The notes below the pieces were generated by a model. The model worked only from the letters and a program-made list of their open reading frames with translations, had not been told where the DNA came from and ran no database searches. A stretch of DNA of 64,000 nucleotides from Desulfoferula mesophila (GTDB taxonomy: Bacteria > Desulfobacterota > Desulfarculia > Desulfarculales > Desulfarculaceae): contig NZ_AP028679.1 in NCBI RefSeq assembly GCF_037076455.1, forward strand, positions 2,061,501 through 2,125,500. Reading direction: 5' to 3'. The translations under genes were made by a program, and so were the position numbers. This document shows, one piece after another, positions 1 through 64,000 of this stretch (the first letter of the stretch is position 1; each line of letters starts with the position of its first letter).

Positions 1-1
1 G

Positions 2-460
2 AAATCCTACGCTCGCTTCTTGAGCTTTAACGGTTTGGTGGAGCCCCAGCCGGGCGAACCCTTCCGCCTGGTGCCCTCGGCCACGGTTACCTGGCGAGAG
101 CGTGACTCCCTGCTGCGCTGCCGGGGCAGCAAGTGCCAAGTTTGCGGCACCGCGGCCTTTCCCATTCAGCGCATCTGCGATAAATGCCGCAGCGTGGACA
201 AGTTCGACACCGTGCGCCTGAGCAGCATGACGGGGGAAGTTTTCACCTTTAGCCGGGACAATCTGGCCGGCCGGCCGGACGACCCAGTGATCGTTCAGAC
301 GGTGGTGCAGATGGAAAACGGGGCCCGTTTCTACGGCCTGATGACTGACGCCGACCCCAATCAGGTGGAACTGGGCATGCCGGTGAAGCTCACTCTGCGC
401 CGCATGCATGATCTGGGGGGATTCCACAATTACTTCTGGAAGTGCCGGCCGGTGAGGTAG
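2..460 (+). CDS. DUF35 OB-fold / zinc-ribbon acyl-CoA-binding protein (C-terminal part, cut by window edge)
   Basis: The reading frame is open from base 2, so the start lies upstream; the TTG at base 20 is probably internal. Visible is a rubredoxin-like zinc ribbon with two CxxC pairs (CQVC and CDKC), followed by an OB fold, which is the DUF35 arrangement. Members bind acyl-CoA and act as partners of thiolase-fold enzymes, either as a separate subunit (as in BbsA-type proteins) or fused to an HMG-CoA synthase-like domain. The upstream residues (K-S-Y-A-R-F) resemble the linker of such fusions, but this cannot be settled here. The thiolase starts 13 bases downstream, so the two products probably work together in acyl-CoA chain cleavage. 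The ORF ends in TAG. Confidence 0.8.
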   Translation, partial: KSYARFLSFNGLVEPQPGEPFRLVPSATVTWRERDSLLRCRGSKCQVCGTAAFPIQRICDKCRSVDKFDTVRLSSMTGEVFTFSRDNLAGRPDDPVIVQTVVQMENGARFYGLMTDADPNQVELGMPVKLTLRRMHDLGGFHNYFWKCRPVR

Positions 461-473
461 CGGGGAGATAATC

Positions 474-1661
474 ATGGGTAGCATTAAAGATAAAGTTGCA
501 ATCATCGGCATGGGGTGCAGCCAGTTCGGCGAGCGCTGGGACACCGGCATGAGCGACCTGGCCATAGAGGCCTCCAGCGAGGCCTTTGCAGACGCGGGCG
601 TGGGGCCCGATGACATAGAGGCCTGCTTCTTCAGCACGGTCTACGCCCCCATGGGCGGCTTGGGGGCTTCCCCAGCGGCCGACGCCCTCAAGCTCAGGGA
701 CATTCCCATCATCCGAAACGAGAACTGGTGTACCAGCGGGCACATCGCTCTGTTCGAGGCCTGCATGGCCGTGGCCAGCGGCATGTACGACGTGGTGATG
801 GCCCTGGGCGTGGAAAAGCTCAAGGACACCGGCTATGCCGGTCTGGGCATGGGCCGGGGTATGAACCCGGTGCTGGAAGCCCGGCGCACCGCGCCCGGCT
901 CCTTCGCCCTTATCGCCAAGCGCTACTTTGAGAGGTACGGCTTGAGCAACGAAGAGGGCAAGGAACTCATCGGGCGCATAGCGGTGAAGAACCACGACAA
1001 CGGCAGCCGCACTCCCAAGGCCCACTTCCACAACAAGGTGCCCTTGGAGAAGGTGCTCAAGGCCCCGGTGATCGCCTGGCCCTTGGGCCTGTTCGACTGC
1101 TGCGGCAACAGCGACGGTGCGGCCTGCGCCATCGTCACCCGGGCGGACATGGCCAAGAACTTCAGGGACGATCCCATCTACCTCAAGGGCATGGGTGTGG
1201 CCATGGACTCCACCATGCCCCATATACGACCCGAGTTCGACTGGATCCACTTCGGGGCTTTGATGAACTCCTCCAAGAAGGCGTATGAGATGGCCGGCAT
1301 CACCAATCCCCGCGAGGAGTTGGACGTGGCCGAGGTTCACGACTGCTTCACCATCACCGAGCTTGCTATCTACGAAAATTTCGGCTTTAGTGCTCCCGGT
1401 GGGGCCATCGAGGATATCCGCTCCGGCTTCTTCGAGATAGGCGGCGGCCTGCCGGTGAACATCGACGGCGGGCTCAAGTGTTTCGGCCATCCCATCGGAG
1501 CCAGCGGCCTGCGCATGACTTACGAGATTTACAAGCAATTGCAACAGAAGGTGGATAACCCCGAGCGCCAGGTAAAGAACCCGCGCAGGGGACTGTCCCA
1601 CACTTTTGGCGGCCCGCCCCAGATCAGCGCGGTGGCCATTTTGGGTAACGAAAGAGGGTAG
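474..1661 (+). CDS. Thiolase family protein (acetyl-CoA acyltransferase)
   Basis: This 395-residue protein has the SCP-2-like thiolase layout: an acylated cysteine in NENWCTSG near residue 88, a histidine motif VAEVHDCF near 285, and the C-terminal GHPIGASG loop. The enzyme should catalyse thiolytic cleavage of a 3-ketoacyl-CoA, or the reverse condensation. The start is supported by GGGGAGA ten bases upstream. The adjoining DUF35 protein is the usual partner of this thiolase subclass. The next gene is a 3-hydroxyacyl-CoA dehydrogenase, so the cluster reads as a beta-oxidation spiral. The acyl substrate (fatty, branched or aromatic-derived) cannot be told from the sequence. Confidence 0.85.
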   Translation: MGSIKDKVAIIGMGCSQFGERWDTGMSDLAIEASSEAFADAGVGPDDIEACFFSTVYAPMGGLGASPAADALKLRDIPIIRNENWCTSGHIALFEACMAVASGMYDVVMALGVEKLKDTGYAGLGMGRGMNPVLEARRTAPGSFALIAKRYFERYGLSNEEGKELIGRIAVKNHDNGSRTPKAHFHNKVPLEKVLKAPVIAWPLGLFDCCGNSDGAACAIVTRADMAKNFRDDPIYLKGMGVAMDSTMPHIRPEFDWIHFGALMNSSKKAYEMAGITNPREELDVAEVHDCFTITELAIYENFGFSAPGGAIEDIRSGFFEIGGGLPVNIDGGLKCFGHPIGASGLRMTYEIYKQLQQKVDNPERQVKNPRRGLSHTFGGPPQISAVAILGNERG

Positions 1662-1699
1662 GGCTAAACAACCAAAACAAGGCCTTCGGAGGGTCTGAA

Positions 1700-2575
1700 A
1701 TGGATATCAAGAAAGTAATGGTGGTGGGTTGCGGCACCATGGGTTCGGGAATCGTACAAGTTTGCGCCCAGTCCGGCCTGCAGGTGGTGATGACCGACGT
1801 GTCCCAGCAAATGCTGGAAAAGGCCATGGAAAAGATCGCCTGGTCGGTAGGCAAGCTGGCCGAAAAGGGCAAGATCGCCGATGATCAGGCAACGGTGATG
1901 GCACGCATCACCGCCAGCCAGGACTACGCCCCCGGGGCTGACGCCAACCTGGTGGTGGAGGCGGTGTTCGAAAGCATCGAGGTCAAGAAGGAAGTGTTCG
2001 GCGCCTTGGAAAAGGCCGTTAGCCCCAAGTGCCTGCTGGCCTCCAACACCTCGGCCATTCCCATTAGCGCCATCGGCGGCGGCCTGGAGCATCCCGAACG
2101 GATTCTAGGCCTGCACTTCTTCAACCCGGTGCCCATGCTGGACGCCGTGGAAGTGATCAAGGGAATCTCCACCAGCGAAGAGACCATGCAGGCTGGTGTG
2201 GACTTCGTCCGTTACCTGGGCAAGGAGCCGATCCGGGTGGATAGCGACATCGCTGGATTTATTTTGAACCGGTGCAACATGCTGCTTAACATGGAGGCTT
2301 ACCGCCTGGTGGAGCAGAAGGTGTCCACCCCCAAGGATATTGACACCGGCTTCCGCCTGGCCTTTGGCCGCAAGATGGGCCCCCTGGAGACCTCGGATTT
2401 GGTGGGCTTGGACGTGCAGCTCATGGCCTACACCAATGTGTATGACGAGGAAAAGGATCCGCGTTTCTATCCGCCGTCCATCCTGCGGCGCAAAGTGGAG
2501 GCAGGGCACCTGGGGCGCAAAACCGGCAAAGGCTGGTATGAGTACGATAAAGATGGCAAACGTATCGACAGCTAG
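1700..2575 (+). CDS. 3-hydroxyacyl-CoA dehydrogenase, NAD-dependent
   Basis: This 291-residue protein starts with a Rossmann nucleotide-binding motif (VVGCGTMGSGIVQ) directly after the start, and carries the 3HCDH signature LHFFNPVPMLDAVEVI near residue 135 and a C-terminal helical domain ending in GRKTGKGWYEYD. It oxidises 3-hydroxyacyl-CoA to 3-ketoacyl-CoA with NAD+. Length and architecture match the stand-alone PaaH/Hbd type without an enoyl-CoA hydratase domain. GGAGGG six bases before the ATG supports the start. It lies 38 bases after the thiolase and is probably co-transcribed. No enoyl-CoA hydratase is seen in the cluster, so that step must be encoded elsewhere or upstream of the window. 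Confidence 0.92.
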   Translation: MDIKKVMVVGCGTMGSGIVQVCAQSGLQVVMTDVSQQMLEKAMEKIAWSVGKLAEKGKIADDQATVMARITASQDYAPGADANLVVEAVFESIEVKKEVFGALEKAVSPKCLLASNTSAIPISAIGGGLEHPERILGLHFFNPVPMLDAVEVIKGISTSEETMQAGVDFVRYLGKEPIRVDSDIAGFILNRCNMLLNMEAYRLVEQKVSTPKDIDTGFRLAFGRKMGPLETSDLVGLDVQLMAYTNVYDEEKDPRFYPPSILRRKVEAGHLGRKTGKGWYEYDKDGKRIDS

Positions 2576-2707
2576 TCCGAAGGCGCTTTCCCAGGCATTT
2601 GTTGAGGTGGGCTGTAGCCGCTGGCGCCCCGTTCCTTGTACCTGATCCTGCTTATCGTGCCTCATCGGCGCGGCATATTTAAGTCAGATGATTAAAGAGG
2701 ATTAAAC

Positions 2708-3856
2708 ATGAACTTTGCCTTTACTGAAGAGCAGCAGATGGTGAAGGATACGGCGGCACGCATCGCCGACGAGGATTTGAAGCCCAAGGCTGCTCATTTC
2801 GATGAAAGTCATGAGCATCCGTCAGAGGCCTGCGCGGTCCTGGGCGAGTTGGGCTTCATGGGCATCGCGGTACCGGAGGAGTACGGCGGCGCAGGTATGG
2901 ATTACGTTTCCTATGTGTTGGCCCTTAGTGAGGTATCTCGGGGCGACGCCAGTGTGGGCGTGATCATGAGCGTAAACAACTCGCTCTACTGTTTCCCCGT
3001 GATGACCTTTGGCAACGAACAGCAGAAGAAGACTTTTCTCACCCCAGTGGCCAGTGGAGCCAAGATCGGCTGCTACGGCCTCACCGAGGCGGGTGCGGGC
3101 AGCGACCCCGCCTCTATGCGCACTACCGCGGTGCTCGATGGAGATAAGTGGGTCATTAACGGGGAGAAGAAGTTCATAACCAATGGCAACGTGGCCTCAT
3201 ACGCGGTGATCGCGGCGGTTACAGACAAGTCCGCCGGGGCCAAGGGCATCAGTTCCTTCATCGTGGACCTGGAGAATACTACCGGCTTCACCGTGGGCCG
3301 AGTGGAAGACAAAATGGGCATCTGCGCCTCGGGCACCTCGGAGTTGGTGTTTGAGGACGCGCGCATCCCCAAGGAGAACCTGCTTGGCCAGGAAGGCGGC
3401 GGCCTGCGTCAGATGCTGACCACTCTGGACAGTGGCCGCATCGGCATTGGCTCCCAGGCGTTAGGCATCGGGAAGGCAGTATTGGAGGAGGCTATACAGT
3501 ACGCGAACGAACGGGAACAGTTCGGACGTCCTATCAGTGCCTTCCAAGCCATTCAGTGGAAATTGGCTGATATTGCTGCGGCCCTGGAGGCGGCGGAACT
3601 TTTGCTTCTCAAGGCAGCCTGGATGGAAGACCAGCATTTGCATTTTGAGAAGAACTCGGCCATGGCCAAGATGTTTGCCTCGGACGCTGCTATGACTGCG
3701 GCCATTGAGGGGGTACAGATTCTGGGTGGCTACGGTTACTGCAAGGAATACCCCATGGAGCGCCATATGCGCGATGCCAAAATCACCCAGATTTATGAGG
3801 GCACCAACGAGATCATGCGGTTGGTAATAGCCCGCAACCTACTCAAAAAGAAATAA
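2708..3856 (+). CDS. Acyl-CoA dehydrogenase
   Basis: This 382-residue FAD enzyme of the short/medium-chain acyl-CoA dehydrogenase family carries signature 1 (GCYGLTEAGAGSD) near residue 123, the FAD/dimer segment GYGYCKEYPMERHMRDAKI, and the catalytic base Glu364 in IYEGTNEIMR. It introduces the alpha,beta double bond of acyl-CoA and passes electrons to an electron transfer flavoprotein, which is not encoded in the window. AGAGGA seven bases before the ATG supports the start. The 132-base gap before it contains no obvious gene and may carry its own promoter. Substrate chain length is not predictable by eye. Confidence 0.92.
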   Translation: MNFAFTEEQQMVKDTAARIADEDLKPKAAHFDESHEHPSEACAVLGELGFMGIAVPEEYGGAGMDYVSYVLALSEVSRGDASVGVIMSVNNSLYCFPVMTFGNEQQKKTFLTPVASGAKIGCYGLTEAGAGSDPASMRTTAVLDGDKWVINGEKKFITNGNVASYAVIAAVTDKSAGAKGISSFIVDLENTTGFTVGRVEDKMGICASGTSELVFEDARIPKENLLGQEGGGLRQMLTTLDSGRIGIGSQALGIGKAVLEEAIQYANEREQFGRPISAFQAIQWKLADIAAALEAAELLLLKAAWMEDQHLHFEKNSAMAKMFASDAAMTAAIEGVQILGGYGYCKEYPMERHMRDAKITQIYEGTNEIMRLVIARNLLKKK

Positions 3857-3999
3857 CATGACCTTTTCCGGCTAAGGCCTACCAGGTGGGTTGCTTGTTC
3901 GCCAGAGGTGCGAGCCTTCTGCAGCAGGGATTATAAGTCATCAAGTCGCTAGTTGTTTTAGAGAGGGTGTCTCCGTGCCATTTATGAAGGATGATCCAG

Positions 4000-4971
4000 A
4001 TGATTCATGAAGTGGCTCCCTCCCTGTATAGGGTCCAGATTCCACTTCCCAACAGCCCCCTAAAGTTTCTGAACTCCTATTTCATATTGGGCGAGCCCCG
4101 CAACCTCATCGTGGACACAGGTCTCAACCGCCCTGAGTGCCTGAGGGCCTTACGGGCCGGGATGCGGCAGCTGGGAGTGGATCTGGAGCGCACCGATTTT
4201 TTCATCACCCACATGCATTCTGATCACTTTGCCCTGACCAGCCAGGTAGTGGGTAAAACCAGCCGCGTCTTCTTCAACCGTCCTGAGGCTGAGATCGTAG
4301 AGGCGGGTTTCCATTGGGAGCCCATGATCGCTTACGGCGGGCTCAACGGTTTCCCACGGGCGGAGTTGGAGGCAGCCCTAAACGCTCACCCTGGCTTCAA
4401 GCACGGCTCGACCTGGATGCCTTACCTTAACATAATAGAAGAGGGCGAGCCCATGAGTGTTGGCGATTATCACTTCACCTGTCTCATTACGCCTGGGCAC
4501 ACACTGGGCCACACCTGTCTGTGGGAGGCGGAACGTAAAATCCTCATCGCTGGTGATCACATCCTAGGCGACATCACCCCCAACATTCAATGCTGGCGGG
4601 ACGGCTTCGATCCCCTGGCCATGTATTTGGAGAGCCTGGACAAGACCACTCGCCTGGACGCACAACTGGTCCTACCCGGCCACCGCAGCTTGATCCAGAA
4701 CATTAAAGAGCGGATCGGGCAACTCAAAGAACACCACCACCTGCGACTGGAAGAGATTCGGGGCATTATGTCCGCTGCGCCGCGCGACGCTTATCAGACC
4801 GCCGCTCACATGAGTTGGGACATCAACTGTTCTTCTTGGGAGGAGTTCCCCGTGGCACAGAAATGGTTTGCAACCGGAGAAGCAATGGCCCATTTACGAT
4901 ACCTGGAAAACCGGGGCGAGGTCATGGTGACCGAGGAGAGTGGCCAGCGAATCTACGGACCTGCTATCTAG
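4000..4971 (+). CDS. MBL-fold metallo-hydrolase
   Basis: The metallo-beta-lactamase fold is shown by the metal motif THMHSDHF (HxHxDH) near residue 70, a later histidine in ITPGHTLGHT, an aspartate in IAGDHILGD and a final histidine in VLPGHR. The hydrolase family is broad (thioesters, lactones, phosphodiesters). Beside acyl-CoA genes, a thioesterase or glyoxalase II-like role is possible but unproven. An in-frame ATG also exists at 3991, but the AAGG there abuts it with no spacing, whereas the ATG at 4000 has AAGGATG about eight bases upstream, so the latter is preferred. Length is 323 residues. Confidence 0.8.
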   Translation: MIHEVAPSLYRVQIPLPNSPLKFLNSYFILGEPRNLIVDTGLNRPECLRALRAGMRQLGVDLERTDFFITHMHSDHFALTSQVVGKTSRVFFNRPEAEIVEAGFHWEPMIAYGGLNGFPRAELEAALNAHPGFKHGSTWMPYLNIIEEGEPMSVGDYHFTCLITPGHTLGHTCLWEAERKILIAGDHILGDITPNIQCWRDGFDPLAMYLESLDKTTRLDAQLVLPGHRSLIQNIKERIGQLKEHHHLRLEEIRGIMSAAPRDAYQTAAHMSWDINCSSWEEFPVAQKWFATGEAMAHLRYLENRGEVMVTEESGQRIYGPAI

Positions 4972-5238
4972 ATGATTACGTGGGCGATAGTCATGCCTAA
5001 AAAGGCGCTTTGGTTATGGAGGTGACCTCGAGAACTCACCTTGACCTATGGCAGATAGCCCGTCGAGGTGCGAGGAGTTTGATGGCCGCGTCCTCATTGG
5101 GAAAATGGATTCGGTTCCTAATAATGTTCATGCGCAGCGACCTGCCCCATTAAAAAGGCACGCCGGCAAGATCCCGCCAAAAATATTGCCGTCCCGCCGC
5201 AGAGGTGGATGCTAAAATCAATGAGCGATGGATGTGAA
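4972..5238. other. Non-coding stretch between the beta-oxidation cluster and the insertion sequence
   Basis: No convincing gene was found on either strand. Base composition is visibly more AT-rich than the flanking chromosome. There is no readable N-terminal half of the recombinase whose C-terminal half lies on the other side of the IS element, so this side is not the simple other half of an interrupted gene. Confidence 0.5.
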
Positions 5239-5334
5239 TGGCGGAGTAAGTGCGGGACAGTTGGCGGTCTAAAACCGTGACACTTGTTTTAGAGATATAG
5301 TCCTGTTGTTCATGCTGTCAATCATGATCTTGCC

Positions 5335-6111
5335 TTAGTTGGTTTTGGGCTTTGCCTGGGATCGTCTTTTGGCTTGGCGGAGCCGGTAGCTTTCTCCATT
5401 GGCCTCGATGATGTGGCACCTATGGGTCAGTCTGTCCAGCAGTGCACCGGTGAGTCTTTCGGAGCCGAAGACCTCCGTCCATTGCTGGAAAGGGAGATTG
5501 GTGGTGATCATGAGGCTTTGTTGTTCATATGCCCTACCCACCACCTCGAATAGCATTTGAGCGCCTATCTTGGAGAAGGGCACATAGCCCAGTTCATCGA
5601 TGACCAGCAGGTGTAGGCGCTGGAGCTGTTTCTGCAGGCGTTGCAGACGTCTTTCCTCGCGGCATTCCATGAGCTCTGTGACCAGGGCGGTGGCGCTGTA
5701 GAATTTCACCTTGCTTCCCTGGGCGCAGGCCGCAAAGGCCATGGCGCTGGCCAGGTGGGTCTTGCCGGTGCCGGAGTTTCCGATCAGGAGCACGTTTTCC
5801 TTTTTGGCGATGTACTCGCCCCTCATCAGCTCCCTGACCAGCTGCTGATTGATGGAGGGCTGTGCCTTGAAATCAAAGGTGTCCATGGTCTTGATCACCG
5901 GAAAGGCGGCTTGCTTGATGCGCCTTTCGGCTGCCCGCTTCTCGCGGTCCAGAAGCTCCCGCTCGGTCAGGCGCAGCAGGTAGGTCATGTAATCGGAGCG
6001 GTCTTGGCTGCAGACCTTGGCCATGGCCGCGTATTCCCGGAGAATGGTGGGCAGCTTCAGCTTTTTGAGGTGGTACTCCAAGAGCACGGTGGGTTTGTCC
6101 TGGTCCTTCAT
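5335..6111 (-). CDS. istB: IS21 transposition helper ATPase (IstB-like)
   Basis: This 258-residue AAA+ ATPase shows an N-terminal helical region, Walker A GNSGTGKTH near residue 110, Walker B LLVIDELGYVPF near 170 and the arginine-rich C-terminus (LTHRCHIIEANGESYRLRQ) typical of IstB. It assembles on target DNA and licenses the IstA transposase. The ATG overlaps the istA stop codon as ATGA, indicating translational coupling. Length is normal for the family, so the gene looks intact. Confidence 0.93.
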   Translation of the reverse strand: MKDQDKPTVLLEYHLKKLKLPTILREYAAMAKVCSQDRSDYMTYLLRLTERELLDREKRAAERRIKQAAFPVIKTMDTFDFKAQPSINQQLVRELMRGEYIAKKENVLLIGNSGTGKTHLASAMAFAACAQGSKVKFYSATALVTELMECREERRLQRLQKQLQRLHLLVIDELGYVPFSKIGAQMLFEVVGRAYEQQSLMITTNLPFQQWTEVFGSERLTGALLDRLTHRCHIIEANGESYRLRQAKRRSQAKPKTN

Positions 6112-7607
6112 GACAGCGCCCCTCCCTGCGCGAGGAGGGAGTCATAGACTGTGATATCGGGCCCGGCCACGCTCACTCGGCCCAGGTGCTCACGACCGTC
6201 CAGCAGGAAGGTGGCCGCGGGCCCTGATGATGGCGGCTCCAGCAGGTGGACAATGGCCTCCGGGGCATAGGCTCCCGCGTACAATGCCTGCTCCACCGCC
6301 CGCTTCAGTCTGGCCATGGAGTGGTCCTCCAGCAAACGTAGGACCTTTATGTATTTACGGGTGCCCTGGCCAGGCATGTCTTCCCCGGCCACCAGCCGCC
6401 GCCTCAAGACCTCAAAGCACTCAGACAGATCTAGGTCAGCCAGGGGGCGGGCGTGGTCCAGGGAGCCAGGCTTGCGCTCCAGCAAGGGCAGATAATGCCG
6501 GTAGTCGAAAAACACCCCTTCCTTGCCCCAGGATCGGGAGTGGCGGGCCACCACCACGTCATGGTGGCAGAGCACCACCCGATCCACATAGCCCTTGGCC
6601 ACAATTTCATGGTGGGCACAAGCCACCGGCACCGAGTAGTCATTGTCGTCGAAGCGGACCAGGGACAATGAATTGGCCCGGGTAGGCTGTTTGCGGCAGG
6701 CATCGAAGCGGGAGGGAGGCAGGGGGACAAAGGCTGTCTGGTCTTCCTGCAAAACCTCGGCCTTGCTACCGCCCTTGCCACGCAAACGGCGCTTCATGTC
6801 GTCGCGGCACTGCCTTAAAAGCATGGCATTGAGCTCGGCCAGGTCCTTCACCTGGGGCACTGGCACCAAAAAATTCTGCCGGGCGTACTTGACCACCCCT
6901 TCCACCACGCCCTTCTCGTTTGGACGCCGCACCCGACAAAAATGCTCCCGAAAAAGGTAATGGCTCTGCAGCTTGAGAAAACCATCGGTCAGCTTGCGCT
7001 CATGAGGCCCTATGATCTTGGAAACCAGGACCTTGCTATTGTCGTAACTGATCCGGTGGGGCACCCCACCGAAAAACTCGAACGCCCTGGCATGCCCTTC
7101 CCAGTAGCTCTCGCTGCACTCCTTGTCGAAGGCCGCCACGAAAAAGGCATCGGAGTACGGCAAGGCCATGATAAAAAGCGCTATCTTGCGAAGCTCCCCG
7201 GAAACCTTGGCCAGGGCATAGCCAAAGTCCACCTGCGCCTCGCCGGGACGATGGACCAGGGGCATGTACACCTCCTGGCTCACGCGCTTGATTGCGCGCA
7301 CCGCCTCCTTTACCTGGGTGTACTTGCCCTGATAACCCGCCTCCTTGATGCGGTGATATATGCGCGTGGCCGTGTGCCTTTGCTTCTTGGGAACCTTTTT
7401 GTCCTCTTTTATGATCCGGGCGATCAACTCAAGGTAGGGGCCAAGCTTGGGCTTGGCTCGGGGGGTGCTGAGCCGGTATCCGGGAGGCTCGGGAAAATTC
7501 TGAATCTTTTGCAGGGTATCCCAATGGATGCCCTCTCTACGCATTAACTCGCGCTTGCTCGCCTGGCCATCGCGCAACTCAAGTCTGATCCGGGCCCATT
7601 GATCCAT
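6108..7607 (-). CDS. istA: IS21 family DDE transposase (IstA-like)
   Basis: This protein of about 499 residues has an N-terminal helix-turn-helix region, a retroviral integrase core with VDFG (first Asp), YDNSK (second Asp) and NEKGVVEGVVKY (Glu), and a C-terminal beta-barrel domain. These are the IstA features. The longest frame opens further upstream at 7670, but the ATG at 7607 (MDQWARIRLEL) follows GGAAGGGG and fits the usual family start; this choice is uncertain. Both IS genes are complete, so the element may still be mobile. Confidence 0.9.
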   Translation of the reverse strand: MDQWARIRLELRDGQASKRELMRREGIHWDTLQKIQNFPEPPGYRLSTPRAKPKLGPYLELIARIIKEDKKVPKKQRHTATRIYHRIKEAGYQGKYTQVKEAVRAIKRVSQEVYMPLVHRPGEAQVDFGYALAKVSGELRKIALFIMALPYSDAFFVAAFDKECSESYWEGHARAFEFFGGVPHRISYDNSKVLVSKIIGPHERKLTDGFLKLQSHYLFREHFCRVRRPNEKGVVEGVVKYARQNFLVPVPQVKDLAELNAMLLRQCRDDMKRRLRGKGGSKAEVLQEDQTAFVPLPPSRFDACRKQPTRANSLSLVRFDDNDYSVPVACAHHEIVAKGYVDRVVLCHHDVVVARHSRSWGKEGVFFDYRHYLPLLERKPGSLDHARPLADLDLSECFEVLRRRLVAGEDMPGQGTRKYIKVLRLLEDHSMARLKRAVEQALYAGAYAPEAIVHLLEPPSSGPAATFLLDGREHLGRVSVAGPDITVYDSLLAQGGALS

Positions 7608-7754
7608 GTCCGTGTACACCCCTTCCGCTCCTCCAGAGAGTCCTGGCCTGGAAGCCACCATGGCCTCCATCGCACCAAAACACCTGAAGAAAACTGAATC
7701 AATGTGTCACGGTTTTCAACCGCCACTAAAATCGTCTCGCTTTTGGACCGCCAT

Positions 7755-8174
7755 TTACAAGAGGATTGGCTACCGATGCACGAAGAACTCGCCCGCACCC
7801 TTGAACTCCACAGAGAGCTTGGGCTCAGTGATGAGTGGGTTTTCGTGCAAACCAATCGCCGCAAAGGCCAACCTTTCATCGAGAACCGGGGATTTCCGCA
7901 AGACCTGTGCGAAAAGGCGGGGGTCAAACCCTTCGGCCTGCACGGGATCAGGGGGCTGGCCGGTACGGTCTTGGCCGAATCCGGCGAAGCCATGGTCAAC
8001 ATCGCCTCGGTTCTCAGGCACAAGAACGTGAGGACCACCGAACGATACATCAACAAGTCGCGGAGGCTGAAGCCCACTTTGGAGATCCTCAAGGGAGGGC
8101 TCGAAATGGTGGAAGCAGAGGCGACTGAGAACCGCCCTACGTCAATCCTACGTCTAGCGGGTGGTTCTAAATGA
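7755..8174 (+). pseudogene. Tyrosine recombinase / phage integrase, C-terminal remnant
   Basis: About 140 residues match the C-terminal half of the catalytic domain: WLPMHEELARTLE, WVFVQTNRRKGQPF, the HxxR box as LHGIRG, then LRHKNVRTTERYIN with the nucleophilic tyrosine. The core-binding domain and the first catalytic arginine are missing. The open frame can be extended back to a GTG at 7704, but that lies inside the IS21 terminal repeat, so it is not the native start. The gene was truncated at the IS boundary, and the missing half is not on the other side. Its 3' end abuts tRNA-Asp, the usual position of an integrase at a tRNA attachment site. Confidence 0.8.
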
Positions 8175-8208
8175 CAAGGGGCTAGCCTGGCTCGGCTAAC
8201 CCCTTGTC
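8173..8208 (-). terminator. Stem-loop terminator for the tRNA-Val/tRNA-Asp transcript
   Basis: GACAAGGGG pairs with CCCCTTGTC, extended by a TAGCC/GGCTA inner stem. It lies 15 bases downstream of the tRNA-Asp 3' end on the minus strand. The trailing T-run is weak on both strands (ATTTAG on minus, TTTCC on plus). It could also end the integrase remnant read on the plus strand, whose stop codon overlaps it. Confidence 0.65.
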
Positions 8209-8222
8209 TTTCCTGCTAATTT

Positions 8223-8300
<78 letters not shown>

Positions 8301-8368
8301 GCGTAATATATATTTTGAAGCCGGTGTCGGTTCGGTCCTACCTCCACCGTCCTCAACGGGGATAGTGG

Positions 8369-8444
8369 TGGTAGGCGGAACAGGGCTCGAACCTGTGACC
8401 CCCGGCTTGTAAGGCCGATGCTCTCCCAACTGAGCTACCCGCCC
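8369..8444 (-). tRNA. tRNA-Val (UAC)
   Basis: The 76-base minus-strand gene with encoded CCA has acceptor GGGCGGG with TCCGCCT (two G-U pairs), anticodon loop CTTACAA (anticodon TAC) between CGGC/GCCG stems, and T loop GTTCGAGCC. It lies 68 bases upstream of tRNA-Asp in the same transcript. Confidence 0.97.
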
Positions 8445-8500
8445 AAGTCCCGAGGCCGCGCGATCTCCCGCCCGGCCCCGTACCCCGTCAAGGGGACTAC

Positions 8501-8529
8501 TATTTATCAACACGGCCGCGATCTGTCAA
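8501..8529 (-). promoter_or_regulatory. Sigma-70 type promoter for tRNA-Val/tRNA-Asp
   Basis: On the minus strand, TTGACA (8529-8524) is followed by a 17-base spacer and TAAATA (8506-8501), placing the start near 8494, about 50 bases before tRNA-Val. Confidence 0.7.
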
Positions 8530-8543
8530 TAGATTACAACCGA

Positions 8544-10940
<2,397 letters not shown>

Positions 10941-10999
10941 ATCAAGCTTCCTTGCTTAGGGAACGCCTTCTCGTGGGAGAGAGGGCGCAAAAAACTACC

Positions 11000-11018
11000 T
11001 TCTCTTATTAAAAGAGAA
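11000..11018. repeat. Perfect inverted repeat upstream of lon
   Basis: TTCTCTT and AAGAGAA flank a five-base loop (ATTAA), about 60 bases upstream of the lon start. It could be an operator or, on the minus strand, a stem-loop five bases ahead of a T6 run (a weak terminator after clpX). The sequence does not decide between these. Confidence 0.4.
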
Positions 11019-11092
11019 TAAGTACTCTTGGGGGCGATTGCATGGTTATTTTTTTGCCGTCCCAAGGGCAGACGGAACGGGCCGGTAAACGC

Positions 11093-12346
11093 CTAGGCGT
11101 ACTCGGCCTGATCCGAATAGAGCAGCAGAGGCTGTTCACCCTTGGTGATAACCTCCTCGCCCACCACGCACTCGGTGACCTCCTTGAGAGAGGGCAGCTC
11201 GTACATTATGTCGAGCATGGCCGCCTCCAGGATGGACCGCAGGCCGCGGGCGCCGCTCTTGCGGGCCAGGGCCTCCTTGGACACCGCCTTCAGGGCCTCG
11301 TCGCTGAACTTGAGCTCCACGCCCTCCAGCTCGAAGAGCTTCTGGTACTGCTTGACCAGGGCGTTCTTGGGCTCGGTGAGGATGCGGATGAGGGCTTCCT
11401 CGCTCAGTTCCTCCAGGGTGGCCACCACGGGCAGACGACCCACGAACTCGGGGATGAGGCCGAAGCGGATCAGGTCTTCGGGCTGGCACTTGGCCAACAC
11501 CTCTCCCAAGGGGACGTCTTCGGGGCGCTCCTTCACCTTGGCGGTGAAGCCCATCATTTTGGCGCCCAGGCGGTTTTTGATCACCCGGTCCAGGCCCACG
11601 AAAGCGCCGCCGCAGATGAACAGGATGTTGGTGGTGTCCACCTTGACGAACTCCTGCTGCGGATGCTTGCGGCCGCCCTTGGGCGGCACGGAGGCCTGGG
11701 TGCCTTCGATGATTTTAAGCAGCGCCTGCTGCACGCCCTCGCCGCTGACGTCGCGGGTGATGGAGGGGTTTTCGCTCTTGCGGGCGATCTTGTCGATCTC
11801 GTCGATGTAGACGATGCCCCGCTGGGCCCGCTCCACGTCGTAGTCCGCCGCCTGGAGCAGGTTGAGGATGATGTTTTCCACGTCCTCGCCCACGTAACCG
11901 GCCTCGGTGAGGGTGGTGGCGTCGGCGATGGTGAAAGGCACGTTGAGTATCTTGGCCAGGGTCTGGGCCAACAGGGTCTTGCCGCAGCCGGTGGGGCCCA
12001 CCAACAGGATGTTGGATTTCTGCAGCTCCACCCCGCCCATTTCCATCTTGGCGTCGATGCGCTTGTAGTGGTTGTGCACGGCCACGGAGAGGATCTTCTT
12101 GGCCCGATCCTGCTCAACCACGTACTCGTCCATTATCGCCTTGATTTCCGCTGGCTTGGGAATGGCGACGCGGCTGGCGGCCTCTTCCTTCTGATACTCC
12201 TCCTCGATGATCTCGTTGCAAAGCTCGATGCACTCGTCGCAGATGTACACCGAGGGCCCAGCGATGAGCTTTTTCACCTCATCCTGGCTCTTGCCGCAGA
12301 AGGAGCAAACTAGATCGGAACCTTTGCCGTCGTTTTTCTTGGTCAT
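11093..12346 (-). CDS. clpX: ATP-dependent protease ATP-binding subunit ClpX
   Basis: This 417-residue AAA+ unfoldase has an N-terminal zinc-binding domain (Cys14, Cys17, Cys36, Cys39), Walker A GPTGCGKT near 120, Walker [11 protein letters not shown] and a sensor 2 region GARGLRSI. It unfolds tagged substrates and feeds them into ClpP. GGAGG nine bases before the ATG supports the start. It lies 43 bases after clpP and is surely in one transcript with it. Confidence 0.98.
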
Positions 12347-12389
12347 TTAGACCGGCCTCCGTCCCCCTGGGGAACTTGCGGGGTGCTGG

Positions 12390-12983
12390 CTACTCAGCCA
12401 ATTCGCGGTGAGTGATCACCTTGTCGATGATCCCGTAGGCCTTGGCCTCTTCCCCGCTCATGAAAAAGTCGCGTTCGGTGTCGGCGGCGACCTTCTTTAC
12501 GTTTTGACCGGTGTGTCCGGCCAAAATCAGGTTGAGCTCCTCCCTAAGACGCAAGATTTCCTTGGCGTGGATATCTATGTCGCTGGCCTGCCCCTGAAAA
12601 CCACCCATGGGCTGGTGGATCAGGATGCGCGAGTGGGGCAGGGAAAAACGCATGCCCGGCTCGCCGGCGGCCAAGAGAATGGCGGCCATGCTGCTGGCCT
12701 GGCCCAGGCACAGGGTGCTCACCTTGGACTTGATGTAGCTCATGGTGTCGTAGATGGCCATGCCCGCGGTAACCTGCCCGCCCGGCGAGTTGATGTAAAG
12801 GCTGATGTCCTTGGTGGGATCCTCGGCCTCCAGGAACAACAACTGCGCGATGAGCACGTTGGCCACGTGGTCGTCGATGGGCTCGCCCAAGATGATGATT
12901 CGGTCTTTGAGCAGCCGCGAATAGATATCATAGGATCTTTCGCCGCGGCTGGTTTGCTCGATGACAAAAGGAATTAGGGGCAT
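12390..12983 (-). CDS. clpP: ATP-dependent Clp protease proteolytic subunit ClpP
   Basis: This 197-residue serine peptidase forms the tetradecameric chamber of Clp proteases. The catalytic triad is visible as Ser98 (GQASSMA), His123 (LIHQP) and Asp172 (ERDFFM). Length and motifs are standard. A GAGG precedes the ATG. It sits 37 bases downstream of tig and 43 bases upstream of clpX. Confidence 0.98.
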
Positions 12984-13020
12984 CAGCGCCTCGTTTCGTT
13001 AATCGTATGCAGCCGGCGTT

Positions 13021-14367
13021 TTAGCCTTGGTCCTCGTTTTCCTCGGACTCTTTTTTATCAACCAATTCGGCTGGGTCTACTTGTGTAATAGTAGCACCGG
13101 CTTTTATGGCCTGCAACGTCTTTTCTTCCAGAATATGGGCGGTCAGTGAGGGCATCGCATTGTTTTTATTGTAAATATCCCTCAAGGCCTTGGCCGGCTG
13201 GCCGGTGCGTTCCGACATCTTGGCGAACTCGGCGTCGATGTCTTCATCGGAAACTTGCACGTCTTCCAGCTCGGTAATCTTGCCCAAAACTATACCGGCG
13301 CGAACCTTCTTTTCCGCCTCGGGCCTAAAGTCGTCGGCCAGCTTCATGGGGTCCAGCCCGGCGGCCTTGGGGTCCATGCCCGACTGGGTCAGCCGCTGCA
13401 TGAAATCCTTGACCATCTCCTCCAGCTCGCCCTCCACCAGGGAGTTGGGCAGCTCGAACTCGCCCAGCTCGCGCACCTGGTCCAGAATCTGGCGGCGCAG
13501 TTCCTGGTCCCTCTGGTCCTGGTACATCTTTTCCAGGTCCGCGCGGATGCGCTCCTTGAGGGCGTCCAGGGTCTCGAACTCGCCGCCCAGGGAGCGGGCG
13601 AAATCGTCATCCATCTCTGGTTTGACCTTGCTCTTGAGGCCCTTGACGCTCATGGCGAAACGGATGTCCTTGCCGGCCATGGACTTGTTGGGGTGGTCGT
13701 CCTCGAAGTGCACGGTGGCCTCGGGGGTGTCGCCCACCTTGGCCTTGACCAGGGCCAGCTCGATCTCCTGCTGGCTCTTGCCCCCGCCCAGGTCCACTTC
13801 CACGTTTTCGGCCTTGCCGCCCTCCAGGGGTTCCTCGCCGTCAAAGGCCTCGTAGTCCACCACCACCACGTCGCCGATGGCCGCCGGACGCTCTTGTTCC
13901 ACCGGCACCAGCACCGCCTGGCGCTCGGCCAACTGGTCCAGGCGCTGGGCCACTTCTTCGTCGGTGGCCTCCAGCTTGGGCTCCTTGAGCGCAAACCCCT
14001 GGTAGTCCTCCTTGGCGAGCTCGAACTCGGGGGGCACGTCAAAGGTCAGCTTGTAGACGAAGTCCTCTCCCGCCTTGGGAGGGTCGAAGTCGAAATCCGG
14101 CTGGGCCACCGGCTCCAGGCCGCTCTCCTTGAGCGCCTCGGCATAGCTGCCGCCCAGAAGCTCCTGGGAGGCCTCGCTGGCCGCCTGATCGCCATAGTAG
14201 CGCTCCATAATGGGCCGGGGCACCTTACCAGGGCGGAAGCCCTTGATCTTTACGGAGTTTTTCAGCTTGTTGTAGACCTTGTTCAGGGTCTTGTCGACTT
14301 CCTTGGCCGGCAGCTCCACCGTAATGCGTCGCTGGACCTGGCTCAGCTCTTCCACGTTGACCTTCAT
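13021..14367 (-). CDS. tig: Trigger factor, ribosome-associated chaperone / PPIase
   Basis: This 448-residue protein has an N-terminal ribosome-binding domain with the signature GFRPGKVPRPIMERYYG (variant of GFRxGKxP) near residue 44, a central FKBP-type PPIase domain and a long helical chaperone domain with an acidic tail. It binds nascent chains at the ribosome exit. AAGGAA before the ATG supports the start. It is first in tig-clpP-clpX-lon, a classical arrangement linking folding and degradation. Confidence 0.97.
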   Translation of the reverse strand: MKVNVEELSQVQRRITVELPAKEVDKTLNKVYNKLKNSVKIKGFRPGKVPRPIMERYYGDQAASEASQELLGGSYAEALKESGLEPVAQPDFDFDPPKAGEDFVYKLTFDVPPEFELAKEDYQGFALKEPKLEATDEEVAQRLDQLAERQAVLVPVEQERPAAIGDVVVVDYEAFDGEEPLEGGKAENVEVDLGGGKSQQEIELALVKAKVGDTPEATVHFEDDHPNKSMAGKDIRFAMSVKGLKSKVKPEMDDDFARSLGGEFETLDALKERIRADLEKMYQDQRDQELRRQILDQVRELGEFELPNSLVEGELEEMVKDFMQRLTQSGMDPKAAGLDPMKLADDFRPEAEKKVRAGIVLGKITELEDVQVSDEDIDAEFAKMSERTGQPAKALRDIYNKNNAMPSLTAHILEEKTLQAIKAGATITQVDPAELVDKKESEENEDQG

Positions 14368-14491
14368 GACCGGTATTCCTTGCCCTCAAGAGGGGTTAAG
14401 GTTAAATAATGCGAAATTGTAGTGATATAACACCCCACTGGACCCTCCGCAACCCAAAAGCGGCGTCCAAGGGGTCGGAATCGGTTGGCTT

Positions 14492-15559
14492 TCAGTAGGT
14501 GGCCAACTGCTCGCGCACCAAGGCGACGTCCTCGGCCTCGGGCAGGAAGGGGTAGTTGCGCAGGTCCGGCCCCGGCCGTTCGTTGCCGTAAGGGCGGTTG
14601 CAGGCCACCTCGCCCGAGGCGCCCGGACAGCCCGAGGTCATGAAAGGCTTCCCAGAGGCGATGGCCTTTTCGATGATCTCCGGGTCGTCGCCAAAGAACA
14701 CGATGCGCCCCTGGCCGTCAAAGGCCATGTCCGAGGCCCGGGCCAGGTCGTGATCGATGAGCCAGCGAGCCAGTTGGATGCGGCGATAGCCGGCGGCCGG
14801 CGGCTGGGGGGTGTCCTTCAGGGCCGAGAAGCGCTCGGGGTAGAAGCAGAACAAATGAGTGTAGCCGCCCATGCGCCGGGCGCGGTCCATGGCCCAGACC
14901 AGCTCTTCCTCGGTCTCGCCCAGGCCGTAGATCAGGTGCACCCCCGCCATGTCTTGGCCGAACACCTCGATGGACTGCTCGTAGATGTCCCAGTAGTGCT
15001 CCCAGCGGTGGGGGCCGCCGGCGGGCTTGCCCCGGTACTTGGCGAACAGCTCCGGCGTGGCCGCGTCGATGGCCACTCCGATGCGGTCGGCCCCGGCGTC
15101 CTTCATCTCCAGTAGGTTGTCGCGCTTAAGCAGGGTGGGGGCGATCAACAGGCTCACCGGCAGATCGCAGCCCGCCCGCACCCGGCGGCACACCTCGAGG
15201 GTGTCTTGCCGGGCCTCGGGGCGGGTGATCATGGAGATGCACACCCGCTCCACGTGGGGCGGGGCCGCGGCGCAGGCCGCCACCACGTCGTCCAGGGCAT
15301 AGGCCCGCCAGATCACCCGGATGAACTTCTGGAAGCGGGGGTCTTCGGCCGGGATCTGGCTCTCGCGGGCCAGGCCGCAAAAGGCGCAGTTGGCCCGGCA
15401 GCCGCCGGGGTAGGTCAAGAGCAGGTTGATGCAGCCCAGGCGGGCGTTGCGATAAAAACGCCCCTCGGCAAAACCCAGGGTCATGGCCGCGGCCAGGGAA
15501 AGGCGCACGTACTCGGGGCTGGAATGGCTCAGGTCTGCCTCGGCGGCGGCTAAGGGCAT
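14492..15559 (-). CDS. Radical SAM protein, LipS-type lipoyl synthase component (candidate)
   Basis: This 355-residue radical SAM enzyme of the biotin synthase-like group has the cluster motif CRANCAFC (CxxxCxxC) near residue 55. It is the last gene of a set with a second radical SAM protein, a flavoprotein and an LplA-type ligase, which matches the LipS1/LipS2 pathway in which two radical SAM proteins together insert sulfur into octanoyl chains on lipoyl domains. Which of the two is LipS1 and which LipS2 cannot be told by eye. The ATG follows GAGGAG, and the gene lies 14 bases after its partner. Family-level assignment is secure; the lipoyl role is inferred from context. Confidence 0.75.
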   Translation of the reverse strand: MPLAAAEADLSHSSPEYVRLSLAAAMTLGFAEGRFYRNARLGCINLLLTYPGGCRANCAFCGLARESQIPAEDPRFQKFIRVIWRAYALDDVVAACAAAPPHVERVCISMITRPEARQDTLEVCRRVRAGCDLPVSLLIAPTLLKRDNLLEMKDAGADRIGVAIDAATPELFAKYRGKPAGGPHRWEHYWDIYEQSIEVFGQDMAGVHLIYGLGETEEELVWAMDRARRMGGYTHLFCFYPERFSALKDTPQPPAAGYRRIQLARWLIDHDLARASDMAFDGQGRIVFFGDDPEIIEKAIASGKPFMTSGCPGASGEVACNRPYGNERPGPDLRNYPFLPEAEDVALVREQLATY

Positions 15560-15573
15560 GATTTCTCCTCGCG

Positions 15574-16500
15574 TCAGGCCAGGGAACAGCAGGTGTCTTG
15601 AAAACTAACTTTTACACCCAAGGACCGGGCCTGCTCAAGGGCCCCGTCGCTGGGGATGGCCAGGGCGTTGATCCCCGCCCGCACCGCCAGGCCGTCCAAC
15701 CGGGCCCGGTAGCGGCCCCGGGGGCGGGCGCAGCCCAAATGGTGCCGGGCGGCGGGCAGGCGCAGGCGGGCCTGGGCCATGAAAGAGGCCACCTCCTCCA
15801 CGGCGGGAGGTTCGGCCCGGGCCAGGGGGGTGTCCTTCAGGGGCATGAGCACCACGAATACCACCCGCCGGGGGTTCAGGGCGGCCACCAATTCCAGGGC
15901 GTCGTACTCCCCGATGATATGGCCGTGGTCCAGGCCCATGATGATGTGGGGCACCACCTCCAGCCCGGCCTCGGCGCAGGCGGCCAGGGTTTCGCTCTGG
16001 GCGGCCAGGCCGTCGGGCAAGTGCAGCACCCTTCGCGCGGTGCCCTCGCTGCCCACCACGTCGATGAGCGCCTGGCGCACCCCGGCGGCCTTGAGGGCCC
16101 GGGCCGTGGCCGCGCCGATGCGCCCCACGTGGGCGGTGAGCACCAGGTCGGTCTCCCGGGCCAGGCGTTCGATGCCCCCCAGCACGCTGTCCCAGGGCAG
16201 GCGGCCTTGGGGGTCGCTGCCTCCGGAGATGAGCATGCCCAACTGACCCTGGGCGGCCAAACGCTTGCCCAGGGCGTACAGGGCCTCGCCACCACAGGCC
16301 GGGCGCATGGTGCGCAAAAGCTGGCCTCGGCAGTGGTCGCAGCCCTGGCGGCACTCCTGGCCGGTGATGCTCACCGCCGGGTAGCGGCCCTTGCGGCCGT
16401 AGGCCGTGAACATGCCCGGCAGATAGATGCCCAGCTTGGCTCCGTGATGCTGCCAGGACAGGGCGCGGGCCTGGTCCAGGGCTTGATCCAGGCTAGCCAC
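15574..16500 (-). CDS. Radical SAM protein, second LipS-type component (candidate)
   Basis: This 308-residue protein has the radical SAM motif CRQGCDHC (CxxxCxxC) near residue 50 and conserved segments such as SGGSDPQG and HIIMGLDHG typical of radical SAM barrels. The C-terminal DTCCSLA tail holds two further cysteines that could ligate an auxiliary cluster. The GTG start overlaps the stop of the upstream flavoprotein gene by eight bases, so translation is coupled. With the next gene it forms the paired radical SAM proteins of the LipS1/LipS2 type; the alternative is an unrelated cofactor pathway using two radical SAM enzymes. Confidence 0.75.
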   Translation of the reverse strand: MASLDQALDQARALSWQHHGAKLGIYLPGMFTAYGRKGRYPAVSITGQECRQGCDHCRGQLLRTMRPACGGEALYALGKRLAAQGQLGMLISGGSDPQGRLPWDSVLGGIERLARETDLVLTAHVGRIGAATARALKAAGVRQALIDVVGSEGTARRVLHLPDGLAAQSETLAACAEAGLEVVPHIIMGLDHGHIIGEYDALELVAALNPRRVVFVVLMPLKDTPLARAEPPAVEEVASFMAQARLRLPAARHHLGCARPRGRYRARLDGLAVRAGINALAIPSDGALEQARSLGVKVSFQDTCCSLA

Positions 16501-17536
16501 GGCGGCCTCCCCAGGCGGGCCAGACGCGGGCCATGAGACCGGCGAAATCTTCGGCGTCCCAGCCTCGCTCCATCTCCGCGCGGGCGGCCAGGCCCCGGGC
16601 CAGGTGGCGGCCGTAGCGGGCCGCTACCTCGTGCTGATATTCCTGGCCCGCCTCGGGTTGCCCACAGGCCAGGCGCGCGGCGGCCTGGCCCGCCTCCGCC
16701 CCGGAGAACACCGCCTGGGGTATGCCCGCTCCGGTGACCGGATGGGTGAGCCCGGCCGCGTCCCCGGCCAAGAGCACCCGGCCCTTGGCCATTTCGGGGC
16801 GCGGACCACCCACGGGTATGGCTCCTCCGGCCAGGGCCAGCACGCCGGGCAGGATCAAGCCTTGGGCGAGCAAACGGGAGCGCAGCTCGTCCAGGCGCTT
16901 TTGGGGCTTGGCCTGCACCCGGCAGCCCAGGCCCAGGTTGGCCGCCGCCCCGCGCGGGAAGAGCCAGGCGTAGCCGTGGCGGATGGCAGGCTCCAGATAG
17001 ACCAGGGTGCGCTCCAGGGGACGGGCCAGGGGCACCTGCATCTGCACCCCGGCCATCAGCGCCTGCGAGGGCCAACCGCTCAGGCGGGCGGCCAGGGAGG
17101 CCGCGCCGTCGGCGGCCACCACCGCGCCGGGGGAGAGGGTTATCTTGCGGGCGCCGCGCTGTATCTCCCAGGCGTCGCCTTGCACGGTCATGAGCTTGGC
17201 CCCGGCCCATACCGTGGCCCCGGCCTGGGCGGCGGCCAACACCAGGCCGTGGTCAAACACCTGGCGGTCCAATATCCAGCCCGGTCCCGGCGTGTAGCGC
17301 TCCGCGCCCTCCAGGATGGTGTCCATGCCCTCCACCGGCTGCACCCGGCCGCGCTCGGGGAAGCTCACCTCCCGGGCCAGCAGACGGGGCACGAACTCGG
17401 CGCAGTGGGGCAGGGCCCCGAAGCGGCGCTTCTTGTCGACCAAGAGCACCTTGGCCCCGGCCTTGGCCGCCCGGGTGGCGGCCAGGGCCCCGGCCGGGCC
17501 GCCGCCGATCACCAATACGTCGAAGTTCTCAGGCAC
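16493..17536 (-). CDS. FAD-dependent oxidoreductase, geranylgeranyl reductase-like (LipT-like)
   Basis: This flavoprotein of about 347 residues has the dinucleotide-binding start VLVIGGGPAGALAA and the second FAD motif VLLAGDAAGLTHPVTGAGI near residue 265, typical of the geranylgeranyl reductase/halogenase group. Such a flavoprotein (LipT) accompanies lipS1/lipS2 and sLpl(AB) genes in known clusters, possibly supplying electrons. The longest frame starts at 17563, but the GTG at 17536 has GGAGG eight bases upstream and overlaps the ligase stop by only eight bases, so it is preferred. A role in isoprenoid reduction is the alternative, but no isoprenoid genes are nearby. Confidence 0.75.
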   Translation of the reverse strand: MPENFDVLVIGGGPAGALAATRAAKAGAKVLLVDKKRRFGALPHCAEFVPRLLAREVSFPERGRVQPVEGMDTILEGAERYTPGPGWILDRQVFDHGLVLAAAQAGATVWAGAKLMTVQGDAWEIQRGARKITLSPGAVVAADGAASLAARLSGWPSQALMAGVQMQVPLARPLERTLVYLEPAIRHGYAWLFPRGAAANLGLGCRVQAKPQKRLDELRSRLLAQGLILPGVLALAGGAIPVGGPRPEMAKGRVLLAGDAAGLTHPVTGAGIPQAVFSGAEAGQAAARLACGQPEAGQEYQHEVAARYGRHLARGLAARAEMERGWDAEDFAGLMARVWPAWGGRRG

Positions 17537-19088
17537 GGCCCATCCTCCGGGCCACCTTTTCAATAAGCGCGGTGTTCATCTCGGTCTGGTTGTCGAAATG
17601 CCCGGCATAGGCGGCCATGCCCTTGCCCAGGTCGTAGCAGGTGGTGGAGTCCAGGTTGACCAGCACCCCCCGGGCCCCGGACTCCTCGATCTCCCGCTGG
17701 TGCTTGGTGTAAAAGGCCTCGCAGCAGGAGCCCAGAAACCAGCCGCCTTGCTGGTGGATACGCCGTAAATTTTCCATCAGGTGCTCGAATGACTGGATGC
17801 TCACCGGCTCCAGACCCAGTTCGTGGCCCAGGGTGATCATCGCGGTGAACTGGCAATCGCCGCAAACCCCGCAATCGGACACGTAGCGGAACTCGCAATC
17901 CGGCGGCTTGGAGCAATAGGGCAGCAGCAGCCAGGCCGCTTTTTGCTCCAGGGCCTCTTCCGGGGCGAGGTTCACCAAAAACAGCTCGGCCGCATTTTCC
18001 TGGCCCAGCTCCCTGGCCAGGGCCAGGCGCGCCCCGGCCTGGGCCACGGCCCGGGCCACCTCCGAGGGGGTGATGCCCACCAGTTCGCCGGGAGCGTTCG
18101 CAAAAAACTCCTCCACCACCCGGCGCAGTTGTTCGAGCTGGGCCTTGGCCCCCATGAGCGCCGCCTCCAGGTCGGGCACCAGGCGCTGGGGCCGGGCGAA
18201 GAAGTCACCGCTGATCAGCGCCTTTTGCACCCGCGCCCCCCGCTTGTCCAGCCATAGGTGCACCTGCATGCTGCCCCCGTCGCCCTGCACGTAGTGGCGC
18301 AGCCAGGCCGGGCGGTCCGAGGGCAGGGACTTGAGCCGCAGCCACTCTTCAGAGCTGAAGTAGGGCAGCCGCTGGGCCAGTTCGTCCCGTTCGCCCTCGG
18401 TGAGCCCGCCGGGCTCCAGGCTCAGGCCTAGGCCCTGGGACAGGCCGTCGGCCAGGACCTGCTTCAGCTCGGCCATGGGCAGGGGCCGCCCCAAGAGATC
18501 CTCCAGAAAGGCCATGCGCTCCATGAGCGACTCGATCTCCCGGCGCTTGAGCTTTTCCACCGGCACCCTAAGCGCCTTGAGAAAGCGCTCTATCTCGTTG
18601 ACCACCAGCACGGTGCCCTGGAACAGGGCTCCGCCCTCCAGGACCATGCCCCCGGTGCCCGAGATCTTGCGCCCGTCCACCTCGATGTCGTTGCGGGGCC
18701 GGAAGCAGGCCTCGATCCCCAGGGATGAGATGCCCCGGGCGGCGGCCAGGCAGATGCGCTCCAGGGCGGCGTTGAAGCCGCCGGCAAAGGGGCCTTGGCC
18801 CCAGGGGGCGATGATCTCCCAGCCCAGGCTGGACTCCTGGAACAACAGGGCCCCGCCACCGGTGACCCGGCGGTTTACCTCGATGCCTTGCTGAGCGCAG
18901 TAGTCCAGGCGCAGCTCCCGTTCCGCCTCCTGGTGAAAACCCACCAAGGCGGCGTCCGGGCTGAAGCGCAAGAAACGCAAGGTGGGGGGAGAGAGGCCGG
19001 CCCCGACGCGGCGGGTGATGATCTCGTCCAAGGCCATGTTTTCGGCGGCGGTCAACAGACCGGTGTCTAGCAAGCGGAAGTGGGTCAA
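17529..19088 (-). CDS. Lipoate-protein ligase (sLpl(AB)-type) fused to a C-terminal DUF116 domain
   Basis: This 519-residue protein has three parts. Residues 1-230 are an LplA catalytic domain with RRVTGGGA (73-80) and the lysine of GRKISG (Lys141). Residues 240-320 are the ligase accessory domain, recognised by LISGDFFARP. Residues 385-519 are a cysteine-rich DUF116 domain with Cys392, 398, 406, 409, 412, 455, 456 and 484, probably binding a metal or Fe-S cluster. The ligase attaches lipoate or octanoate to lipoyl domains; the DUF116 role is unknown. The start is a TTG behind GGTGAG. It is followed with overlap by the LipT-like and LipS-like genes. Confidence 0.85.
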   Translation of the reverse strand: MTHFRLLDTGLLTAAENMALDEIITRRVGAGLSPPTLRFLRFSPDAALVGFHQEAERELRLDYCAQQGIEVNRRVTGGGALLFQESSLGWEIIAPWGQGPFAGGFNAALERICLAAARGISSLGIEACFRPRNDIEVDGRKISGTGGMVLEGGALFQGTVLVVNEIERFLKALRVPVEKLKRREIESLMERMAFLEDLLGRPLPMAELKQVLADGLSQGLGLSLEPGGLTEGERDELAQRLPYFSSEEWLRLKSLPSDRPAWLRHYVQGDGGSMQVHLWLDKRGARVQKALISGDFFARPQRLVPDLEAALMGAKAQLEQLRRVVEEFFANAPGELVGITPSEVARAVAQAGARLALARELGQENAAELFLVNLAPEEALEQKAAWLLLPYCSKPPDCEFRYVSDCGVCGDCQFTAMITLGHELGLEPVSIQSFEHLMENLRRIHQQGGWFLGSCCEAFYTKHQREIEESGARGVLVNLDSTTCYDLGKGMAAYAGHFDNQTEMNTALIEKVARRMGRA

Positions 19089-19163
19089 TTCTCACCAATC
19101 CCCGGATGGGTGCATGATGGGCTAAGGCTACCGCCGGGACGGGGGCAAGGCAAGGCCACGGCC

Positions 19164-20660
19164 TCAGGCGCGGGCCTCGGGGCGCAGCTCGAAGTGCTCC
19201 CGGTGCAGGCTTTGGTTGGGCACCACGTGGATGGTGAGCTGGAGCAACGATTCCAGCTCTTCCAGGGCGAAGCGCTCCTCCTGGAGCATCACCTCGGCCA
19301 CCTGGGGATGCACCATGACGCTCACCGCGCCGGCCACCGAGTTTTTCAACTCCCGTTCCAGGGCCCGGAAAATCTCGTAGCAGACAGTGGTGGGGTCGCG
19401 CAGGCGGCCGGAGCCCTCGCAGTAGAAGCAAGGCTCGCCCAGTGATTCGCCCAGGGATTCGCGCACCCGCTTGCGGGTCATCTCCACCAGGCCCAGGGGG
19501 CTCATGAACAGCACGTTGGTCTTGGAGCGGTCGGCGCCCAGGGCCTCCTCGAGGGCGGCCACCACCCGCTCGCGGTTTTCCTCGCGCTCCATGTCGATGA
19601 AGTCGATAACGATGAGCCCGCCGATGTCCCGAAGGCGTATCTGGCAGGCGATCTCCTTGACCGCTTCCAGGTTGGTCTTGACGATGGTCTCTTCCAGGTT
19701 GTAGCCGCCCACGTAGCGCCCGGTGTTCACGTCGATGGAGGTGAGCGCCTCGGTCTTTTCGATGACCACGTAGCCGCCGCTCTTGAGCCAGACCTTGCGC
19801 TCCAGGGCCCGGGCCAGCTCCGGCTCCACCTCGTAGGCGTCGAAGATGGGCTCGGCGCGGTCGTAAAGCTCCACGCTGGGCAGCAGGCGGGGCATGAAGG
19901 TGGACACGAACTCCACCACCATGTCGTATTCCTCCTGGCAGTCGATGACCAGGTGGTCCACCTCTCTGGTGAACAAATCGCGCACCGCCCTGAGGCTCAC
20001 CGACAGGTCCTGATGCAGCAGCGAGGGCACCTGGGACAGGCGGCGGCGCTGGCCGATGGAATCCCACAGCGAACGCAGAAAGTCCATCTCCGCGGAAAGC
20101 TTCTGGTGGTCGGCGCCTTCGCTCACCGTGCGGGCGATGAAACCCATGCCCGTGGGGCGCAACTCCTCGATGAGCCCCCGCAGGCGCTGGCGCTCCTCCG
20201 GGTCCTCGATGCGCCGGCTCACCCCCACGTGGTCGATGGTGGGCATGAGCACCAGGTTGCGGCCGGGCAGGGTCACGTGGCTGGTGATGCGCGCCCCCTT
20301 GTTGCCCAGGGGCTCCTTGGCCACCTGCACCATGATCTCCTGCCCCTCGCGCAACATCTGCTCGATGCGGCTGCCGGGGCTGCGCTGGGCCTCGGTGGGC
20401 ACCTCGCCCGCCTCCCACTGCATCTCTTCCGGCGGCTCGTACACGTCGCTTACGTAAAGGAAGGCGGCCTTGGGCAGGCCGATGTCCACAAAGGCGGCCT
20501 GCATGCCCGGCAATACCCGGGCCACCCGGCCCAGGTATACGTTGCCCGCCAAGGACATCTGCTTGTGGCGCTCCACGTAGACCTCCACGCACTGGCCGTT
20601 TTCCAAAAGGGCCACGCGGGTTTCGTAGGAGCGCGCGTTTATGAGCAGAGTCGAGGCCAT
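19164..20660 (-). CDS. rng: Ribonuclease G/E family endoribonuclease
   Basis: This 498-residue RNase G-type protein has an S1-like RNA-binding domain inserted near the N-terminus (GNVYLGRVARVLPGMQAAFV), catalytic aspartates in SIDVNTGR and IVIDFIDM, and the zinc-link motif CFYCEGSG near residue 410. It lacks the long C-terminal scaffold of RNase E, so the RNase G name fits. It processes rRNA and decays mRNA from 5'-monophosphate ends. The ATG overlaps the stop of the upstream radical SAM gene as ATGA, so the two proteins are translationally coupled. Confidence 0.95.
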   Translation of the reverse strand: MASTLLINARSYETRVALLENGQCVEVYVERHKQMSLAGNVYLGRVARVLPGMQAAFVDIGLPKAAFLYVSDVYEPPEEMQWEAGEVPTEAQRSPGSRIEQMLREGQEIMVQVAKEPLGNKGARITSHVTLPGRNLVLMPTIDHVGVSRRIEDPEERQRLRGLIEELRPTGMGFIARTVSEGADHQKLSAEMDFLRSLWDSIGQRRRLSQVPSLLHQDLSVSLRAVRDLFTREVDHLVIDCQEEYDMVVEFVSTFMPRLLPSVELYDRAEPIFDAYEVEPELARALERKVWLKSGGYVVIEKTEALTSIDVNTGRYVGGYNLEETIVKTNLEAVKEIACQIRLRDIGGLIVIDFIDMEREENRERVVAALEEALGADRSKTNVLFMSPLGLVEMTRKRVRESLGESLGEPCFYCEGSGRLRDPTTVCYEIFRALERELKNSVAGAVSVMVHPQVAEVMLQEERFALEELESLLQLTIHVVPNQSLHREHFELRPEARA

Positions 20661-23158
20661 CAGGCTTGGTTGTCCTCTCTGGCTTCCACCTTCAGGGCGC
20701 GGGCGGCGGCCGCCTCTTCCGGGCTAAGCCCGAAAACGTGGGCCAACACCTCCACCGGCTTGGGACGTCCCCCGGACGAGCCCACGGCCAAAAGCAGCTC
20801 TCCGCCTTCCAGCGCCACCTGGCGCACGGCGGCCTGGAGGTCGATCTCCCGGCTTCCCTTGGGGGAGACCCTAAGCATAGTCCACTGGTCGGCCCGATGA
20901 AAAGCCTCCAGGCGCTCGGGGTCCAAAGGCGCGGAGGGGGTAATGCGGTACACCGCCACCGGCGGGTCGATGAGCTTTTCGCCGGGGCGGCCGGGACGGC
21001 CGTCGGCCAGGCGCAGGCCCGGCGGCAGCAGCTCGTTTACCTGGGCGGCCAAGCGGTCCGGGTCGTAGGAGCGCAGGGTGGAGACTTCCAACACTTCCAC
21101 CAGGCTCTCCACCCCGGTGGGCAGGGCGGCAGCGGTCTTGACCAGGGCGTGGGGGTGAAAGCCCTGGGTGTAGGCCAGCTCGATGCCCGCGGCCCGGATG
21201 GTGCGCTCCAACAGGCGCATCATCTCCAGATGCCCCAGATAGCGGGCCGGGCCGGTTTTTTCCAGGCGGAAGCGCCAGTCCAGGCGTTCGCCCTCGCCGC
21301 CGGGCGCGGCGGGGGGAGAGGGCAGGGCGGCCTCCGGGCACAGGCGCGGCTTGATCACCTTGTGGTCGCACACCCCGCAGTCCAGACAGCGGCCCCGGCG
21401 GCAGTCGGCCGTGGACTGGCCTAGCAGCGACTTTTCCCGCTCGGCCCAGAGGAACTTCTTGCTCACCCCGGTGTCGATGTGCTCCCAGGGCAGCACCTCG
21501 TCCTGTTCCCGGGGCCGCAGGTAGTCGTCCAGGGAAAGGCCTTGGTCGGCCAGGGCGGCGAGCCAGGCATCGTAGTCCAGGTGCTCGCTCCAGCCGTCGA
21601 AGCGGCAGCCCAGCTCTACCGCCCGCAGGAGCACCGCGCCCAAACGGCGGTCTCCCCGGCTGAGCACCCCTTCGATGATGCTGGTTTTGGCATCGTTCCA
21701 CTTGGCCTTGATCCGCCGGTCGCCCAGGTTCTCCTTGGCCAGCTTGAGGCGGCGCAACGATTCTTCCAGGCCGATCTGCCCCTCCCACTGGAAGGGGGTG
21801 TGGGGCTTGGGCACGAACAGGCCCAGGCTGGCGTTGACCACCGGTTTTTTGCCCCGGCCCCGGCCCGCGCTCTTGGCCTCGCCCGCCACCAGGGAGGCCA
21901 GGCGGCCGATGGCCAGGATGTCCTCATCGGTCTCGGTGGGCAGGCCCAGCATGAAGTAGAGCTTCACCAGGTTCCAGCCCAGGCCGTAGACGGTGCGGGC
22001 GGTGGAGATGATCTGCTCTTCGCTCAGGTTCTTGTTGATCGCCGCCCGCAGGCGCTCGCTGCCCGCCTCCGGGGCCAGAGTGAAGCCGGTCTTGCGCACC
22101 CGCTTGATCTGGTTGATCAGCTCTTCGCCCAACGAGTCCATGCGCAGGCTGGGCAGGCTCAGGCTTATGCGCCGGGGCTCCAGGGCGTCCATGAGCGCGG
22201 CGGCCAGGGGTTCGATGCAGGTGTAGTCGCTGGTGGACAGCGACAGGAGCGCCAGCTCCTCCAGGCCGCCGCCCAGACCGGCCAGGGCCGCCTCGTACAC
22301 CTGCTGGGCCGGGCGCTCGCGCACCGGGCGGTAGATGAACCCGGCCTGGCAAAAGCGGCAGCCCCTGGTGCAACCCCGGGCCAGCTCCACCCCCAGGCGG
22401 TCGTGCACCGGGGTGACCGTGGGCAAGATGGTGCGGTGGGGCGGCTGGTGCGCGGCCATGTCGGCCACGATGCGCCGGTGCACCTTGGGGTGCTCCGGGT
22501 CCAGGGGCTTGATCTGGCGCAGGCGGCCCTGCCTGTACTCCGGCTGAAACAGGGCCGGGGCGTAGATGCCCTCGATATTCAGCGCTTCGCGGTAAAGCCG
22601 CTCCCTGGGCCAGGCCTCATCCTTGGCCTGGATAAGAAGGTCCATGAGCGGATCGAGAAGCTCCTCGGCTTCCCCCACCACGGCCAGGTCCAAAAAGTCG
22701 GCCAAGGGCTCGGGGTTGACCATGCAGGGCCCCCCGACGATGACCACCGGATGCTCCGGACCGCGCTCCTCGCGGCGGGCGGGAACCCCGGCCAGCCTAA
22801 GCATCATGAGCAGGTTGGTGTAGGTGAGCTCGTACTGCAGGGAAAAGCCGATCACGTCGAAGTCGCCCAGAGCCCGGCCGCTCTCCAGCGACCAGGGGGC
22901 TTCGCCCTCGGTCTCCATGATGCCCATGAGGTCCAGCCAGGGGCAGAACACCCGCTCGGCGGCCACGTCGGGCCGTCCGGCCAGGTGCTCGTAGAGCACC
23001 TTGATGCCCAGGTGGCTCATGGCGATCTCGTAGATCTCGGGAAAGGCCAGGGCCAGGTTCAGACGCACCCGGGCCGGGTCCTTGATTACCGCGCCCGGTT
23101 CGCCGCCCAGGTAGCGGGCCGGTTTTTCCACCCGGCCTAATAACTCCCAACGAGGCAC
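20660..23158 (-). CDS. Radical SAM protein (TIGR03960 type) fused to a TIGR03936/DUF2344 domain
   Basis: This 832-residue protein has an N-terminal B12-binding-like region, a radical SAM core with GCTRGCRFCQAG (CxxxCxxC) near residue 265, a cysteine-rich linker (CRRGRCLDCGVC pattern near 590) and a C-terminal DUF2344 domain beginning near 630 (KTGPARYLGHLEMMR). The reaction is unknown; members almost always neighbour RNase E/G genes, suggesting an RNA or ribosome modification role. In many genomes the two domains are separate genes. The start is GTG, four bases from the upstream stop, with GGAGG eleven bases before it. Confidence 0.88.
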   Translation of the reverse strand: MPRWELLGRVEKPARYLGGEPGAVIKDPARVRLNLALAFPEIYEIAMSHLGIKVLYEHLAGRPDVAAERVFCPWLDLMGIMETEGEAPWSLESGRALGDFDVIGFSLQYELTYTNLLMMLRLAGVPARREERGPEHPVVIVGGPCMVNPEPLADFLDLAVVGEAEELLDPLMDLLIQAKDEAWPRERLYREALNIEGIYAPALFQPEYRQGRLRQIKPLDPEHPKVHRRIVADMAAHQPPHRTILPTVTPVHDRLGVELARGCTRGCRFCQAGFIYRPVRERPAQQVYEAALAGLGGGLEELALLSLSTSDYTCIEPLAAALMDALEPRRISLSLPSLRMDSLGEELINQIKRVRKTGFTLAPEAGSERLRAAINKNLSEEQIISTARTVYGLGWNLVKLYFMLGLPTETDEDILAIGRLASLVAGEAKSAGRGRGKKPVVNASLGLFVPKPHTPFQWEGQIGLEESLRRLKLAKENLGDRRIKAKWNDAKTSIIEGVLSRGDRRLGAVLLRAVELGCRFDGWSEHLDYDAWLAALADQGLSLDDYLRPREQDEVLPWEHIDTGVSKKFLWAEREKSLLGQSTADCRRGRCLDCGVCDHKVIKPRLCPEAALPSPPAAPGGEGERLDWRFRLEKTGPARYLGHLEMMRLLERTIRAAGIELAYTQGFHPHALVKTAAALPTGVESLVEVLEVSTLRSYDPDRLAAQVNELLPPGLRLADGRPGRPGEKLIDPPVAVYRITPSAPLDPERLEAFHRADQWTMLRVSPKGSREIDLQAAVRQVALEGGELLLAVGSSGGRPKPVEVLAHVFGLSPEEAAAARALKVEAREDNQA

Positions 23159-23161
23159 TGT

Positions 23162-24757
23162 CTAGGCCGCCTCCCCCATGGCGGCGGCCTGGTTGGCCGC
23201 CTTGAGGGCCCTGAGCAGGGCGGTGGCCTCCTCGGGGCTCAGGCCGCTTTCCGGCACGGCCAGGCGGTCGGCCAGCTGGGCCAGGCGGCCGCTGAGCTTA
23301 CGCACCTCGTCGGCCAGCTCGGCGGGCTCCACCTTGGCCAGCTGCTCGGGACGGGTCTTGAGATCCTGCACCTCGTTCCAGCGGGGGATGTGGAAGCGCA
23401 CCTTGGGGAAGCGCGCCTGGGCCACCGCCTTGAAGGTCACCATCTGCTCCTCTTCGCCGTGGATCAGGTTGACCTTGACGCCCGGACGCATCAAGGGCTC
23501 CATCCAGGCCAGCAGCTCGCTTTGGTCGGCGTGGGCCGAGAAGCCGTTGATGGTGTGCACCTTGGCCCGCACGGCCACGTCCTCGCGGAATATCTTGACC
23601 TTGGGGGCGCCTTCCACCAGCAGGCGGCCGGTGGTGTTCTTGGCCTGGAAGCCCACGATCACCACGTGGGTGTTGGGCCGCCACAGGTTGTGCTTGAGAT
23701 GGTGCTTGATGCGTCCGGCGTTGGCCATGCCGCTGCCCGCGATGATGATGGCCGGTCCCATGAAACGGTTGATGTTCTGGCTTTCCTCGGTGCTGGTGGT
23801 GAACTTGAGGTTGGGGAAGTTCAGCGGGGTGTCGCCGTTGGCCAGGATCTCCTTGGTCTCCTCGTCGAAGTACTCCGGGTGATCCCGGAAGATGCGGGTT
23901 GCGTTGATGGCCAGGGGCGAATCCAAAAACACCGGCATGTCCTCGGGCAACTCGCCATCACGATGGGCCTTGGCCAGGATGTAGATGAGCTCCTGGGTGC
24001 GTTCCACCGCAAAGGCGGGGATGACCACCTTGCCGCCCTCGGCGTAGGCTTGCTTAACGATGTCCAAAAGTTCGTGCACGCTCTCGGGCAGGGACTTGTG
24101 GGTGCGCCCGCCATAGGTGGTTTCCATGAACAGGGTGTCCACCGGGTCCATCTTGCCGGGGTCGGGCACGATGAGCTGGTTGGGGCGGCCTACGTCACCG
24201 GAAAAGCCCACCCGGTGAACCCCGTTTTCACCCACCAGGGTCAGGTGCAGGCTGGCCGCCCCCAGGATGTGGCCCGCGTTGACAAAGCAGGCCCGCACTC
24301 CGGGCAAGAGCTCCTCCTTGCATTCGAACTCCACCGGCCGCAGCAAGGTGATGGCCGCCTCGGCGTCGGCCACCTCGTAAAGCGGCTCCAGGGCGTTTTT
24401 GCCCTGCCGGCGATTTTTGCGGCTCTGCCATTCGGCTTCCATCTGCTGGATGTTGGCCGAGTCCAGCCAGAGGATCTTGAGCAACTCGCAGGTGGGTTTG
24501 GAGGCGTAAATGGGGCCGGAGTAGCCGTCGCGCACCAGGCGGGGCACCAGGCCGGAGTGGTCGATGTGGGCGTGGGTGATGAAAATGGCGCTCAGGTCCG
24601 GCACCCGGTAGGGCCCGGCGATCCAGTTGCGCCGCTCCAACTGGGCGCTGCCCTGGAACATGCCGCAATCCACCAGGAAACAGCGGTCGTCGTCCATTTC
24701 GATGAGATAGGATGATCCGGTCACGGTGCGGGCCGCGCCCATGCAGGTAAGTCGCAT
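23162..24757 (-). CDS. MBL-fold beta-CASP ribonuclease (CPSF/RNase J-like)
   Basis: This 531-residue protein has the metallo-beta-lactamase motif THAHIDHSG near residue 57, the beta-CASP insertion, and the late motifs IIAGSGMANAGRIKHHL and INGFSAHADQ that complete the RNA-nuclease active site. Such enzymes cut or trim RNA. A C-terminal helical extension of about 60 residues follows the nuclease core. The start has AAGGAG six bases upstream. It heads the minus-strand run that continues with the radical SAM protein and RNase G, so an RNA-maturation function for the first part of this operon is likely. Confidence 0.9.
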   Translation of the reverse strand: MRLTCMGAARTVTGSSYLIEMDDDRCFLVDCGMFQGSAQLERRNWIAGPYRVPDLSAIFITHAHIDHSGLVPRLVRDGYSGPIYASKPTCELLKILWLDSANIQQMEAEWQSRKNRRQGKNALEPLYEVADAEAAITLLRPVEFECKEELLPGVRACFVNAGHILGAASLHLTLVGENGVHRVGFSGDVGRPNQLIVPDPGKMDPVDTLFMETTYGGRTHKSLPESVHELLDIVKQAYAEGGKVVIPAFAVERTQELIYILAKAHRDGELPEDMPVFLDSPLAINATRIFRDHPEYFDEETKEILANGDTPLNFPNLKFTTSTEESQNINRFMGPAIIIAGSGMANAGRIKHHLKHNLWRPNTHVVIVGFQAKNTTGRLLVEGAPKVKIFREDVAVRAKVHTINGFSAHADQSELLAWMEPLMRPGVKVNLIHGEEEQMVTFKAVAQARFPKVRFHIPRWNEVQDLKTRPEQLAKVEPAELADEVRKLSGRLAQLADRLAVPESGLSPEEATALLRALKAANQAAAMGEAA

Positions 24758-24831
24758 TCGCTACTCCTTGGCCTGGTATTATTGCTCGGGACGGCCCCGG
24801 TTCCGCCTCTTGACAGCGGGCCGCCGTTGCG

Positions 24832-24859
24832 TGGACGATACCAAAACGACTGCTAGTAT
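24832..24859 (+). promoter_or_regulatory. Possible promoter of the LOG-family gene
   Basis: TGGACG (24832-24837), a 16-base spacer and TAGTAT (24854-24859) preceded by TGC, i.e. an extended -10 element. The start would be near 24866, about 58 bases before the ATG. Confidence 0.35.
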
Positions 24860-24923
24860 ATCAGGGTCTTGGTCCTTGGTCTCATGGCCGGGGGCGAACA
24901 GGCACCCTCAGCGAGGTGAGACC

Positions 24924-25586
24924 ATGCCGGATCAATCAGAACAACAGTACGTAATCGACGCCCTCAGCGCCAGGGAATCCTGGCGCATGTTCCGCATCAT
25001 GAGCGAGTTCGTTGACGCCATCGACGACATGAGTCACATCCCCAAGGGGGTGAGCATCTTCGGCTCGGCCCGGGTGGCCCCGGACAGCCCGTCCTACAAG
25101 CTGGCCGAGGAGGTGGGCCGCAAGCTGGTGGAGGCCGGTTTTTCGGTGATCACCGGCGGCGGCGGCGGGGTCATGGAAGCGGGTAACAAGGGAGCCACCG
25201 AGGCGGGGGGCCATTCGGTGGGGCTCAACATCGAGCTGCCCTTTGAGCAGCGGCCCAACCCCTACGCCAACGTGCGCATGAACTTTCGCTACTTCTTCGT
25301 GCGCAAGGTCATCTTCGTCAAATACTCGGTGGCCTATATCGTCATGCCCGGCGGCTTCGGGACCTTGGACGAGTTGGCCGAGGCCCTTACCCTGATCCAG
25401 ACCAAGCGCATCCGCCCCTTCCCGGTGATCCTCATGGGCAGCGATTATTGGTCCGGCCTGGTAGACTGGATCAAAAACACGCAGTTGGCCAACAAGATGA
25501 TCAGCCCGGAAGACCTCGACTATTTCCGGGTGATGGACGACCCGGCCGAGGTGGTGCGGCTCATCAAACAGGTGGTGATACTTTAG
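24924..25586 (+). CDS. LOG family protein (TIGR00730; nucleotide-monophosphate phosphoribohydrolase-like)
   Basis: This 220-residue Rossmann-fold protein has the family signature [12 protein letters not shown] near residue 135 and the nucleotide-binding stretch [17 protein letters not shown] near 78. LOG proteins release the base from nucleoside monophosphates; in plants this activates cytokinins, in bacteria the physiological role is usually nucleotide salvage. The frame is open further upstream, but the ATG at 24924 has GAGGTGAG close by and begins the conserved region. It is divergent from the beta-CASP gene and 35 bases ahead of the cyclophilin gene. Confidence 0.88.
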
Positions 25587-25621
25587 AAACCCGAAGGTAT
25601 CTTTGGGGCGCGGAGCAGGCA

Positions 25622-26218
25622 ATGAGGGCTAGCAAGTTAGCGGTTTTGTTTATCCTGGCTGCGGCCATTAGTTTAACTTTCATGGCCGGGGGAGCCTCCC
25701 TGGCCGCAAGGAGCAATCCCGTGGTCAAACTTCAGACCAGCATGGGCGACATCGAGATAGAGCTTTATCCCGACAAGGCCCCCAAGACGGTGGAGAACTT
25801 CCTCAACTACGTCAACAAGGGCTTTTATAACGGCACCGTGTTCCACCGGGTCATCAACGGCTTCATGGTCCAGGGCGGCGGCCTCAACGACAAGATGCAG
25901 CTCAAGGCCACCGACAAGCCTATCCAGAACGAGGCGGACAACGGCCTGAAGAACGACGAGTACACCGTGGCCATGGCCCGCACCATGGACCCCAACAGCG
26001 CCACGGCCCAGTTCTTCATCAACGTGACCGACAACGACTTCCTGAACTTCAAGAGCAAGGACGCCCAGGGCTGGGGCTACGCCGTGTTCGGCAAGGTCAT
26101 CAAGGGCATGGACGTGGTGGACAAGATCAAGACCGTGGAGACCACCACCAAGGGCATGCACCAGGACGTGCCGGTGACCCCGGTGGTGATCAACAAGGCG
26201 GAAGTGGTCCAGGAGTAG
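25622..26218 (+). CDS. Exported cyclophilin-type peptidyl-prolyl cis-trans isomerase
   Basis: This 198-residue protein starts with a signal peptide (residues 1-30, basic start, hydrophobic core, Ala-rich end) followed by a complete cyclophilin domain: [24 protein letters not shown], and [12 protein letters not shown]. It accelerates proline isomerisation in proteins of the periplasm. The upstream in-frame extension overlaps the LOG gene and is rejected; the ATG at 25622 has GGAG at normal spacing and opens the signal peptide. Nth starts three bases after the stop. Confidence 0.92.
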
Positions 26219-26221
26219 GCC

Positions 26222-26911
26222 TTGGCCGGCGACAAGGGCAACAAAAGCGGGCGGGGGTTCACCCCGCCCGATCCCGCCAGGGTCAAGGCGGTGCTGGCCG
26301 CCTTGAACAAGCTCTATCCCAAGGCCAAGTGCGCCCTGAACTACCGCACGCCTTGGGAGCTGTTGGTGGCCACCATCCTGAGCGCCCAATGCACCGACCA
26401 GAGGGTCAACCAGGTCACCCCCGACCTCTTCGCCAAATATCCGGGCGTGGCCGATTTCGCCAAGGCGGGGCTCCCCGAGTTGGAGGAAGCGGTGCGCTCC
26501 ACCGGCTTTTTCCGCAACAAGGCCAAGTCCATCAAGGGCGCGGCCCAGGCCATCATGGAAAAGCACGCGGGCCAGGTGCCGGACAACCTGGATGAGCTGG
26601 TCAAGCTGCCCGGCGTGGGGCGCAAGACCGCCAACGTGGTCTTGGGCGACGCCTTCGGGGTGCCGGGCATCACCGTGGACACCCACGTGGGCCGGGTGTG
26701 CCGCCGTCTGGAGTTCACCGACCAGACCGACGCGGTAAAGGCCGAGTTCGCCCTCATGGAGATCATCCCTCAAAAGCGCTGGACTCCCTTCAGCCACCAG
26801 GTCATCACCCACGGGCGGCAGGTGTGCCACTCGCGCAAGCCCGACTGCCCCGGCTGCGGCCTGCTCAAGCACTGCCCCTTTGGGCAGGAGCACCTAGCGG
26901 ACCAGGATTAG
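26222..26911 (+). CDS. nth: Endonuclease III
   Basis: This 229-residue base-excision repair glycosylase/AP lyase removes oxidised pyrimidines. It shows the helix-hairpin-helix LPGVGRKTANVV near residue 125, the catalytic Lys of that motif (GRKT), the Asp in ITVDTHVGR, and the C-terminal [4Fe-4S] ligands C-x6-C-x2-C-x5-C (CHSRKPDCPGCGLLKHC). The start is TTG with GGAG in the preceding stop region; no better in-frame start exists nearby. It is tightly packed between the cyclophilin and ACT-domain genes. Confidence 0.96.
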   Translation: MAGDKGNKSGRGFTPPDPARVKAVLAALNKLYPKAKCALNYRTPWELLVATILSAQCTDQRVNQVTPDLFAKYPGVADFAKAGLPELEEAVRSTGFFRNKAKSIKGAAQAIMEKHAGQVPDNLDELVKLPGVGRKTANVVLGDAFGVPGITVDTHVGRVCRRLEFTDQTDAVKAEFALMEIIPQKRWTPFSHQVITHGRQVCHSRKPDCPGCGLLKHCPFGQEHLADQD

Positions 26912-26916
26912 AGAGC

Positions 26917-27195
26917 ATGGAAAAGGAACGAGTCTTCGTGGTGGTCCTGGGCAAGGACCAAAAAGGCATCATCGCCCAGGTGAGCGGCCTGCTGTTCAAG
27001 CACGGAGCCAACATCGAGGACGTGCAGCAAAAGGTCATGGACGGTACCTTCGTGATGACCATGCTGGTGGACATCAGCGACAGCGCCTCGGGCTCGGCCG
27101 GGCTGCGCGACGCCCTGGAAGAGCTGGCCGCATCCATGGGCCTCAGGGTGATGCTGCACAACGAGGCCGTCATCAAGGCCATGCACAGGATTTAG
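26917..27195 (+). CDS. ACT domain protein (UPF0237 family)
   Basis: This 92-residue protein is made of one ACT fold (VVVLGKDQKGIIAQVSGLL then a beta-alpha repeat), the layout of the UPF0237 family related to GcvR-like regulators. ACT domains bind amino acids. The gene is almost always next to the UPF0210 gene, as here (nine bases apart), so it probably regulates or is a partner of that protein. Its ligand is unknown. An upstream in-frame extension overlaps nth and is not used. Confidence 0.88.
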   Translation: MEKERVFVVVLGKDQKGIIAQVSGLLFKHGANIEDVQQKVMDGTFVMTMLVDISDSASGSAGLRDALEELAASMGLRVMLHNEAVIKAMHRI

Positions 27196-27204
27196 GGTGT
27201 CGCC

Positions 27205-28563
27205 ATGGAGTTCGGTGTAGAAGAGGTATTTGAAACCGCGGGGATGATTCTCTTCGAGAACTTCGACATCCGCGCGGTGACCCTGGGGGTGAACCTCAAG
27301 GACCTCATCGACCGCGACGCCGGGCGTCTGGCCGAAGAGGCCAACGAGCGCCTGGCGGGGCTGGGCCAGAGCCTGGTGAGCGAGGCCTGCGCGCTGAGCG
27401 AGTCCATGGGCCTGCCCATCATCAACAAGCGCCTGTCCATCACCCCGGCCGCCTGGCTCATCGAGCCCTGCGCCCAAAAGGACGCGCCGCTGCTCCTGGC
27501 CCAGGGCCTGGACGCGGCGGCCATCGAGGGAGGGGTGGACTTTATCGGCGGCTTCGGGGCCCTGGTGCAAAAGGGGACCACCGCCGCCGACCGGCGCATC
27601 ATGGAATCCCTGCCAGAGGTCTTGGGCTCCACCCAGCGCCTGTGCGGCTTCCTGAACCTGGCCTCCACCTTGGCGGGCATGAACATGGACGCCATCGCCC
27701 GGCTGGGGCACATTCTCAAGGACATGGCCGCCGCCGCCGACAACGCCGTGGCCTGCGCCAAGTTCGTGGCCTTTTGCAACGCGCCCGAGGACAACCCCTT
27801 CATGGCCGGGGCCTTCCACGGCGGGGGCGAGGCCGACGCGGCCCTGAACGTGGGCATCAGCGGGCCCGGCGTGGTGCGGGCGGTGGTGGACAAGCACCCC
27901 GAGGCCGACCTCACCGAGCTGAGCGAGATCATTAGGCGCACCGTGTTCAAGATCACCCGGGGAGGCGAGCTGGTGGGCCGCGAGCTGGCCCGGCGTTTGG
28001 GCGTGGCCTTCGGGGTGGTGGACATCAGCCTGGCCCCCACCACGGCCATGGGCGACAGCGTGGGCCGCATTCTGGAGGGCATGGGCCTGGAGCGGGTGGG
28101 CGCGCCGGGCACCACCGCCGCCCTGGCCCTCTTGATCGACGCGGTGAAAAAGGGCGGAGCCATGGCCTCGGGCCGGGTGGGCGGCCTGTCGGGCACCTTC
28201 ATCCCGGTCAGCGAGGACGAGGCCATGATCGAGGCGGTGGAGACCGGGGCGCTGACCCTGGAAAAGCTGGAGGCCATGACCGCGGTTTGTTCGGTGGGCC
28301 TGGACATGTTCGCCGTGCCCGGCGACACCAGCCCCGGCACCTTGTCGGCCATCATCGCCGACGAGCTGGCCATCGGCATGGCCAACGACAAGACCACCGG
28401 AGTCAGGGTGATCCCCGCGCCGGGTACCAAGGCCGGCGACTCGGTGGAGTTCGGGGGCCTGCTGGGCCGGGCCCCGGTGATGCCGGTGAACCGCTTCTCG
28501 GGGGAAGCCTTCGTGGCCCGGGGCGGCCACCTGCCCGCGCCCATCCGCTCGCTGCGCAACTAG
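27205..28563 (+). CDS. PFL family protein (UPF0210 / DUF711)
   Basis: This 452-residue protein of the UPF0210 family has a fold related to pyruvate formate-lyase and anaerobic ribonucleotide reductase barrels, but I see no glycyl-radical motif. Recognisable stretches are RLSITPAAWLIEP, FIGGFGALVQKG and NKTTGVRVIP-like ends (NDKTTGVRVIPAPG). The biochemical function is unknown. The constant partnership with the ACT-domain gene immediately upstream points to amino-acid-controlled activity. Confidence 0.88.
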   Translation: MEFGVEEVFETAGMILFENFDIRAVTLGVNLKDLIDRDAGRLAEEANERLAGLGQSLVSEACALSESMGLPIINKRLSITPAAWLIEPCAQKDAPLLLAQGLDAAAIEGGVDFIGGFGALVQKGTTAADRRIMESLPEVLGSTQRLCGFLNLASTLAGMNMDAIARLGHILKDMAAAADNAVACAKFVAFCNAPEDNPFMAGAFHGGGEADAALNVGISGPGVVRAVVDKHPEADLTELSEIIRRTVFKITRGGELVGRELARRLGVAFGVVDISLAPTTAMGDSVGRILEGMGLERVGAPGTTAALALLIDAVKKGGAMASGRVGGLSGTFIPVSEDEAMIEAVETGALTLEKLEAMTAVCSVGLDMFAVPGDTSPGTLSAIIADELAIGMANDKTTGVRVIPAPGTKAGDSVEFGGLLGRAPVMPVNRFSGEAFVARGGHLPAPIRSLRN

Positions 28564-28632
28564 ACCGCGCCGCGCGGCCTGAGCACGGTTGGGGTGTGGG
28601 CGGCCCGGCGCTCTGCCGCAAGGAGGGGCTAC

Positions 28633-29583
28633 ATGGATTTTCAAATCCGGGTGTTGTCTTCCATCGCGGTGCTGGTGGGCCTGATCTGCCTGGCGGTTCT
28701 CCTTAGAAAATTAAAGGTGCTGGAAGAGTCCCACGGCGCCCTGTTCGCCAAGCTGGTCTCCCAGGTGACCCTGCCCGCCACCATCCTGGTCTACCTGGTA
28801 TCCAAGCCCATACCCTGGGGCGACGTCCAGTTGGCGGGTCTGATGTTTCTGGCCGAGGCGCTCTGCCTGGCCCTGGCCTGGCTGATCGGCCGCGCCCTGG
28901 GCCTGGACCATCCCCGCCTGGGCTCCCTCATGCTCACCGCCGGTTTCGGTTCCTCGGCCCTGTTGGGCTACGCCCTGGTGGCCGAGGTGTACCCCGGCCA
29001 GGCCCAGGCCATCGTGGACGCGGTGGTTATCTCCGAGATCGGCGTGGGTCCGCCCCTGTTCACCGTGGGGGTCATGGTGGCCATCTACTTCGGCAGCGCC
29101 AAGGTGGGAGCCGGGCAAAGGGTCTCGGCCGCGCTGGCCTTTTTCCGTTCGCCCATCTTCTTCGCCGTGGCGGCGGGCCTGCTCCTGTCCAGCATCGGCC
29201 TGCCCCGGCACAACCCGGTGGTGTCCTCCATCCTAGACGGCCTGCGGGTGGTGGCCGGGGCCAACACCCTGGCCGTGGCCCTCACCGTGGGCCTGGTGCT
29301 CCGGCTCAACGTGCTCTCGGCGGGCATCGGCCTGGTGGCCGCGGTGTGCCTGATCAAGTTGGTTGCCGCGCCCCTGTTGGTGTGGCTGCCCCTGTCCCTG
29401 GTCGATTTGCCCGAGCTGGGCAAAAACATCCTCGTCCTGGAGGCGGCCATGCCCTCGGCCCTGCTGGGGGTGGTTTTGGCCAAACGCTACGGCTGCGACG
29501 GCCCCCTGGCCGCCAAGCTGGCCTTTTCCACCACCATAGCCGGCGGGGCCAGCCTCTTGTTGGTGGCCTCCTTGCTCATCTAG
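28633..29583 (+). CDS. AEC family transporter (auxin efflux carrier-like permease)
   Basis: This 316-residue integral membrane protein has about ten hydrophobic segments in two similar halves, with an N-terminal GLICLAVLLRKLKVL helix and conserved TLPATILV and EAAMPSALLGVVLAKRY segments. It is a bile-acid/auxin-carrier superfamily permease, probably for small organic acids such as malonate or malate. The ATG at 28633 has AGGAGG at ideal spacing; the longer frame is discarded. The substrate is unknown and the neighbours give no clue. Confidence 0.85.
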   Translation: MDFQIRVLSSIAVLVGLICLAVLLRKLKVLEESHGALFAKLVSQVTLPATILVYLVSKPIPWGDVQLAGLMFLAEALCLALAWLIGRALGLDHPRLGSLMLTAGFGSSALLGYALVAEVYPGQAQAIVDAVVISEIGVGPPLFTVGVMVAIYFGSAKVGAGQRVSAALAFFRSPIFFAVAAGLLLSSIGLPRHNPVVSSILDGLRVVAGANTLAVALTVGLVLRLNVLSAGIGLVAAVCLIKLVAAPLLVWLPLSLVDLPELGKNILVLEAAMPSALLGVVLAKRYGCDGPLAAKLAFSTTIAGGASLLLVASLLI

Positions 29584-29695
29584 CCGCCGCTTTCCCGGCA
29601 TCGCCGCCGTTGTCCTTGCCTTGAAGCCGGGCGGGCCGAGGTGCCAAAATAATAGATATAGTCCCAAGGTTCTGTCGCTTGCGGAGGCGCGGGTA

Positions 29696-30406
29696 ATGTC
29701 CCTGCGGGTAATTTTGAGTTGCGCGCTGCTGTTGTCCCTGGCCCTGCCCGTCTGGGGGGCCGAGGACTACGCCGCCGCGCGCCAACGCATGGTGAGTGAG
29801 CAACTGGCCGCCCGCGACATAAAGGATCCCCGGGTGCTGGCGGCCATGGGTCAGGTGCCCCGGCACCTTTTCGTGCCGCCCGATCTGCGGGAAAAGGCCT
29901 ATGCCGACCACCCCCTGCCCATCGGCCAGGGACAGACCATTTCCCAACCCTATATCGTGGCCTTCATGAGCCAGGCCGTGGCCATAAAGCCGGGTGACAA
30001 GGTATTGGAGATCGGCACCGGCTCGGGCTACCAGGCGGCGGTCCTGGCGGCCATGGGGGCCGAGGTCTACAGCGTGGAGATTATTCCCGAGCTGGCCGTT
30101 CAGGCTTCCGAGCGCCTCAAGCGCCTGGGCTATAAGGTGCGGGTCATGGCGGGCGACGGCAATCTGGGCTGGCCCGGCGAGGCGCCCTTCGCGGCCATCC
30201 TGGTCACGGCCGGCGCCCGCAAGATACCCCCCAAGCTGGTGGAGCAGTTGAAACCGGGCGGGCGCATGATCTTGCCGTTGGGGCCGGACGTCTGGTCCGA
30301 GGAACTGACGCTGGTGAGCAAGGACGCCCAGGGCGGAGTGAGCAAGCGCTCCCTGCTGGCGGTGCGCTTCGTGCCCCTGGTGGACGGCGCCCAACCCAGG
30401 AAATAG
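29696..30406 (+). CDS. pcm: Protein-L-isoaspartate O-methyltransferase with signal peptide
   Basis: This 236-residue protein has a hydrophobic N-terminal segment ending in ALPVWGAEDY that looks like a cleavable signal peptide, followed by a complete PIMT domain: PRHLFVPPDLREKAY, IGQGQTISQPYIVAFM and the SAM-binding LEIGTGSGYQAAVLA. PIMT methylates damaged isoaspartyl residues with SAM. Export would put the enzyme where SAM is not expected, an unresolved oddity shared by other proteobacterial paralogues. The ATG at 29696 begins the signal sequence; the upstream extension is rejected. Confidence 0.9.
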   Translation: MSLRVILSCALLLSLALPVWGAEDYAAARQRMVSEQLAARDIKDPRVLAAMGQVPRHLFVPPDLREKAYADHPLPIGQGQTISQPYIVAFMSQAVAIKPGDKVLEIGTGSGYQAAVLAAMGAEVYSVEIIPELAVQASERLKRLGYKVRVMAGDGNLGWPGEAPFAAILVTAGARKIPPKLVEQLKPGGRMILPLGPDVWSEELTLVSKDAQGGVSKRSLLAVRFVPLVDGAQPRK

Positions 30407-30423
30407 ACCATGGGAGGTGGGTA

Positions 30424-30912
30424 ATGGAAATTTATCTGATGCAGCACGGCCCCAACCTGCCGCCGGAACAAGACCCCCAGGAGGGGCTGAGCCCGGAAGG
30501 GGAGGTGGTGGTAAGCCGTACCGCCGTGGCCTTGGCCCGCCTGGCCCTGCACCCCGGCCTCATGATCTCCAGCCCCAAGGCCAGGGCCCGCCAAAGCGCC
30601 GATATCGTTTCCCGGGCCCTGAATTACGATCCCACCCAAATTCTGGTTAGCGATCAGGTCAAGGCCATGACCGAGCCCGGCGACACCCTGCAATTCCTGG
30701 CCGCCCAGCAAGAGCAGGCTCCGCTGTTGGTGGTGGGGCATCTGCCCAACCTGGCCAAGGTGACCGCCGGGCTCTTGTCCGCCGCCGGACAGGCGCAGGT
30801 GGATTTCCAGAGGGGCGGCGTCTGCGCTCTCCAGGTGGAGGATCTGCCCCGGGGCAAGGGCAAGCTCCTTTGGTATTTGCCCCCCGCGGTCACCGCCCTC
30901 ATGGCGAACTGA
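30424..30912 (+). CDS. Histidine phosphatase family protein, SixA-like
   Basis: This 162-residue protein of the phosphoglycerate mutase-like superfamily resembles E. coli SixA: IYLMQHG near the start, GLSPEGE, SSPKARARQSADIV and LVVGHLPNLAKV. The usual RHG triad start is QHG here, so the first catalytic arginine is replaced by glutamine while the nucleophilic histidine is kept. It should remove phosphate from phosphohistidine, but the Q for R change could alter activity. The start has GGGAGGTGGGTA upstream. It is 17 bases after pcm, probably co-transcribed. Confidence 0.82.
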   Translation: MEIYLMQHGPNLPPEQDPQEGLSPEGEVVVSRTAVALARLALHPGLMISSPKARARQSADIVSRALNYDPTQILVSDQVKAMTEPGDTLQFLAAQQEQAPLLVVGHLPNLAKVTAGLLSAAGQAQVDFQRGGVCALQVEDLPRGKGKLLWYLPPAVTALMAN

Positions 30913-30977
30913 CCCGGAAAATCGGGCGCGAGCCCCAGGCCGCCGGGGCCGGACCCGAATTGTCAATTTCTTGCCGG

Positions 30978-31006
30978 TTGACCGCCTTTCAGCGTGCCAG
31001 TATTCT
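30978..31006 (+). promoter_or_regulatory. Sigma-70 type promoter of the MATE transporter gene
   Basis: TTGACC (30978-30983), a 17-base spacer and TATTCT (31001-31006); the start would be near 31013, about 34 bases before the ATG. Confidence 0.55.
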
Positions 31007-31046
31007 TGCAGCCTTTAGATCACCCCGCAAAATCGGGCGTTGAATT

Positions 31047-32447
31047 ATGGTGCGCGCAATGCTTCGGCGCTGGTCTCAACCAAACGGCTACCGCCAGGTC
31101 TTGGCCGTGGGTCTTCCTCTGGTGGTGAGCTTCGGCACCACCTCGTTGATCCACTTCACCGACCGGGTGTTTTTGGCCAATTACTCCGTGAACGCCATCG
31201 CCGCCGCCTTGCCGGCGGGTATCGCCTCGTTTCTGAGCATCTGTTTTTTCATGGGCGTGGTCAGCTACGTCAACGTCTTCGTGGCCCAATACGTGGGGGC
31301 CGGGGCCTTCCAGCGGGTGGGAGCCTCCCTGTGGCAGGGCATCTATTTTTCCCTGGCCTCGGCCCTGTTTTTGGCCTCGCTGTATTTCGTGGCCGAGCCG
31401 ATCTTCGCCTTTGCCGGCCACCATCCCGAGGTGATGCGCCTGGAGGTGATCTACTTCCGCATCCTCACCCTGGGGGCGGGGGCGGTGGTAATGGCCACCA
31501 CCCTGAGCTGCTTTTTCTCGGGCCGGGGGCTCACCCGCCCGGTGATGCTGGTCAACCTGGCCGGTGCCGCGCTGAACATCCCCCTGGACTACATACTCAT
31601 CAACGGGGTGGGCTGGTTCCCGGAGATGGGCATCGCCGGAGCGGCGTTGGCCACGGTGGCCTCCCAAGTGTTGGTGCTGCTGCTTTTCGCCCTGGCCGTT
31701 TTCACCCGCGGCCACGACCGCTGCTTCGCGGTGCGCCGGGCCCGGGCCTGGGACGGGGGGCTCATGCGGCGCATGTTGCGCTATGGCCTGCCCGGCGGGG
31801 TGCAGTTTTTTCTGGACATCCTGGTGTTCACCTTTTTCGTGTTCATGGTGGGCCGCCTGGGCCGGGCCGAGCTGGCGGCCACCAACATCGTCATGGCCAT
31901 CAACACCCTGTCGTTCATGCCCATGATCGGCATGTCCGTGGCGGTGAGCACTCTGGTGGGCCAGGCCATAGGCGCGGGCAAGCCCTCGGGAGGGGTGCGC
32001 GCCACCTCCAGTACCCTGCACATAGCCTTGGCTTACATGGGCCTGGTGGCCCTGGCCTTCGTGTTCTTGCCCCGCGAATTGCTGTATTTCTTCCACTCCG
32101 AGCACGCGGACGCCGCCTCCCAGGCCCGCATGCTGGAGCTGGGGGTGGAGCTGTTGCGCTTCGTGGCGGTCTACTCCCTGTTCGACGCCATGGCCCTGGT
32201 GTATATGGGCGCCCTCAAGGGAGCGGGCGACATCATGTTTGTGATGTGGACCATGGCTCTGGCCTGCCTGGGCATGGTCATCGCCCCCATGCTGCTGGGC
32301 GTGGAGCTGCTGGGCCTGGGGCTCTATTACATCTGGGGCTGCGTCACCTTCTACGTGGTGGTGCTGGGCCTGGTGTTCCGTTGGCGCTACGGCCGGGGAT
32401 TGTGGCAGAATATGCGGGTCATCGAGGCTACGGGAGCTGCCGACTAG
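31047..32447 (+). CDS. MATE family efflux transporter
   Basis: This 466-residue membrane protein has twelve predicted hydrophobic segments in two homologous halves, as in multidrug/toxin extrusion (NorM-like) carriers; the family exchanges drugs or metabolites for Na+ or H+. Recognisable are FTDRVFLANYSVNAIAAALP at the start of the first half and the equivalent FFVFMVGRLGRAELAATNIV in the second. It is transcribed from its own promoter at 30978-31006. The substrate is unknown. Confidence 0.9.
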   Translation: MVRAMLRRWSQPNGYRQVLAVGLPLVVSFGTTSLIHFTDRVFLANYSVNAIAAALPAGIASFLSICFFMGVVSYVNVFVAQYVGAGAFQRVGASLWQGIYFSLASALFLASLYFVAEPIFAFAGHHPEVMRLEVIYFRILTLGAGAVVMATTLSCFFSGRGLTRPVMLVNLAGAALNIPLDYILINGVGWFPEMGIAGAALATVASQVLVLLLFALAVFTRGHDRCFAVRRARAWDGGLMRRMLRYGLPGGVQFFLDILVFTFFVFMVGRLGRAELAATNIVMAINTLSFMPMIGMSVAVSTLVGQAIGAGKPSGGVRATSSTLHIALAYMGLVALAFVFLPRELLYFFHSEHADAASQARMLELGVELLRFVAVYSLFDAMALVYMGALKGAGDIMFVMWTMALACLGMVIAPMLLGVELLGLGLYYIWGCVTFYVVVLGLVFRWRYGRGLWQNMRVIEATGAAD

Positions 32448-32514
32448 GCCGGGCATTGTACCGGGGGCCCGATGGCCGGTCGGCCAAATTATCTCATCAA
32501 CTCGGAGCGTGCGC

Positions 32515-32859
32515 ATGAGCAGCGTGGCAAACATATCCTACCCGGCGGAGTTGCTGGATCAGCTCCCGGTGGCGGTGACCGTGCTGGACCGCGAGGGCAT
32601 CATCAAATACTACAATGAGCACGCGCCCCAGGTGGTGGACCGCAAGCCCGAATACCTGGGCCGCGACATCCGCGAGTTCCACCAGCCGGCCAGCAACGCC
32701 AAGATGGAGCGGATCTTCGCGGCCTATGCCCAGGGCGGGCGCGAGGAGTATTGCTGGCGGCTCAAACGGGGCGACAAGGAGTTCATGGTGAGGGTGCGGC
32801 CCTGGCTGGTGGACGGCCAATGGGCGGGCCTGGTGCACACGGTCATGCTCCTGGGCTAG
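32515..32859 (+). CDS. Single-domain PAS protein
   Basis: This 114-residue protein is made almost wholly of a PAS fold: LLDQLPVAVTVLDREG, IKYYNEHAPQ, YLGRDIREFH, then the beta strands VRVRPWLVDGQWAGLVHTVM. It resembles the PAS domain attached to DUF438 proteins. No output domain is present, so it must act through a partner or as a small ligand or redox sensor. GGAG precedes the ATG. The next gene (MFS transporter) begins within about ten bases, suggesting a shared transcript. Confidence 0.82.
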   Translation: MSSVANISYPAELLDQLPVAVTVLDREGIIKYYNEHAPQVVDRKPEYLGRDIREFHQPASNAKMERIFAAYAQGGREEYCWRLKRGDKEFMVRVRPWLVDGQWAGLVHTVMLLG

Positions 32860-32864
32860 AGCGC

Positions 32865-34154
32865 TTGCAAACCCCGGCCACCAAATACCCGCCGCTGTGG
32901 CTCAGTTGGCTGGTATGGGGCCTGGGGGCGCTGTTTTATCTGATGGCTTTTTATCAGCGGGTGGCCCCGGCGGTCATCACCCGCGAGCTCATGAGCCAGT
33001 TCGGCCTTTCCGCCGCCGCCTTGGGCAACCTTTCCGCCTATTATTTTTACGCCTACGTGGCCATGCAGATCCCCACCGGGGTGCTGGCCGACCACTGGGG
33101 GCCGCGCCGCCTGCTATCCTCAGGAGCCCTGGTGGCCGGGGCCGGTTCGCTGCTCTTCGGCCTGGCTCCCTCCCTGGGCTGGGCCGAGCTGGGACGCCTG
33201 CTGATCGGCGGGGCGGTGGCGGTGGCCTGGGTGGCGCTGCTTAAGCTGGCCGCCCACTGGTTCAACGCCAAGCGTTTCGCGGCCATCACCGGCATGGGCC
33301 TTTTGGTGGGGGTGATCGGGGCGGTCACCGCCGGGGCGCCCCTGCGCCTGCTGGTGGACGCCTTTGGCTGGCGGCCGGTGCTGGCCGCTTCGGGGGTCCT
33401 TACCCTGGCCATAGCCCTGGCCATCTGGCTGGTCATCCGCGACGACCCCAGCCAGCGCGGCTGGCGCAGCCATGCCCCGGCGCGGGCTCCGGACGGCGCC
33501 TCCCATGGAATTTTGGCCGGAGTGGCCCACATCTGGCGCTACCCCAACACCGTTCTGCTGTGCATCGCCGGAGGCGGGGTGGTGGGACCGGCGCTCACCT
33601 TCGCCGGGCTGTGGGGACCGCCCTACCTTTGCCAGCGCTACGGACTGACCCCGGCACAAGGCGGCCTGATCTGCTCGGTGCTCATGCTCTCCTGGGCCGT
33701 GGGCAGCCCCTTGGTGGGCGGTCTTTCCGACCGCATGGGCCGCCGCAAACCCGTGTATCTGGGCGGGACGGTGGTGGTGTTTCTGGGCTGGCTGGTGATG
33801 CTCTACTGGCCCGGCCTGCCCCTGACCGCCTTCGTGGGGGTGGGGGTGCTGGCCGGCCTGGCCACCGGCGGCATGATCCTTACCTTTGCCTGGTGCAAGG
33901 AATCGGTGCCCGTCCATCTTGGCGGCACGGTGAGCGGTGCGGCCAACATGGGGATAATGCTGGGGCCCACCCTGTTGCAGCCCACGGTGGGCTGGCTGCT
34001 GGACCTCAACTGGGGAGGAGCGGTGGTGCAGGGAGCGCGCGTCTACGACCTGTCCGCCTACCAGATCAGTTTCATCCCCATGGTGGCCTGGATCCTGTTG
34101 GCCGTGGTGCTCTTGGCCCTGGCCAGGGAAAGCCACTGCCGCCAATTGGTTTGA
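32865..34154 (+). CDS. Major facilitator superfamily transporter
   Basis: This permease of about 429 residues has twelve hydrophobic segments and the MFS motif A equivalents GVLADHWGPRRLL (loop 2-3) and GGLSDRMGRRKPVYL (loop 8-9). Substrate and direction are unknown. The start is uncertain: a TTG at 32865 directly follows the PAS gene, while an ATG at 32820 would overlap that gene by 40 bases; neither has a strong ribosome site, so coupling to PAS translation is likely. Confidence 0.85.
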   Translation: MQTPATKYPPLWLSWLVWGLGALFYLMAFYQRVAPAVITRELMSQFGLSAAALGNLSAYYFYAYVAMQIPTGVLADHWGPRRLLSSGALVAGAGSLLFGLAPSLGWAELGRLLIGGAVAVAWVALLKLAAHWFNAKRFAAITGMGLLVGVIGAVTAGAPLRLLVDAFGWRPVLAASGVLTLAIALAIWLVIRDDPSQRGWRSHAPARAPDGASHGILAGVAHIWRYPNTVLLCIAGGGVVGPALTFAGLWGPPYLCQRYGLTPAQGGLICSVLMLSWAVGSPLVGGLSDRMGRRKPVYLGGTVVVFLGWLVMLYWPGLPLTAFVGVGVLAGLATGGMILTFAWCKESVPVHLGGTVSGAANMGIMLGPTLLQPTVGWLLDLNWGGAVVQGARVYDLSAYQISFIPMVAWILLAVVLLALARESHCRQLV

Positions 34155-34233
34155 GCTAGGTTTGAGCCGGAGCGCTGTTGGTGGTAAACAGGGTTCAGGG
34201 ATAATCGGGCCGTTTGGAGCAAGGCATCGGGTT

Positions 34234-35175
34234 ATGCGACAAGCTGATTGGCAAGGACGTAGGGCTGTAGTCACCGGCGCGGCGGGCTTTTTGGGACGGC
34301 ACCTGATCAGGGCCTTGACCCAGGCTGGGGCCGAAGTGACGGCCCTGGACCGGGTAGCGCCGCCGACTGGCCTGCCGAACGGAGTGCGCTGGCGGCAGGT
34401 GGACCTGATGAGCCCCCAGGGCATGCGCCAAGGCTTGGAGCTTGATCCGGGTCAGGCTTCCCGGGCCATGCTGTTTCATCTGGCCGCCCTGAGCATGCCG
34501 GTGGATTGCGCCCGCGATCCCCAGATGGCCCGCGCCCTCAACGCCGACATGGCCACCGCTCTGGGCCGGGCCTGGCTGGAGGCCGGCGGGCGCGGTATGT
34601 TGTTCGCCTCCACCTGCCTGGTCTACGCTCCGGTGATAGACGGCAGCGACGTCCGCGAGGACTACCCGGTCCTGGCGCGCAACCCCTACACCGAGGCCAA
34701 GCTGACCGCCGAACAGGGTCTCACCTCCCTGGCGGCCGAGGGCGATCTGGCCCTGCGCATCGTGCGCTTGGGCAACGTCTACGGGCCGGGAGCCCATCCG
34801 GGTACCGTGGTGCCCGAGGCCATGGCCATGGCCCGCGCCGGCCAAACCCCGCTCATGCGCCGGCCCGGCGAGGAGCTGGACCTCATCTACGTGGACGACG
34901 TGATAGAAGGCATGCGGCGCCTGGCCGCCCTGGAGCCGGAGCCTGCCGACCGCGTCGTCAACCTGGGCTCGGGCCGGGGCTGGCGGGTGGCCAAGATGGC
35001 CGCCGAGGTCAGCCGCCTGGCCGGGGTGGACCCGCCGCCGGACGACCAGTCCCAGCCGGGCTGGGGCTATCGCCTGGTGCTGGACGTGAGCCTGCTGCGC
35101 CGTCTCACCGGCTGGTCGCCCCAAACCGAGCGCCTGTGGGGCCTGGAGCAGACCTGGCGGGCCTATAACGCCTGA
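34234..35175 (+). CDS. NAD-dependent epimerase/dehydratase family protein
   Basis: This 313-residue extended short-chain dehydrogenase has a Rossmann motif VTGAAGFLGRHL near residue 13 and the catalytic YxxxK as YTEAK near 150, with LIYVDDVIEGM near 215. It probably acts on a nucleotide sugar or on a hydroxy-steroid-like substrate. The ATG at 34234 has GGAGCAAGG upstream and starts close to the Rossmann fold; a longer frame from 34162 adds no conserved residues. It converges on the glycosyltransferase-like gene, which may hint at polysaccharide work, but they are on opposite strands. Confidence 0.85.
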   Translation: MRQADWQGRRAVVTGAAGFLGRHLIRALTQAGAEVTALDRVAPPTGLPNGVRWRQVDLMSPQGMRQGLELDPGQASRAMLFHLAALSMPVDCARDPQMARALNADMATALGRAWLEAGGRGMLFASTCLVYAPVIDGSDVREDYPVLARNPYTEAKLTAEQGLTSLAAEGDLALRIVRLGNVYGPGAHPGTVVPEAMAMARAGQTPLMRRPGEELDLIYVDDVIEGMRRLAALEPEPADRVVNLGSGRGWRVAKMAAEVSRLAGVDPPPDDQSQPGWGYRLVLDVSLLRRLTGWSPQTERLWGLEQTWRAYNA

Positions 35176-35206
35176 TCATGTTGCAGGCCCGCGAGCGGTC
35201 TGCCGT

Positions 35207-37876
35207 CTATTTTCCCACTGGAATTACGCTAAGGGCCAAACCCGCGGGCAGGGGCGCCTCCCGGCGGCTCAGGCGCAGGTAACGCGCCGTGGTTGGCGCC
35301 AGCTCCAGGCGCACCGGGCCGGGCATGGCGGCCATGGGCGCCAGGCCGGACCAGTATAGCCGGGAGGGCCAGCGGGCCTGGAACGTGGCCGGAGTAAAGG
35401 CCGCGCCGTCCCGGGAAAGCTCCAGGCGCAGACCGGCGGGGGTGAGGGTCTGGCCCTGGGGCGGCAGCAGCTCCACCTGGGCGAGCTTGCGCCCCGCTCC
35501 CAGATCGGCCACCAGGCCGTCTCCCTGGGGCAGCAACGTCAACTTTTGGCCCTGGGCGGCAGGCGGGGCCTGGGGCGGATCGGCGATGATAAGGCCGTAG
35601 CCGTGGGCCGTCTTGCTCTCGGCGCGCCATCCCGCGCCGCGCAGGGCGGCCAGGGCATAGCCCAGGCGGCCGCTTTCCACCGCGAAGAACAGGCGATGGT
35701 CATCGGGCAGCAGCCAGGAGGCCCGCAGGTACTTGGGCAACCAGTCCGGGTGGCCGTGGCGCAGGGCCTGGGGACGCATTTTCTCGGGCAGCCAGGCGGC
35801 CAGGCCGGGCGGGCACCAGACCTGGGCGTGGGGCCCCAGCTCCTGGCGTAGCCAATGGGCGGCGGCCTGGGGCTCGGGCCGGGGGGCTCCGGCCGCGCCC
35901 ACCAACAACTCCAGCACCGACCAGTTCCACTTGGGCCGATGGCCGACCTGCTCCAAACGCAGATAGCGCAGGTCATGGGGAGTAAAGCGCAGCTCTTGCC
36001 AGCTGTCGAAACGCAGGGCCACCAGCTTGTCGTCTCCGGTCCAGGCATAGGGCACCGGGTCCCCCTCCACCTCGGCCAACCGTTGCCAAGCCTGTCCGTC
36101 CACGCTGCCCATCACCCTAATGCGGTGGGGCGCGTCTTCAGCCATGCCGTTGAATAGCAGCACCTGGCATACCTGGGGCACCACGCGGCCCAGGTCCACC
36201 GCCACTTGCTGGCCCGGCTCCTGGCCCGCAAGGCTGCGCCAGCCCAGGTTGGCGTTGTGGTCCACCGCCCGATACGACCAGGCCGGGTTGGGTCCGGCCT
36301 GCACCCGCCACTCGGCGGGCGAGAGGGCCTGGGGATGCTGGGGCGGGGGAGTCACGTCGTAGAAGATGCGCCAGCCGCGCAATTCGTGCTCCTGAAAGCG
36401 GGCCCCCAGGGAAAGCAGGTTTTGCCGCAAACGGGGCACGGCGGGCTTGCCGATCTCGCAAAAAGCGAAGCGCTCGGCCCGGAGCAGGCCCCGCTCAAAG
36501 GCGGGGTTGCGGTCCTTGCGCGAGACCACGAACACCACCTTTTTGCGGCAATCAAAGGTGAGCACCGGGGCCACCCAATAGTGGGACACGTAGGCGTGGC
36601 TAACCCCCTGGGAGGCCAGGAAGCCCGACATATCTCTCGCCAGGGTGGTGAAGCCCTCGTAACGCGGTTTCAGGTCCGGGTCACCCAAGGGGGAAACCCG
36701 GTACACCCCCACCGCCAGAAGCACCGCCACCGCGCCCAGCCCGGCCCAGGCGGCCATCCGTCCCGCCACTCCCCGTTGCCCCAGGCGGTCAAAAGCCCAG
36801 GCCAGCAGCAAGGGCCACACCGCGTACAGGGGCACCAGATAGCGGTGGGTGCCCGAGGAGGAGAGGCCCATTACCCCGAACACCAGCACCACCGCGCCCA
36901 CGGTGAGCAGCAGCACCTCCGAGCCGTCGCCCCGGTTGCCCCACACCAGGCGCCGCACCAGGTTCTTGCCCCAGAAGATCAGCCCGGCCATGGCGCTGAG
37001 GCCGGTGAGCGCCAGCACCGCCTGGCTGAGTACGGGCACCACCACCGCGTCCTTGCCGCTTAGGGCGAAATAGTGAGCGCCCAACAAAACCGGCAGGCTG
37101 CGTTCCCAGATGAAGCGGAGGCTCTGCCAGAAAGGTTCCTTGGGCTTGGGGTGGAACATAAAGTAATAGGTGGACCAGTCGGTGACGACGTTGTGCCACC
37201 ACAGGGGCAGGCTGCCCAGGAAAAAAGCGGCCATCATCAGGGCGAAGGCCGGGCGGATCATCAGGCGGGGATCGCGCCGCCACCACACCAGGGCGCAGGG
37301 CAGGATGAAGTACACCGCCAGCATGTGGCACCACATCGCCACTCCGGCCAGCAGCCCGAACACCGCGCAGAGCCTGGCGTATTCTCTGGTGCCCGGCTCC
37401 CGGCGCAGGGCCCGCAGGGTGACCCAGATCAGCCATACCCCCAGGGCCAGGGTGTCGATGTAAATGGCCCGGGGCAACACCGAGTGCCAGATGAGGTAGA
37501 AGGGGCCCAGGGAGGCCAGGAACAGGGCCGCCAGGCCGGCCCGGCGTCCCCAGAGGTTCCGGCCGATGAGGTAGATGGCGGCCAGGTAGAACAGGGACAT
37601 GAAGGTGGGCGAGAGATACAGGCTCTGGCGGCTCACCCCGAACAGCGCGAAAAATCCGGCGGCCACAATGGACTCCAGACTGCCGCCGTAGTCCTGGCCC
37701 CAAAACATCAGGGGCAGGTGGCCTTCCAGGATGTCCATGCCCATGAGCCCCACCACCGCTTGGTCGGAGTCCAGGGACGGGGCCAGGAAAAATATGCCGC
37801 GCACCGCCAAGGCCAATAGGGCGATAACGGCGATCCACCACAGGGTGGAGGTGCCTTTTTCCAGATTTGGGCTCAC
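35207..37876 (-). CDS. GT39-like membrane glycosyltransferase with C-terminal discoidin-type domain
   Basis: This 889-residue protein starts with about twelve membrane segments; the first periplasmic loop carries the acidic motif LDSDQAVVG, placed as the catalytic Asp of ArnT/PMT-type glycosyltransferases using polyprenyl-phosphate sugars. Residues about 500-680 form an F5/8 type C (discoidin) carbohydrate-binding-like domain, and a further beta-rich segment ends the protein. The start is GTG behind AAGG. It follows 43 bases after another large membrane protein of similar design. The acceptor (lipid, glycan or protein) is unknown. Confidence 0.7.
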   Translation of the reverse strand: MSPNLEKGTSTLWWIAVIALLALAVRGIFFLAPSLDSDQAVVGLMGMDILEGHLPLMFWGQDYGGSLESIVAAGFFALFGVSRQSLYLSPTFMSLFYLAAIYLIGRNLWGRRAGLAALFLASLGPFYLIWHSVLPRAIYIDTLALGVWLIWVTLRALRREPGTREYARLCAVFGLLAGVAMWCHMLAVYFILPCALVWWRRDPRLMIRPAFALMMAAFFLGSLPLWWHNVVTDWSTYYFMFHPKPKEPFWQSLRFIWERSLPVLLGAHYFALSGKDAVVVPVLSQAVLALTGLSAMAGLIFWGKNLVRRLVWGNRGDGSEVLLLTVGAVVLVFGVMGLSSSGTHRYLVPLYAVWPLLLAWAFDRLGQRGVAGRMAAWAGLGAVAVLLAVGVYRVSPLGDPDLKPRYEGFTTLARDMSGFLASQGVSHAYVSHYWVAPVLTFDCRKKVVFVVSRKDRNPAFERGLLRAERFAFCEIGKPAVPRLRQNLLSLGARFQEHELRGWRIFYDVTPPPQHPQALSPAEWRVQAGPNPAWSYRAVDHNANLGWRSLAGQEPGQQVAVDLGRVVPQVCQVLLFNGMAEDAPHRIRVMGSVDGQAWQRLAEVEGDPVPYAWTGDDKLVALRFDSWQELRFTPHDLRYLRLEQVGHRPKWNWSVLELLVGAAGAPRPEPQAAAHWLRQELGPHAQVWCPPGLAAWLPEKMRPQALRHGHPDWLPKYLRASWLLPDDHRLFFAVESGRLGYALAALRGAGWRAESKTAHGYGLIIADPPQAPPAAQGQKLTLLPQGDGLVADLGAGRKLAQVELLPPQGQTLTPAGLRLELSRDGAAFTPATFQARWPSRLYWSGLAPMAAMPGPVRLELAPTTARYLRLSRREAPLPAGLALSVIPVGK

Positions 37877-37919
37877 TTGCCTTGTTTTCGTTTTCCAGTC
37901 ACGGTTGATCGCCGCTCCT

Positions 37920-40193
37920 TCATGGCCCCAGGCGCAGCCAGTCCAGGCCCACCGCGTCGCGGCCGCTGTGGCTCAACATTCTTACTTGAAGCAGGTGGCG
38001 GCCCGGTGAAACGCTGATCGGCAAACGGTAGATGCGCCAAGCGGTTTTGACCACCAGGATCTGACCCAATGGCTTGTCGTCCATATAAAACGCGATAACC
38101 GGCGGGGGCCCCGCTTGGGTACGGTCCGCCACCCGGTGGGCACGCACCTCCAGGAACTCTATGTCCCGCCCCGCCACCACCATGGTTTGGCCATGGTCGG
38201 CGGGGCTGCGCAATACCAACTGCACCCGGCGGTTGTAATAATTGCCGTAAAGCCGCGACTCTGCGGTGCGTAGGTTTTCCGCTTCCATGTAACCGGTCGG
38301 GACCAGACGCCCCAAAACCACGCTTGTCAGCAGCGCCGCCAAAACCAGGGCTCCGCCCGCGATCCCCAGGCGGCCCAGGCCCCAAGCGGGCGGCTGGGCG
38401 GCCGCGGGCTTGGGATCGCGCCAGAGGTAATACGCGGACGCTGCCAACAGGAGCAGCCAGGGCAGTACCGGCAAAATAGGTTGCCAGGAGATCTCGTTGA
38501 ACGAGGGCCAGAAGCGATGGGCCGTGCCGGACAGGGCGTCGTCCAGCCAGGCCAGGAAGTTGTTGATGCCGGTGCGGCGATGGAAACGCCACTGGGGAAT
38601 AAGCGTGAAAATCCAGGCCACCGCCAGGCTGGCCAGGCCCAGCGCGGCGCACAGCGAGCGCCACAGGCGACCGCCACGCGCGAAAGCGGGCAGGGACCAT
38701 AGCGCCAGAATGGGCAGCAGAGGCGCCAAAAAGCGCCCCGGCGGGGTGAAGCCACCTTCCCATTGCACCCAGCGCCATAGAACGACCGCGCTCACCGACA
38801 CCCCGGCGATTATAAGTCCGTACAGCAGTTGGCGCGGGTGCTCCCGGCCAAAGCGGGCCGCTCCGGCCAGGCCCAAAATAAGCCACGGCGCATAGGCCAG
38901 CAGCCCGAATTGCTGGTCAAAGAGCATGGCCGGCAGGGAGACGAGCATGGGGCCCAACTGCACGCCTTTGATGCTCCAGAGCTTGTTGGTCACCAGGCCA
39001 AGGCCGGGCGCACCGAGCAGGGAGGCCAGCAACAGCGCGGCCAACAAGGCGAGCAGACCGGAACCGATGAGCACGATTTTGCGCCGCCGAAGCGGGAAAT
39101 GCAGATACAGGGCGGCAAGGCCGGCCAGGATCAGGCCCAGGGAAACCGGGGCCAGGCGCATCTTGGCCAGAGCCAGGAAAATAGCGATAAGGCCCAATAG
39201 CAGGAGGGCCGGCGCGGTGCGCCTTTGGATGCACTGGCAGCAATGCAAGCCAAGAATGACCCCCAGCACGCCCAAGGCTCCGGGATAGACGTGTTGGGTG
39301 AGCTGCAACAGGGGCAGGGAAAAGCCCAGCAGCCAGGTGGCGGCCAGCACGGGCCGCTCCCTGTACCCCAGGTTGAGGCCCAGGCGGCAGAACAGCCCCA
39401 GGGCAAGGGCCCCGGCCAGGGCCAGGATGGCCAAGGCGCCCAGGCGGCCGGCCAGCACCCATCCCGGGCCCAGCAGGGCGAAGAGCCCCCAGGACTCGGC
39501 CAAGGGCTTGGCCAAGCTCTTGCTCCAGCCGCCCCAATAAAAATGCAGACGGTATTCCGGCATGTGGGCCTGGCCGGAAGACAGGCCCAAGGCGGCCATA
39601 AGCCGGTCGGTGTTGATCAGATACAGGGACTCGTCGCCGCAAGTGCTCACCGCCTGGGCGACCCAAAAGTTCAGGCCCAGGTACAGGGCCAGGCCCAACA
39701 ACGCGCCGCCCCAGGCCAGCAACCGGCCGTCGGCCCCGGGGCTGCCCCCCGCCTCCCACAGCATGGCCGCGACCAGCGCCGCCTGCCAGCTCAGGGCCGC
39801 CAAATAAGCCACCCCGCACCATAGGGGCCAGGCCGGGGTATGAGCGTGGAGGGCGGTGAAACCCAGCATGAGCGGCAGGGCCGCGTAGGCAGGCCAATCC
39901 AGGGAAGAGAAACGGGCGGCGGAGCGCGGGGCGTCCGTCCTGGCCCAGCGAGACAGCAGATACCCGGCGCTGCTCATGAATAGCAGGCCCAGGGGCGCCC
40001 AGTCGCCCAGGAACTTCCACCAGAAACCAGGACGGTCCAGGCCGATGAGGGGAGCCAAATCCCCGGCCGGGGAATCGGGCAGGCCCAGGCGATGGAGCAG
40101 CAAACGCATGGCCAGGGCCCATGCCAGGGCCAACGCGGCCTTGCCCAACCACGAACGCGAGATATTCATGGCCGGTAGCCCCCAACTGCGCAT
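37920..40193 (-). CDS. Large polytopic membrane protein, probable GT39-like glycosyltransferase
   Basis: This protein of about 757 residues has at least twelve hydrophobic segments. An acidic loop STCGDESLYLINTDRLM sits after an early membrane helix, where ArnT-like enzymes have their catalytic Asp/Glu. The last 150 residues form a soluble beta domain (YMEAENLRTAESR onward) that resembles a carbohydrate-binding module. The longest frame begins at 40334, but the ATG at 40193 has GGAGGTG at ideal spacing and is preferred. It is likely in one operon with the downstream GT39-like gene. Specificity is unknown. Confidence 0.65.
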   Translation of the reverse strand: MRSWGLPAMNISRSWLGKAALALAWALAMRLLLHRLGLPDSPAGDLAPLIGLDRPGFWWKFLGDWAPLGLLFMSSAGYLLSRWARTDAPRSAARFSSLDWPAYAALPLMLGFTALHAHTPAWPLWCGVAYLAALSWQAALVAAMLWEAGGSPGADGRLLAWGGALLGLALYLGLNFWVAQAVSTCGDESLYLINTDRLMAALGLSSGQAHMPEYRLHFYWGGWSKSLAKPLAESWGLFALLGPGWVLAGRLGALAILALAGALALGLFCRLGLNLGYRERPVLAATWLLGFSLPLLQLTQHVYPGALGVLGVILGLHCCQCIQRRTAPALLLLGLIAIFLALAKMRLAPVSLGLILAGLAALYLHFPLRRRKIVLIGSGLLALLAALLLASLLGAPGLGLVTNKLWSIKGVQLGPMLVSLPAMLFDQQFGLLAYAPWLILGLAGAARFGREHPRQLLYGLIIAGVSVSAVVLWRWVQWEGGFTPPGRFLAPLLPILALWSLPAFARGGRLWRSLCAALGLASLAVAWIFTLIPQWRFHRRTGINNFLAWLDDALSGTAHRFWPSFNEISWQPILPVLPWLLLLAASAYYLWRDPKPAAAQPPAWGLGRLGIAGGALVLAALLTSVVLGRLVPTGYMEAENLRTAESRLYGNYYNRRVQLVLRSPADHGQTMVVAGRDIEFLEVRAHRVADRTQAGPPPVIAFYMDDKPLGQILVVKTAWRIYRLPISVSPGRHLLQVRMLSHSGRDAVGLDWLRLGP

Positions 40194-40263
40194 ATAAAAG
40201 CACCTCCATCGCCTTGTGCCGCGCCGGTCGCGGCCCTTGGCCGCCCGATGGCACGATGAAGTT

Positions 40264-40293
40264 AACATATCAGCCGCCCCTGGCAAGCGGCAA
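40264..40293 (-). promoter_or_regulatory. Possible promoter of the membrane glycosyltransferase pair
   Basis: On the minus strand TTGCCG (40293-40288), an 18-base spacer and TATGTT (40269-40264), about 70 bases upstream of the GGAGGTG-ATG start. An overlapping alternative (TTGCCA, 16, TAACTT) fits equally, so the exact hexamers are uncertain. Confidence 0.35.
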
Positions 40294-40317
40294 TAAAATG
40301 GCTCATTGAAGCGGCGC

Positions 40318-40353
40318 AAAAAAGACCGCCGCACCCCGAGGGATGCGGCGGTC
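40318..40353 (-). terminator. Rho-independent terminator of the metVF-glutamate synthase operon
   Basis: On the minus strand the stem GACCGCCGCA (40353-40344) pairs with TGCGGCGGTC (40333-40324) around a ten-base loop and is followed directly by T6 (40323-40318). It lies 20 bases after the stop of the amidotransferase gene. Confidence 0.92.
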
Positions 40354-40373
40354 CGGTCTGGTTGGTTGGTCGG

Positions 40374-43037
40374 CTACTCGGGAATGGCGTGCTTGGGGGA
40401 TACCGTTTTCTTGCCCGGGCCCACCTTGCGGTAGACCTCGTGGGGGGCGCGCTTCACGCCGTCCACGGTGAGCAGGTCGTCCACGCTGATTCCGAAGTGG
40501 CGCTCGTTGGCCTCCAGGTAGGGGAGGATCAGCTCCCAGTCCTGGTCGGTGAGCTCGAAATAAGCCCCGCCGTTGAGCTGCTGGTCCACCAGCTTGTGCT
40601 CGGGGTCGCGCACGTAGATGGCACCGCCGCTGGCCAGGGAGAACAGGTTGGATCCGGGGTAGGGGGCCTCCAGGGGCACCACCTTGCCTTGCTTGTCAAA
40701 GGTGATGCCGTTGAGCACCACGAAGCCCCCGCCGTTGTAGGGGTCGCCGGCCATGAAGGATTCGGCCAGGAAGTCCAGGCAGGTGCCGTTGATGACCACC
40801 CGGGGACGGCCCACGGCGTTGATCAGGGGCCGGCCCGCGCCGTTGCCCATGATGAAAACCTGGCCGCCCTTGGCCCCGTACATGAAGGCCTGGCCCACGT
40901 CGCCGTGAATCACCAGGGTGCCGGCCTTCAGGATCTGGCCCAGCTGGTCCTGGCCGTTGTCGTGGATCTGAATCTCCAGGCCGTCCATGCCCGAGGCGAT
41001 GTAGTCGCCGGAGGCGCCGTAGATGTCGAAGCGCACCTCCTCGGTCTCCGGGCCTAGGCCGCAGCCGTGGAAACGCTGGCCCTTGAGGCCGTAGACGATG
41101 AAGCGCTTCCAGCCCAGGTGATAGGCCTGCACCTCCAGGCGGGCATCGCACTCGTCGCCCTCGGGGGGGAAGTGGTGGGCGTAGACCACCAGCACCTTTT
41201 CATCGCCGGCCGGCGCGCGCAAATCGCCCTTGGTTTCCCAGTCGATACGGGCGTAGCGGGTGCCTTTGTTCTCGGCGATGGCCGGGGTGCGGTCCAGGAT
41301 GCCGTTGATGGCGGTGCGCAGCAGCTGCAGCACCACCGAGCGCTTCAGCTCGCCGGTGTCGTAGCGGCGGTCGTTGAGCAGGGTCAGGACCTCCAGGGCC
41401 CACTGGGTGCCCTGGTCGCTGGCCTGGGCCACCTTTTCCACCTGGGCGATGAGCCAGCGCACCTGGGCGAAGCTCCAGGAGGCCATGGCCGAGGCCGCCT
41501 GCTCGTATACCGCCATGGGCTCGGAGCCCTCGGGCGCGGCGTTCAGCGCCTCTTCCAGGCTCTGGGCCTGGTCCGGGACGCTGGTGACCTCTTGGGGATC
41601 AAAGCGCCACTGGCCGGAGTCCACCTCGATGGGGGTGCCGAACTTGTCCATGCAGGTGAGGTCGTAGCCCTGGCCGTTGCCCTGCACGTTGAACAGGAAG
41701 GCGCCGCCGTCGGTGGAGCTGCCGCCGCGGGCGTTCCAGTAGCGGTCGGCCACCAGGCGGAAGCGGGGATCTTCCTGGTTCAGGGAGAGCAGGGTGGCGT
41801 CGATGGCCTGCTTTTCCGAGCCCACCAGGCCGATGGACACGTCGCCGTGTTGCAGGGCGAAGACCTGGGGACGCAGCATGGAGGTGTCGGTGATGCCCAG
41901 AAGCTGGTACAGGTCCTTCTCCGGGTTGGAGCGGGCGATGATGAAGAACCAGGGGCCGTCCGGGCTGCCGTGCATGTGCATGGCCTGGATGGCCCTGTAC
42001 ACCGGCTTCTTCTGGGCGGACAGGCGCTCGAAGTCCAGCTCGGTGGTGGGGGCCATGGCCTCGATGACGTACTCCAGGGGGTAGTGGTACACCCTGGTCC
42101 ACAGGTCGAACAGCAGGACCGCCACCTCGGTGTCGGTGAGGAACTGGGTGGCGATGCCGTGCTGGCGCAGGTACTCGCTGACGCTGTAGTAGTTGGCGAA
42201 GTCGCCGTTGTGCACCAGGGCCTCGTTTAGCCCGATGAAGGGGTGGCTGCCGCCGGGGTGCCAGACGCGGCCCTTGGTGGGGTAGCGCTGGTGGGCGATC
42301 CACACCTTGGCCTTGAAGTCGTCCATGCCGTAGTACTGCACCACCGTCTCGGCGTAGCCCACCACCTTCATGATCACCAGGTTGCGGGCGTGGCTGAGCA
42401 CGAAGGCGCGCTTTTCGCCCAGGCTGGTGTAGAAGGTGGCGTTGAGGCGGTTGGTGTTGCGGTAGATGAACTCGTCTTCCAGGGCTCGGCCGCTCAGCTC
42501 GCCCAGGCCCTCTTCGGCGGCGAAGGACTCCAGGGCCGCCGCTTTGGGCCGCACGAAATAGCGCACCACGTCCGGAGGCTTCACCTCCAGGCCGAAATCG
42601 CGGTAGTCGCCCTGGGTCTCAACCCTGGCCTTGTGGTGGATGTCCAGGTAGGGGCTGACACACTGGGCCTCGACCTCACCCTCGGCCTCGGGGTCCAAAA
42701 GGGCCACCTGCAGGATGTAGTCGTCTTTCAGGGTGCCGGCGTCCACGCCCAGCTGTTGGGGGTCCAGACAGGCCGCGGCGATGCCGCCGCCCTTGCCGTT
42801 GCCCCGGTTGTGCATCTGCACCGACGGTTCGAATATATGGCGTCCCCGCACGGGCACGTTGGCCGCGAAACCCACCACGCCGCAGCCGCCTTCTTCGGCG
42901 GCCTTGTGGGGGCTAAGCGGAGGAGCGTCGGCCGACGCCCTACGGCGGGAGGCCAGGATGGCCTCGGTCATGCGGGTCAGCTCCTCCCGGGAGGGGAGGC
43001 GGCTTTGTCGTCCTTGGGCTTGGAATAGGCTGGCCAC
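40374..43037 (-). CDS. Glutamate synthase subunit: class II glutamine amidotransferase plus GXGXG domain
   Basis: This protein of about 887 residues has an Ntn-type glutamine amidotransferase domain beginning at Cys52 (GGCGVVGFAAN) with HQRYPTKGRVWHPGGSHPF and HNGDFANYY active-site loops, and a C-terminal GXGXG beta-helix domain (GASGDYIASGMDGLEI, GDVGQAFMYGAKGG). It lacks the FMN synthase domain, which is the preceding gene, so glutamine hydrolysis and the synthase core are on two chains as in archaeal-type GltS. Cys52 must be freed by removal of a 51-residue propeptide. The GTG at 43037 has AGAGGA upstream and avoids the overlap of the longer frame. Confidence 0.88.
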   Translation of the reverse strand: MASLFQAQGRQSRLPSREELTRMTEAILASRRRASADAPPLSPHKAAEEGGCGVVGFAANVPVRGRHIFEPSVQMHNRGNGKGGGIAAACLDPQQLGVDAGTLKDDYILQVALLDPEAEGEVEAQCVSPYLDIHHKARVETQGDYRDFGLEVKPPDVVRYFVRPKAAALESFAAEEGLGELSGRALEDEFIYRNTNRLNATFYTSLGEKRAFVLSHARNLVIMKVVGYAETVVQYYGMDDFKAKVWIAHQRYPTKGRVWHPGGSHPFIGLNEALVHNGDFANYYSVSEYLRQHGIATQFLTDTEVAVLLFDLWTRVYHYPLEYVIEAMAPTTELDFERLSAQKKPVYRAIQAMHMHGSPDGPWFFIIARSNPEKDLYQLLGITDTSMLRPQVFALQHGDVSIGLVGSEKQAIDATLLSLNQEDPRFRLVADRYWNARGGSSTDGGAFLFNVQGNGQGYDLTCMDKFGTPIEVDSGQWRFDPQEVTSVPDQAQSLEEALNAAPEGSEPMAVYEQAASAMASWSFAQVRWLIAQVEKVAQASDQGTQWALEVLTLLNDRRYDTGELKRSVVLQLLRTAINGILDRTPAIAENKGTRYARIDWETKGDLRAPAGDEKVLVVYAHHFPPEGDECDARLEVQAYHLGWKRFIVYGLKGQRFHGCGLGPETEEVRFDIYGASGDYIASGMDGLEIQIHDNGQDQLGQILKAGTLVIHGDVGQAFMYGAKGGQVFIMGNGAGRPLINAVGRPRVVINGTCLDFLAESFMAGDPYNGGGFVVLNGITFDKQGKVVPLEAPYPGSNLFSLASGGAIYVRDPEHKLVDQQLNGGAYFELTDQDWELILPYLEANERHFGISVDDLLTVDGVKRAPHEVYRKVGPGKKTVSPKHAIPE

Positions 43038-43057
43038 GATGGCGGTTCCTCTCTCTT

Positions 43058-45982
43058 TCAAGCCTTTTTCTGATAATCCAGATGGGTGAGCAGGTCGCTG
43101 CGTCCCACCAGGTCCCGAACACTCTTGAGCCCCAGGCGCCACAGGATGTCCCGCAGCTGGATGGCCCAGGAGTTGAACAGGTTGATCACCCGCTGGCTGC
43201 CCCAGTCGGCGTCATAAGCCGCCGAAAGCACGGGGTCGGTGGTGGCGATGCCCCGGGGACAGCCCCGGCCGGACTCGCAGTTGGCGCAACGGATGCACTC
43301 CAGGGCCACCATGTCCGCGGTGCCGCAGACGATGCCGTCGGCGCCCAGGGCGATGGCCTTGGCCACGTCCCAAGCGGTGCGCACTCCGCCGGAAGCGATC
43401 AGGGTGATCTTGTCGCGGATGCCCTCCTCGGTGAGGAAGCGGTGCACCATGGGGATGGCGTACTCGATGGGCATGGCGATGTTCTTCTTGGCGATGTCCG
43501 GTGCCGCCCCGGTGCCGCCGTAGCTGCCGTCCAGGTGCACGATGTGGGCCCCGGCGTAATAGGAGCCCACGGCCACCATGTCCACGTCCACCGGGGTGGA
43601 GACCTTCACCGAGACCAGGGTGGTGGGGTTGACGTGCTTGATCCAGTCCACGTGCTTCTTGTGGTCTTCCACCGAATACACGGAGTGGAAGGGGAAGGGG
43701 CTGAACAGGGAGGTGCCCACCACGGCCTCGCGCATCTTGGCCACCGCCTCGGTGACCTTGTCGCCCAGCAGGTGGCCGCCCAGGCCGGGCTTGGCGCCCT
43801 GGGCGTATTTGAACTCCACGATGCGTACCCGCTGGATCGTATCCTCGCGCACCCCGAACAGACCCGTGGCCACCTGGGTGATCACGTTGTCGGAGTATTT
43901 TTCCAGCACGGGCGGGAAGCCACCCTCACCGGTGCAGGTGAAGGAGTTCATGGAGGAGTAAGCCCGGGCCCGGCTCTCCATGGTGGCCTGGCTCACCGAG
44001 CCGAAGCTCATGCCGCCGCCGTAGACCGGGAAGCCGATCTCCACCGGAGGCCGGCCGTCGTCGTCGCGCCGGTTCAGGGGCAGGGAAAGGTCCACGTCCT
44101 GAGGGCCGAAGCTGGCGTCGGGCGGCTCGGGCGGGAACACTATCTCCATGCGGTCGAAGCCGCCGCCGCTGGCGCCCTTGCGGTACTCCAGATTTTCCTC
44201 GGGCGGCTTGCCGGTCTCGGCCTGGATCCAGGTGGCCACCAACAGGTCGGCGGGCCAGCGGGGATCGCCGAAGGTCTTCCACACCGGGTTTTGCCCCACC
44301 CGAATGGCTTCCACCGGACAGGCGTCGCCGCAATAGGAGCCGATGGAGCGGCAATAATCCGCGCCCCGGCAATGGCGGCTGCGCGGGGCCAGCATCTTCT
44401 CGCCGGCCTTTACGTGCACCCCGAACTGGCAGACCTCGGCGCATTTGCCGCAGGCCACGCAGGTGTTGAGGCGCTCGACCTTGAACTTGGTCAGGGCGTT
44501 GCGGTAGCGCGAGGGCGCCGTGGCGATATTGACCGGCAGGGCGCTGTAATCGCCGGGAGCCAGCGGAGGGGCCGCGGTCGGCTTGGCGGGGGGCAGGTCG
44601 GTGACCCGCTCGCCGAAGATGGGCGCGAAGCTCATCTTCTCCAGGTCCTCGAAGACCATGGCCCGGCCCATCTCGCCGCGCAGGCGGCGCACCTCGCGGA
44701 TGCCCATGGCCCCCATCAGCTCGATGAGCTGGGAGTGGAAGGCGCCCAGCAGGTTGACCACGCGGCGTTTGCCCTGCTCGGCGTCGATGCCGTCCAGGTT
44801 CACCGGGCAGTCGAAGCCCTCGGTGCAAGAGCCGCACAAGCGGCACTCCATGGCCACGTTGAGCACCAGGCCCAGGCTCACGGCGTCGGCGCCGCAAAGG
44901 ATGGTCTTGGCCACGTGCTCGGCCAGGGCCACCCCGCCGCCGGCCACCAGGGTCACCTGGTCGCGGCAGGCCTCGTCCACCAGGCGCAGGTGCACCTCGC
45001 GCAACAGGTCGGTGATGAAGGTGCCCGCGGCCTTGCCCAGGCCCTGGCCCTTGTAGCCGGCCTGCAGGTAGAGCACCTCGGCTCCGGCCAGGGCCAGCTC
45101 GGCGGCGCGGTCGGCCGCGTCTTGGTCTAGAGCCAGGCGCACGGCCACCACCAGGTCGGGCCTGAGCTCTTTGAGCTTGGCCACGTCGTCCATCACCCCG
45201 GGGGTGTCGATCATCTCGGCCATGACCACCCCGTCCAGGGGGCTCAGGTTGGCCGGAACGCCGTCCAGGCGCACGATGAGGTGGGGGCGCAGGTCGGCCA
45301 ACAGGTCGGCGGCCTCCTCATAGGTGGCCACGGCCAGGGTCCTGCCCTCCTTGGCCGCCAGGGCCAAGGCCCGGCGGGTGCCGGGGCCCGCCTTGCCCCA
45401 GGGGGGGATGTCCAGGATCATGGGCGTGGGCAACTCCACCATGGGCGGCATGTCCACGTCCAGGGCGCCGTCTTCGTCGAAGAACAGGCGGTCGGGGCGG
45501 CGGCCCAGCTCGATGGTGGTGCTGATGTATTCGCGGCCGTGGATGCCGTCGCGGGTGGGCCGCACGATCTCGCTCATGTCGGTCCACATCTTGTCAAAGC
45601 CGGGACCGGCAAAGGGGCCGCGATAGCCGGCCCCGGACACCGGGATGGCGCCGGTGGTGGCCTGCTTCCACAGGGTGCCGATGATGTCCGGCCGCCAATA
45701 ATCGTCGCCCATGGCCTCGAACTGGGGGTTCACGGCCCGGGAGAGGATGCCTTTTTTGCATTCCTGCACGCAGCGCATGCAGCTGATGCACATGGAGTCG
45801 GTGGTGTCCACCACCTGCCCGGCGTCAAAGGTCTTCTTGCGATAAACCTCGTAAATGCAGCTATCGCGCTTGACGCACTTCAGGCAGCCCAAACAGCCTT
45901 CCGTCTCCATGGCGGCGATTTTGGCCACCGGAGTGAAACGCGGTTGGGTGGGGTCCACCTCGACGTGATACTTTTCGCCCAT
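43058..45982 (-). CDS. Glutamate synthase FMN/iron-sulfur subunit with internal duplication
   Basis: This 974-residue protein carries, in order: two [4Fe-4S] motifs (Cys30/33/36/42 and Cys65/68/71/75), a partial TIM-barrel copy (about 275-440) with a C-x2-C-x2-C-x5-C set at 380-392, ferredoxin-type cysteines (508-519 and 538-555), and the FMN glutamate synthase barrel (about 640-960) with VSVKVSTPVDVD, HLDGSYGGTGAAP and a second C-x2-C-x2-C-x5-C set at 896-908. It should condense ammonia with 2-oxoglutarate using electrons from a ferredoxin-like donor; no GltD-type NADPH subunit is adjacent. It lies between metF and the amidotransferase gene. Confidence 0.85.
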   Translation of the reverse strand: MGEKYHVEVDPTQPRFTPVAKIAAMETEGCLGCLKCVKRDSCIYEVYRKKTFDAGQVVDTTDSMCISCMRCVQECKKGILSRAVNPQFEAMGDDYWRPDIIGTLWKQATTGAIPVSGAGYRGPFAGPGFDKMWTDMSEIVRPTRDGIHGREYISTTIELGRRPDRLFFDEDGALDVDMPPMVELPTPMILDIPPWGKAGPGTRRALALAAKEGRTLAVATYEEAADLLADLRPHLIVRLDGVPANLSPLDGVVMAEMIDTPGVMDDVAKLKELRPDLVVAVRLALDQDAADRAAELALAGAEVLYLQAGYKGQGLGKAAGTFITDLLREVHLRLVDEACRDQVTLVAGGGVALAEHVAKTILCGADAVSLGLVLNVAMECRLCGSCTEGFDCPVNLDGIDAEQGKRRVVNLLGAFHSQLIELMGAMGIREVRRLRGEMGRAMVFEDLEKMSFAPIFGERVTDLPPAKPTAAPPLAPGDYSALPVNIATAPSRYRNALTKFKVERLNTCVACGKCAEVCQFGVHVKAGEKMLAPRSRHCRGADYCRSIGSYCGDACPVEAIRVGQNPVWKTFGDPRWPADLLVATWIQAETGKPPEENLEYRKGASGGGFDRMEIVFPPEPPDASFGPQDVDLSLPLNRRDDDGRPPVEIGFPVYGGGMSFGSVSQATMESRARAYSSMNSFTCTGEGGFPPVLEKYSDNVITQVATGLFGVREDTIQRVRIVEFKYAQGAKPGLGGHLLGDKVTEAVAKMREAVVGTSLFSPFPFHSVYSVEDHKKHVDWIKHVNPTTLVSVKVSTPVDVDMVAVGSYYAGAHIVHLDGSYGGTGAAPDIAKKNIAMPIEYAIPMVHRFLTEEGIRDKITLIASGGVRTAWDVAKAIALGADGIVCGTADMVALECIRCANCESGRGCPRGIATTDPVLSAAYDADWGSQRVINLFNSWAIQLRDILWRLGLKSVRDLVGRSDLLTHLDYQKKA

Positions 45983-46027
45983 TATAAAAATCCCGCTCGT
46001 CTGCTGGCGTTGAGCCCGGGCCGGAGT

Positions 46028-46969
46028 CTAGACCTCCGGACGCGGGGACAGGCCTGCCTGGTTGATTATCTCGGGCAAGAGCTCCTCGGCCTCGATGGCC
46101 TGCAGATGCACTCCCTTGACCCCCGTAAGCTCCCTGACCTGTTCGATCAGCTCGATGGTCACCTTGATACCCTCGGCCTGAGGGTCGGAGGCGCCTTTCA
46201 TACGGTCGATGAGCTCCTGGGGAACCACCACGCCGGGCACGTTCTTGTTCATGTAGTTGAGCATGCCCGCCGAACGGGGCACGATGAGCCCCGGCAGGAT
46301 GGCGGTTTTTTCGGTCAGGCCCATGTCCACCGCCTTGGCCAACTGCTCGGCAAAGGCCTTGATGTCGTAGACGGCCTGGGTCTGGATGAAGTCCGCGCCC
46401 GCGGCCACTTTCTTGGCCAGGCGCAACACGCGAAACTCCACCGGCGGTCCCAGGGGAGTCCAGGCCGCGCCGATGAAGAACTGCGGCTTGCTGGTCAGGC
46501 TGTCGCCCCCGGCCTGCAGGCCCTCGTCGCGCATGTTCTTGATGATGTTGATCAGCTGGATGGAGTCCACGTCGTAGACTCCCTTGGCTCCGGGATGGCC
46601 CTTGAGCTTGCCGCTGGCCCCGGCGCCCTGGTGGTCGCCGCTGATGGCCAGGATGTTCTTCAGCCCCAGGGCGGCCGCGCCCAGCAGGTCGCTCTGCATG
46701 GCGATGCGGTTGCGGTCCCGGCAGGTCATCTGGGCCACCGGCTCCAGCCCGGCGTCCAAGAGGATCTTGGAGCCGGCGATGGAGGACATGCGCACCACCG
46801 CGGTCTGGTTGTCGGTGACGTTGTAGGCGTCGGCAATGCCCCTGAGCACTTCGGCCTTTTTGAGCACCTCGTCCACGTCCGGGCCCCGGGGCGGGCCCAC
46901 TTCGGTGGTGAGGGCGAACTGGCCGGCGGCCAAAACCTTCTCTAACTTGGTTCCCGCTTTGAGACTCAT
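46028..46969 (-). CDS. metF: Methylenetetrahydrofolate reductase
   Basis: This 313-residue FAD TIM-barrel enzyme of the MetF family has FALTTEVGPPRGPD near the start and YNVTDNQTAVVRMSS near residue 52, the short form common in anaerobes. It interconverts methylene- and methyl-tetrahydrofolate, a step of methionine synthesis and of the Wood-Ljungdahl pathway. The ATG overlaps the metV stop as ATGA, with GGGAGGA upstream, so the MetV-MetF pair is translationally coupled. In MetVF enzymes MetV brings electrons from an iron-sulfur partner instead of NADPH. Confidence 0.93.
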   Translation of the reverse strand: MSLKAGTKLEKVLAAGQFALTTEVGPPRGPDVDEVLKKAEVLRGIADAYNVTDNQTAVVRMSSIAGSKILLDAGLEPVAQMTCRDRNRIAMQSDLLGAAALGLKNILAISGDHQGAGASGKLKGHPGAKGVYDVDSIQLINIIKNMRDEGLQAGGDSLTSKPQFFIGAAWTPLGPPVEFRVLRLAKKVAAGADFIQTQAVYDIKAFAEQLAKAVDMGLTEKTAILPGLIVPRSAGMLNYMNKNVPGVVVPQELIDRMKGASDPQAEGIKVTIELIEQVRELTGVKGVHLQAIEAEELLPEIINQAGLSPRPEV

Positions 46970-47637
46970 GACCGCAGATCCTCCCGCAGCATCCTCTTGG
47001 GCCCTCCGGCCGGCGAGTTGGACCAGTCCTTGGGAGGACGCACCTTGGTGAGGTCCTCCAACCGGCCGCGGGCGGTGGCCCGCTCCACGATCAGCCGCCA
47101 GATACAGGGCGTGTCCTCGTTGATCTCACACATTCCGTTGGTGCGGGTGCCGCCGCAGGGGCCGTTTTGCAGGCTCTTGGCGCAGCGGGCCACCGGGCAC
47201 AGGCCGAAGGTCAGCCCCAGCACGCAGTCGCCGCAGGCGGCGCAACGGCTGGTCCACAGGCCCGGCTCCTCACGGATGCTCAGGCTGGTGGTGTTGACTC
47301 CGGGGTAGAGCGAGGTATCGGCATAGCGCTCGGCCACCAGCTGCATGCCGATGCCGCAGGCCACGCTGACGATGGCGTCGGCCTCGGCCGCCGCCTCGGC
47401 GATGTCCTCCAGGAACTCGGGCTCGCACTGGCGCTCCAGGGTGGCGCTTTTCACCTCGATGGGGTTGCCGTCGTTTTGCATGGCCATGGCCAGCAGGGGC
47501 GCCAAGGTCTCCACCTCCCGCTCTCCGCCGGCGGCGCACTCGGCCACGCAGGTGGCGCAGCCGATTACCAGCACCTTTTTATGGCCGCGCAGGTAACCCA
47601 CCATCTCCTCAATGGGCTTCCACTCAGCGGTAATCAT
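46966..47637 (-). CDS. metV: MetV, iron-sulfur / zinc subunit of methylenetetrahydrofolate reductase
   Basis: This 223-residue protein matches the MetV family (annotated as methylenetetrahydrofolate reductase C-terminal domain): GCATCVAECAAGG near residue 26 and the dense cysteine block CAACGDCVLGLTFGLCPVARC followed by NGPCGG and CIW near 135-180. The cysteines are expected to bind [4Fe-4S] clusters and zinc and to relay electrons to MetF. Upstream by six bases is an MvhD-like gene, the kind of protein that links MetVF to other electron carriers in Moorella-type complexes. Confidence 0.9.
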   Translation of the reverse strand: MITAEWKPIEEMVGYLRGHKKVLVIGCATCVAECAAGGEREVETLAPLLAMAMQNDGNPIEVKSATLERQCEPEFLEDIAEAAAEADAIVSVACGIGMQLVAERYADTSLYPGVNTTSLSIREEPGLWTSRCAACGDCVLGLTFGLCPVARCAKSLQNGPCGGTRTNGMCEINEDTPCIWRLIVERATARGRLEDLTKVRPPKDWSNSPAGGPKRMLREDLRS

Positions 47638-47643
47638 CGGCGC

Positions 47644-48072
47644 TCAAACTCCTTTCATGGGGTTGGGCCCCAGGGCCCGCACGGCCTCGGCCCTCTGGCC
47701 GGCCATCTCCATTAAATCATCCAGGCTAAGGCCCGCGCCCCGGTCTAGACCCAGGCGTTCGGCGCCCATGCCAACCTGCTCCAAAAGCCCCCGGCCGCGG
47801 GCAATGCGCTTTTCGGCCCGGTTGCTGCCCACCAGATGTTGGCAGGCCTTCTCGGGACAAGCCGCTATCTGCACCCCGTCGGCGCCCTTTTCCAAAAGGC
47901 GCATGAGGTGGGGAAGCTGCACCTTGCTGCTACAGGGCAGCAGCACCAGGCGGACTCCGAAGCCCTCACCGGCGCGCTGCCCTTGCACCGGCTTGGCCTC
48001 GGCGGCCAAGCTCTGGCGGCAATAGAGCAGGGTGATCTGCGGCTGGAAATCTGCGGTCGAATTATTGGCCAT
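47644..48072 (-). CDS. mvhD: MvhD / HdrA-associated delta-type hydrogenase iron-sulfur subunit
   Basis: This 142-residue protein fits the MvhD (FlpD) family: an N-terminal LLYCRQSLA, LLPCSSKVQLPHLMRLLEKGADGVQIAACPEKACQHLVGSNRAEKR. Four cysteines (in YCRQ, PCSS, ACPEKAC) could hold a [2Fe-2S] cluster; the first position has a single Cys instead of the usual CxxC pair. In methanogens and acetogens MvhD passes electrons between hydrogenase or dehydrogenase and HdrA. Here it begins an operon with metV, metF and glutamate synthase and no hdrABC. SD GGGAG lies 13 bases ahead of the ATG, separated from it by T6. Confidence 0.85.
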   Translation of the reverse strand: MANNSTADFQPQITLLYCRQSLAAEAKPVQGQRAGEGFGVRLVLLPCSSKVQLPHLMRLLEKGADGVQIAACPEKACQHLVGSNRAEKRIARGRGLLEQVGMGAERLGLDRGAGLSLDDLMEMAGQRAEAVRALGPNPMKGV

Positions 48073-48098
48073 GGTCTAAAAAATCTCCCGGAACCCCG

Positions 48099-48116
48099 CC
48101 CGGCGAAAGTGCCGGG
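48099..48116 (-). promoter_or_regulatory. Stem-loop in the leader close to the mvhD start
   Basis: On the minus strand CCCGGC and GCCGGG enclose a six-base loop, 27 bases before the mvhD ATG. A T6 run follows at 48083-48078 after a further 15 bases (CGGGGTTCCGGGAGA). It might act in attenuation or control access to the GGGAG ribosome site, but the spacing is not that of a standard terminator. Confidence 0.35.
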
Positions 48117-48230
48117 CCCGGCCGCTCAATATGACGTTGCGGCCGCCGGTTTGGTTTGCCGCGACACACGCATGCCGCCCCGCGGGTTGGAGGCGACCAA
48201 AGGCGTGCTATCGCGAATTGTAAGCTGCAC

Positions 48231-48247
48231 CCGCCCCTTGAGGGCGG
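48231..48247 (-). promoter_or_regulatory. Stem-loop in the 5' leader of the mvhD-metVF-glt operon
   Basis: CCGCCC and GGGCGG flank a five-base loop, about 40 bases downstream of the predicted start site. No T-run follows. A structural or stabilising role in the leader RNA is possible; no known riboswitch was recognised. Confidence 0.4.
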
Positions 48248-48269
48248 CCGGAGGGCTGATGCGTCCCCT

Positions 48270-48291
48270 GGCAAACACGGCAACCTTTGCC
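48270..48291. promoter_or_regulatory. Palindrome spanning the predicted start site of the mvhD-metVF-glt operon
   Basis: GGCAAA and TTTGCC are exact inverted repeats ten bases apart. The right arm abuts the -10 hexamer of the minus-strand promoter and the pair brackets the expected start near 48285, a typical repressor position. It does not match the GGWA/TWCC pattern of NrpR. Confidence 0.45.
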
Positions 48292-48320
48292 TTTATGACA
48301 GAGGATTTCCATATTGTCAA
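48292..48320 (-). promoter_or_regulatory. Promoter of the mvhD-metV-metF-glt operon
   Basis: On the minus strand a perfect TTGACA (48320-48315), a 17-base spacer and CATAAA (48297-48292). Transcription would begin near 48285, leaving a leader of about 210 bases before mvhD. Confidence 0.6.
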
Positions 48321-48462
48321 CACCCACCCCGCGCGGCTTCAGCAATGGCTGCTATCCGTTGATTTAATTGGTTAACCGGCTATTACGCCCCCTGGGGGGT
48401 GAAACGCGCCGCGCCAGGGTGTTGAGCGCACGGGAATAGACGGCAATTTTGCCGCATCATGC

Positions 48463-48491
48463 TTGACTTTATCGATACGAGCGGTTAGGTT
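48463..48491 (+). promoter_or_regulatory. Promoter of nrpR
   Basis: TTGACT (48463-48468), a 17-base spacer and TAGGTT (48486-48491); the start would fall near 48498, just upstream of the operator-like palindrome and 43 bases before the GTG start. Confidence 0.55.
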
Positions 48492-48508
48492 AGGGCCATT
48501 GCGCACCA

Positions 48509-48522
48509 GGTAGAAGCCTACC
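48509..48522. promoter_or_regulatory. NrpR-type operator, GGTA-N6-TACC palindrome
   Basis: GGTAGAAGCCTACC has the length and spacing of archaeal NrpR operators (GGAA-N6-TTCC in Methanococcus; I recall GGTA-N6-TACC for Methanosarcina). It lies between the predicted nrpR start site and the ribosome site, where a bound repressor would block the gene for NrpR itself and for the channel behind it. Confidence 0.6.
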
Positions 48523-48540
48523 AAATGGAAGGAATTTGCG

Positions 48541-49527
48541 GTGGACGAACGCAGCAGAAGAAAAATCCTCGATGTACTAAGAGTGCTGTCGGAATCGGAC
48601 AAGCCCCTGGGCGGCACCCGCATTGCCCACGCCCTGGCCCTGGCCGGCAAGGACATGAGCCAACGGACCATCCGATACTACCTTAGCATAACCGACCAGG
48701 AAGGCCTGACCCAGCAGGTGGGCCGCCGGGGACGCAAGCTGACCGCCGAGGGGCGCCGGGAGTTGGAAACCGCCTACGTGGTCGACAAGGTCGGCTTCGT
48801 GGCCGCGCGGGCCGAGGCCCTGATCTACGGTATGGACTTCAAGCTCCGGCAGGGCCGGGGCAAGGTGGTGGTGAACCTTTCGGTGCTCAGATCCCAGGAC
48901 GTGCCCCGGGCCAAGGAGGTGATGCGCCGGGTGTTCCAGGCGGGCTATTCCCTGGGCGACCGCCTGCTCGTCGGCCGCCCCGGCCAAAAGGTGGGCTCCT
49001 ACACCCCGGAGCCCGATGAAGTGGTGGTGGCCACGGTGTGCTCCATCGCCATCAACGGGGTGATGCTCGATGAAGGCGTGCCCATGACCAACCGCTTCGG
49101 CGGGCTCTTACAGGTCAGCGAGCACAAGCCGCTGCGCTTTACTCAGATCATCAATTACGACGGCACCACCCTGGACCCATTGGAGATTTTCATCAAGGGC
49201 CGCATGACTTCGGTCAGCCAGGCCGTGGCCACCGGCGAGGGAGTCATCGGGGCCAGTTTTCGCGAGATTCCCGCCCCGGCGGCGGAAAAGGCCCGCCGCC
49301 TGGCCGGACGCCTGGAGAAGGCAGGCCTGGGGGCCATCATCCTGATCGGCCGGCCCGGCCAGCCTCTCTTGGAGGTACCCCTGGCCACCGGACGGGTGGG
49401 CATGGTGGTGCGGGGCGGGCTCAACCCCATGGCCGCTGTGGAGGAGGAAGGCATAGTCACCACCAACCGCGCTTTTTCACAACTCCTGCCCTTTGAACAA
49501 CTCGACCGTTGGGAGGATGTGTTGTGA
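48541..49527 (+). CDS. nrpR: NrpR-family nitrogen regulator
   Basis: This 328-residue protein has an N-terminal winged helix-turn-helix (about 1-65, IRYYLSITDQEGLTQQVGRRG) and one NrpR/DUF128 ligand domain (about 75-310, with FGGLLQVSEHKP and VRGGLNPMAAVEEEGI). In methanogens NrpR represses nitrogen-assimilation genes and is released by 2-oxoglutarate. Methanococcus NrpR has two DUF128 domains; this form has one, like NrpRI of Methanosarcina. The start is GTG behind GGAAGGA. It is divergent from a glutamate synthase operon and overlaps the potassium channel gene by four bases. Confidence 0.9.
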   Translation: MDERSRRKILDVLRVLSESDKPLGGTRIAHALALAGKDMSQRTIRYYLSITDQEGLTQQVGRRGRKLTAEGRRELETAYVVDKVGFVAARAEALIYGMDFKLRQGRGKVVVNLSVLRSQDVPRAKEVMRRVFQAGYSLGDRLLVGRPGQKVGSYTPEPDEVVVATVCSIAINGVMLDEGVPMTNRFGGLLQVSEHKPLRFTQIINYDGTTLDPLEIFIKGRMTSVSQAVATGEGVIGASFREIPAPAAEKARRLAGRLEKAGLGAIILIGRPGQPLLEVPLATGRVGMVVRGGLNPMAAVEEEGIVTTNRAFSQLLPFEQLDRWEDVL

Positions 49528-50252
49528 GGAAAAAAGACCAGTCCGGACCGGTGGTGGCTCCCTTTCATCACCGCCACAAACTTCCCTGGTTCAAATCCCG
49601 GCACATTTGGCTGTTCGGCACCTTGATGCTCTATTTGTTGATCGTGCCCCTGATCGAACAAATCATGCCCAAAAGCAAAAGCATTTTGGATCTGTTCATC
49701 GTTTTCGTCCTGGTGGCCGCCGCCTATACCGTGATTGATCGCAAGCGGACCTTTTTTATCGCCTTGTTCTTGTTCGTGGCGGGTCTGGTCCTGTTGATGG
49801 GTGAATTTTACTGGCAAACCAAGCGGGCGCTGATCGCCGGCAGCGTTTGCTACGTCGGATTCATGGCGATCGTCATCTTCGCCATCGTCAAGGAGGTCCT
49901 CACCCAAAAAGAAGTCTCCTTTGATACCATTGCCGGCGCCTTGAACGGTTATCTGCTCATGGGGCTGATGTGGGGATTCGCCTACCAGGCGGTGGAAGCA
50001 AGTTGGTCCGGCTCTTTCCATATTCCCGCCCAACTGCTGGAAACGGTAAGATCATCTCTATATGCGTACGACTTGCCCGCGCTTTTTTACTTCAGCTTCG
50101 TCACCATCACCACCACCGGCTACGGCGACATCACCCCCTTGACCCCTATAGCCGGGCAGTTGGCCATCACCGAATCGGTGGTGGGGCAATTTTACATGGT
50201 GGTTCTGGTGGCGCGTCTGGTGAGCTTGCACACCATGAAGAGTAAAAGTTAA
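49524..50252 (+). CDS. Two-transmembrane-type potassium channel protein
   Basis: This 242-residue membrane protein has several N-terminal hydrophobic segments and, near residue 195, the selectivity filter TTTGYGD inside FSFVTITTTGYGDITP, followed by a final membrane helix. No RCK regulatory domain or cyclic-nucleotide domain follows, so gating is unknown. The GTG at 49524 overlaps the nrpR stop as GTGA and has GGGAGGA six bases upstream; the TTG at 49509 is less likely. Translational coupling to NrpR is unusual and links ion flux to nitrogen status. Confidence 0.85.
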   Translation: MRKKDQSGPVVAPFHHRHKLPWFKSRHIWLFGTLMLYLLIVPLIEQIMPKSKSILDLFIVFVLVAAAYTVIDRKRTFFIALFLFVAGLVLLMGEFYWQTKRALIAGSVCYVGFMAIVIFAIVKEVLTQKEVSFDTIAGALNGYLLMGLMWGFAYQAVEASWSGSFHIPAQLLETVRSSLYAYDLPALFYFSFVTITTTGYGDITPLTPIAGQLAITESVVGQFYMVVLVARLVSLHTMKSKS

Positions 50253-50348
50253 AGCCGACTGGGCGGATAAATGGCTTTCTTGGTAAGTCTGGTTGACAAT
50301 CGCATGGGTATAAAACAAGATGGGCATGACTCTAGAAGGGCGATACGT

Positions 50349-51833
50349 ATGCATCTTTGTTTGGCGAGTCTGAACAAATCAAGACTGATCACGGCCTGTC
50401 TGGCGGTTTTTCTCTCGTTGCTTGTGACCGGCTGCATGAAAGTGGGGCCGGACTACCAGCCTCCCAAGAGCCAGGTTCCGGCCAGTTGGCAGGAATCGAG
50501 CGATCCCGCGCTCCAAAAAAAGCCCGCCGACCTGACCCGTTGGTGGACCGTGTTCAACGACCCCGAGCTGACTTCCCTTATTAAACGTTCCGACAGCGGC
50601 AACCTGGACCTCAAGTCCGCGATGTCCCGGGTGAAAGAAGCCAGGGCCTACCTGGGGGTGGTGCTTGGTCAAGAGCTGCCCTCCGTGGACGCCCCGGCCT
50701 CGGCCCTTCGCCAGCAGTACAGCGAAAACGACCTGAGCCAGAGCGGTCTTTTGGGCAACAACATTTCCCTGGGCCTTTCCGCCAGCTGGGAGATCGACCT
50801 CTTCGGCCGGGTAAGGCGTCAGGTAGAAGCCGCCCAGGCCGACTATCAGGCCAGCCAGGAGGACCGGGCCGGGGTGATGGTGACCCTTTATGCCCAGGTG
50901 GCCCAAACCTATCTGGTGGTGCGCACCCTGCAGGCGCGCATCTCGGCCACCAGCGAGAACATCGAATCCCAAAAGGGAGTACTGAAGCTTACCCAATCCC
51001 GCTTCAAGTGGGGCTTGGCCACCGATCTGGACGTTTCCCAGGCCCAGACGGTGCTGGGCAGTTCCCAGGCGGAGCTGCCGCCGATCAAAAGCAATCTCAA
51101 CCAGGCCATGAATACCTTGGCCTTGTTGCTGGGGCTCCCCCCCAACTCCTTGGCCCCGGAACTCATGCGAACCCAGCCCATACCCGTGCCGCCGGCCGAG
51201 GTGGCGGTGGGCGTGCCGGCCGACCTGTTGCGCCAGCGGCCGGACATCAGGCGCTCCGAGCGCCAGCTCGCCGCGGCCACCGCCCGCATCGGGGTGGCCA
51301 CCGCCGACCTGTATCCGCGCTTCAACCTGATCGGCTCCCTGGGCACCGCGGCCATGACCGGCGGCGATCTTTTCTCCGGGGGCAGCACTTTCTTTTCCAT
51401 AGGCCCCACCATGTCTTGGAACCTGTTCGCCGGTGGCAGCATCCGCTCCCAGATAAAGGTGCGCGACGCCCAGACCGAGCAGGCGCTTTTAAGCTATGAA
51501 AGCACGGTGCTCACCGCCTTGAAAGAGGCGGAGGACGCCATGGTGGCCTTTGAGCAGGAAAAGCTGCGCCAGCAATATTTGAAGACCACGGTGGCCGCCT
51601 CGCGGCGTTCCTTGAAGTTGGCCATTCGTCTCTATAAAGAGGGGTTGCAGGACTTCCAAAGGGTGTTGGACGCCCAGCGCAACCTGTTCGACTACGACAA
51701 CGCCTTGGCCGCTTCCAGGGGACAGACGGCCATTAACCTGGTCAACATCTACCAGGCCCTGGGCGGCGGCTGGGACCCGGCGGCTAAACGCGAGGCCCCG
51801 CCCAACAATGCATTGGAAACGGCCCTCCGCTAA
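50349..51833 (+). CDS. Outer membrane efflux lipoprotein of an RND system (NodT/OprM family)
   Basis: This protein of about 494 residues has a lipoprotein signal ending in LLVTGC, followed by the NodT-type start MKVGPDYQPPKSQVP and two outer-membrane efflux protein repeats (first around 70-240, second around 280-460, with ADLLRQRPDIRRSERQL). It forms the TolC-like trimeric exit duct. The frame opens further upstream, but the ATG at 50349 directly begins a good signal sequence. It is first in an OMF-adaptor-pump operon, whereas mexAB-oprM places it last. Confidence 0.92.
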   Translation: MHLCLASLNKSRLITACLAVFLSLLVTGCMKVGPDYQPPKSQVPASWQESSDPALQKKPADLTRWWTVFNDPELTSLIKRSDSGNLDLKSAMSRVKEARAYLGVVLGQELPSVDAPASALRQQYSENDLSQSGLLGNNISLGLSASWEIDLFGRVRRQVEAAQADYQASQEDRAGVMVTLYAQVAQTYLVVRTLQARISATSENIESQKGVLKLTQSRFKWGLATDLDVSQAQTVLGSSQAELPPIKSNLNQAMNTLALLLGLPPNSLAPELMRTQPIPVPPAEVAVGVPADLLRQRPDIRRSERQLAAATARIGVATADLYPRFNLIGSLGTAAMTGGDLFSGGSTFFSIGPTMSWNLFAGGSIRSQIKVRDAQTEQALLSYESTVLTALKEAEDAMVAFEQEKLRQQYLKTTVAASRRSLKLAIRLYKEGLQDFQRVLDAQRNLFDYDNALAASRGQTAINLVNIYQALGGGWDPAAKREAPPNNALETALR

Positions 51834-51865
51834 GGCGGGGCCGCGGACCCTCAAGGGAATTTGCC

Positions 51866-53119
51866 ATGAAAATGGGGAAAAGTAGACAGGCGCTCATCGC
51901 CTTGGCCCTGGCGGCCGGGCTCACGCTGGCGGTGGCCGGTTGCGACCGGGGAAAAGAAAAAATGGCCGCGCCGCCGGCGCCCGTGGTCACGGTGGCCACG
52001 CCGGTAACGCGCACCGTCACCGACTACGCGGTGTACACCGGCAACACCCAGGCCCAGTTCTCGGTGGACATAATGGCCCGGGTGGAAGGCCAGCTCAGAA
52101 GCGTCAATTTCGATGTGGGCAGCCATGTCAAAAAGGGGCAACTGCTCTTTGTCATCGAGCCTGAGCCCTATATGGCCAAGGTGGACATCGCCAAGGCCAA
52201 CCAGGCGGTGGCCCAGGCCCAGTTGCAACTGGCCCAGGCGACCCTGGTGCGTAAGGAAAACGCCTTCAAGGACCGCGCGGTGAGCGAGGTCGACGTGATC
52301 CAGGCCAAGGCCCAGGAAGCCGAGGCCCAGGCCCAGGTGCAGGCGGCCAAGGCCCAATTGGAGCGCACCCGCATCGACTACGGCTACACCCACATTCACG
52401 CCCCCATCAGCGGCCGGGTATCGCGCAACCTGGTGGACGTGGGCAACCTGGTGGGAGCGGGCCAGACCACCAAGCTGACCTCCATCGTCATGGACGACCC
52501 CATTTACGCCTATTTCACCGTGGCCGAATCCGACGTGATGAAATACCGCGCCAACCAGCGCGACCGGGAAGTGCCCCTCAACGCACAAGGCTATCCCCTG
52601 GCCAGCCTGGGGGCGGCCATTGATCAGGATTATCCTCACAAAGGCTATTTGGACTGGATCGATAACAAGGTGGATCCCGGCACGGGCACCATTCAGATGC
52701 GCGGGGTGTTTCCCAACTCCGACGGGGTGCTGGTTCCCGGCTTGTTCGTGCGCGTTCAGGTGCCGGTTGGCGTTATAAAGGACGCCATCCTCACCGAGGA
52801 CCGGGCCCTGGGGCGCGACCAGCGGGGCACCTACCTGCTCGTGGTGGACCAAGACAACGTGGTGCAGTATCGGCCGGTGGAAACCGGGCCGGTGCAAACG
52901 GACGGCAAGATAGTCATCCTCAAAGGCCTTCAGCTCAAGGACCGGGTGATCATCAACGGCTTGCAAAGGGTGCGGCCCGGCGCCAAGTGCACCCCCATGA
53001 CTCCCGAGCAGGTTAAGCAAGCCCAGGCCGCCGCCCGCGAAAAAGCCATGGCCCAGCAAAAGGGCAAGGCGCCGGAAGCGGCGGCGACCAAGGAAAAGCC
53101 CGCCCAGGGCGCAAAGTAG
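51866..53119 (+). CDS. RND efflux periplasmic adaptor (membrane fusion protein)
   Basis: This 417-residue protein has a lipoprotein signal ending in LAVAGC (cysteine near residue 26), a biotinyl-lipoyl-like barrel (VEGQLRSVNFDVGSHVKKGQLLF), a coiled-coil hairpin (about 100-150, ALA/GLN-rich) and a beta-barrel domain (YGYTHIHAPISGRVSRNLVDVGNLV). It joins inner pump and outer duct as in AcrA/MexA. It starts 32 bases after the outer membrane gene and ends 10 bases before the pump gene. Confidence 0.94.
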   Translation: MKMGKSRQALIALALAAGLTLAVAGCDRGKEKMAAPPAPVVTVATPVTRTVTDYAVYTGNTQAQFSVDIMARVEGQLRSVNFDVGSHVKKGQLLFVIEPEPYMAKVDIAKANQAVAQAQLQLAQATLVRKENAFKDRAVSEVDVIQAKAQEAEAQAQVQAAKAQLERTRIDYGYTHIHAPISGRVSRNLVDVGNLVGAGQTTKLTSIVMDDPIYAYFTVAESDVMKYRANQRDREVPLNAQGYPLASLGAAIDQDYPHKGYLDWIDNKVDPGTGTIQMRGVFPNSDGVLVPGLFVRVQVPVGVIKDAILTEDRALGRDQRGTYLLVVDQDNVVQYRPVETGPVQTDGKIVILKGLQLKDRVIINGLQRVRPGAKCTPMTPEQVKQAQAAAREKAMAQQKGKAPEAAATKEKPAQGAK

Positions 53120-53129
53120 GCGGGTTTAA

Positions 53130-56100
53130 ATGTTCTCACGCTTTTTCATCAACCGGCCCATTTTCGCGGCGGTGGTGTCAATCGTCATCGTGCTGGGCGG
53201 CTTGCTTACCCTGGTGGGTCTGCCCATTGCCCAGTATCCCAACATAGAGCCTCCCACGGTCACCGTGACCGCCACCTATCCCGGCGCCAGCGCCACGGTG
53301 GTCTCGGCAACGGTAGCCCAGCCCATCGAGGAGCAGGTCAACGGCGTGGAGGGCATGATCTACATGTCCTCCAACAGCGCCTCGGACGGTTCATATACCC
53401 TGACCGTAACCTTCGAGACCGGCACCGACCCGGATATGGCGCAGGTGCTGGTGCAAAACCGGGTGGGCATCGCCACTCCCAAGCTGCCCGAGGACGTGCG
53501 GCGCCTGGGCGTAACCACGCTGAAGAAGTCCACCAACTTCGCCCTGTGCATCAACCTGCTCGATACCAACGGACTCTACGACGACATCTTTTTGGCCAAC
53601 TACGCCACCATCAACATCAAGGATGAATTGGCCCGCGTATACGGGGTGGGCGACGTACAGGTTTACGGCGCCGGCACTTACAGCATGCGCCTGTGGCTGG
53701 ACCCCCAGAAGCTCAAGACCTATAGCCTGACCACCGACGACGTGACCTCGGCCATTCAAGAGCAGAACGTGCAGGTGGCCGCCGGCGTCATCGGCCAGCA
53801 GCCGGCCCCCAAGGGCCAGAACTTCCAGCTTACGGTCAACGTGCTGGGCCGCCTGAGCGACGTATCTCAATTCGAGCAGATCATCATCAAGACCGGCTCG
53901 GACGGACGCATCGTCAGGGTCAAGGACGTGGCCCGGGTGGAGTTGGGGGCCCAGACCTATACCATCGGCAGCCAGTTGAACCAAAAGCCCACGGCCACGA
54001 TCATGGTCTACCAGTTGCCGGGGGCCAACCTGCTGCAAATTTCCGACAATTGCCGCAAAGTCCTCAAGGAACTGGAACCCGGCTTTCCCGAGGGCGTGAA
54101 GGCGGAAGTCACCTACGACGCCTCGGACGTGGTGCGCGCTTCCATCGAGGAAATCGTGATGACCCTGGTCATTGCGGCCATCCTGGTCATCCTGACCGTG
54201 TTCATCTTTTTGCAGGACATCAGGGCCACCTTGATCCCGGCCATCACCATCCCGGTTTCCTTGATCGGTACCTTCGCGGTGATGGGCATCCTGGGCTTTT
54301 CCATCAACACCCTGACCCTGTTCGGATTGGTGCTGGCCATCGGCATTGTGGTGGACGACGCCATCGTAGTGGTGGAGAACTGCGCCCGCAACATAGACGA
54401 ACACGGGCTCAGTTCCAAGGAAGCGGCCATCAAGTCCATGGAGGAGATCTCCGGGGCGGTGGTGGCCACCACACTGGTGCTCTTGGCCGTGTTCATCCCC
54501 ACCGCCTTCATGGGGGGCATGACCGGCATCCTCTACAAGCAGTTCGCCCTGACCATCGCCACGGCCACCTTCTTCAGTTCCATCAACGCCCTGACCATGA
54601 GCCCGGCCCTTTGCGCCCTGTTGCTCCGGCCCACCAAGGAACACCGCAACTGGTTCTGGCGAGGCTTCAACGCCTTCCTGAGTTGGTCCACCAACCGCTA
54701 CGAAAGCGTGGTGGGGCTGGTGGTGCACAAGATTGGCGTCTCCATGATCGTCTACCTAATCCTTTCCGGAGTGGCTTTTTACACTATGAGCCAAACCGCC
54801 ACCGGCTTCGTGCCCGTGGAGGATCAGGGCTACGCGATCGGCACCATCCAACTGCCCGACGGCGCCAGCATGCAGCGCACCCAGGAGGTAATGGACAGCG
54901 TCAACAAGATAGTTGATGGCACTCCGGGCATAGCCTTCAACATCTCCTTTACCGGTCTGAACTTGCTGGACAACACCAACAACTCCAACACCGGCGGACT
55001 GATCGCCGTGTACAAGAGTTGGGGCGATCGCGCCGGCAAGCCCGGTGAGAGCCAGCCGGAGATGATGGGCCGCATCAACATGGGCATGTATCAGATCCAG
55101 GAGGCCAGGGCCATGGCCTTCCCCCCTCCGGCCCTACCCGGATTGGGCCTGGCCGGAGGATTCGAATACCAGTTGCAGGACCGCGGGGCCACGGGAGTGC
55201 AAAACCTGGAAGAAATAACCAACGAGTTGATTCGTGACGGCAACGTCACCCCCGGCCTGACCGGCATGTACACCACCTTCCGGGCCGACGTGCCCCAGTT
55301 GTTCGTAAACGTGGACCGCACCAAGGTGAAGACCCTGAACGTGCCCCTGTCCACGGTGTTCAATACCCTGCAGGCCTACCTGGGCTCCGCCTATGTGAAC
55401 GACTTCAACAAATTCGGTCGCACCTTCCAGGTCAACATGCAGGCCGAGGCCCGCTTCCGGGCCAAGGCCGAGGACATCGCCAGGCTGCAGGTGCGCAACG
55501 CCAACGGTGACATGGTCCCCATGGCCACCCTGGCCAGCATCCAAAGCACGGTTGGCCCCCAGGTGCTGCCCCGCTTCAACCTCTACCCGGCGGCCACCAT
55601 TCGCGGCAACGCCGCGCCCGGCTACAGCTCCGGCCAGGCCATCGATTTGCTCAAGACCTTGTCCGAGCAAAAGCTTCCCTCGTCCATGGGATACGCCTGG
55701 AGCGGCATCACCTACCAAGAGGTGGTGGCCGGAGGCACCGGCTCGGTGGTGTTCGTGGTGGCGGTGATCTTCGTGTTCCTGGTGTTGGCGGCGCAATACG
55801 AAAGCTGGAAGCTGCCAATGCCGGTTATCCTGGCGGTGCCCCTGGCCCTGCTGGGAGCCTTTGTGGCGGTGCAGCTGCGCTCGTTGGACAACAACGTCTA
55901 CACCCAAATAGGCCTTGTGCTCCTGGTGGGTCTGGCCACCAAGAACGCCATCCTCATCGTGGAGTTCGCCCGCGATCTGCACAGCGAGGGCAAGGGGATA
56001 GTGGAAGCGGCCATGGACGCGTCGCGTCTGCGTTTCCGCCCCATTTTGATGACCGCGTTTTCCTTCATCTTGGGAACCCTTCCCCTGGTGGTGGCAACCG

Positions 56101-56303
56101 GGGCCGGGGCCGGAGCCCGCGTAGCCCTGGGCACCGCCGTTTTCGGCGGCATGCTGGCCGCCACCTTCTTGGGGGTGGTGTTCGTGCCCGGCCTGTTCGT
56201 GCTCTTCGAGCGCATGGGCTCCAAAAAGAAGAATGCCCAAACGGCAAAGCCTCCCGCGGCACCCAGCGCGGGCCAGGCCGCAACCGATGGGGAAGGCTCA
56301 TAG
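53130..56303 (+). CDS. RND multidrug efflux permease (AcrB/HAE1 family)
   Basis: This 1057-residue inner-membrane pump has the AcrB pattern of N-terminal FINRPIFAAVVSIVIVLGG, twelve membrane helices in two halves, porter loops, and the proton-relay stretch GIVVDDAIVVVENC with paired aspartates in TM4. Length is typical of HAE1 pumps for hydrophobic drugs, dyes or detergents. The C-terminal tail after residue 1035 is rich in Ala and Lys. No local regulator (TetR or two-component) is adjacent, so control is unclear. Confidence 0.96.
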   Translation: MFSRFFINRPIFAAVVSIVIVLGGLLTLVGLPIAQYPNIEPPTVTVTATYPGASATVVSATVAQPIEEQVNGVEGMIYMSSNSASDGSYTLTVTFETGTDPDMAQVLVQNRVGIATPKLPEDVRRLGVTTLKKSTNFALCINLLDTNGLYDDIFLANYATINIKDELARVYGVGDVQVYGAGTYSMRLWLDPQKLKTYSLTTDDVTSAIQEQNVQVAAGVIGQQPAPKGQNFQLTVNVLGRLSDVSQFEQIIIKTGSDGRIVRVKDVARVELGAQTYTIGSQLNQKPTATIMVYQLPGANLLQISDNCRKVLKELEPGFPEGVKAEVTYDASDVVRASIEEIVMTLVIAAILVILTVFIFLQDIRATLIPAITIPVSLIGTFAVMGILGFSINTLTLFGLVLAIGIVVDDAIVVVENCARNIDEHGLSSKEAAIKSMEEISGAVVATTLVLLAVFIPTAFMGGMTGILYKQFALTIATATFFSSINALTMSPALCALLLRPTKEHRNWFWRGFNAFLSWSTNRYESVVGLVVHKIGVSMIVYLILSGVAFYTMSQTATGFVPVEDQGYAIGTIQLPDGASMQRTQEVMDSVNKIVDGTPGIAFNISFTGLNLLDNTNNSNTGGLIAVYKSWGDRAGKPGESQPEMMGRINMGMYQIQEARAMAFPPPALPGLGLAGGFEYQLQDRGATGVQNLEEITNELIRDGNVTPGLTGMYTTFRADVPQLFVNVDRTKVKTLNVPLSTVFNTLQAYLGSAYVNDFNKFGRTFQVNMQAEARFRAKAEDIARLQVRNANGDMVPMATLASIQSTVGPQVLPRFNLYPAATIRGNAAPGYSSGQAIDLLKTLSEQKLPSSMGYAWSGITYQEVVAGGTGSVVFVVAVIFVFLVLAAQYESWKLPMPVILAVPLALLGAFVAVQLRSLDNNVYTQIGLVLLVGLATKNAILIVEFARDLHSEGKGIVEAAMDASRLRFRPILMTAFSFILGTLPLVVATGAGAGARVALGTAVFGGMLAATFLGVVFVPGLFVLFERMGSKKKNAQTAKPPAAPSAGQAATDGEGS

Positions 56304-56352
56304 CCCCCATCCTCGTCGCCGAACCAACGCCCGCCGCGGCAGGGAGCCACGC

Positions 56353-57276
56353 ATGACCCGGCTCTCTCCGTCGGCGGGTGCTCTTTTGTGCCTTTTGGCC
56401 GGAGCCACCCTGATCAGCTTTTCCGCCGTCATGGTGCGGCTGGTGTCCGTGGGCCCCACGGCTAGCGCTTTTTACCGCGTGCTCATCGGCGGCCTGGCTT
56501 TGGCCCTGTGGACCCGTCTGCGCGGCAAGGCCTTGTGGGCCGGCTGGTCTGCGCTGGGCCTGGCCGCGCTGGCCGGTCTGCTTTTCGCGCTGGATCTGAG
56601 CCTTTGGCATCGGGCCATACTTTTGCTGGGACCGGGGCTCAGCACCATCCTGGCCAACTTTCAGGTATTCGCGGTGGCCGGGGTGGGGGTCCTGGTCTTG
56701 GGCGAGAAACCTGGATGGCGCTTGGGCGTGTCCATCCCCCTGGCCATGCTGGGCCTGTGGCTCCTGGTGGGCGTAAACTGGCGGGAGCTGGGAGACGGCT
56801 ATCAACACGGGGTGGTCTTGGGCCTGCTGACCGCTTGCGCCTATGGATCCTACATCCTGTGCCTCAGATGGTCGGTGCGTCGGGTGGGCGGCCTGGATTC
56901 CATGGCCAACGTGGCCCTGATATCCCTGGTCTGCGCCGTGATCCTCTGGCTGGAATTGCTGGGCTCCGGCGAGTCCTTGGCCGTGAGCTCGGCCTGGGAC
57001 TGGGGCTGGTTGGTGGTCTATGGCCTGATCTGCCACGCGGTGGGCTGGGTGCTCATCTCCCTGGCTCTCAAACAGGTGGCCGCCTCCCGCGCGGCCTTGG
57101 CGCTCTTGTTGCAGCCCACGCTGTCCTTTGTCTGGGACGTGGTCATCTTCGGAAGACCCACCACCGCCCTGGAGGCGGGCGGAGCCTTGCTGGCCGTGGC
57201 CGCCATATATCTGGGCACCACGGGGGGCACACCCGCCAAGCCCCGGTCCGTTCACGGCCCAGAGGCGAAGCCATAA
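56353..57276 (+). CDS. EamA/DMT family transporter
   Basis: This 307-residue permease has ten hydrophobic segments in two EamA repeats (residues about 10-140 and 155-290), with conserved AFYRVLIGGLALALW and ALALLLQPTLSFVWDVVIFG. Such carriers export amino acids or metabolites. The frame is open from 56233 but overlaps the pump gene; ATG at 56353 has AGGGAG at good spacing. It is 49 bases after the RND operon and may share its transcript. Confidence 0.87.
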   Translation: MTRLSPSAGALLCLLAGATLISFSAVMVRLVSVGPTASAFYRVLIGGLALALWTRLRGKALWAGWSALGLAALAGLLFALDLSLWHRAILLLGPGLSTILANFQVFAVAGVGVLVLGEKPGWRLGVSIPLAMLGLWLLVGVNWRELGDGYQHGVVLGLLTACAYGSYILCLRWSVRRVGGLDSMANVALISLVCAVILWLELLGSGESLAVSSAWDWGWLVVYGLICHAVGWVLISLALKQVAASRAALALLLQPTLSFVWDVVIFGRPTTALEAGGALLAVAAIYLGTTGGTPAKPRSVHGPEAKP

Positions 57277-57309
57277 AAAGACAGGGGCCGGCCCTGAGAC
57301 CGGTCCCTG
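57275..57309 (-). terminator. Terminator of the tRNA-Gln transcript
   Basis: On the minus strand a hairpin CAGGG-A-CCGG / CCGG-C-CCCTG (57309-57282) is followed by TCTTTTT. It lies ten bases after the tRNA-Gln 3' end and overlaps the end of the EamA gene on the other strand. Confidence 0.8.
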
Positions 57310-57318
57310 CAATAGTTA

Positions 57319-57392
57319 TGGCTGGCCCGCCAGGATTCGAACCTGAATAATCAGCTCCAAAGGCTGATGTCCTGCCGTTAGACGACGGGCCA
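57319..57392 (-). tRNA. tRNA-Gln (UUG)
   Basis: The 74-base minus-strand gene with encoded CCA has acceptor TGGCCCG with CGGGCCA, anticodon stem CAGC/GCTG with loop CTTTGGA (anticodon TTG), and T loop GTTCGAATC. The U1-A72 first acceptor pair fits bacterial tRNA-Gln. Confidence 0.97.
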
Positions 57393-57405
57393 AAAAACGC
57401 TTACG

Positions 57406-57414
57406 ATTTTACCA
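57406..57414 (-). promoter_or_regulatory. Extended -10 promoter of tRNA-Gln
   Basis: On the minus strand TGGTAAAAT, an extended -10 element (TGN-TAAAAT), lies 14 bases upstream of the tRNA 5' end, putting the start about seven bases ahead of it. No good -35 hexamer is seen. Confidence 0.5.
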
Positions 57415-57508
57415 GGTCAGACGCGCAACGCCAGTGTTAATGGGGCGCTAGACCGGGTTTTGCCGCCGGTGCTCTCCCATCCGCGAGGGTATGGGCGGCC
57501 GGGCCTCA

Positions 57509-57823
57509 TCAGGCGGTTTCTCCCACCACCTCGTTGATCCAGCCGATGGCCGCAACCACGGAAGCGAAGCCGATGGCCGGCATGGCCAACACCGCCGCGT
57601 GCCGGAGCTCCTCGGGGGTGAAGCCTTCGCCGATGGCCTTGCGGGCCTGGCTTTTGATGCCGCCCCGGCTGCCGGTGGCCACGGCCACGCCCAGCTTGAC
57701 CAGGCGGGCCGAGCGGCCGTCCAGGGGGCCGGCTTGCTTGCACAATAGGCCCAGCTTTTCAAAGGCCTGGGCCAACTCGGGGAAGTATTCCTTGAAATCC
57801 ACATAGGGCTTGGGAAGGCTCAT
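57509..57823 (-). CDS. Carboxymuconolactone decarboxylase (AhpD-like) family protein
   Basis: This 104-residue all-helical protein has the family core KLGVAVATGSRGGIKSQARK and GEGFTPEELRHAAVLAMPAIG. The CxxC redox pair of AhpD is absent, so peroxide reduction by the AhpD mechanism is unlikely; gamma-carboxymuconolactone chemistry or a structural role remains possible. The ATG at 57823 has AGGAG seven bases upstream; the longer frame from 57841 is rejected. No aromatic-degradation gene is adjacent. Confidence 0.8.
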   Translation of the reverse strand: MSLPKPYVDFKEYFPELAQAFEKLGLLCKQAGPLDGRSARLVKLGVAVATGSRGGIKSQARKAIGEGFTPEELRHAAVLAMPAIGFASVVAAIGWINEVVGETA

Positions 57824-57893
57824 GAGCTTACTCCTGGGCATGGGGGCGGCTAATGGTTCCGTAACCTTATGTTGTTGGGGCGGGCCTCGCTTG

Positions 57894-59435
57894 TCAAGCG
57901 GACGCTTGGGCCTGGCGCTCCAGATACACGCGCACCGTGCCCTGGAACACCATGCGCCCGGCCTGGAGCTCCGCCACGTGGCTCATGTAGGGCATCATTT
58001 CCTCGGGGTAGTGGGTCACCCCCACCAGGGTGGTGCCATGGGCGGCCAGGCGGGCCAGGATGGCGTTGACCTCGGAACGGGCCGGGGCGTCCAGACCGGC
58101 CAGGGGCTCGTCCAGCAGGAGCAGCCGGGGATTGGTCACCATGGCCCTGGCGATGAGCAGCTTGCGCAGTTGGCCGTAGGAAAGGGTGGTTATGTCCCGC
58201 TCGGCCAGGTCCATGAGCCCCAGACGTTCCAGCCAATTTCGGGCCTGCTCGCGCTGGGCCTCGCTGAGCTGCCCCCGCAGGCCCACGCTGCCCATGAGAC
58301 CCGAGGCCACGGTCTCCAGACCGTTTTGGCGGTGAAAATGCCGGGCCTGCAGGGCGGCCGAGACCATTCCCACCTCCTGGCGCAGTTCTTCCAGGTTGCG
58401 GGGCTTGGCGCTGCCGAACCAACCCAGGACCCCGCCGTATTGCGGGCGCAGTTCCCCGGCCAACAAGCGCAACAGGGTGGTCTTGCCAGCCCCGTTGGGG
58501 CCCAGCACCAGCCAGTTCTGGCCGGGCCGCACCTCCCAATCCAGGTTGTGCAGCACGGCCTTGTGCTCCACGCTGACCCTCTCGGTCTTGACCCGGGCCA
58601 GGTAGTCGCCGGGCAGCTCGGCGGGAGTCTGGATTGCGGGTACGTCCGGGCGGCTGGGGGCCAGGGCCAAACCGCCCTGGTCCATGACCAGGCGCAACGG
58701 CCCTTGCACCTGCACTTCGCCGTGGTCCAAAAGCATGGCGTGGCTGGTGCCCGGCACCAGCTCTGCCCCCCGGTGGGTGGCGTAGACCAGTTGGGTGCCA
58801 GAGGCCGCCGCCCGGCCCAGCAGGGCCAAGAGCCGGCGGCGGGAAGCGGCGTCCAGGCCCTCGCAGGGCTCGTCCAGCAGCAGGAGGCTGGGGCGGCCGG
58901 CCAGGGCCCGAGCGATGAGCACCTGCTTGCCTTGCCCCAGGGACAGCGACAGCAGGGGCCGGTCGGCCAGGTGGCTGATCTTCAGCTGGGCCAGCAGGTC
59001 GTCGGCCCTTTGCCATTGCTCTTCGCTGGGCTCCTGATAGAGCAGGTGCCCGCCGGTGATGCCGGTGACCACCACCATGCGGCTGGTAAAGTCCCACTCG
59101 CGGCGGTGGTACAGGTTGAGCATCTCCCCGGAGACCATGCCGGTGCGCTCCCGAAAGAGCAGGGGGCTGGTGGTCACCCGTCCGTCCACGGTGTAACGGC
59201 GGCGGGGGCGTCCGGCCAGCACCGGCCAGATGTCGCCGCGCACCAGGCGCAGGAAGGTGCTCTTGCCCGCGCCGTTGGCTCCCAGCACCGCCCAGTGGCA
59301 GCCGGGGCGCAGTCGCCAGGTGATCTGCTTGAGCAACAGCTTGTCACCCAGGGCGTAGTCCACCCGGTCCAGGTCCACCAAAAATTCGGGCTCGCTCTGA
59401 GCCCCTGCATTGTCAGGTTGGTGTTTCATAAGCAT
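57894..59435 (-). CDS. ModF-like double ATP-binding cassette protein
   Basis: This 513-residue protein has two complete ABC ATPase cassettes: Walker A GANGAGKST near 55 and GPNGAGKTT near 320, signatures LSLGQGKQV and LSYGQLRKL, and Walker B LLLLDEP in both. The tandem form with SxGQ signatures resembles E. coli ModF and PhrA-like proteins, which accompany molybdate uptake but whose mechanism is unsettled. There is no modABC or other permease in the window. Two ATGs (59435, 59429) are possible and neither has a clear ribosome site. Confidence 0.82.
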   Translation of the reverse strand: MLMKHQPDNAGAQSEPEFLVDLDRVDYALGDKLLLKQITWRLRPGCHWAVLGANGAGKSTFLRLVRGDIWPVLAGRPRRRYTVDGRVTTSPLLFRERTGMVSGEMLNLYHRREWDFTSRMVVVTGITGGHLLYQEPSEEQWQRADDLLAQLKISHLADRPLLSLSLGQGKQVLIARALAGRPSLLLLDEPCEGLDAASRRRLLALLGRAAASGTQLVYATHRGAELVPGTSHAMLLDHGEVQVQGPLRLVMDQGGLALAPSRPDVPAIQTPAELPGDYLARVKTERVSVEHKAVLHNLDWEVRPGQNWLVLGPNGAGKTTLLRLLAGELRPQYGGVLGWFGSAKPRNLEELRQEVGMVSAALQARHFHRQNGLETVASGLMGSVGLRGQLSEAQREQARNWLERLGLMDLAERDITTLSYGQLRKLLIARAMVTNPRLLLLDEPLAGLDAPARSEVNAILARLAAHGTTLVGVTHYPEEMMPYMSHVAELQAGRMVFQGTVRVYLERQAQASA

Positions 59436-59514
59436 GGGGTATTAACAGACCTGAGCGCATCGCGCCAGGCCTGGTTGAAGCGGCGGCGGGGATTGCCTGG
59501 TGTTTGCCGTGGCT

Positions 59515-59552
59515 TAAAAAGGAAGGCGGCCAGCTCTTGCGAGCTAACCGCC
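59515..59552 (-). terminator. Terminator of the tRNA-Lys transcript
   Basis: GGCGG(59525-59529)/CCGCC(59548-59552) with an inner AGCTC/GAGCT stem; on the minus strand it is followed by TTCCTTTTT. It lies ten bases after the tRNA 3' end. The plus strand also ends in TGTTTTT, so it may work in both directions. Confidence 0.8.
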
Positions 59553-59561
59553 TGTTTTTCT

Positions 59562-59637
59562 TGGTGGGCTGCCAGTGAATCGAACACTGAACCTACGGAT
59601 TAAGAGTCCGTTGCTCTGCCAGTTGAGCTAGCAGCCC
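59562..59637 (-). tRNA. tRNA-Lys (CUU)
   Basis: The 76-base minus-strand gene with encoded CCA has acceptor GGGCTGC with GCAGCCC, anticodon stem CGGA/TCCG with loop CTCTTAA (anticodon CTT), and T loop GTTCGATTC. Confidence 0.97.
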
Positions 59638-59655
59638 TTTGAAGTCGTGAAGCTG

Positions 59656-59684
59656 TTTTTATCAGCCAGACGGGGCTCCGTCAA
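59656..59684 (-). promoter_or_regulatory. Sigma-70 type promoter of tRNA-Lys
   Basis: On the minus strand TTGACG (59684-59679), a 17-base spacer and TAAAAA (59661-59656), with a start near 59649. The -35 hexamer overlaps the stop codon of the upstream ADP-ribosylglycohydrolase gene. Confidence 0.65.
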
Positions 59685-60643
59685 TAGTTTTCATCGCATA
59701 TATTACGGCAAAGTTCCAAGACCGCGTCGCGGCCCAGGGGCTGGTTTTCCAGGGCCTCCAGCCATTGGGCGGGCAGGGCCTCCAGGCCCCAGTAAGCCCC
59801 GGCCATGGCTCCGGCCATGGCCCCGATGGTGTCGGCGTCGCCCCCCAGGCTGACCGCCAGAACCATTGCCTGCTCCGGGTCCCGGGCCGCCAAAAAGGCC
59901 CCCAGGGCCGGGGGCACCGCCTCGGCGGCGGACACGTCGCAGGCATAGGCGCGGGTGAGGCCCTCGCGGGCCGCGGCCTCGTCGCCCAGGGGCAGGGGAG
60001 GCATGGCCCGCAGGCGTCCGGCCACATGGGCGTCCAGGTTCTCTACCTGGGCGGCGATATGCTCCACGAACCGCCCGGGGGCCGGCGCGCGGCCCTTGGA
60101 CCCCAGCCTGGCGGCCCGGCGCACGGCCAGGACCTGGGCCGCGGCCCCGGCCAGGGCGCGGGAATGGGTGTGGGTGATGCGGCACTGGGTCAGGGCTGCG
60201 GCCCGGCAGGACTCGCGATCCTTGGCGAAAAACACCCCCAGCACCCCCACCCGCATGGCTCCACCGTTACCCCAGGAGTCGGTGGCCACCCGGTCCCAGG
60301 GCTCCCCGGCGGCCAGCCGGTGCATCAGGGCGTTAATGCGCCCGCCATAGCCGCGTATCGGTTCGTAGCGGGCCAGGAAGCGCCGGGCCAGGTAGGCCGG
60401 GTCCAGGCCGCCCCGCTGGGCCAGGGTCTCCAGGATGGCGATCATCATCTGGGAGTCGTCGGTGTAAGAACCGGCGGCCAGGCGGCCGGGCAGCATCCGG
60501 TCCAAACGGCCGTGCACCCGGGCGATGCGCGCGGCGCTCCAGCCCTCCACGGGCATGCCCAGGGCGTCGCCGCACATGGTGCCCAGGGCGGCGCCGGCCA
60601 GGCGGGAAAAGCTCCTAGCTGGGGAGGGTAGAGCGCAATACAT
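59681..60643 (-). CDS. ADP-ribosylglycohydrolase family protein
   Basis: This 320-residue all-helical protein has the two metal motifs of the ARH/DraG family: SYTDDSQM near residue 60 and the late GGDADTIGAMAGAMAGAYWG near 280. Such enzymes remove ADP-ribose from proteins (DraG reactivates nitrogenase reductase) or hydrolyse related compounds. No nif or draT gene is in the window. The ATG at 60643 is chosen because a perfect extended -10 element sits six bases upstream, which would give a leaderless mRNA; a longer frame to 60706 lacks support. Confidence 0.85.
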   Translation of the reverse strand: MYCALPSPARSFSRLAGAALGTMCGDALGMPVEGWSAARIARVHGRLDRMLPGRLAAGSYTDDSQMMIAILETLAQRGGLDPAYLARRFLARYEPIRGYGGRINALMHRLAAGEPWDRVATDSWGNGGAMRVGVLGVFFAKDRESCRAAALTQCRITHTHSRALAGAAAQVLAVRRAARLGSKGRAPAPGRFVEHIAAQVENLDAHVAGRLRAMPPLPLGDEAAAREGLTRAYACDVSAAEAVPPALGAFLAARDPEQAMVLAVSLGGDADTIGAMAGAMAGAYWGLEALPAQWLEALENQPLGRDAVLELCRNICDENY

Positions 60644-60649
60644 GTTTGG

Positions 60650-60658
60650 ATTATAGCA
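60650..60658 (-). promoter_or_regulatory. Extended -10 promoter giving a leaderless ADP-ribosylglycohydrolase mRNA
   Basis: On the minus strand TGCTATAAT (consensus -10 preceded by TGN) ends six bases before the ATG at 60643, so the expected first transcribed base is at or next to the start codon. No ribosome site can fit. No -35 match is evident, as expected for extended -10 promoters. Confidence 0.6.
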
Positions 60659-60720
60659 GGCGGATTTCTGGCCGGGGGACGTGAAGCGTGGTACCATCCC
60701 CTGCATCAGGAGGAGACAAC

Positions 60721-60879
60721 ATGGCCACTCAACCCTGCGTGCCCTGCGCCGATTACCGCGCCGGTCAGCGCCTGCTCAGCATGAAGCGGCAATTGGCCCA
60801 GGACGACCTTACCCCCGAGCAGCGGGCCCAACTGGAGGCGGAAGTCGCCGAGTTGGAACACCTGCTGGACATGGACTAA
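60721..60879 (+). CDS. Small CxxC protein of unknown function
   Basis: This 52-residue protein starts MATQPCVPCADYRAGQ, with a CxxC pair, followed by an amphipathic helix-helix segment rich in Gln, Glu and Leu (LTPEQRAQLEAEVAELEHLL) likely to form a coiled coil. A strong AGGAGG lies eight bases before the ATG, so it is probably expressed. I do not recognise the family. It lies between two minus-strand genes, with its own promoter unrecognised. The CxxC may bind metal or form a disulfide. Confidence 0.65.
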   Translation: MATQPCVPCADYRAGQRLLSMKRQLAQDDLTPEQRAQLEAEVAELEHLLDMD

Positions 60880-60886
60880 GCCGGGG

Positions 60887-62884
60887 CTAGTCGCCGGACT
60901 CCAACTCCTCCAGCTCCAGGGCCGCCTTTTCCCATTTGGCGGTCAGCTTTTCCACCGCGTCCTTGGCCTTGGCGTGGGCCTTGGTCAGCTTGGTCCAGCG
61001 CACCCCGTCGGCAAAGGCCGCCGGGTCCACCATCTCGGCCACCAGCTTGTCCAACTCCACCGTGGCCTCTTCCACCTGGGCCTCCAGCTTGGCCACCTTG
61101 CTTTTTAGCGGCTTCAAACGCTGGTAGCGCTCCTGGCGCGCCTGGGCCTCGGCCCGCTTCTGGTCCGCGCTCTTGGGGCCGCTGGCCGCCTCGCTATCCA
61201 CTGGCTTGGGCGGGGCCTTGGGCTGCGGCGCGGGGGCGGGGGAGGGCGCGGCGGGTTTGGCCTTGCCCGCCTCGGCGTCCAGTCCCTGTTTCCACAGCCG
61301 CTCGAAATCGTCGTAATTGCCGGGCAGCAGGGTGACCTTGCCCGCGTGCACGTAGGCCACCTGGTTGGCGATGGCGTTGATCAGGTGACGGTCGTGGCTA
61401 ATCAGCACCAGGGTGCCGTCGTATTGGCCGAGCGCCTCCTCCAGGACCTTGCGGCTGGCGATGTCCAGGTGGTTGGTGGGTTCGTCCATGAGCAAGAAGT
61501 TGGGCTTCTGGATGAGCAGCTTGGCCAGCACCAGCCGAGCCCGCTCCCCGCCGGAGAGCACCTTGACCTTCTTGAACACGTCGTCGCCCTTGAACAGAAA
61601 AGCGCCCAAGATGGTGCGCTGCTGGCCCTGGGCCATGAGCCCGGCCACGCTGCCCAGCTCGGACAGGGCCGTGTTCTCAGGGTTCAAATCCTCCATGGTG
61701 TGCTGGGAGAATACCCCCATCTTGACCCGGCCTCCCACCAGGCGGCGACCCTTGCGGGGCTTTACCTGGCCCGAGAGCAGGCGCAGCAGGGTGGACTTGC
61801 CTTCACCGTTGCGACCCAACAGGGCCAGGCGGTCGCCCTTGCGCAGCACCAGGCTCAGGTCGCGGTAGAGGGTCTTGGCGCCATAGCCGAACTCCAGGCC
61901 CAGCATCTCCACCACCACCTTGGCCGAAGGCTCGCAGGGGGGTAGATCCAGCTTGATGGCCTGGTCCTCGGCGGGCAGCGTCACCCGCTCCATCTTCTCC
62001 AGCATCTTCAGGCGGCCCTGCACCTGCTTGGCCCGGTCCTTGCGGGTGCGGTTGCGGGCCACGAAGTCCTCGATCTGGCGCACCCGCTCCTGCTGGCTCT
62101 CAAAGGCGGCCCGCTGGGCCTCGCGGCGGCGCTCCCGCTGCTCCTCGTAATGGCTGTAGTTGCCGCCGTAGGAGAATATCTGCCCCGCGTCCAACTCCAC
62201 GATGCGGGTAGCCACCTTGTCCAGAAACACCCGGTCGTGGCTGACCAAGAGCAGGGCGGCGGGATTGGTGACCAGATAGCCCTCCAGCCACAACAGGGAC
62301 TCCAGGTCCAGGTGGTTGGTGGGCTCGTCCAACAAGATCAAATCCGGGGCCGAGAGCAGCAGGCGGGCCAGGGCGGCGCGCATGAGCCAGCCGCCGCTCA
62401 GTTCGCCCACGTCGCGGTTCAAGCGCTCCTGGTCAAAGCCCAGGCCGGCCAGCACCCGCGAGGCCCGGGCCTCCAGGTCGTAGCCGCCCAGTTGCTCGAA
62501 CTGGCTCTGGAGCTGCCCTTGGCGGGCCAGCAGTTCTTCCAGCTCGGCCTCGTCGCGCACCTTGCCCAAAAGCTGGTGCACCTCGTCCAGCTCGGCCTCC
62601 ACCTGGGGCAGGCTGTCGCCGGTCTCCATGGCCAGCTCCAGCACGGTCTGGCCCGACAGGGACAACAGCTCCTGGGGCAGATAGCCCAGGCGCAGGTTCT
62701 TGGCCTTGAACACCTCGCCGCTGTCCGGTTCCACGGTGCCCAGCATCAGGCCCAGCAGGGTGGACTTGCCCGCCCCGTTGGGACCCACCAGTCCCAATCG
62801 CTCTCCCGGGCTTACGTGCAGGTTCACCTCCTTGAGGACGTCCTGCTTGCCGTAGAATTTGCTGACGTTGTGCAAGGTGATCAT
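60887..62884 (-). CDS. ABC-F ATPase, Uup-like
   Basis: This 665-residue protein has two ATP-binding cassettes in tandem without membrane segments: Walker [10 protein letters not shown] near residue 36 and [10 protein letters not shown]-like near 355, signatures LSGGW and LSGGE, an inter-domain linker rich in charged residues (about 245-300), and a C-terminal coiled-coil domain (about 565-665). This is the Uup subgroup of ABC-F, proteins acting on the ribosome or on branched DNA. The frame can be extended to 62941, but the ATG at 62884 ([12 protein letters not shown]) begins at the conserved start; its ribosome site is poor. Confidence 0.9.
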
Positions 62885-62987
62885 GGGGCCAGAAGATAAC
62901 ATCCGCACGGGCCCTCGGCAAGCCGTGGCCTGCCCTAACACCCCGTGGCCGTGCTATATTCACAGGCACACCCCAGACGGAGAGGCT

Positions 62988-64000
62988 ATGCAGGAAGCGC
63001 CCTGGTTCTACAACCTGATTTCCCTGGGCGGCCTGGTCGCCCTGGTGCTGCTGGCCCGGCTCTCGGGCCTGGGCCGGGGGCCAACCGCCTGGCGCACCCT
63101 GATCTGGGGCCTGGGCCTGCAACTGCTCATCGGGGCCCTGGTCTTCGCCCTGCCCAGCGGGCGCTACGGCCTGCTGGCGGTCAACGACGCCATGGTGGCC
63201 CTGCTGGGCTACTCCCAGGCGGGCATACGTTTCCTGTTCGGCCCCCTGGCCGACCAGCCGGGCGAGCCCCATTACATGGGTTTCATGCTGGCCTTGCACG
63301 CCCTGCCCACCATCGTCTTCTTCATGGCCCTCACCGCCGGTCTGTACCAGCTGGGCATCCTGCAGCGGGTGGTGCGCCTGTTTTCGCGCCTGTTCGTCAA
63401 GACCCTGGGGGCCAGCGGGGCCGAGTCCCTGGGCGTGGCCAGCCTGATGTTCGTGGGGGTGGAGTCGGCGGGCATGGTGCGGCCCTTTTTACCCAAGTTC
63501 ACCCGCAGCGAGTTCTTCACCCTGCTCACCGCGGCCATGGCTACCGTGGCCTCCTCCACCCTGGGGGTCTACGTCATGACCCTCAAGGGCGGGTTCCCCA
63601 ACATCGCCGGGCACCTCATCAGCGCCTCGCTCCTCTCCGCCCCGGCCGCCCTGGTGGTGGCCAAGCTCATGGAGCCCGAAACCGGCGAGCCGCTCACCGC
63701 CGGGCAGGTGGTGGACCCGGCCCTGGGCAAGTACGGCGGCCTCATGGAGGCGGTCATCGCCGGGTCCAACGACGGGGTCAAGCTGGTGGTGGGAGTGGCG
63801 GCCCTGCTGCTAAGCTTTCTTAGCATCCTGGCCCTGTTCAACGGCCTGCTGGGCTGGCTCACCGGTCTGGTGGGCCTGGGCGAGCTGTCCTTGCAGGGCA
63901 TCCTGGGCTGGCTGGGCTATCCCTTTGCCCTGGCCATGGGGGTGCCCCCGGCCGACGCGGCCACGGTGGGTTCGCTTCTGGGCCAGCGGGTGCTGGTCAC
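62988..64000 (+). CDS. Concentrative nucleoside transporter (CNT/NupC-like), 3' end beyond the window
   Basis: The frame is open from an ATG with GGAGAGG upstream to the end of the window (337 codons, no stop), so the gene is cut by the window edge. The product has at least eight hydrophobic segments and CNT-like features: LPTIVFFMALTAGLYQLGI, GASGAESLGVASLMFVGVES and LISASLLSAPAALVVAKLMEPE. CNT proteins take up nucleosides with Na+ or H+. The usual TEAPLLVRP core motif is VESAGMVRP here, keeping the Glu but changing the residues behind it, so substrate use may differ. Confidence 0.8.
   Translation, partial: MQEAPWFYNLISLGGLVALVLLARLSGLGRGPTAWRTLIWGLGLQLLIGALVFALPSGRYGLLAVNDAMVALLGYSQAGIRFLFGPLADQPGEPHYMGFMLALHALPTIVFFMALTAGLYQLGILQRVVRLFSRLFVKTLGASGAESLGVASLMFVGVESAGMVRPFLPKFTRSEFFTLLTAAMATVASSTLGVYVMTLKGGFPNIAGHLISASLLSAPAALVVAKLMEPETGEPLTAGQVVDPALGKYGGLMEAVIAGSNDGVKLVVGVAALLLSFLSILALFNGLLGWLTGLVGLGELSLQGILGWLGYPFALAMGVPPADAATVGSLLGQRVLV

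Follow-up and report, generated by a model that had tools for sequence, protein, structure and literature searches.

An operon of mvhD, metV, metF and a two-chain glutamate synthase, and its proposed electron input

Nitrogen enters biomass mainly by way of glutamate. In the window, the whole 64-kb stretch of DNA analysed here, a glutamate synthase is encoded directly behind genes for an MvhD-like protein, MetV and MetF, and neither an hdr nor a gltD gene was found among the open reading frames of the operon with Pfam. This arrangement raises the question of how such a synthase is supplied with electrons, and of what the methylene-THF reductase genes have to do with it.

The operon and its glutamate synthase

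According to the open reading frame list and a Pfam domain search, the genes are ordered mvhD-metV-metF-gltNC-gltGAT, all on the minus strand, with the following features:

48292-48320, minus strand: promoter TTGACA-N17-CATAAA, from an alignment of six genus loci
47644-48072, minus strand: mvhD-like gene (MvhD/FlpD, 142 aa; Pfam FlpD, 2.9e-20)
46966-47637, minus strand: metV (223 aa; DUF5981, 2.3e-33)
46028-46969, minus strand: metF (313 aa; MTHFR, 5e-37), methylene-THF reductase catalytic subunit
43058-45982, minus strand: gltNC (974 aa; Glu_synthase, 3.9e-108, two stretches), Fe-S/FMN glutamate synthase chain
44588-45982, minus strand: GltN half of gltNC (residues 1-465), 2x[4Fe-4S] module and catalytically silent barrel
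43061-44587, minus strand: GltC half of gltNC, Fe-S module and FMN catalytic domain
40374-43037, minus strand: gltGAT, ~887 aa (GXGXG, 1e-11; GATase_6, 4.6e-7)
40323-40354, minus strand: intrinsic terminator past gltGAT, 14-pair stem then T5

The preliminary description of this DNA had proposed a single, hdr-free operon of mvhD, metV, metF and a two-chain glutamate synthase, and tight spacing, a conserved promoter and a terminator confirm it. The 6 bp between mvhD and metV and the ATGA overlap of metV and metF were as described; the gap between metF and gltNC measured 45 bp instead of 58 bp, and the 20 bp between gltNC and gltGAT holds only with the gltGAT start at GTG 43037. The gltGAT frame opens at 43142, and with the start taken at GTG 43037 the chain is therefore ~887 aa long and not 922 aa as given before; its Cys nucleophile is preceded by a propeptide-like leader. 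The upstream promoter was also borne out, its TTGACA and CATAAA boxes being invariant in 6/6 aligned genus loci, though a strict sigma-70 scan gave no promoter match ahead of the operon, and Rfam gave no riboswitch. The strong terminator reported past the last gene corresponds to the 14-pair stem and T5 read from 40354 to 40323.

The 974-aa GltNC chain is an internal tandem duplication of GltN and GltC, which are separate genes in other lineages. The enzyme contains the core of a glutamate synthase (GOGAT), namely an FMN domain with GEGG, GAKPGxGG and the Cys cluster, and a class II glutaminase with an N-terminal Cys and a GXGXG domain; the GATase and GXGXG domains reside on the second chain, GltGAT. 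Across loci, GltC carries GAKPGxGG in 107/107, TGEGG in 100/107 and the Cys cluster in 106/107 sequences, and the glutaminase motif GGCGV of GltGAT is found in 87/88. The catalytic motifs occur in 0/121 GltN sequences, the GltN loop TDMSEIxRPTRDGIHGRE is near-invariant (120/121), and the Cys residues of GltN, the paralogue of GltC, align with A. brasilense GltS. AlphaFold models were obtained for GltN alone (pLDDT 83) and for the whole GltNC chain (pLDDT 81, pTM 0.84). Since the latter can be superposed on A. brasilense GltS from residue 448 to 1184 (Z 31.4, rmsd 3.7 over 611 residues), GltN is, by predicted fold, the equivalent of the GltS central domain and GltC that of the FMN domain, each with a ferredoxin module. 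GltN was considered as a wholly new adaptor, and this was rejected because its structure is that of the central domain of GltS, to which a ferredoxin module has been added. In L116, what looked like a fusion of MvhD with GltN and GltC proved to be a shadow frame.

As in GltBD of Azospirillum brasilense (PDB 1EA0, 2VDC), all four GltB domains are present, and the glutaminase Cys, the FMN-domain motifs and the Fe-S Cys cluster are conserved. The operon synthase differs from GltBD as follows: First, it consists of two or three chains with the GATase and GXGXG domains separate (here 974 and ~887 aa) instead of a single ~1500-aa alpha chain. Second, it has ferredoxin modules on both barrels. Third, no GltD is encoded with the large subunit, and MvhD/MetV/MetF or a GlcD-like module stands in front. 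The ferredoxin-GltS of Synechocystis (PDB 1OFD) likewise has no GltD, and GltNC matches its fold almost as well as that of GltBD, but it is one continuous chain that has neither additional ferredoxin modules nor partner genes, and ferredoxin use by the operon synthase is presumed. The split archaeal-type or F420-linked glutamate synthases, among which FrhB-GltS is mentioned (PMC9012536), are likewise divided into separate chains and have likewise exchanged the electron-input subunit, using FrhB where the operon has MvhD/MetVF; one relative has a split GltS broadly of this type (L064) next to NrpR and without MvhD. The known hdr-linked form, HdrABC-MvhD-MetVF (PMC5736913, PMC6085437), shares the gene order of MvhD, MetV and MetF, whereas the glt operon has no Hdr and continues with glutamate synthase genes, its MvhD lacks the second CxxC/U residue and Glt-linked MetVF fall on their own branches. 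We class the enzyme as a glutamate synthase whose partnership in the operon is unusual and widespread; in the open-access literature searched, no glutamate synthase linked to MvhD or MetV was found described.

Partners of gltN across loci

The neighbourhood is not limited to this genome: it was found again at 113 distinct loci spread over many phyla. These comprise the 80 best of at least 558 confirmed relatives from a GltN search, a set biased toward the operon type of the window, together with family loci and a phylum-wide sample. GltN proper is present in ~58/247 genomes of the phylum sample, and a distant, mostly fused form in ~9. Record titles of GltN carriers name Deltaproteobacteria/Thermodesulfobacteriota, Chloroflexi, Planctomycetota, Nitrospiria, Verrucomicrobia, Fibrobacteria, Armatimonadota, Actinomycetota and others, of which single labels may be wrong because most carriers are MAGs, many of them incomplete or mislabelled.

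Gene order was counted in the 89 loci whose upstream sequence extends over at least 2.5 kb. Upstream of gltN, mvhD is found in 88/89, metV in 68/89 and metF in 60/89 loci; the pattern is mvhD-metV-metF in 55, mvhD alone in 18, mvhD-metV in 10, other orders in 5 and none of these genes in 1. Since chance would place mvhD ahead of gltN in ~1% of loci (a rough estimate based on 12 FlpD copies in 4.5 Mb), the observed adjacency is not due to chance. The constant partner of gltN is MvhD and not MetVF, which is optional because mvhD stands upstream without metVF in 18/89 loci. A GltD-like gene was found in none of the glt operons examined, and lies within the flanks in few loci only.

The sole locus without mvhD (L254) has a GlcD-like FAD protein with a 4Fe-4S dicluster domain directly ahead of gltN, and one family carries that module fused N-terminally to GltN-GltC-GltGAT in a 2528-aa chain. 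Furthermore, metV occurs without metF in 11 loci, with 12/13 MetV Cys invariant, and sits 12-24 bp from gltN in 10/11 of them. The GlcD-like swap and fusion, together with a metF-less metV that keeps its Cys, argue that the slot ahead of gltN would be an electron-input module, in which MvhD and MetV may act as carriers and MetF is optional.

The metF-less metV lies between mvhD and gltN in L108, L136, L138, L143, L158, L161, L168, L221, L227, L229 and L234. The 2528-aa chain, encoded at L215:1966-9552 (minus strand) and also in L216-L220, joins a GlcD-like FAD dehydrogenase, Fe-S, GltN, GltC, GATase and GXGXG, and adjoins glnA in most of these loci. Two mvhD copies surround metV-metF ahead of gltN in L222, L247 and L253, and in L253 these are preceded by an hdrA in the same orientation, so that this locus may stand midway between the hdr-type and glt-type arrangements.

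Among 82 aligned MvhD sequences, Cys 18, 47, 72 and 77 are kept in all complete rows, and the second residue of the hdr-linked CxxC/CxxU pair is variable in Glt-linked MvhD; of the expected [2Fe-2S] ligands, four Cys are conserved and one usual CxxC/U pair position is lost. We propose that MvhD is a small Fe-S electron-transfer subunit serving as the electron entry of the glutamate synthase, and that MetV, the Fe-S subunit of a MetVF-type methylene-THF reductase, is the electron carrier of the complex. The operon encodes MetV and a MetF with the catalytic residues of this reductase type, and because the residues conserved in hdr-linked MetVF are also retained in the Glt-linked proteins, the Glt-linked reductase is probably active. 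A quick tree of 90 MetVF rows with two long branches requires 2 label changes between Glt-linked and hdr-linked forms, versus ~30 in shuffles.

Electron supply of the synthase

The host genome is a single contig of 4.48 Mb, where the window locus is the only strong and clear glutamate-synthase match; operon-type GltS is the only strong GltS in 20/32 other carriers checked. MetV is present in four copies and FlpD in twelve. The other three MetV copies lie in hdrA-mvhD-metV-metF clusters, each with its own mvhD, so hdr is absent from the glt operon and present elsewhere in the genome; almost all other metVF sets in the class have this hdrA-linked arrangement. The preliminary description had missed these three sets, as well as the gltNC duplication and the NrpR-like neighbour described below. 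Several FlpD copies have an in-frame TGA; in the hdrA-linked mvhD of L029 and L031 it stands at the CxxC position and is likely selenocysteine, and the window mvhD differs.

We consider it moderately likely that the enzyme is a GltS variant of anaerobes with the NADPH-oxidising GltD replaced by a swappable Fe-S input, here MvhD-MetV, and with MetF as a second head on one electron supply. MvhD, with MetV, would take electrons from a low-potential carrier, for which ferredoxin seems the likeliest donor because a MetVF enzyme of Clostridium ljungdahlii is reported to depend on ferredoxin (PMC8515935). From there the electrons would travel along the ferredoxin modules carried by GltN and GltC and reach the GltC FMN, where 2-oxoglutarate would be aminated with ammonia freed from glutamine by GltGAT. 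MetF would be a second catalytic head on the MvhD/MetV wiring, so that methyl-THF and glutamate would both be formed from one electron supply. The sequences themselves show which genes are present, their catalytic motifs and conservation, the swapping of modules, the regulator gene and the palindromes; a physical complex, its donor, the electron direction, simultaneous use and the operator function of the palindromes we infer from them. The shared electron supply raised in the preliminary description gains from the near-invariant mvhD, the metF-less metV and the GlcD-like swap and fusion, with the correction that the constant part is MvhD and not MetVF, and the comparison suggests that nitrogen and one-carbon assimilation may draw on one electron supply. 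Points against the proposed variant are that gene order and fusion fall short of proving a complex, that the only fusion seen carries a GlcD-like module and not MvhD, that MetVF is dispensable in the 18/89 loci with mvhD alone, that MvhD docks on HdrA in known systems, and that a gene of the glutamate-dehydrogenase family is present in the genome.

NADPH could instead reach the synthase in trans through NfnB or another GltD-like protein, MvhD-MetVF being an unrelated set that shares the operon. The earlier claim that this GltS has no NADPH subunit of its own holds for the operon, and no dedicated gltD was found in the genome. The genome does contain 14 Fer4_20 matches, and its best-scoring GltD-like protein, NfnB, scores above the cut-off of TIGR01316; among the Fer4_20 proteins scanned, none reaches the cut-offs of TIGR01317/01318. 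NfnB adjoins NfnA and a formyl-THF-ligase-like gene at a distant locus, GltD-like genes are nearly absent around the glt operons, and mvhD adjacency in 88/89 loci would be left unexplained, which makes this route very unlikely.

The methylene/methyl-THF couple lies at ~-200 mV, and by textbook potentials could reduce the 2-oxoglutarate/glutamate couple, so that MetVF might oxidise methyl-THF and pass electrons via MvhD to GltS. The GlcD-like dehydrogenase, probably an electron donor, holds the mvhD position in the family carrying it, which fits such a flow. However, where metF or metVF is missing another donor is required in any case, some carriers belong to phyla that are not known to oxidise acetate, and the operon MetF is the only MTHFR found in one MAG, which suggests a reductive, biosynthetic direction. 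We regard this reversal as highly doubtful.

An extension of the proposed variant, in which MetVF-MvhD-GltNC-GltGAT would form a supercomplex with bifurcating or confurcating electron sharing via a GltN Fe-S/flavin hub, appears quite unlikely. If true, it would energetically couple exergonic glutamate synthesis with methylene-THF reduction, the first case of flavin-based electron coupling in a glutamate synthase. For the swappable-input variant itself, comparative genetics would name candidate donor subunits for the GltS of strict anaerobes and make the input side of GltS a swappable module. Some metV, metF and mvhD genes read as Wood-Ljungdahl energy genes would then belong to nitrogen assimilation, affecting metabolic inference from MAGs.

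Probable control by an adjoining NrpR-like regulator

Next to a nitrogen regulator, the operon would link nitrogen assimilation with one-carbon chemistry of the Wood-Ljungdahl kind; the features are:

48541-49527, plus strand: NrpR-like nitrogen regulator, divergent from the operon (Pfam NRD1_2, 1.2e-76, and HTH_12)
48441-48454, minus strand: palindrome CGGCAAAATTGCCG, on the nrpR side, candidate NrpR operator
48279-48291, minus strand: palindrome GGCAAAGGTTGCC, directly past the -10 box, candidate NrpR operator

The regulator has the HTH_12 and NRD domains of the NrpR type, and most genomes of the family have an NrpR-like gene close to their GltS locus, also those that contain another GltS type. 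The two palindromes flank the operon promoter, and GGCAA-N2-3-TTGCC has two matches in the window, both between nrpR and mvhD. GGCAA-N2-4-TTGCC occurs near nrpR or the operon start in 13/16 loci examined, among them family members in which the GltS next to NrpR belongs to a different type; these palindromes are candidate NrpR operators, and the operon is probably controlled by the adjoining regulator. A genome scan found no wider regulon of CGGCAA-N2-4-TTGCCG sites, because the two other genomic sites fall in coding regions.

Co-regulation of methyl-THF and glutamate synthesis, the simpler suggestion made earlier, is supported by the single operon, the regulator and the operator-like palindromes. 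Co-regulation could be the whole explanation, the NrpR-like regulator switching both biosyntheses together with no shared electrons; glnA within 4.5 kb upstream in 24/89 loci and the conserved MetV and MetF residues agree with this. Yet it leaves unexplained the near-constant mvhD, a carrier without known biosynthetic use, the persistence of metV without metF, and the GlcD-like redox module that replaces mvhD or is fused in one lineage, and we judge it unlikely as a full account.

Beyond the regulator, window positions 50271-53119 (plus strand) encode, by eye, an outer-membrane efflux protein-like product followed by an RND-type membrane fusion protein.

Follow-up and report, generated by a model that had tools for sequence, protein, structure and literature searches.

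Comparison across genomes indicates, with good confidence, that the bacterial NrpR encoded in a 64,000-nucleotide stretch of Desulfoferula mesophila DNA (the window) represses glutamate synthase through paired operators of the form GGCAA-N2..4-TTGCC. NrpR is otherwise familiar chiefly from methanogenic archaea, whereas the host here is a bacterium of the sulfate-reducer type. NrpR very probably regulates both its own gene, nrpR, and the divergently transcribed glutamate synthase (glt) operon. The predicted regulon in this genome consists of flpD-metV-metF-gltB1-gltB2, one further glutamate-synthase-type gene and nrpR. Sequence comparison demonstrates the motif, its pairing, its overlap with the predicted glt start point and its link to NrpR. 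The operator motif and the pair rule, of which the papers searched give no earlier description for bacterial NrpR, provide a testable regulon for a repressor encoded in about one fifth of the sampled Desulfobacterota genomes; they would link a repressor of the 2-oxoglutarate type with glutamate synthase rather than with glutamine synthetase.

The genes of the locus are the following:

48541..49527, plus strand: nrpR, GTG start at 48541 and stop at 49527; 328 amino acids, wHTH (HTH_12) and single NRD domain
47644..48072, minus strand: flpD/mvhD-like gene for an iron-sulfur subunit, opening the divergent operon (PF02662)
46966..47637, minus strand: metV-like, methylene-THF reductase C-terminal family (PF12225)
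46028..46969, minus strand: metF-like methylene-THF reductase (PF02219)
43058..45982, minus strand: gltB1, ferredoxin-type and glutamate synthase (FMN) domains (PF01645, E 4e-108, and Fer4)
40374..43061, minus strand: gltB2, amidotransferase (GATase_6) and GXGXG domains (PF13522, PF01493), start as called

The earlier note had described an NrpR protein with an HTH and a single DUF128 domain, divergent from a glutamate synthase operon, and the domain searches bear out both descriptions. The protein matches PF08461 (wHTH, E 1.4e-15) and one PF01995 domain (NRD, E 1.2e-76), both over the Pfam cut-off, while no NCBIfam profile matched it; besides nrpR, the complete 4.48-Mb genome has no PF01995 gene. 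Among solved structures, the closest to the protein by sequence is the nitrogen repressor-like MJ0159 of Methanocaldococcus jannaschii (PDB 3nek, E 1e-21), and a model of the protein predicted by AlphaFold from 40 bacterial homologues (mean pLDDT 89.8) matches 3nek with Foldseek E values of 1e-19 to 2e-20 and a TM score of 0.87-0.91 on the target. The two proteins thus share the NRD fold, although they are 24% identical and the alignment with the solved 3nek chain is confined to the regulatory part. In 40 bacterial NrpR sequences 27 columns are invariant, of which 19 lie in the NRD domain, from G107 onward. Membership in NrpR is claimed by domains and fold, and the operator is a variant. The closest named relatives come from Desulfarculaceae and Desulfarculus MAGs, and close relatives keep nrpR divergent from flpD-metV-metF-gltB1-gltB2, the operon assigned here by its Pfam domains. 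The glutamate synthase itself has an unusual layout (40374-45982), with both two glutamate-synthase-like stretches and ferredoxin-type domains in gltB1, and an amidotransferase joined to GXGXG in gltB2; gltB1 and gltB2 share one operon with metV-metF and flpD. On the other side, an ion-channel-like gene (PF07885, 49524-50252) follows nrpR almost without a gap in the window and in the closest relatives.

Two promoters and two palindromes were placed in the region between nrpR and flpD:

48463..48491, plus strand: predicted nrpR promoter, TTGACT-17-TAGGTT, read from the sequence; CTTGAC invariant across seven aligned relatives
48441..48454, no strand: predicted operator N2, CGGCAATTTTGCCG, CGGCAA-N2-TTGCCG, immediately upstream of the nrpR -35 box; invariant as a block across the seven close intergenic regions aligned
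48293..48320, minus strand: predicted glt operon promoter, TTGACA-16-TCATAA, read from the sequence; seven relatives share the TGTCAA and TTTATGACA blocks without change
48278..48291, no strand: predicted operator N3, CGGCAACCTTTGCC (GGCAA-N3-TTGCC at 48279-48291), over the predicted glt operon start point; invariant block

In the alignment of seven relatives, the invariant blocks of the nrpR-glt intergenic region are the two palindromes and the promoter elements. Between 48441 and 48467 the invariant string is CGGCA-n-T-n-TTGCCG followed by CTTGAC, and between 48277 and 48320 it is ACGGCAAC-n(2)-TTGCCTTTATGACA followed by TGTCAA. N2 and N3 are both GGCAA/TTGCC palindromes that differ in the spacer, and their centres are 162.5 bp apart. 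The N3 site follows the TTGAC of the predicted minus-strand promoter by 24 nt and is therefore placed over the predicted start point; the start-point copy has an N3 spacer in the window and N4 in many distant relatives.

The motif is also frequent before nrpR in other bacteria. Exact GGCAA-N2-4-TTGCC was found in 30 of 55 bacterial nrpR upstream regions (mean 0.15 and maximum 2 in dinucleotide shuffles), and with up to one mismatch in 42 of the 55 (shuffles: mean 3.8, maximum 9). Genome-wide, single sites are not above chance, with 30 exact matches against the approximately 0.54 per 64 kb, or 38 per genome, obtained from shuffles, and most of those in this genome lie inside called genes. Single sites were therefore not used as evidence, and the argument is built on conservation and pairing. 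In two relatives (L035, L036) CGGAAAT(A/T)TTTCCG replaces CGGCAA..TTGCCG some 41-50 bases upstream of nrpR, a half-site shifted toward the Methanococcus type, and at another locus (L127) an inverted repeat whose 18-base arms match perfectly lies 339 to 300 bases ahead of nrpR, with a GGCAA-N4-TTGCC operator at its centre.

NrpR operators in Methanosarcina have the form GGTA-N6-TACC. The Methanosarcina protein resembles that of the window in having a single NRD domain with a wHTH, one of the archaeal arrangements, whereas the half-site here is GGCAA and not GGTA. The earlier note had proposed a site of the Methanosarcina form as the operator, describing it as a perfect 14-base palindrome:

48509..48522, no strand: GGTAGAAGCCTACC, GGTA-N6-TACC, judged a chance match outside the system

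The string is present at this position, but only its GGTAG and CTACC ends pair and the inner AAGC does not, so the palindrome is imperfect. As a true operator in the nrpR 5' untranslated region, GGTAGAAGCCTACC would agree with the Methanosarcina form and would be suitably located, between promoter and start codon. This reading is nevertheless highly improbable. GGTA-N6-TACC occurs in one of the 55 bacterial nrpR upstream regions, that of the window itself, and in none of the other 54, nearest relatives included; relatives with as much as 89-93% identity in NrpR still differ in the columns aligned to 48509-48522. Nor is the form enriched in the genome, where GGTA-N6-TACC has 23 sites and its reversed-pattern control 43, and GGWA-N6-TWCC occurs twice in the window, where 2.0 are expected by chance. 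The site at 48509 is almost certainly a chance match, neither conserved nor enriched, and the strict archaeal form GGWA-N6-TWCC was not found as a conserved NrpR site among the 55 upstream regions. Of the autoregulated nitrogen switch envisaged in the earlier note, control of nrpR and of the divergent operon thus stands as very probable from sequence, with GGCAA-N2/N3-TTGCC sites elsewhere in the region as the operator.

The other glutamate-synthase-type gene of the genome (PF01645; G000:C1:428422-430041) is 1.7 Mb away and unlinked to nrpR. It is preceded by the same N2 and N3 pair, with centres again 162.5 bp apart and with the same 24-nt spacing from TTGAC to the N3 site. In distant bacteria (L026, L027, L028, L030), nrpR lies divergent from a homologue of this gene. 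A search for the pair in 395 Desulfobacterota genomes gave 11 matches within the family, in seven of its ten members: six at nrpR/glt, five at the second glutamate-synthase-type gene and none elsewhere. Outside the family, three of 385 genomes had a match, and the reversed control matched in three of 395. In a relaxed scan of the D. mesophila genome, eight places were found, and only at the two known loci were both sites intergenic. These data bear on whether the upstream N2 site serves nrpR autoregulation only, without contributing to the control of glutamate synthase. Its position just upstream of the nrpR -35 box, in a conserved arrangement, would suit that role; however, N2 is also found, at 162.5-164.5 bp, before the unlinked gene, where there is no nrpR, and we consider a purely autoregulatory N2 rather unlikely.

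Motif and regulator also go together across genomes. With up to one mismatch, the motif precedes the second type of glutamate synthase gene at 18 of 30 loci in genomes with NrpR and at none of 27 in genomes without it; exact motifs number 15 and 0, respectively (Fisher 8e-6, an optimistic value because the genomes are phylogenetically related). When only loci without nrpR in the same fetched stretch are counted, the figures are 4 of 13 and 0 of 27 (p 0.008, optimistic for the same reason). One of the genes in NrpR-lacking genomes has no site although its protein is 81% identical, and G146, the family member without NrpR, has no operator either. Around 40% of the glutamate synthase loci in NrpR-containing genomes have no site, and these are mostly divergent homologues.

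A different regulator could bind the GGCAA...TTGCC pair at glutamate synthase promoters, nrpR being merely one of its targets. The presence of the motif at glt as well as nrpR promoters, the NrpR-containing genomes without a motif at glt and the fact that NrpR binding is itself a prediction would all fit such a protein. Apart from the co-occurrence of motif and NrpR (18/30 against 0/27), two observations make it improbable. First, the motif persists before nrpR irrespective of whether glt, NAD synthase or glutamate dehydrogenase is transcribed divergently from it. Among remote relatives, nrpR is divergent from NAD synthase, GATase and glutamate synthase at L022, L025 and L041 (at L023 without a GATase call), and from glutamate dehydrogenase at L031 and L040. 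Second, 16 distant nrpR upstream regions contain GGCA-N6-TGCC (0.6 in shuffles), which has the spacing of the archaeal NrpR operator GGAA-N6-TTCC (PMC2723118).

In the proposed mechanism, an NrpR dimer would occupy each palindrome, and the dimers would act jointly, possibly through looping of the intervening DNA. Bound NrpR would block RNA polymerase at glt and would also adjust transcription of nrpR. By analogy with archaeal NrpR, which is released by 2-oxoglutarate (PMC4902934, PMC9765008), high 2-oxoglutarate under nitrogen shortage would release the repressor, so that glutamate synthase, a 2-oxoglutarate consumer, is made. The equal spacing at two unlinked loci suggests looping. Within the family the pair distance is about 163 bp; outside it the distance ranges from approximately 81 to 177 bp and follows no 10.5-bp rule, and 162.5 bp is itself a non-integer number of 10.5-bp turns. 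For these reasons looping is kept as a hypothesis.

The earlier note had expected glnA, amtB and nif in the regulon, and none of them has a site of the conserved type in this genome: no GGCAA-type operator was found outside genes at the amtB-glnK-glnA operon, at two further amtB-glnK pairs or at the nif operon. Both nif and the glnA operon adjoin genes of the sigma-54-activator (NifA-type) kind: a Sigma54_activat/GAF protein is encoded before nif, and a protein with a similar N-terminal sequence, together with a sigma-54-type site, precedes amtB-glnK-glnA. Elsewhere in the genome, a lone intergenic TGGCAATATTGCCA (G000:C1:1937150-1937163) lies 285 bases before an FAD-linked (glycolate-oxidase-type) oxidase-like gene, a possible further NrpR target.

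Archaeal NrpR has the consensus operator GGAA-N6-TTCC and controls nif, glnA, glnK-amtB, molybdate transport and an alanine symporter (PMC2723118); judging from the title of Lie 2005, cited there, the Methanococcus maripaludis repressor uses two operators at nif. The window system is like that of M. maripaludis (MMP0607) in its wHTH and NRD family, in an inverted-repeat operator with GG..CC ends, predicted here to be used in pairs as are the two at nif, and in predicted targets belonging to nitrogen assimilation. Unlike it, the window system has GGCA-N4/N5-TGCC, its predicted targets are glutamate synthase and nrpR, and glnA, amtB and nif are without a site. On sequence grounds, the window NrpR differs from known NrpR in its operator (GGCAA, spacers N2-N4) and in its predicted targets, glutamate synthase and itself.

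A 2007 paper (PMC1852104) noted NrpR homologues in Dehalococcoides and attributed them to lateral transfer, and the presence of NrpR in "certain Bacteria" has already been stated (PMC2723118); in the open-licence literature we found no operator or regulon for any bacterial NrpR. We identified NrpR in 80 of 395 Desulfobacterota genomes, representing 59 of 245 genera, as well as in records whose names point to several further bacterial phyla, so it is no local curiosity, and its wide spread in Desulfobacterota speaks against a recent local transfer event. On a broader reading, to which we give an even chance, NrpR in many bacterial phyla would be a switch devoted to glutamate synthase or glutamate dehydrogenase, one that senses 2-oxoglutarate directly and uses paired, differently spaced GGCAA palindromes cooperating over about 163 bp, parallel to a separate NifA/PII branch for glnA and nif. 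Four Desulfobacterota genomes (G245, G177, G306 and G342) carry two nrpR genes, approximately 3-4 kb apart and on opposite strands.
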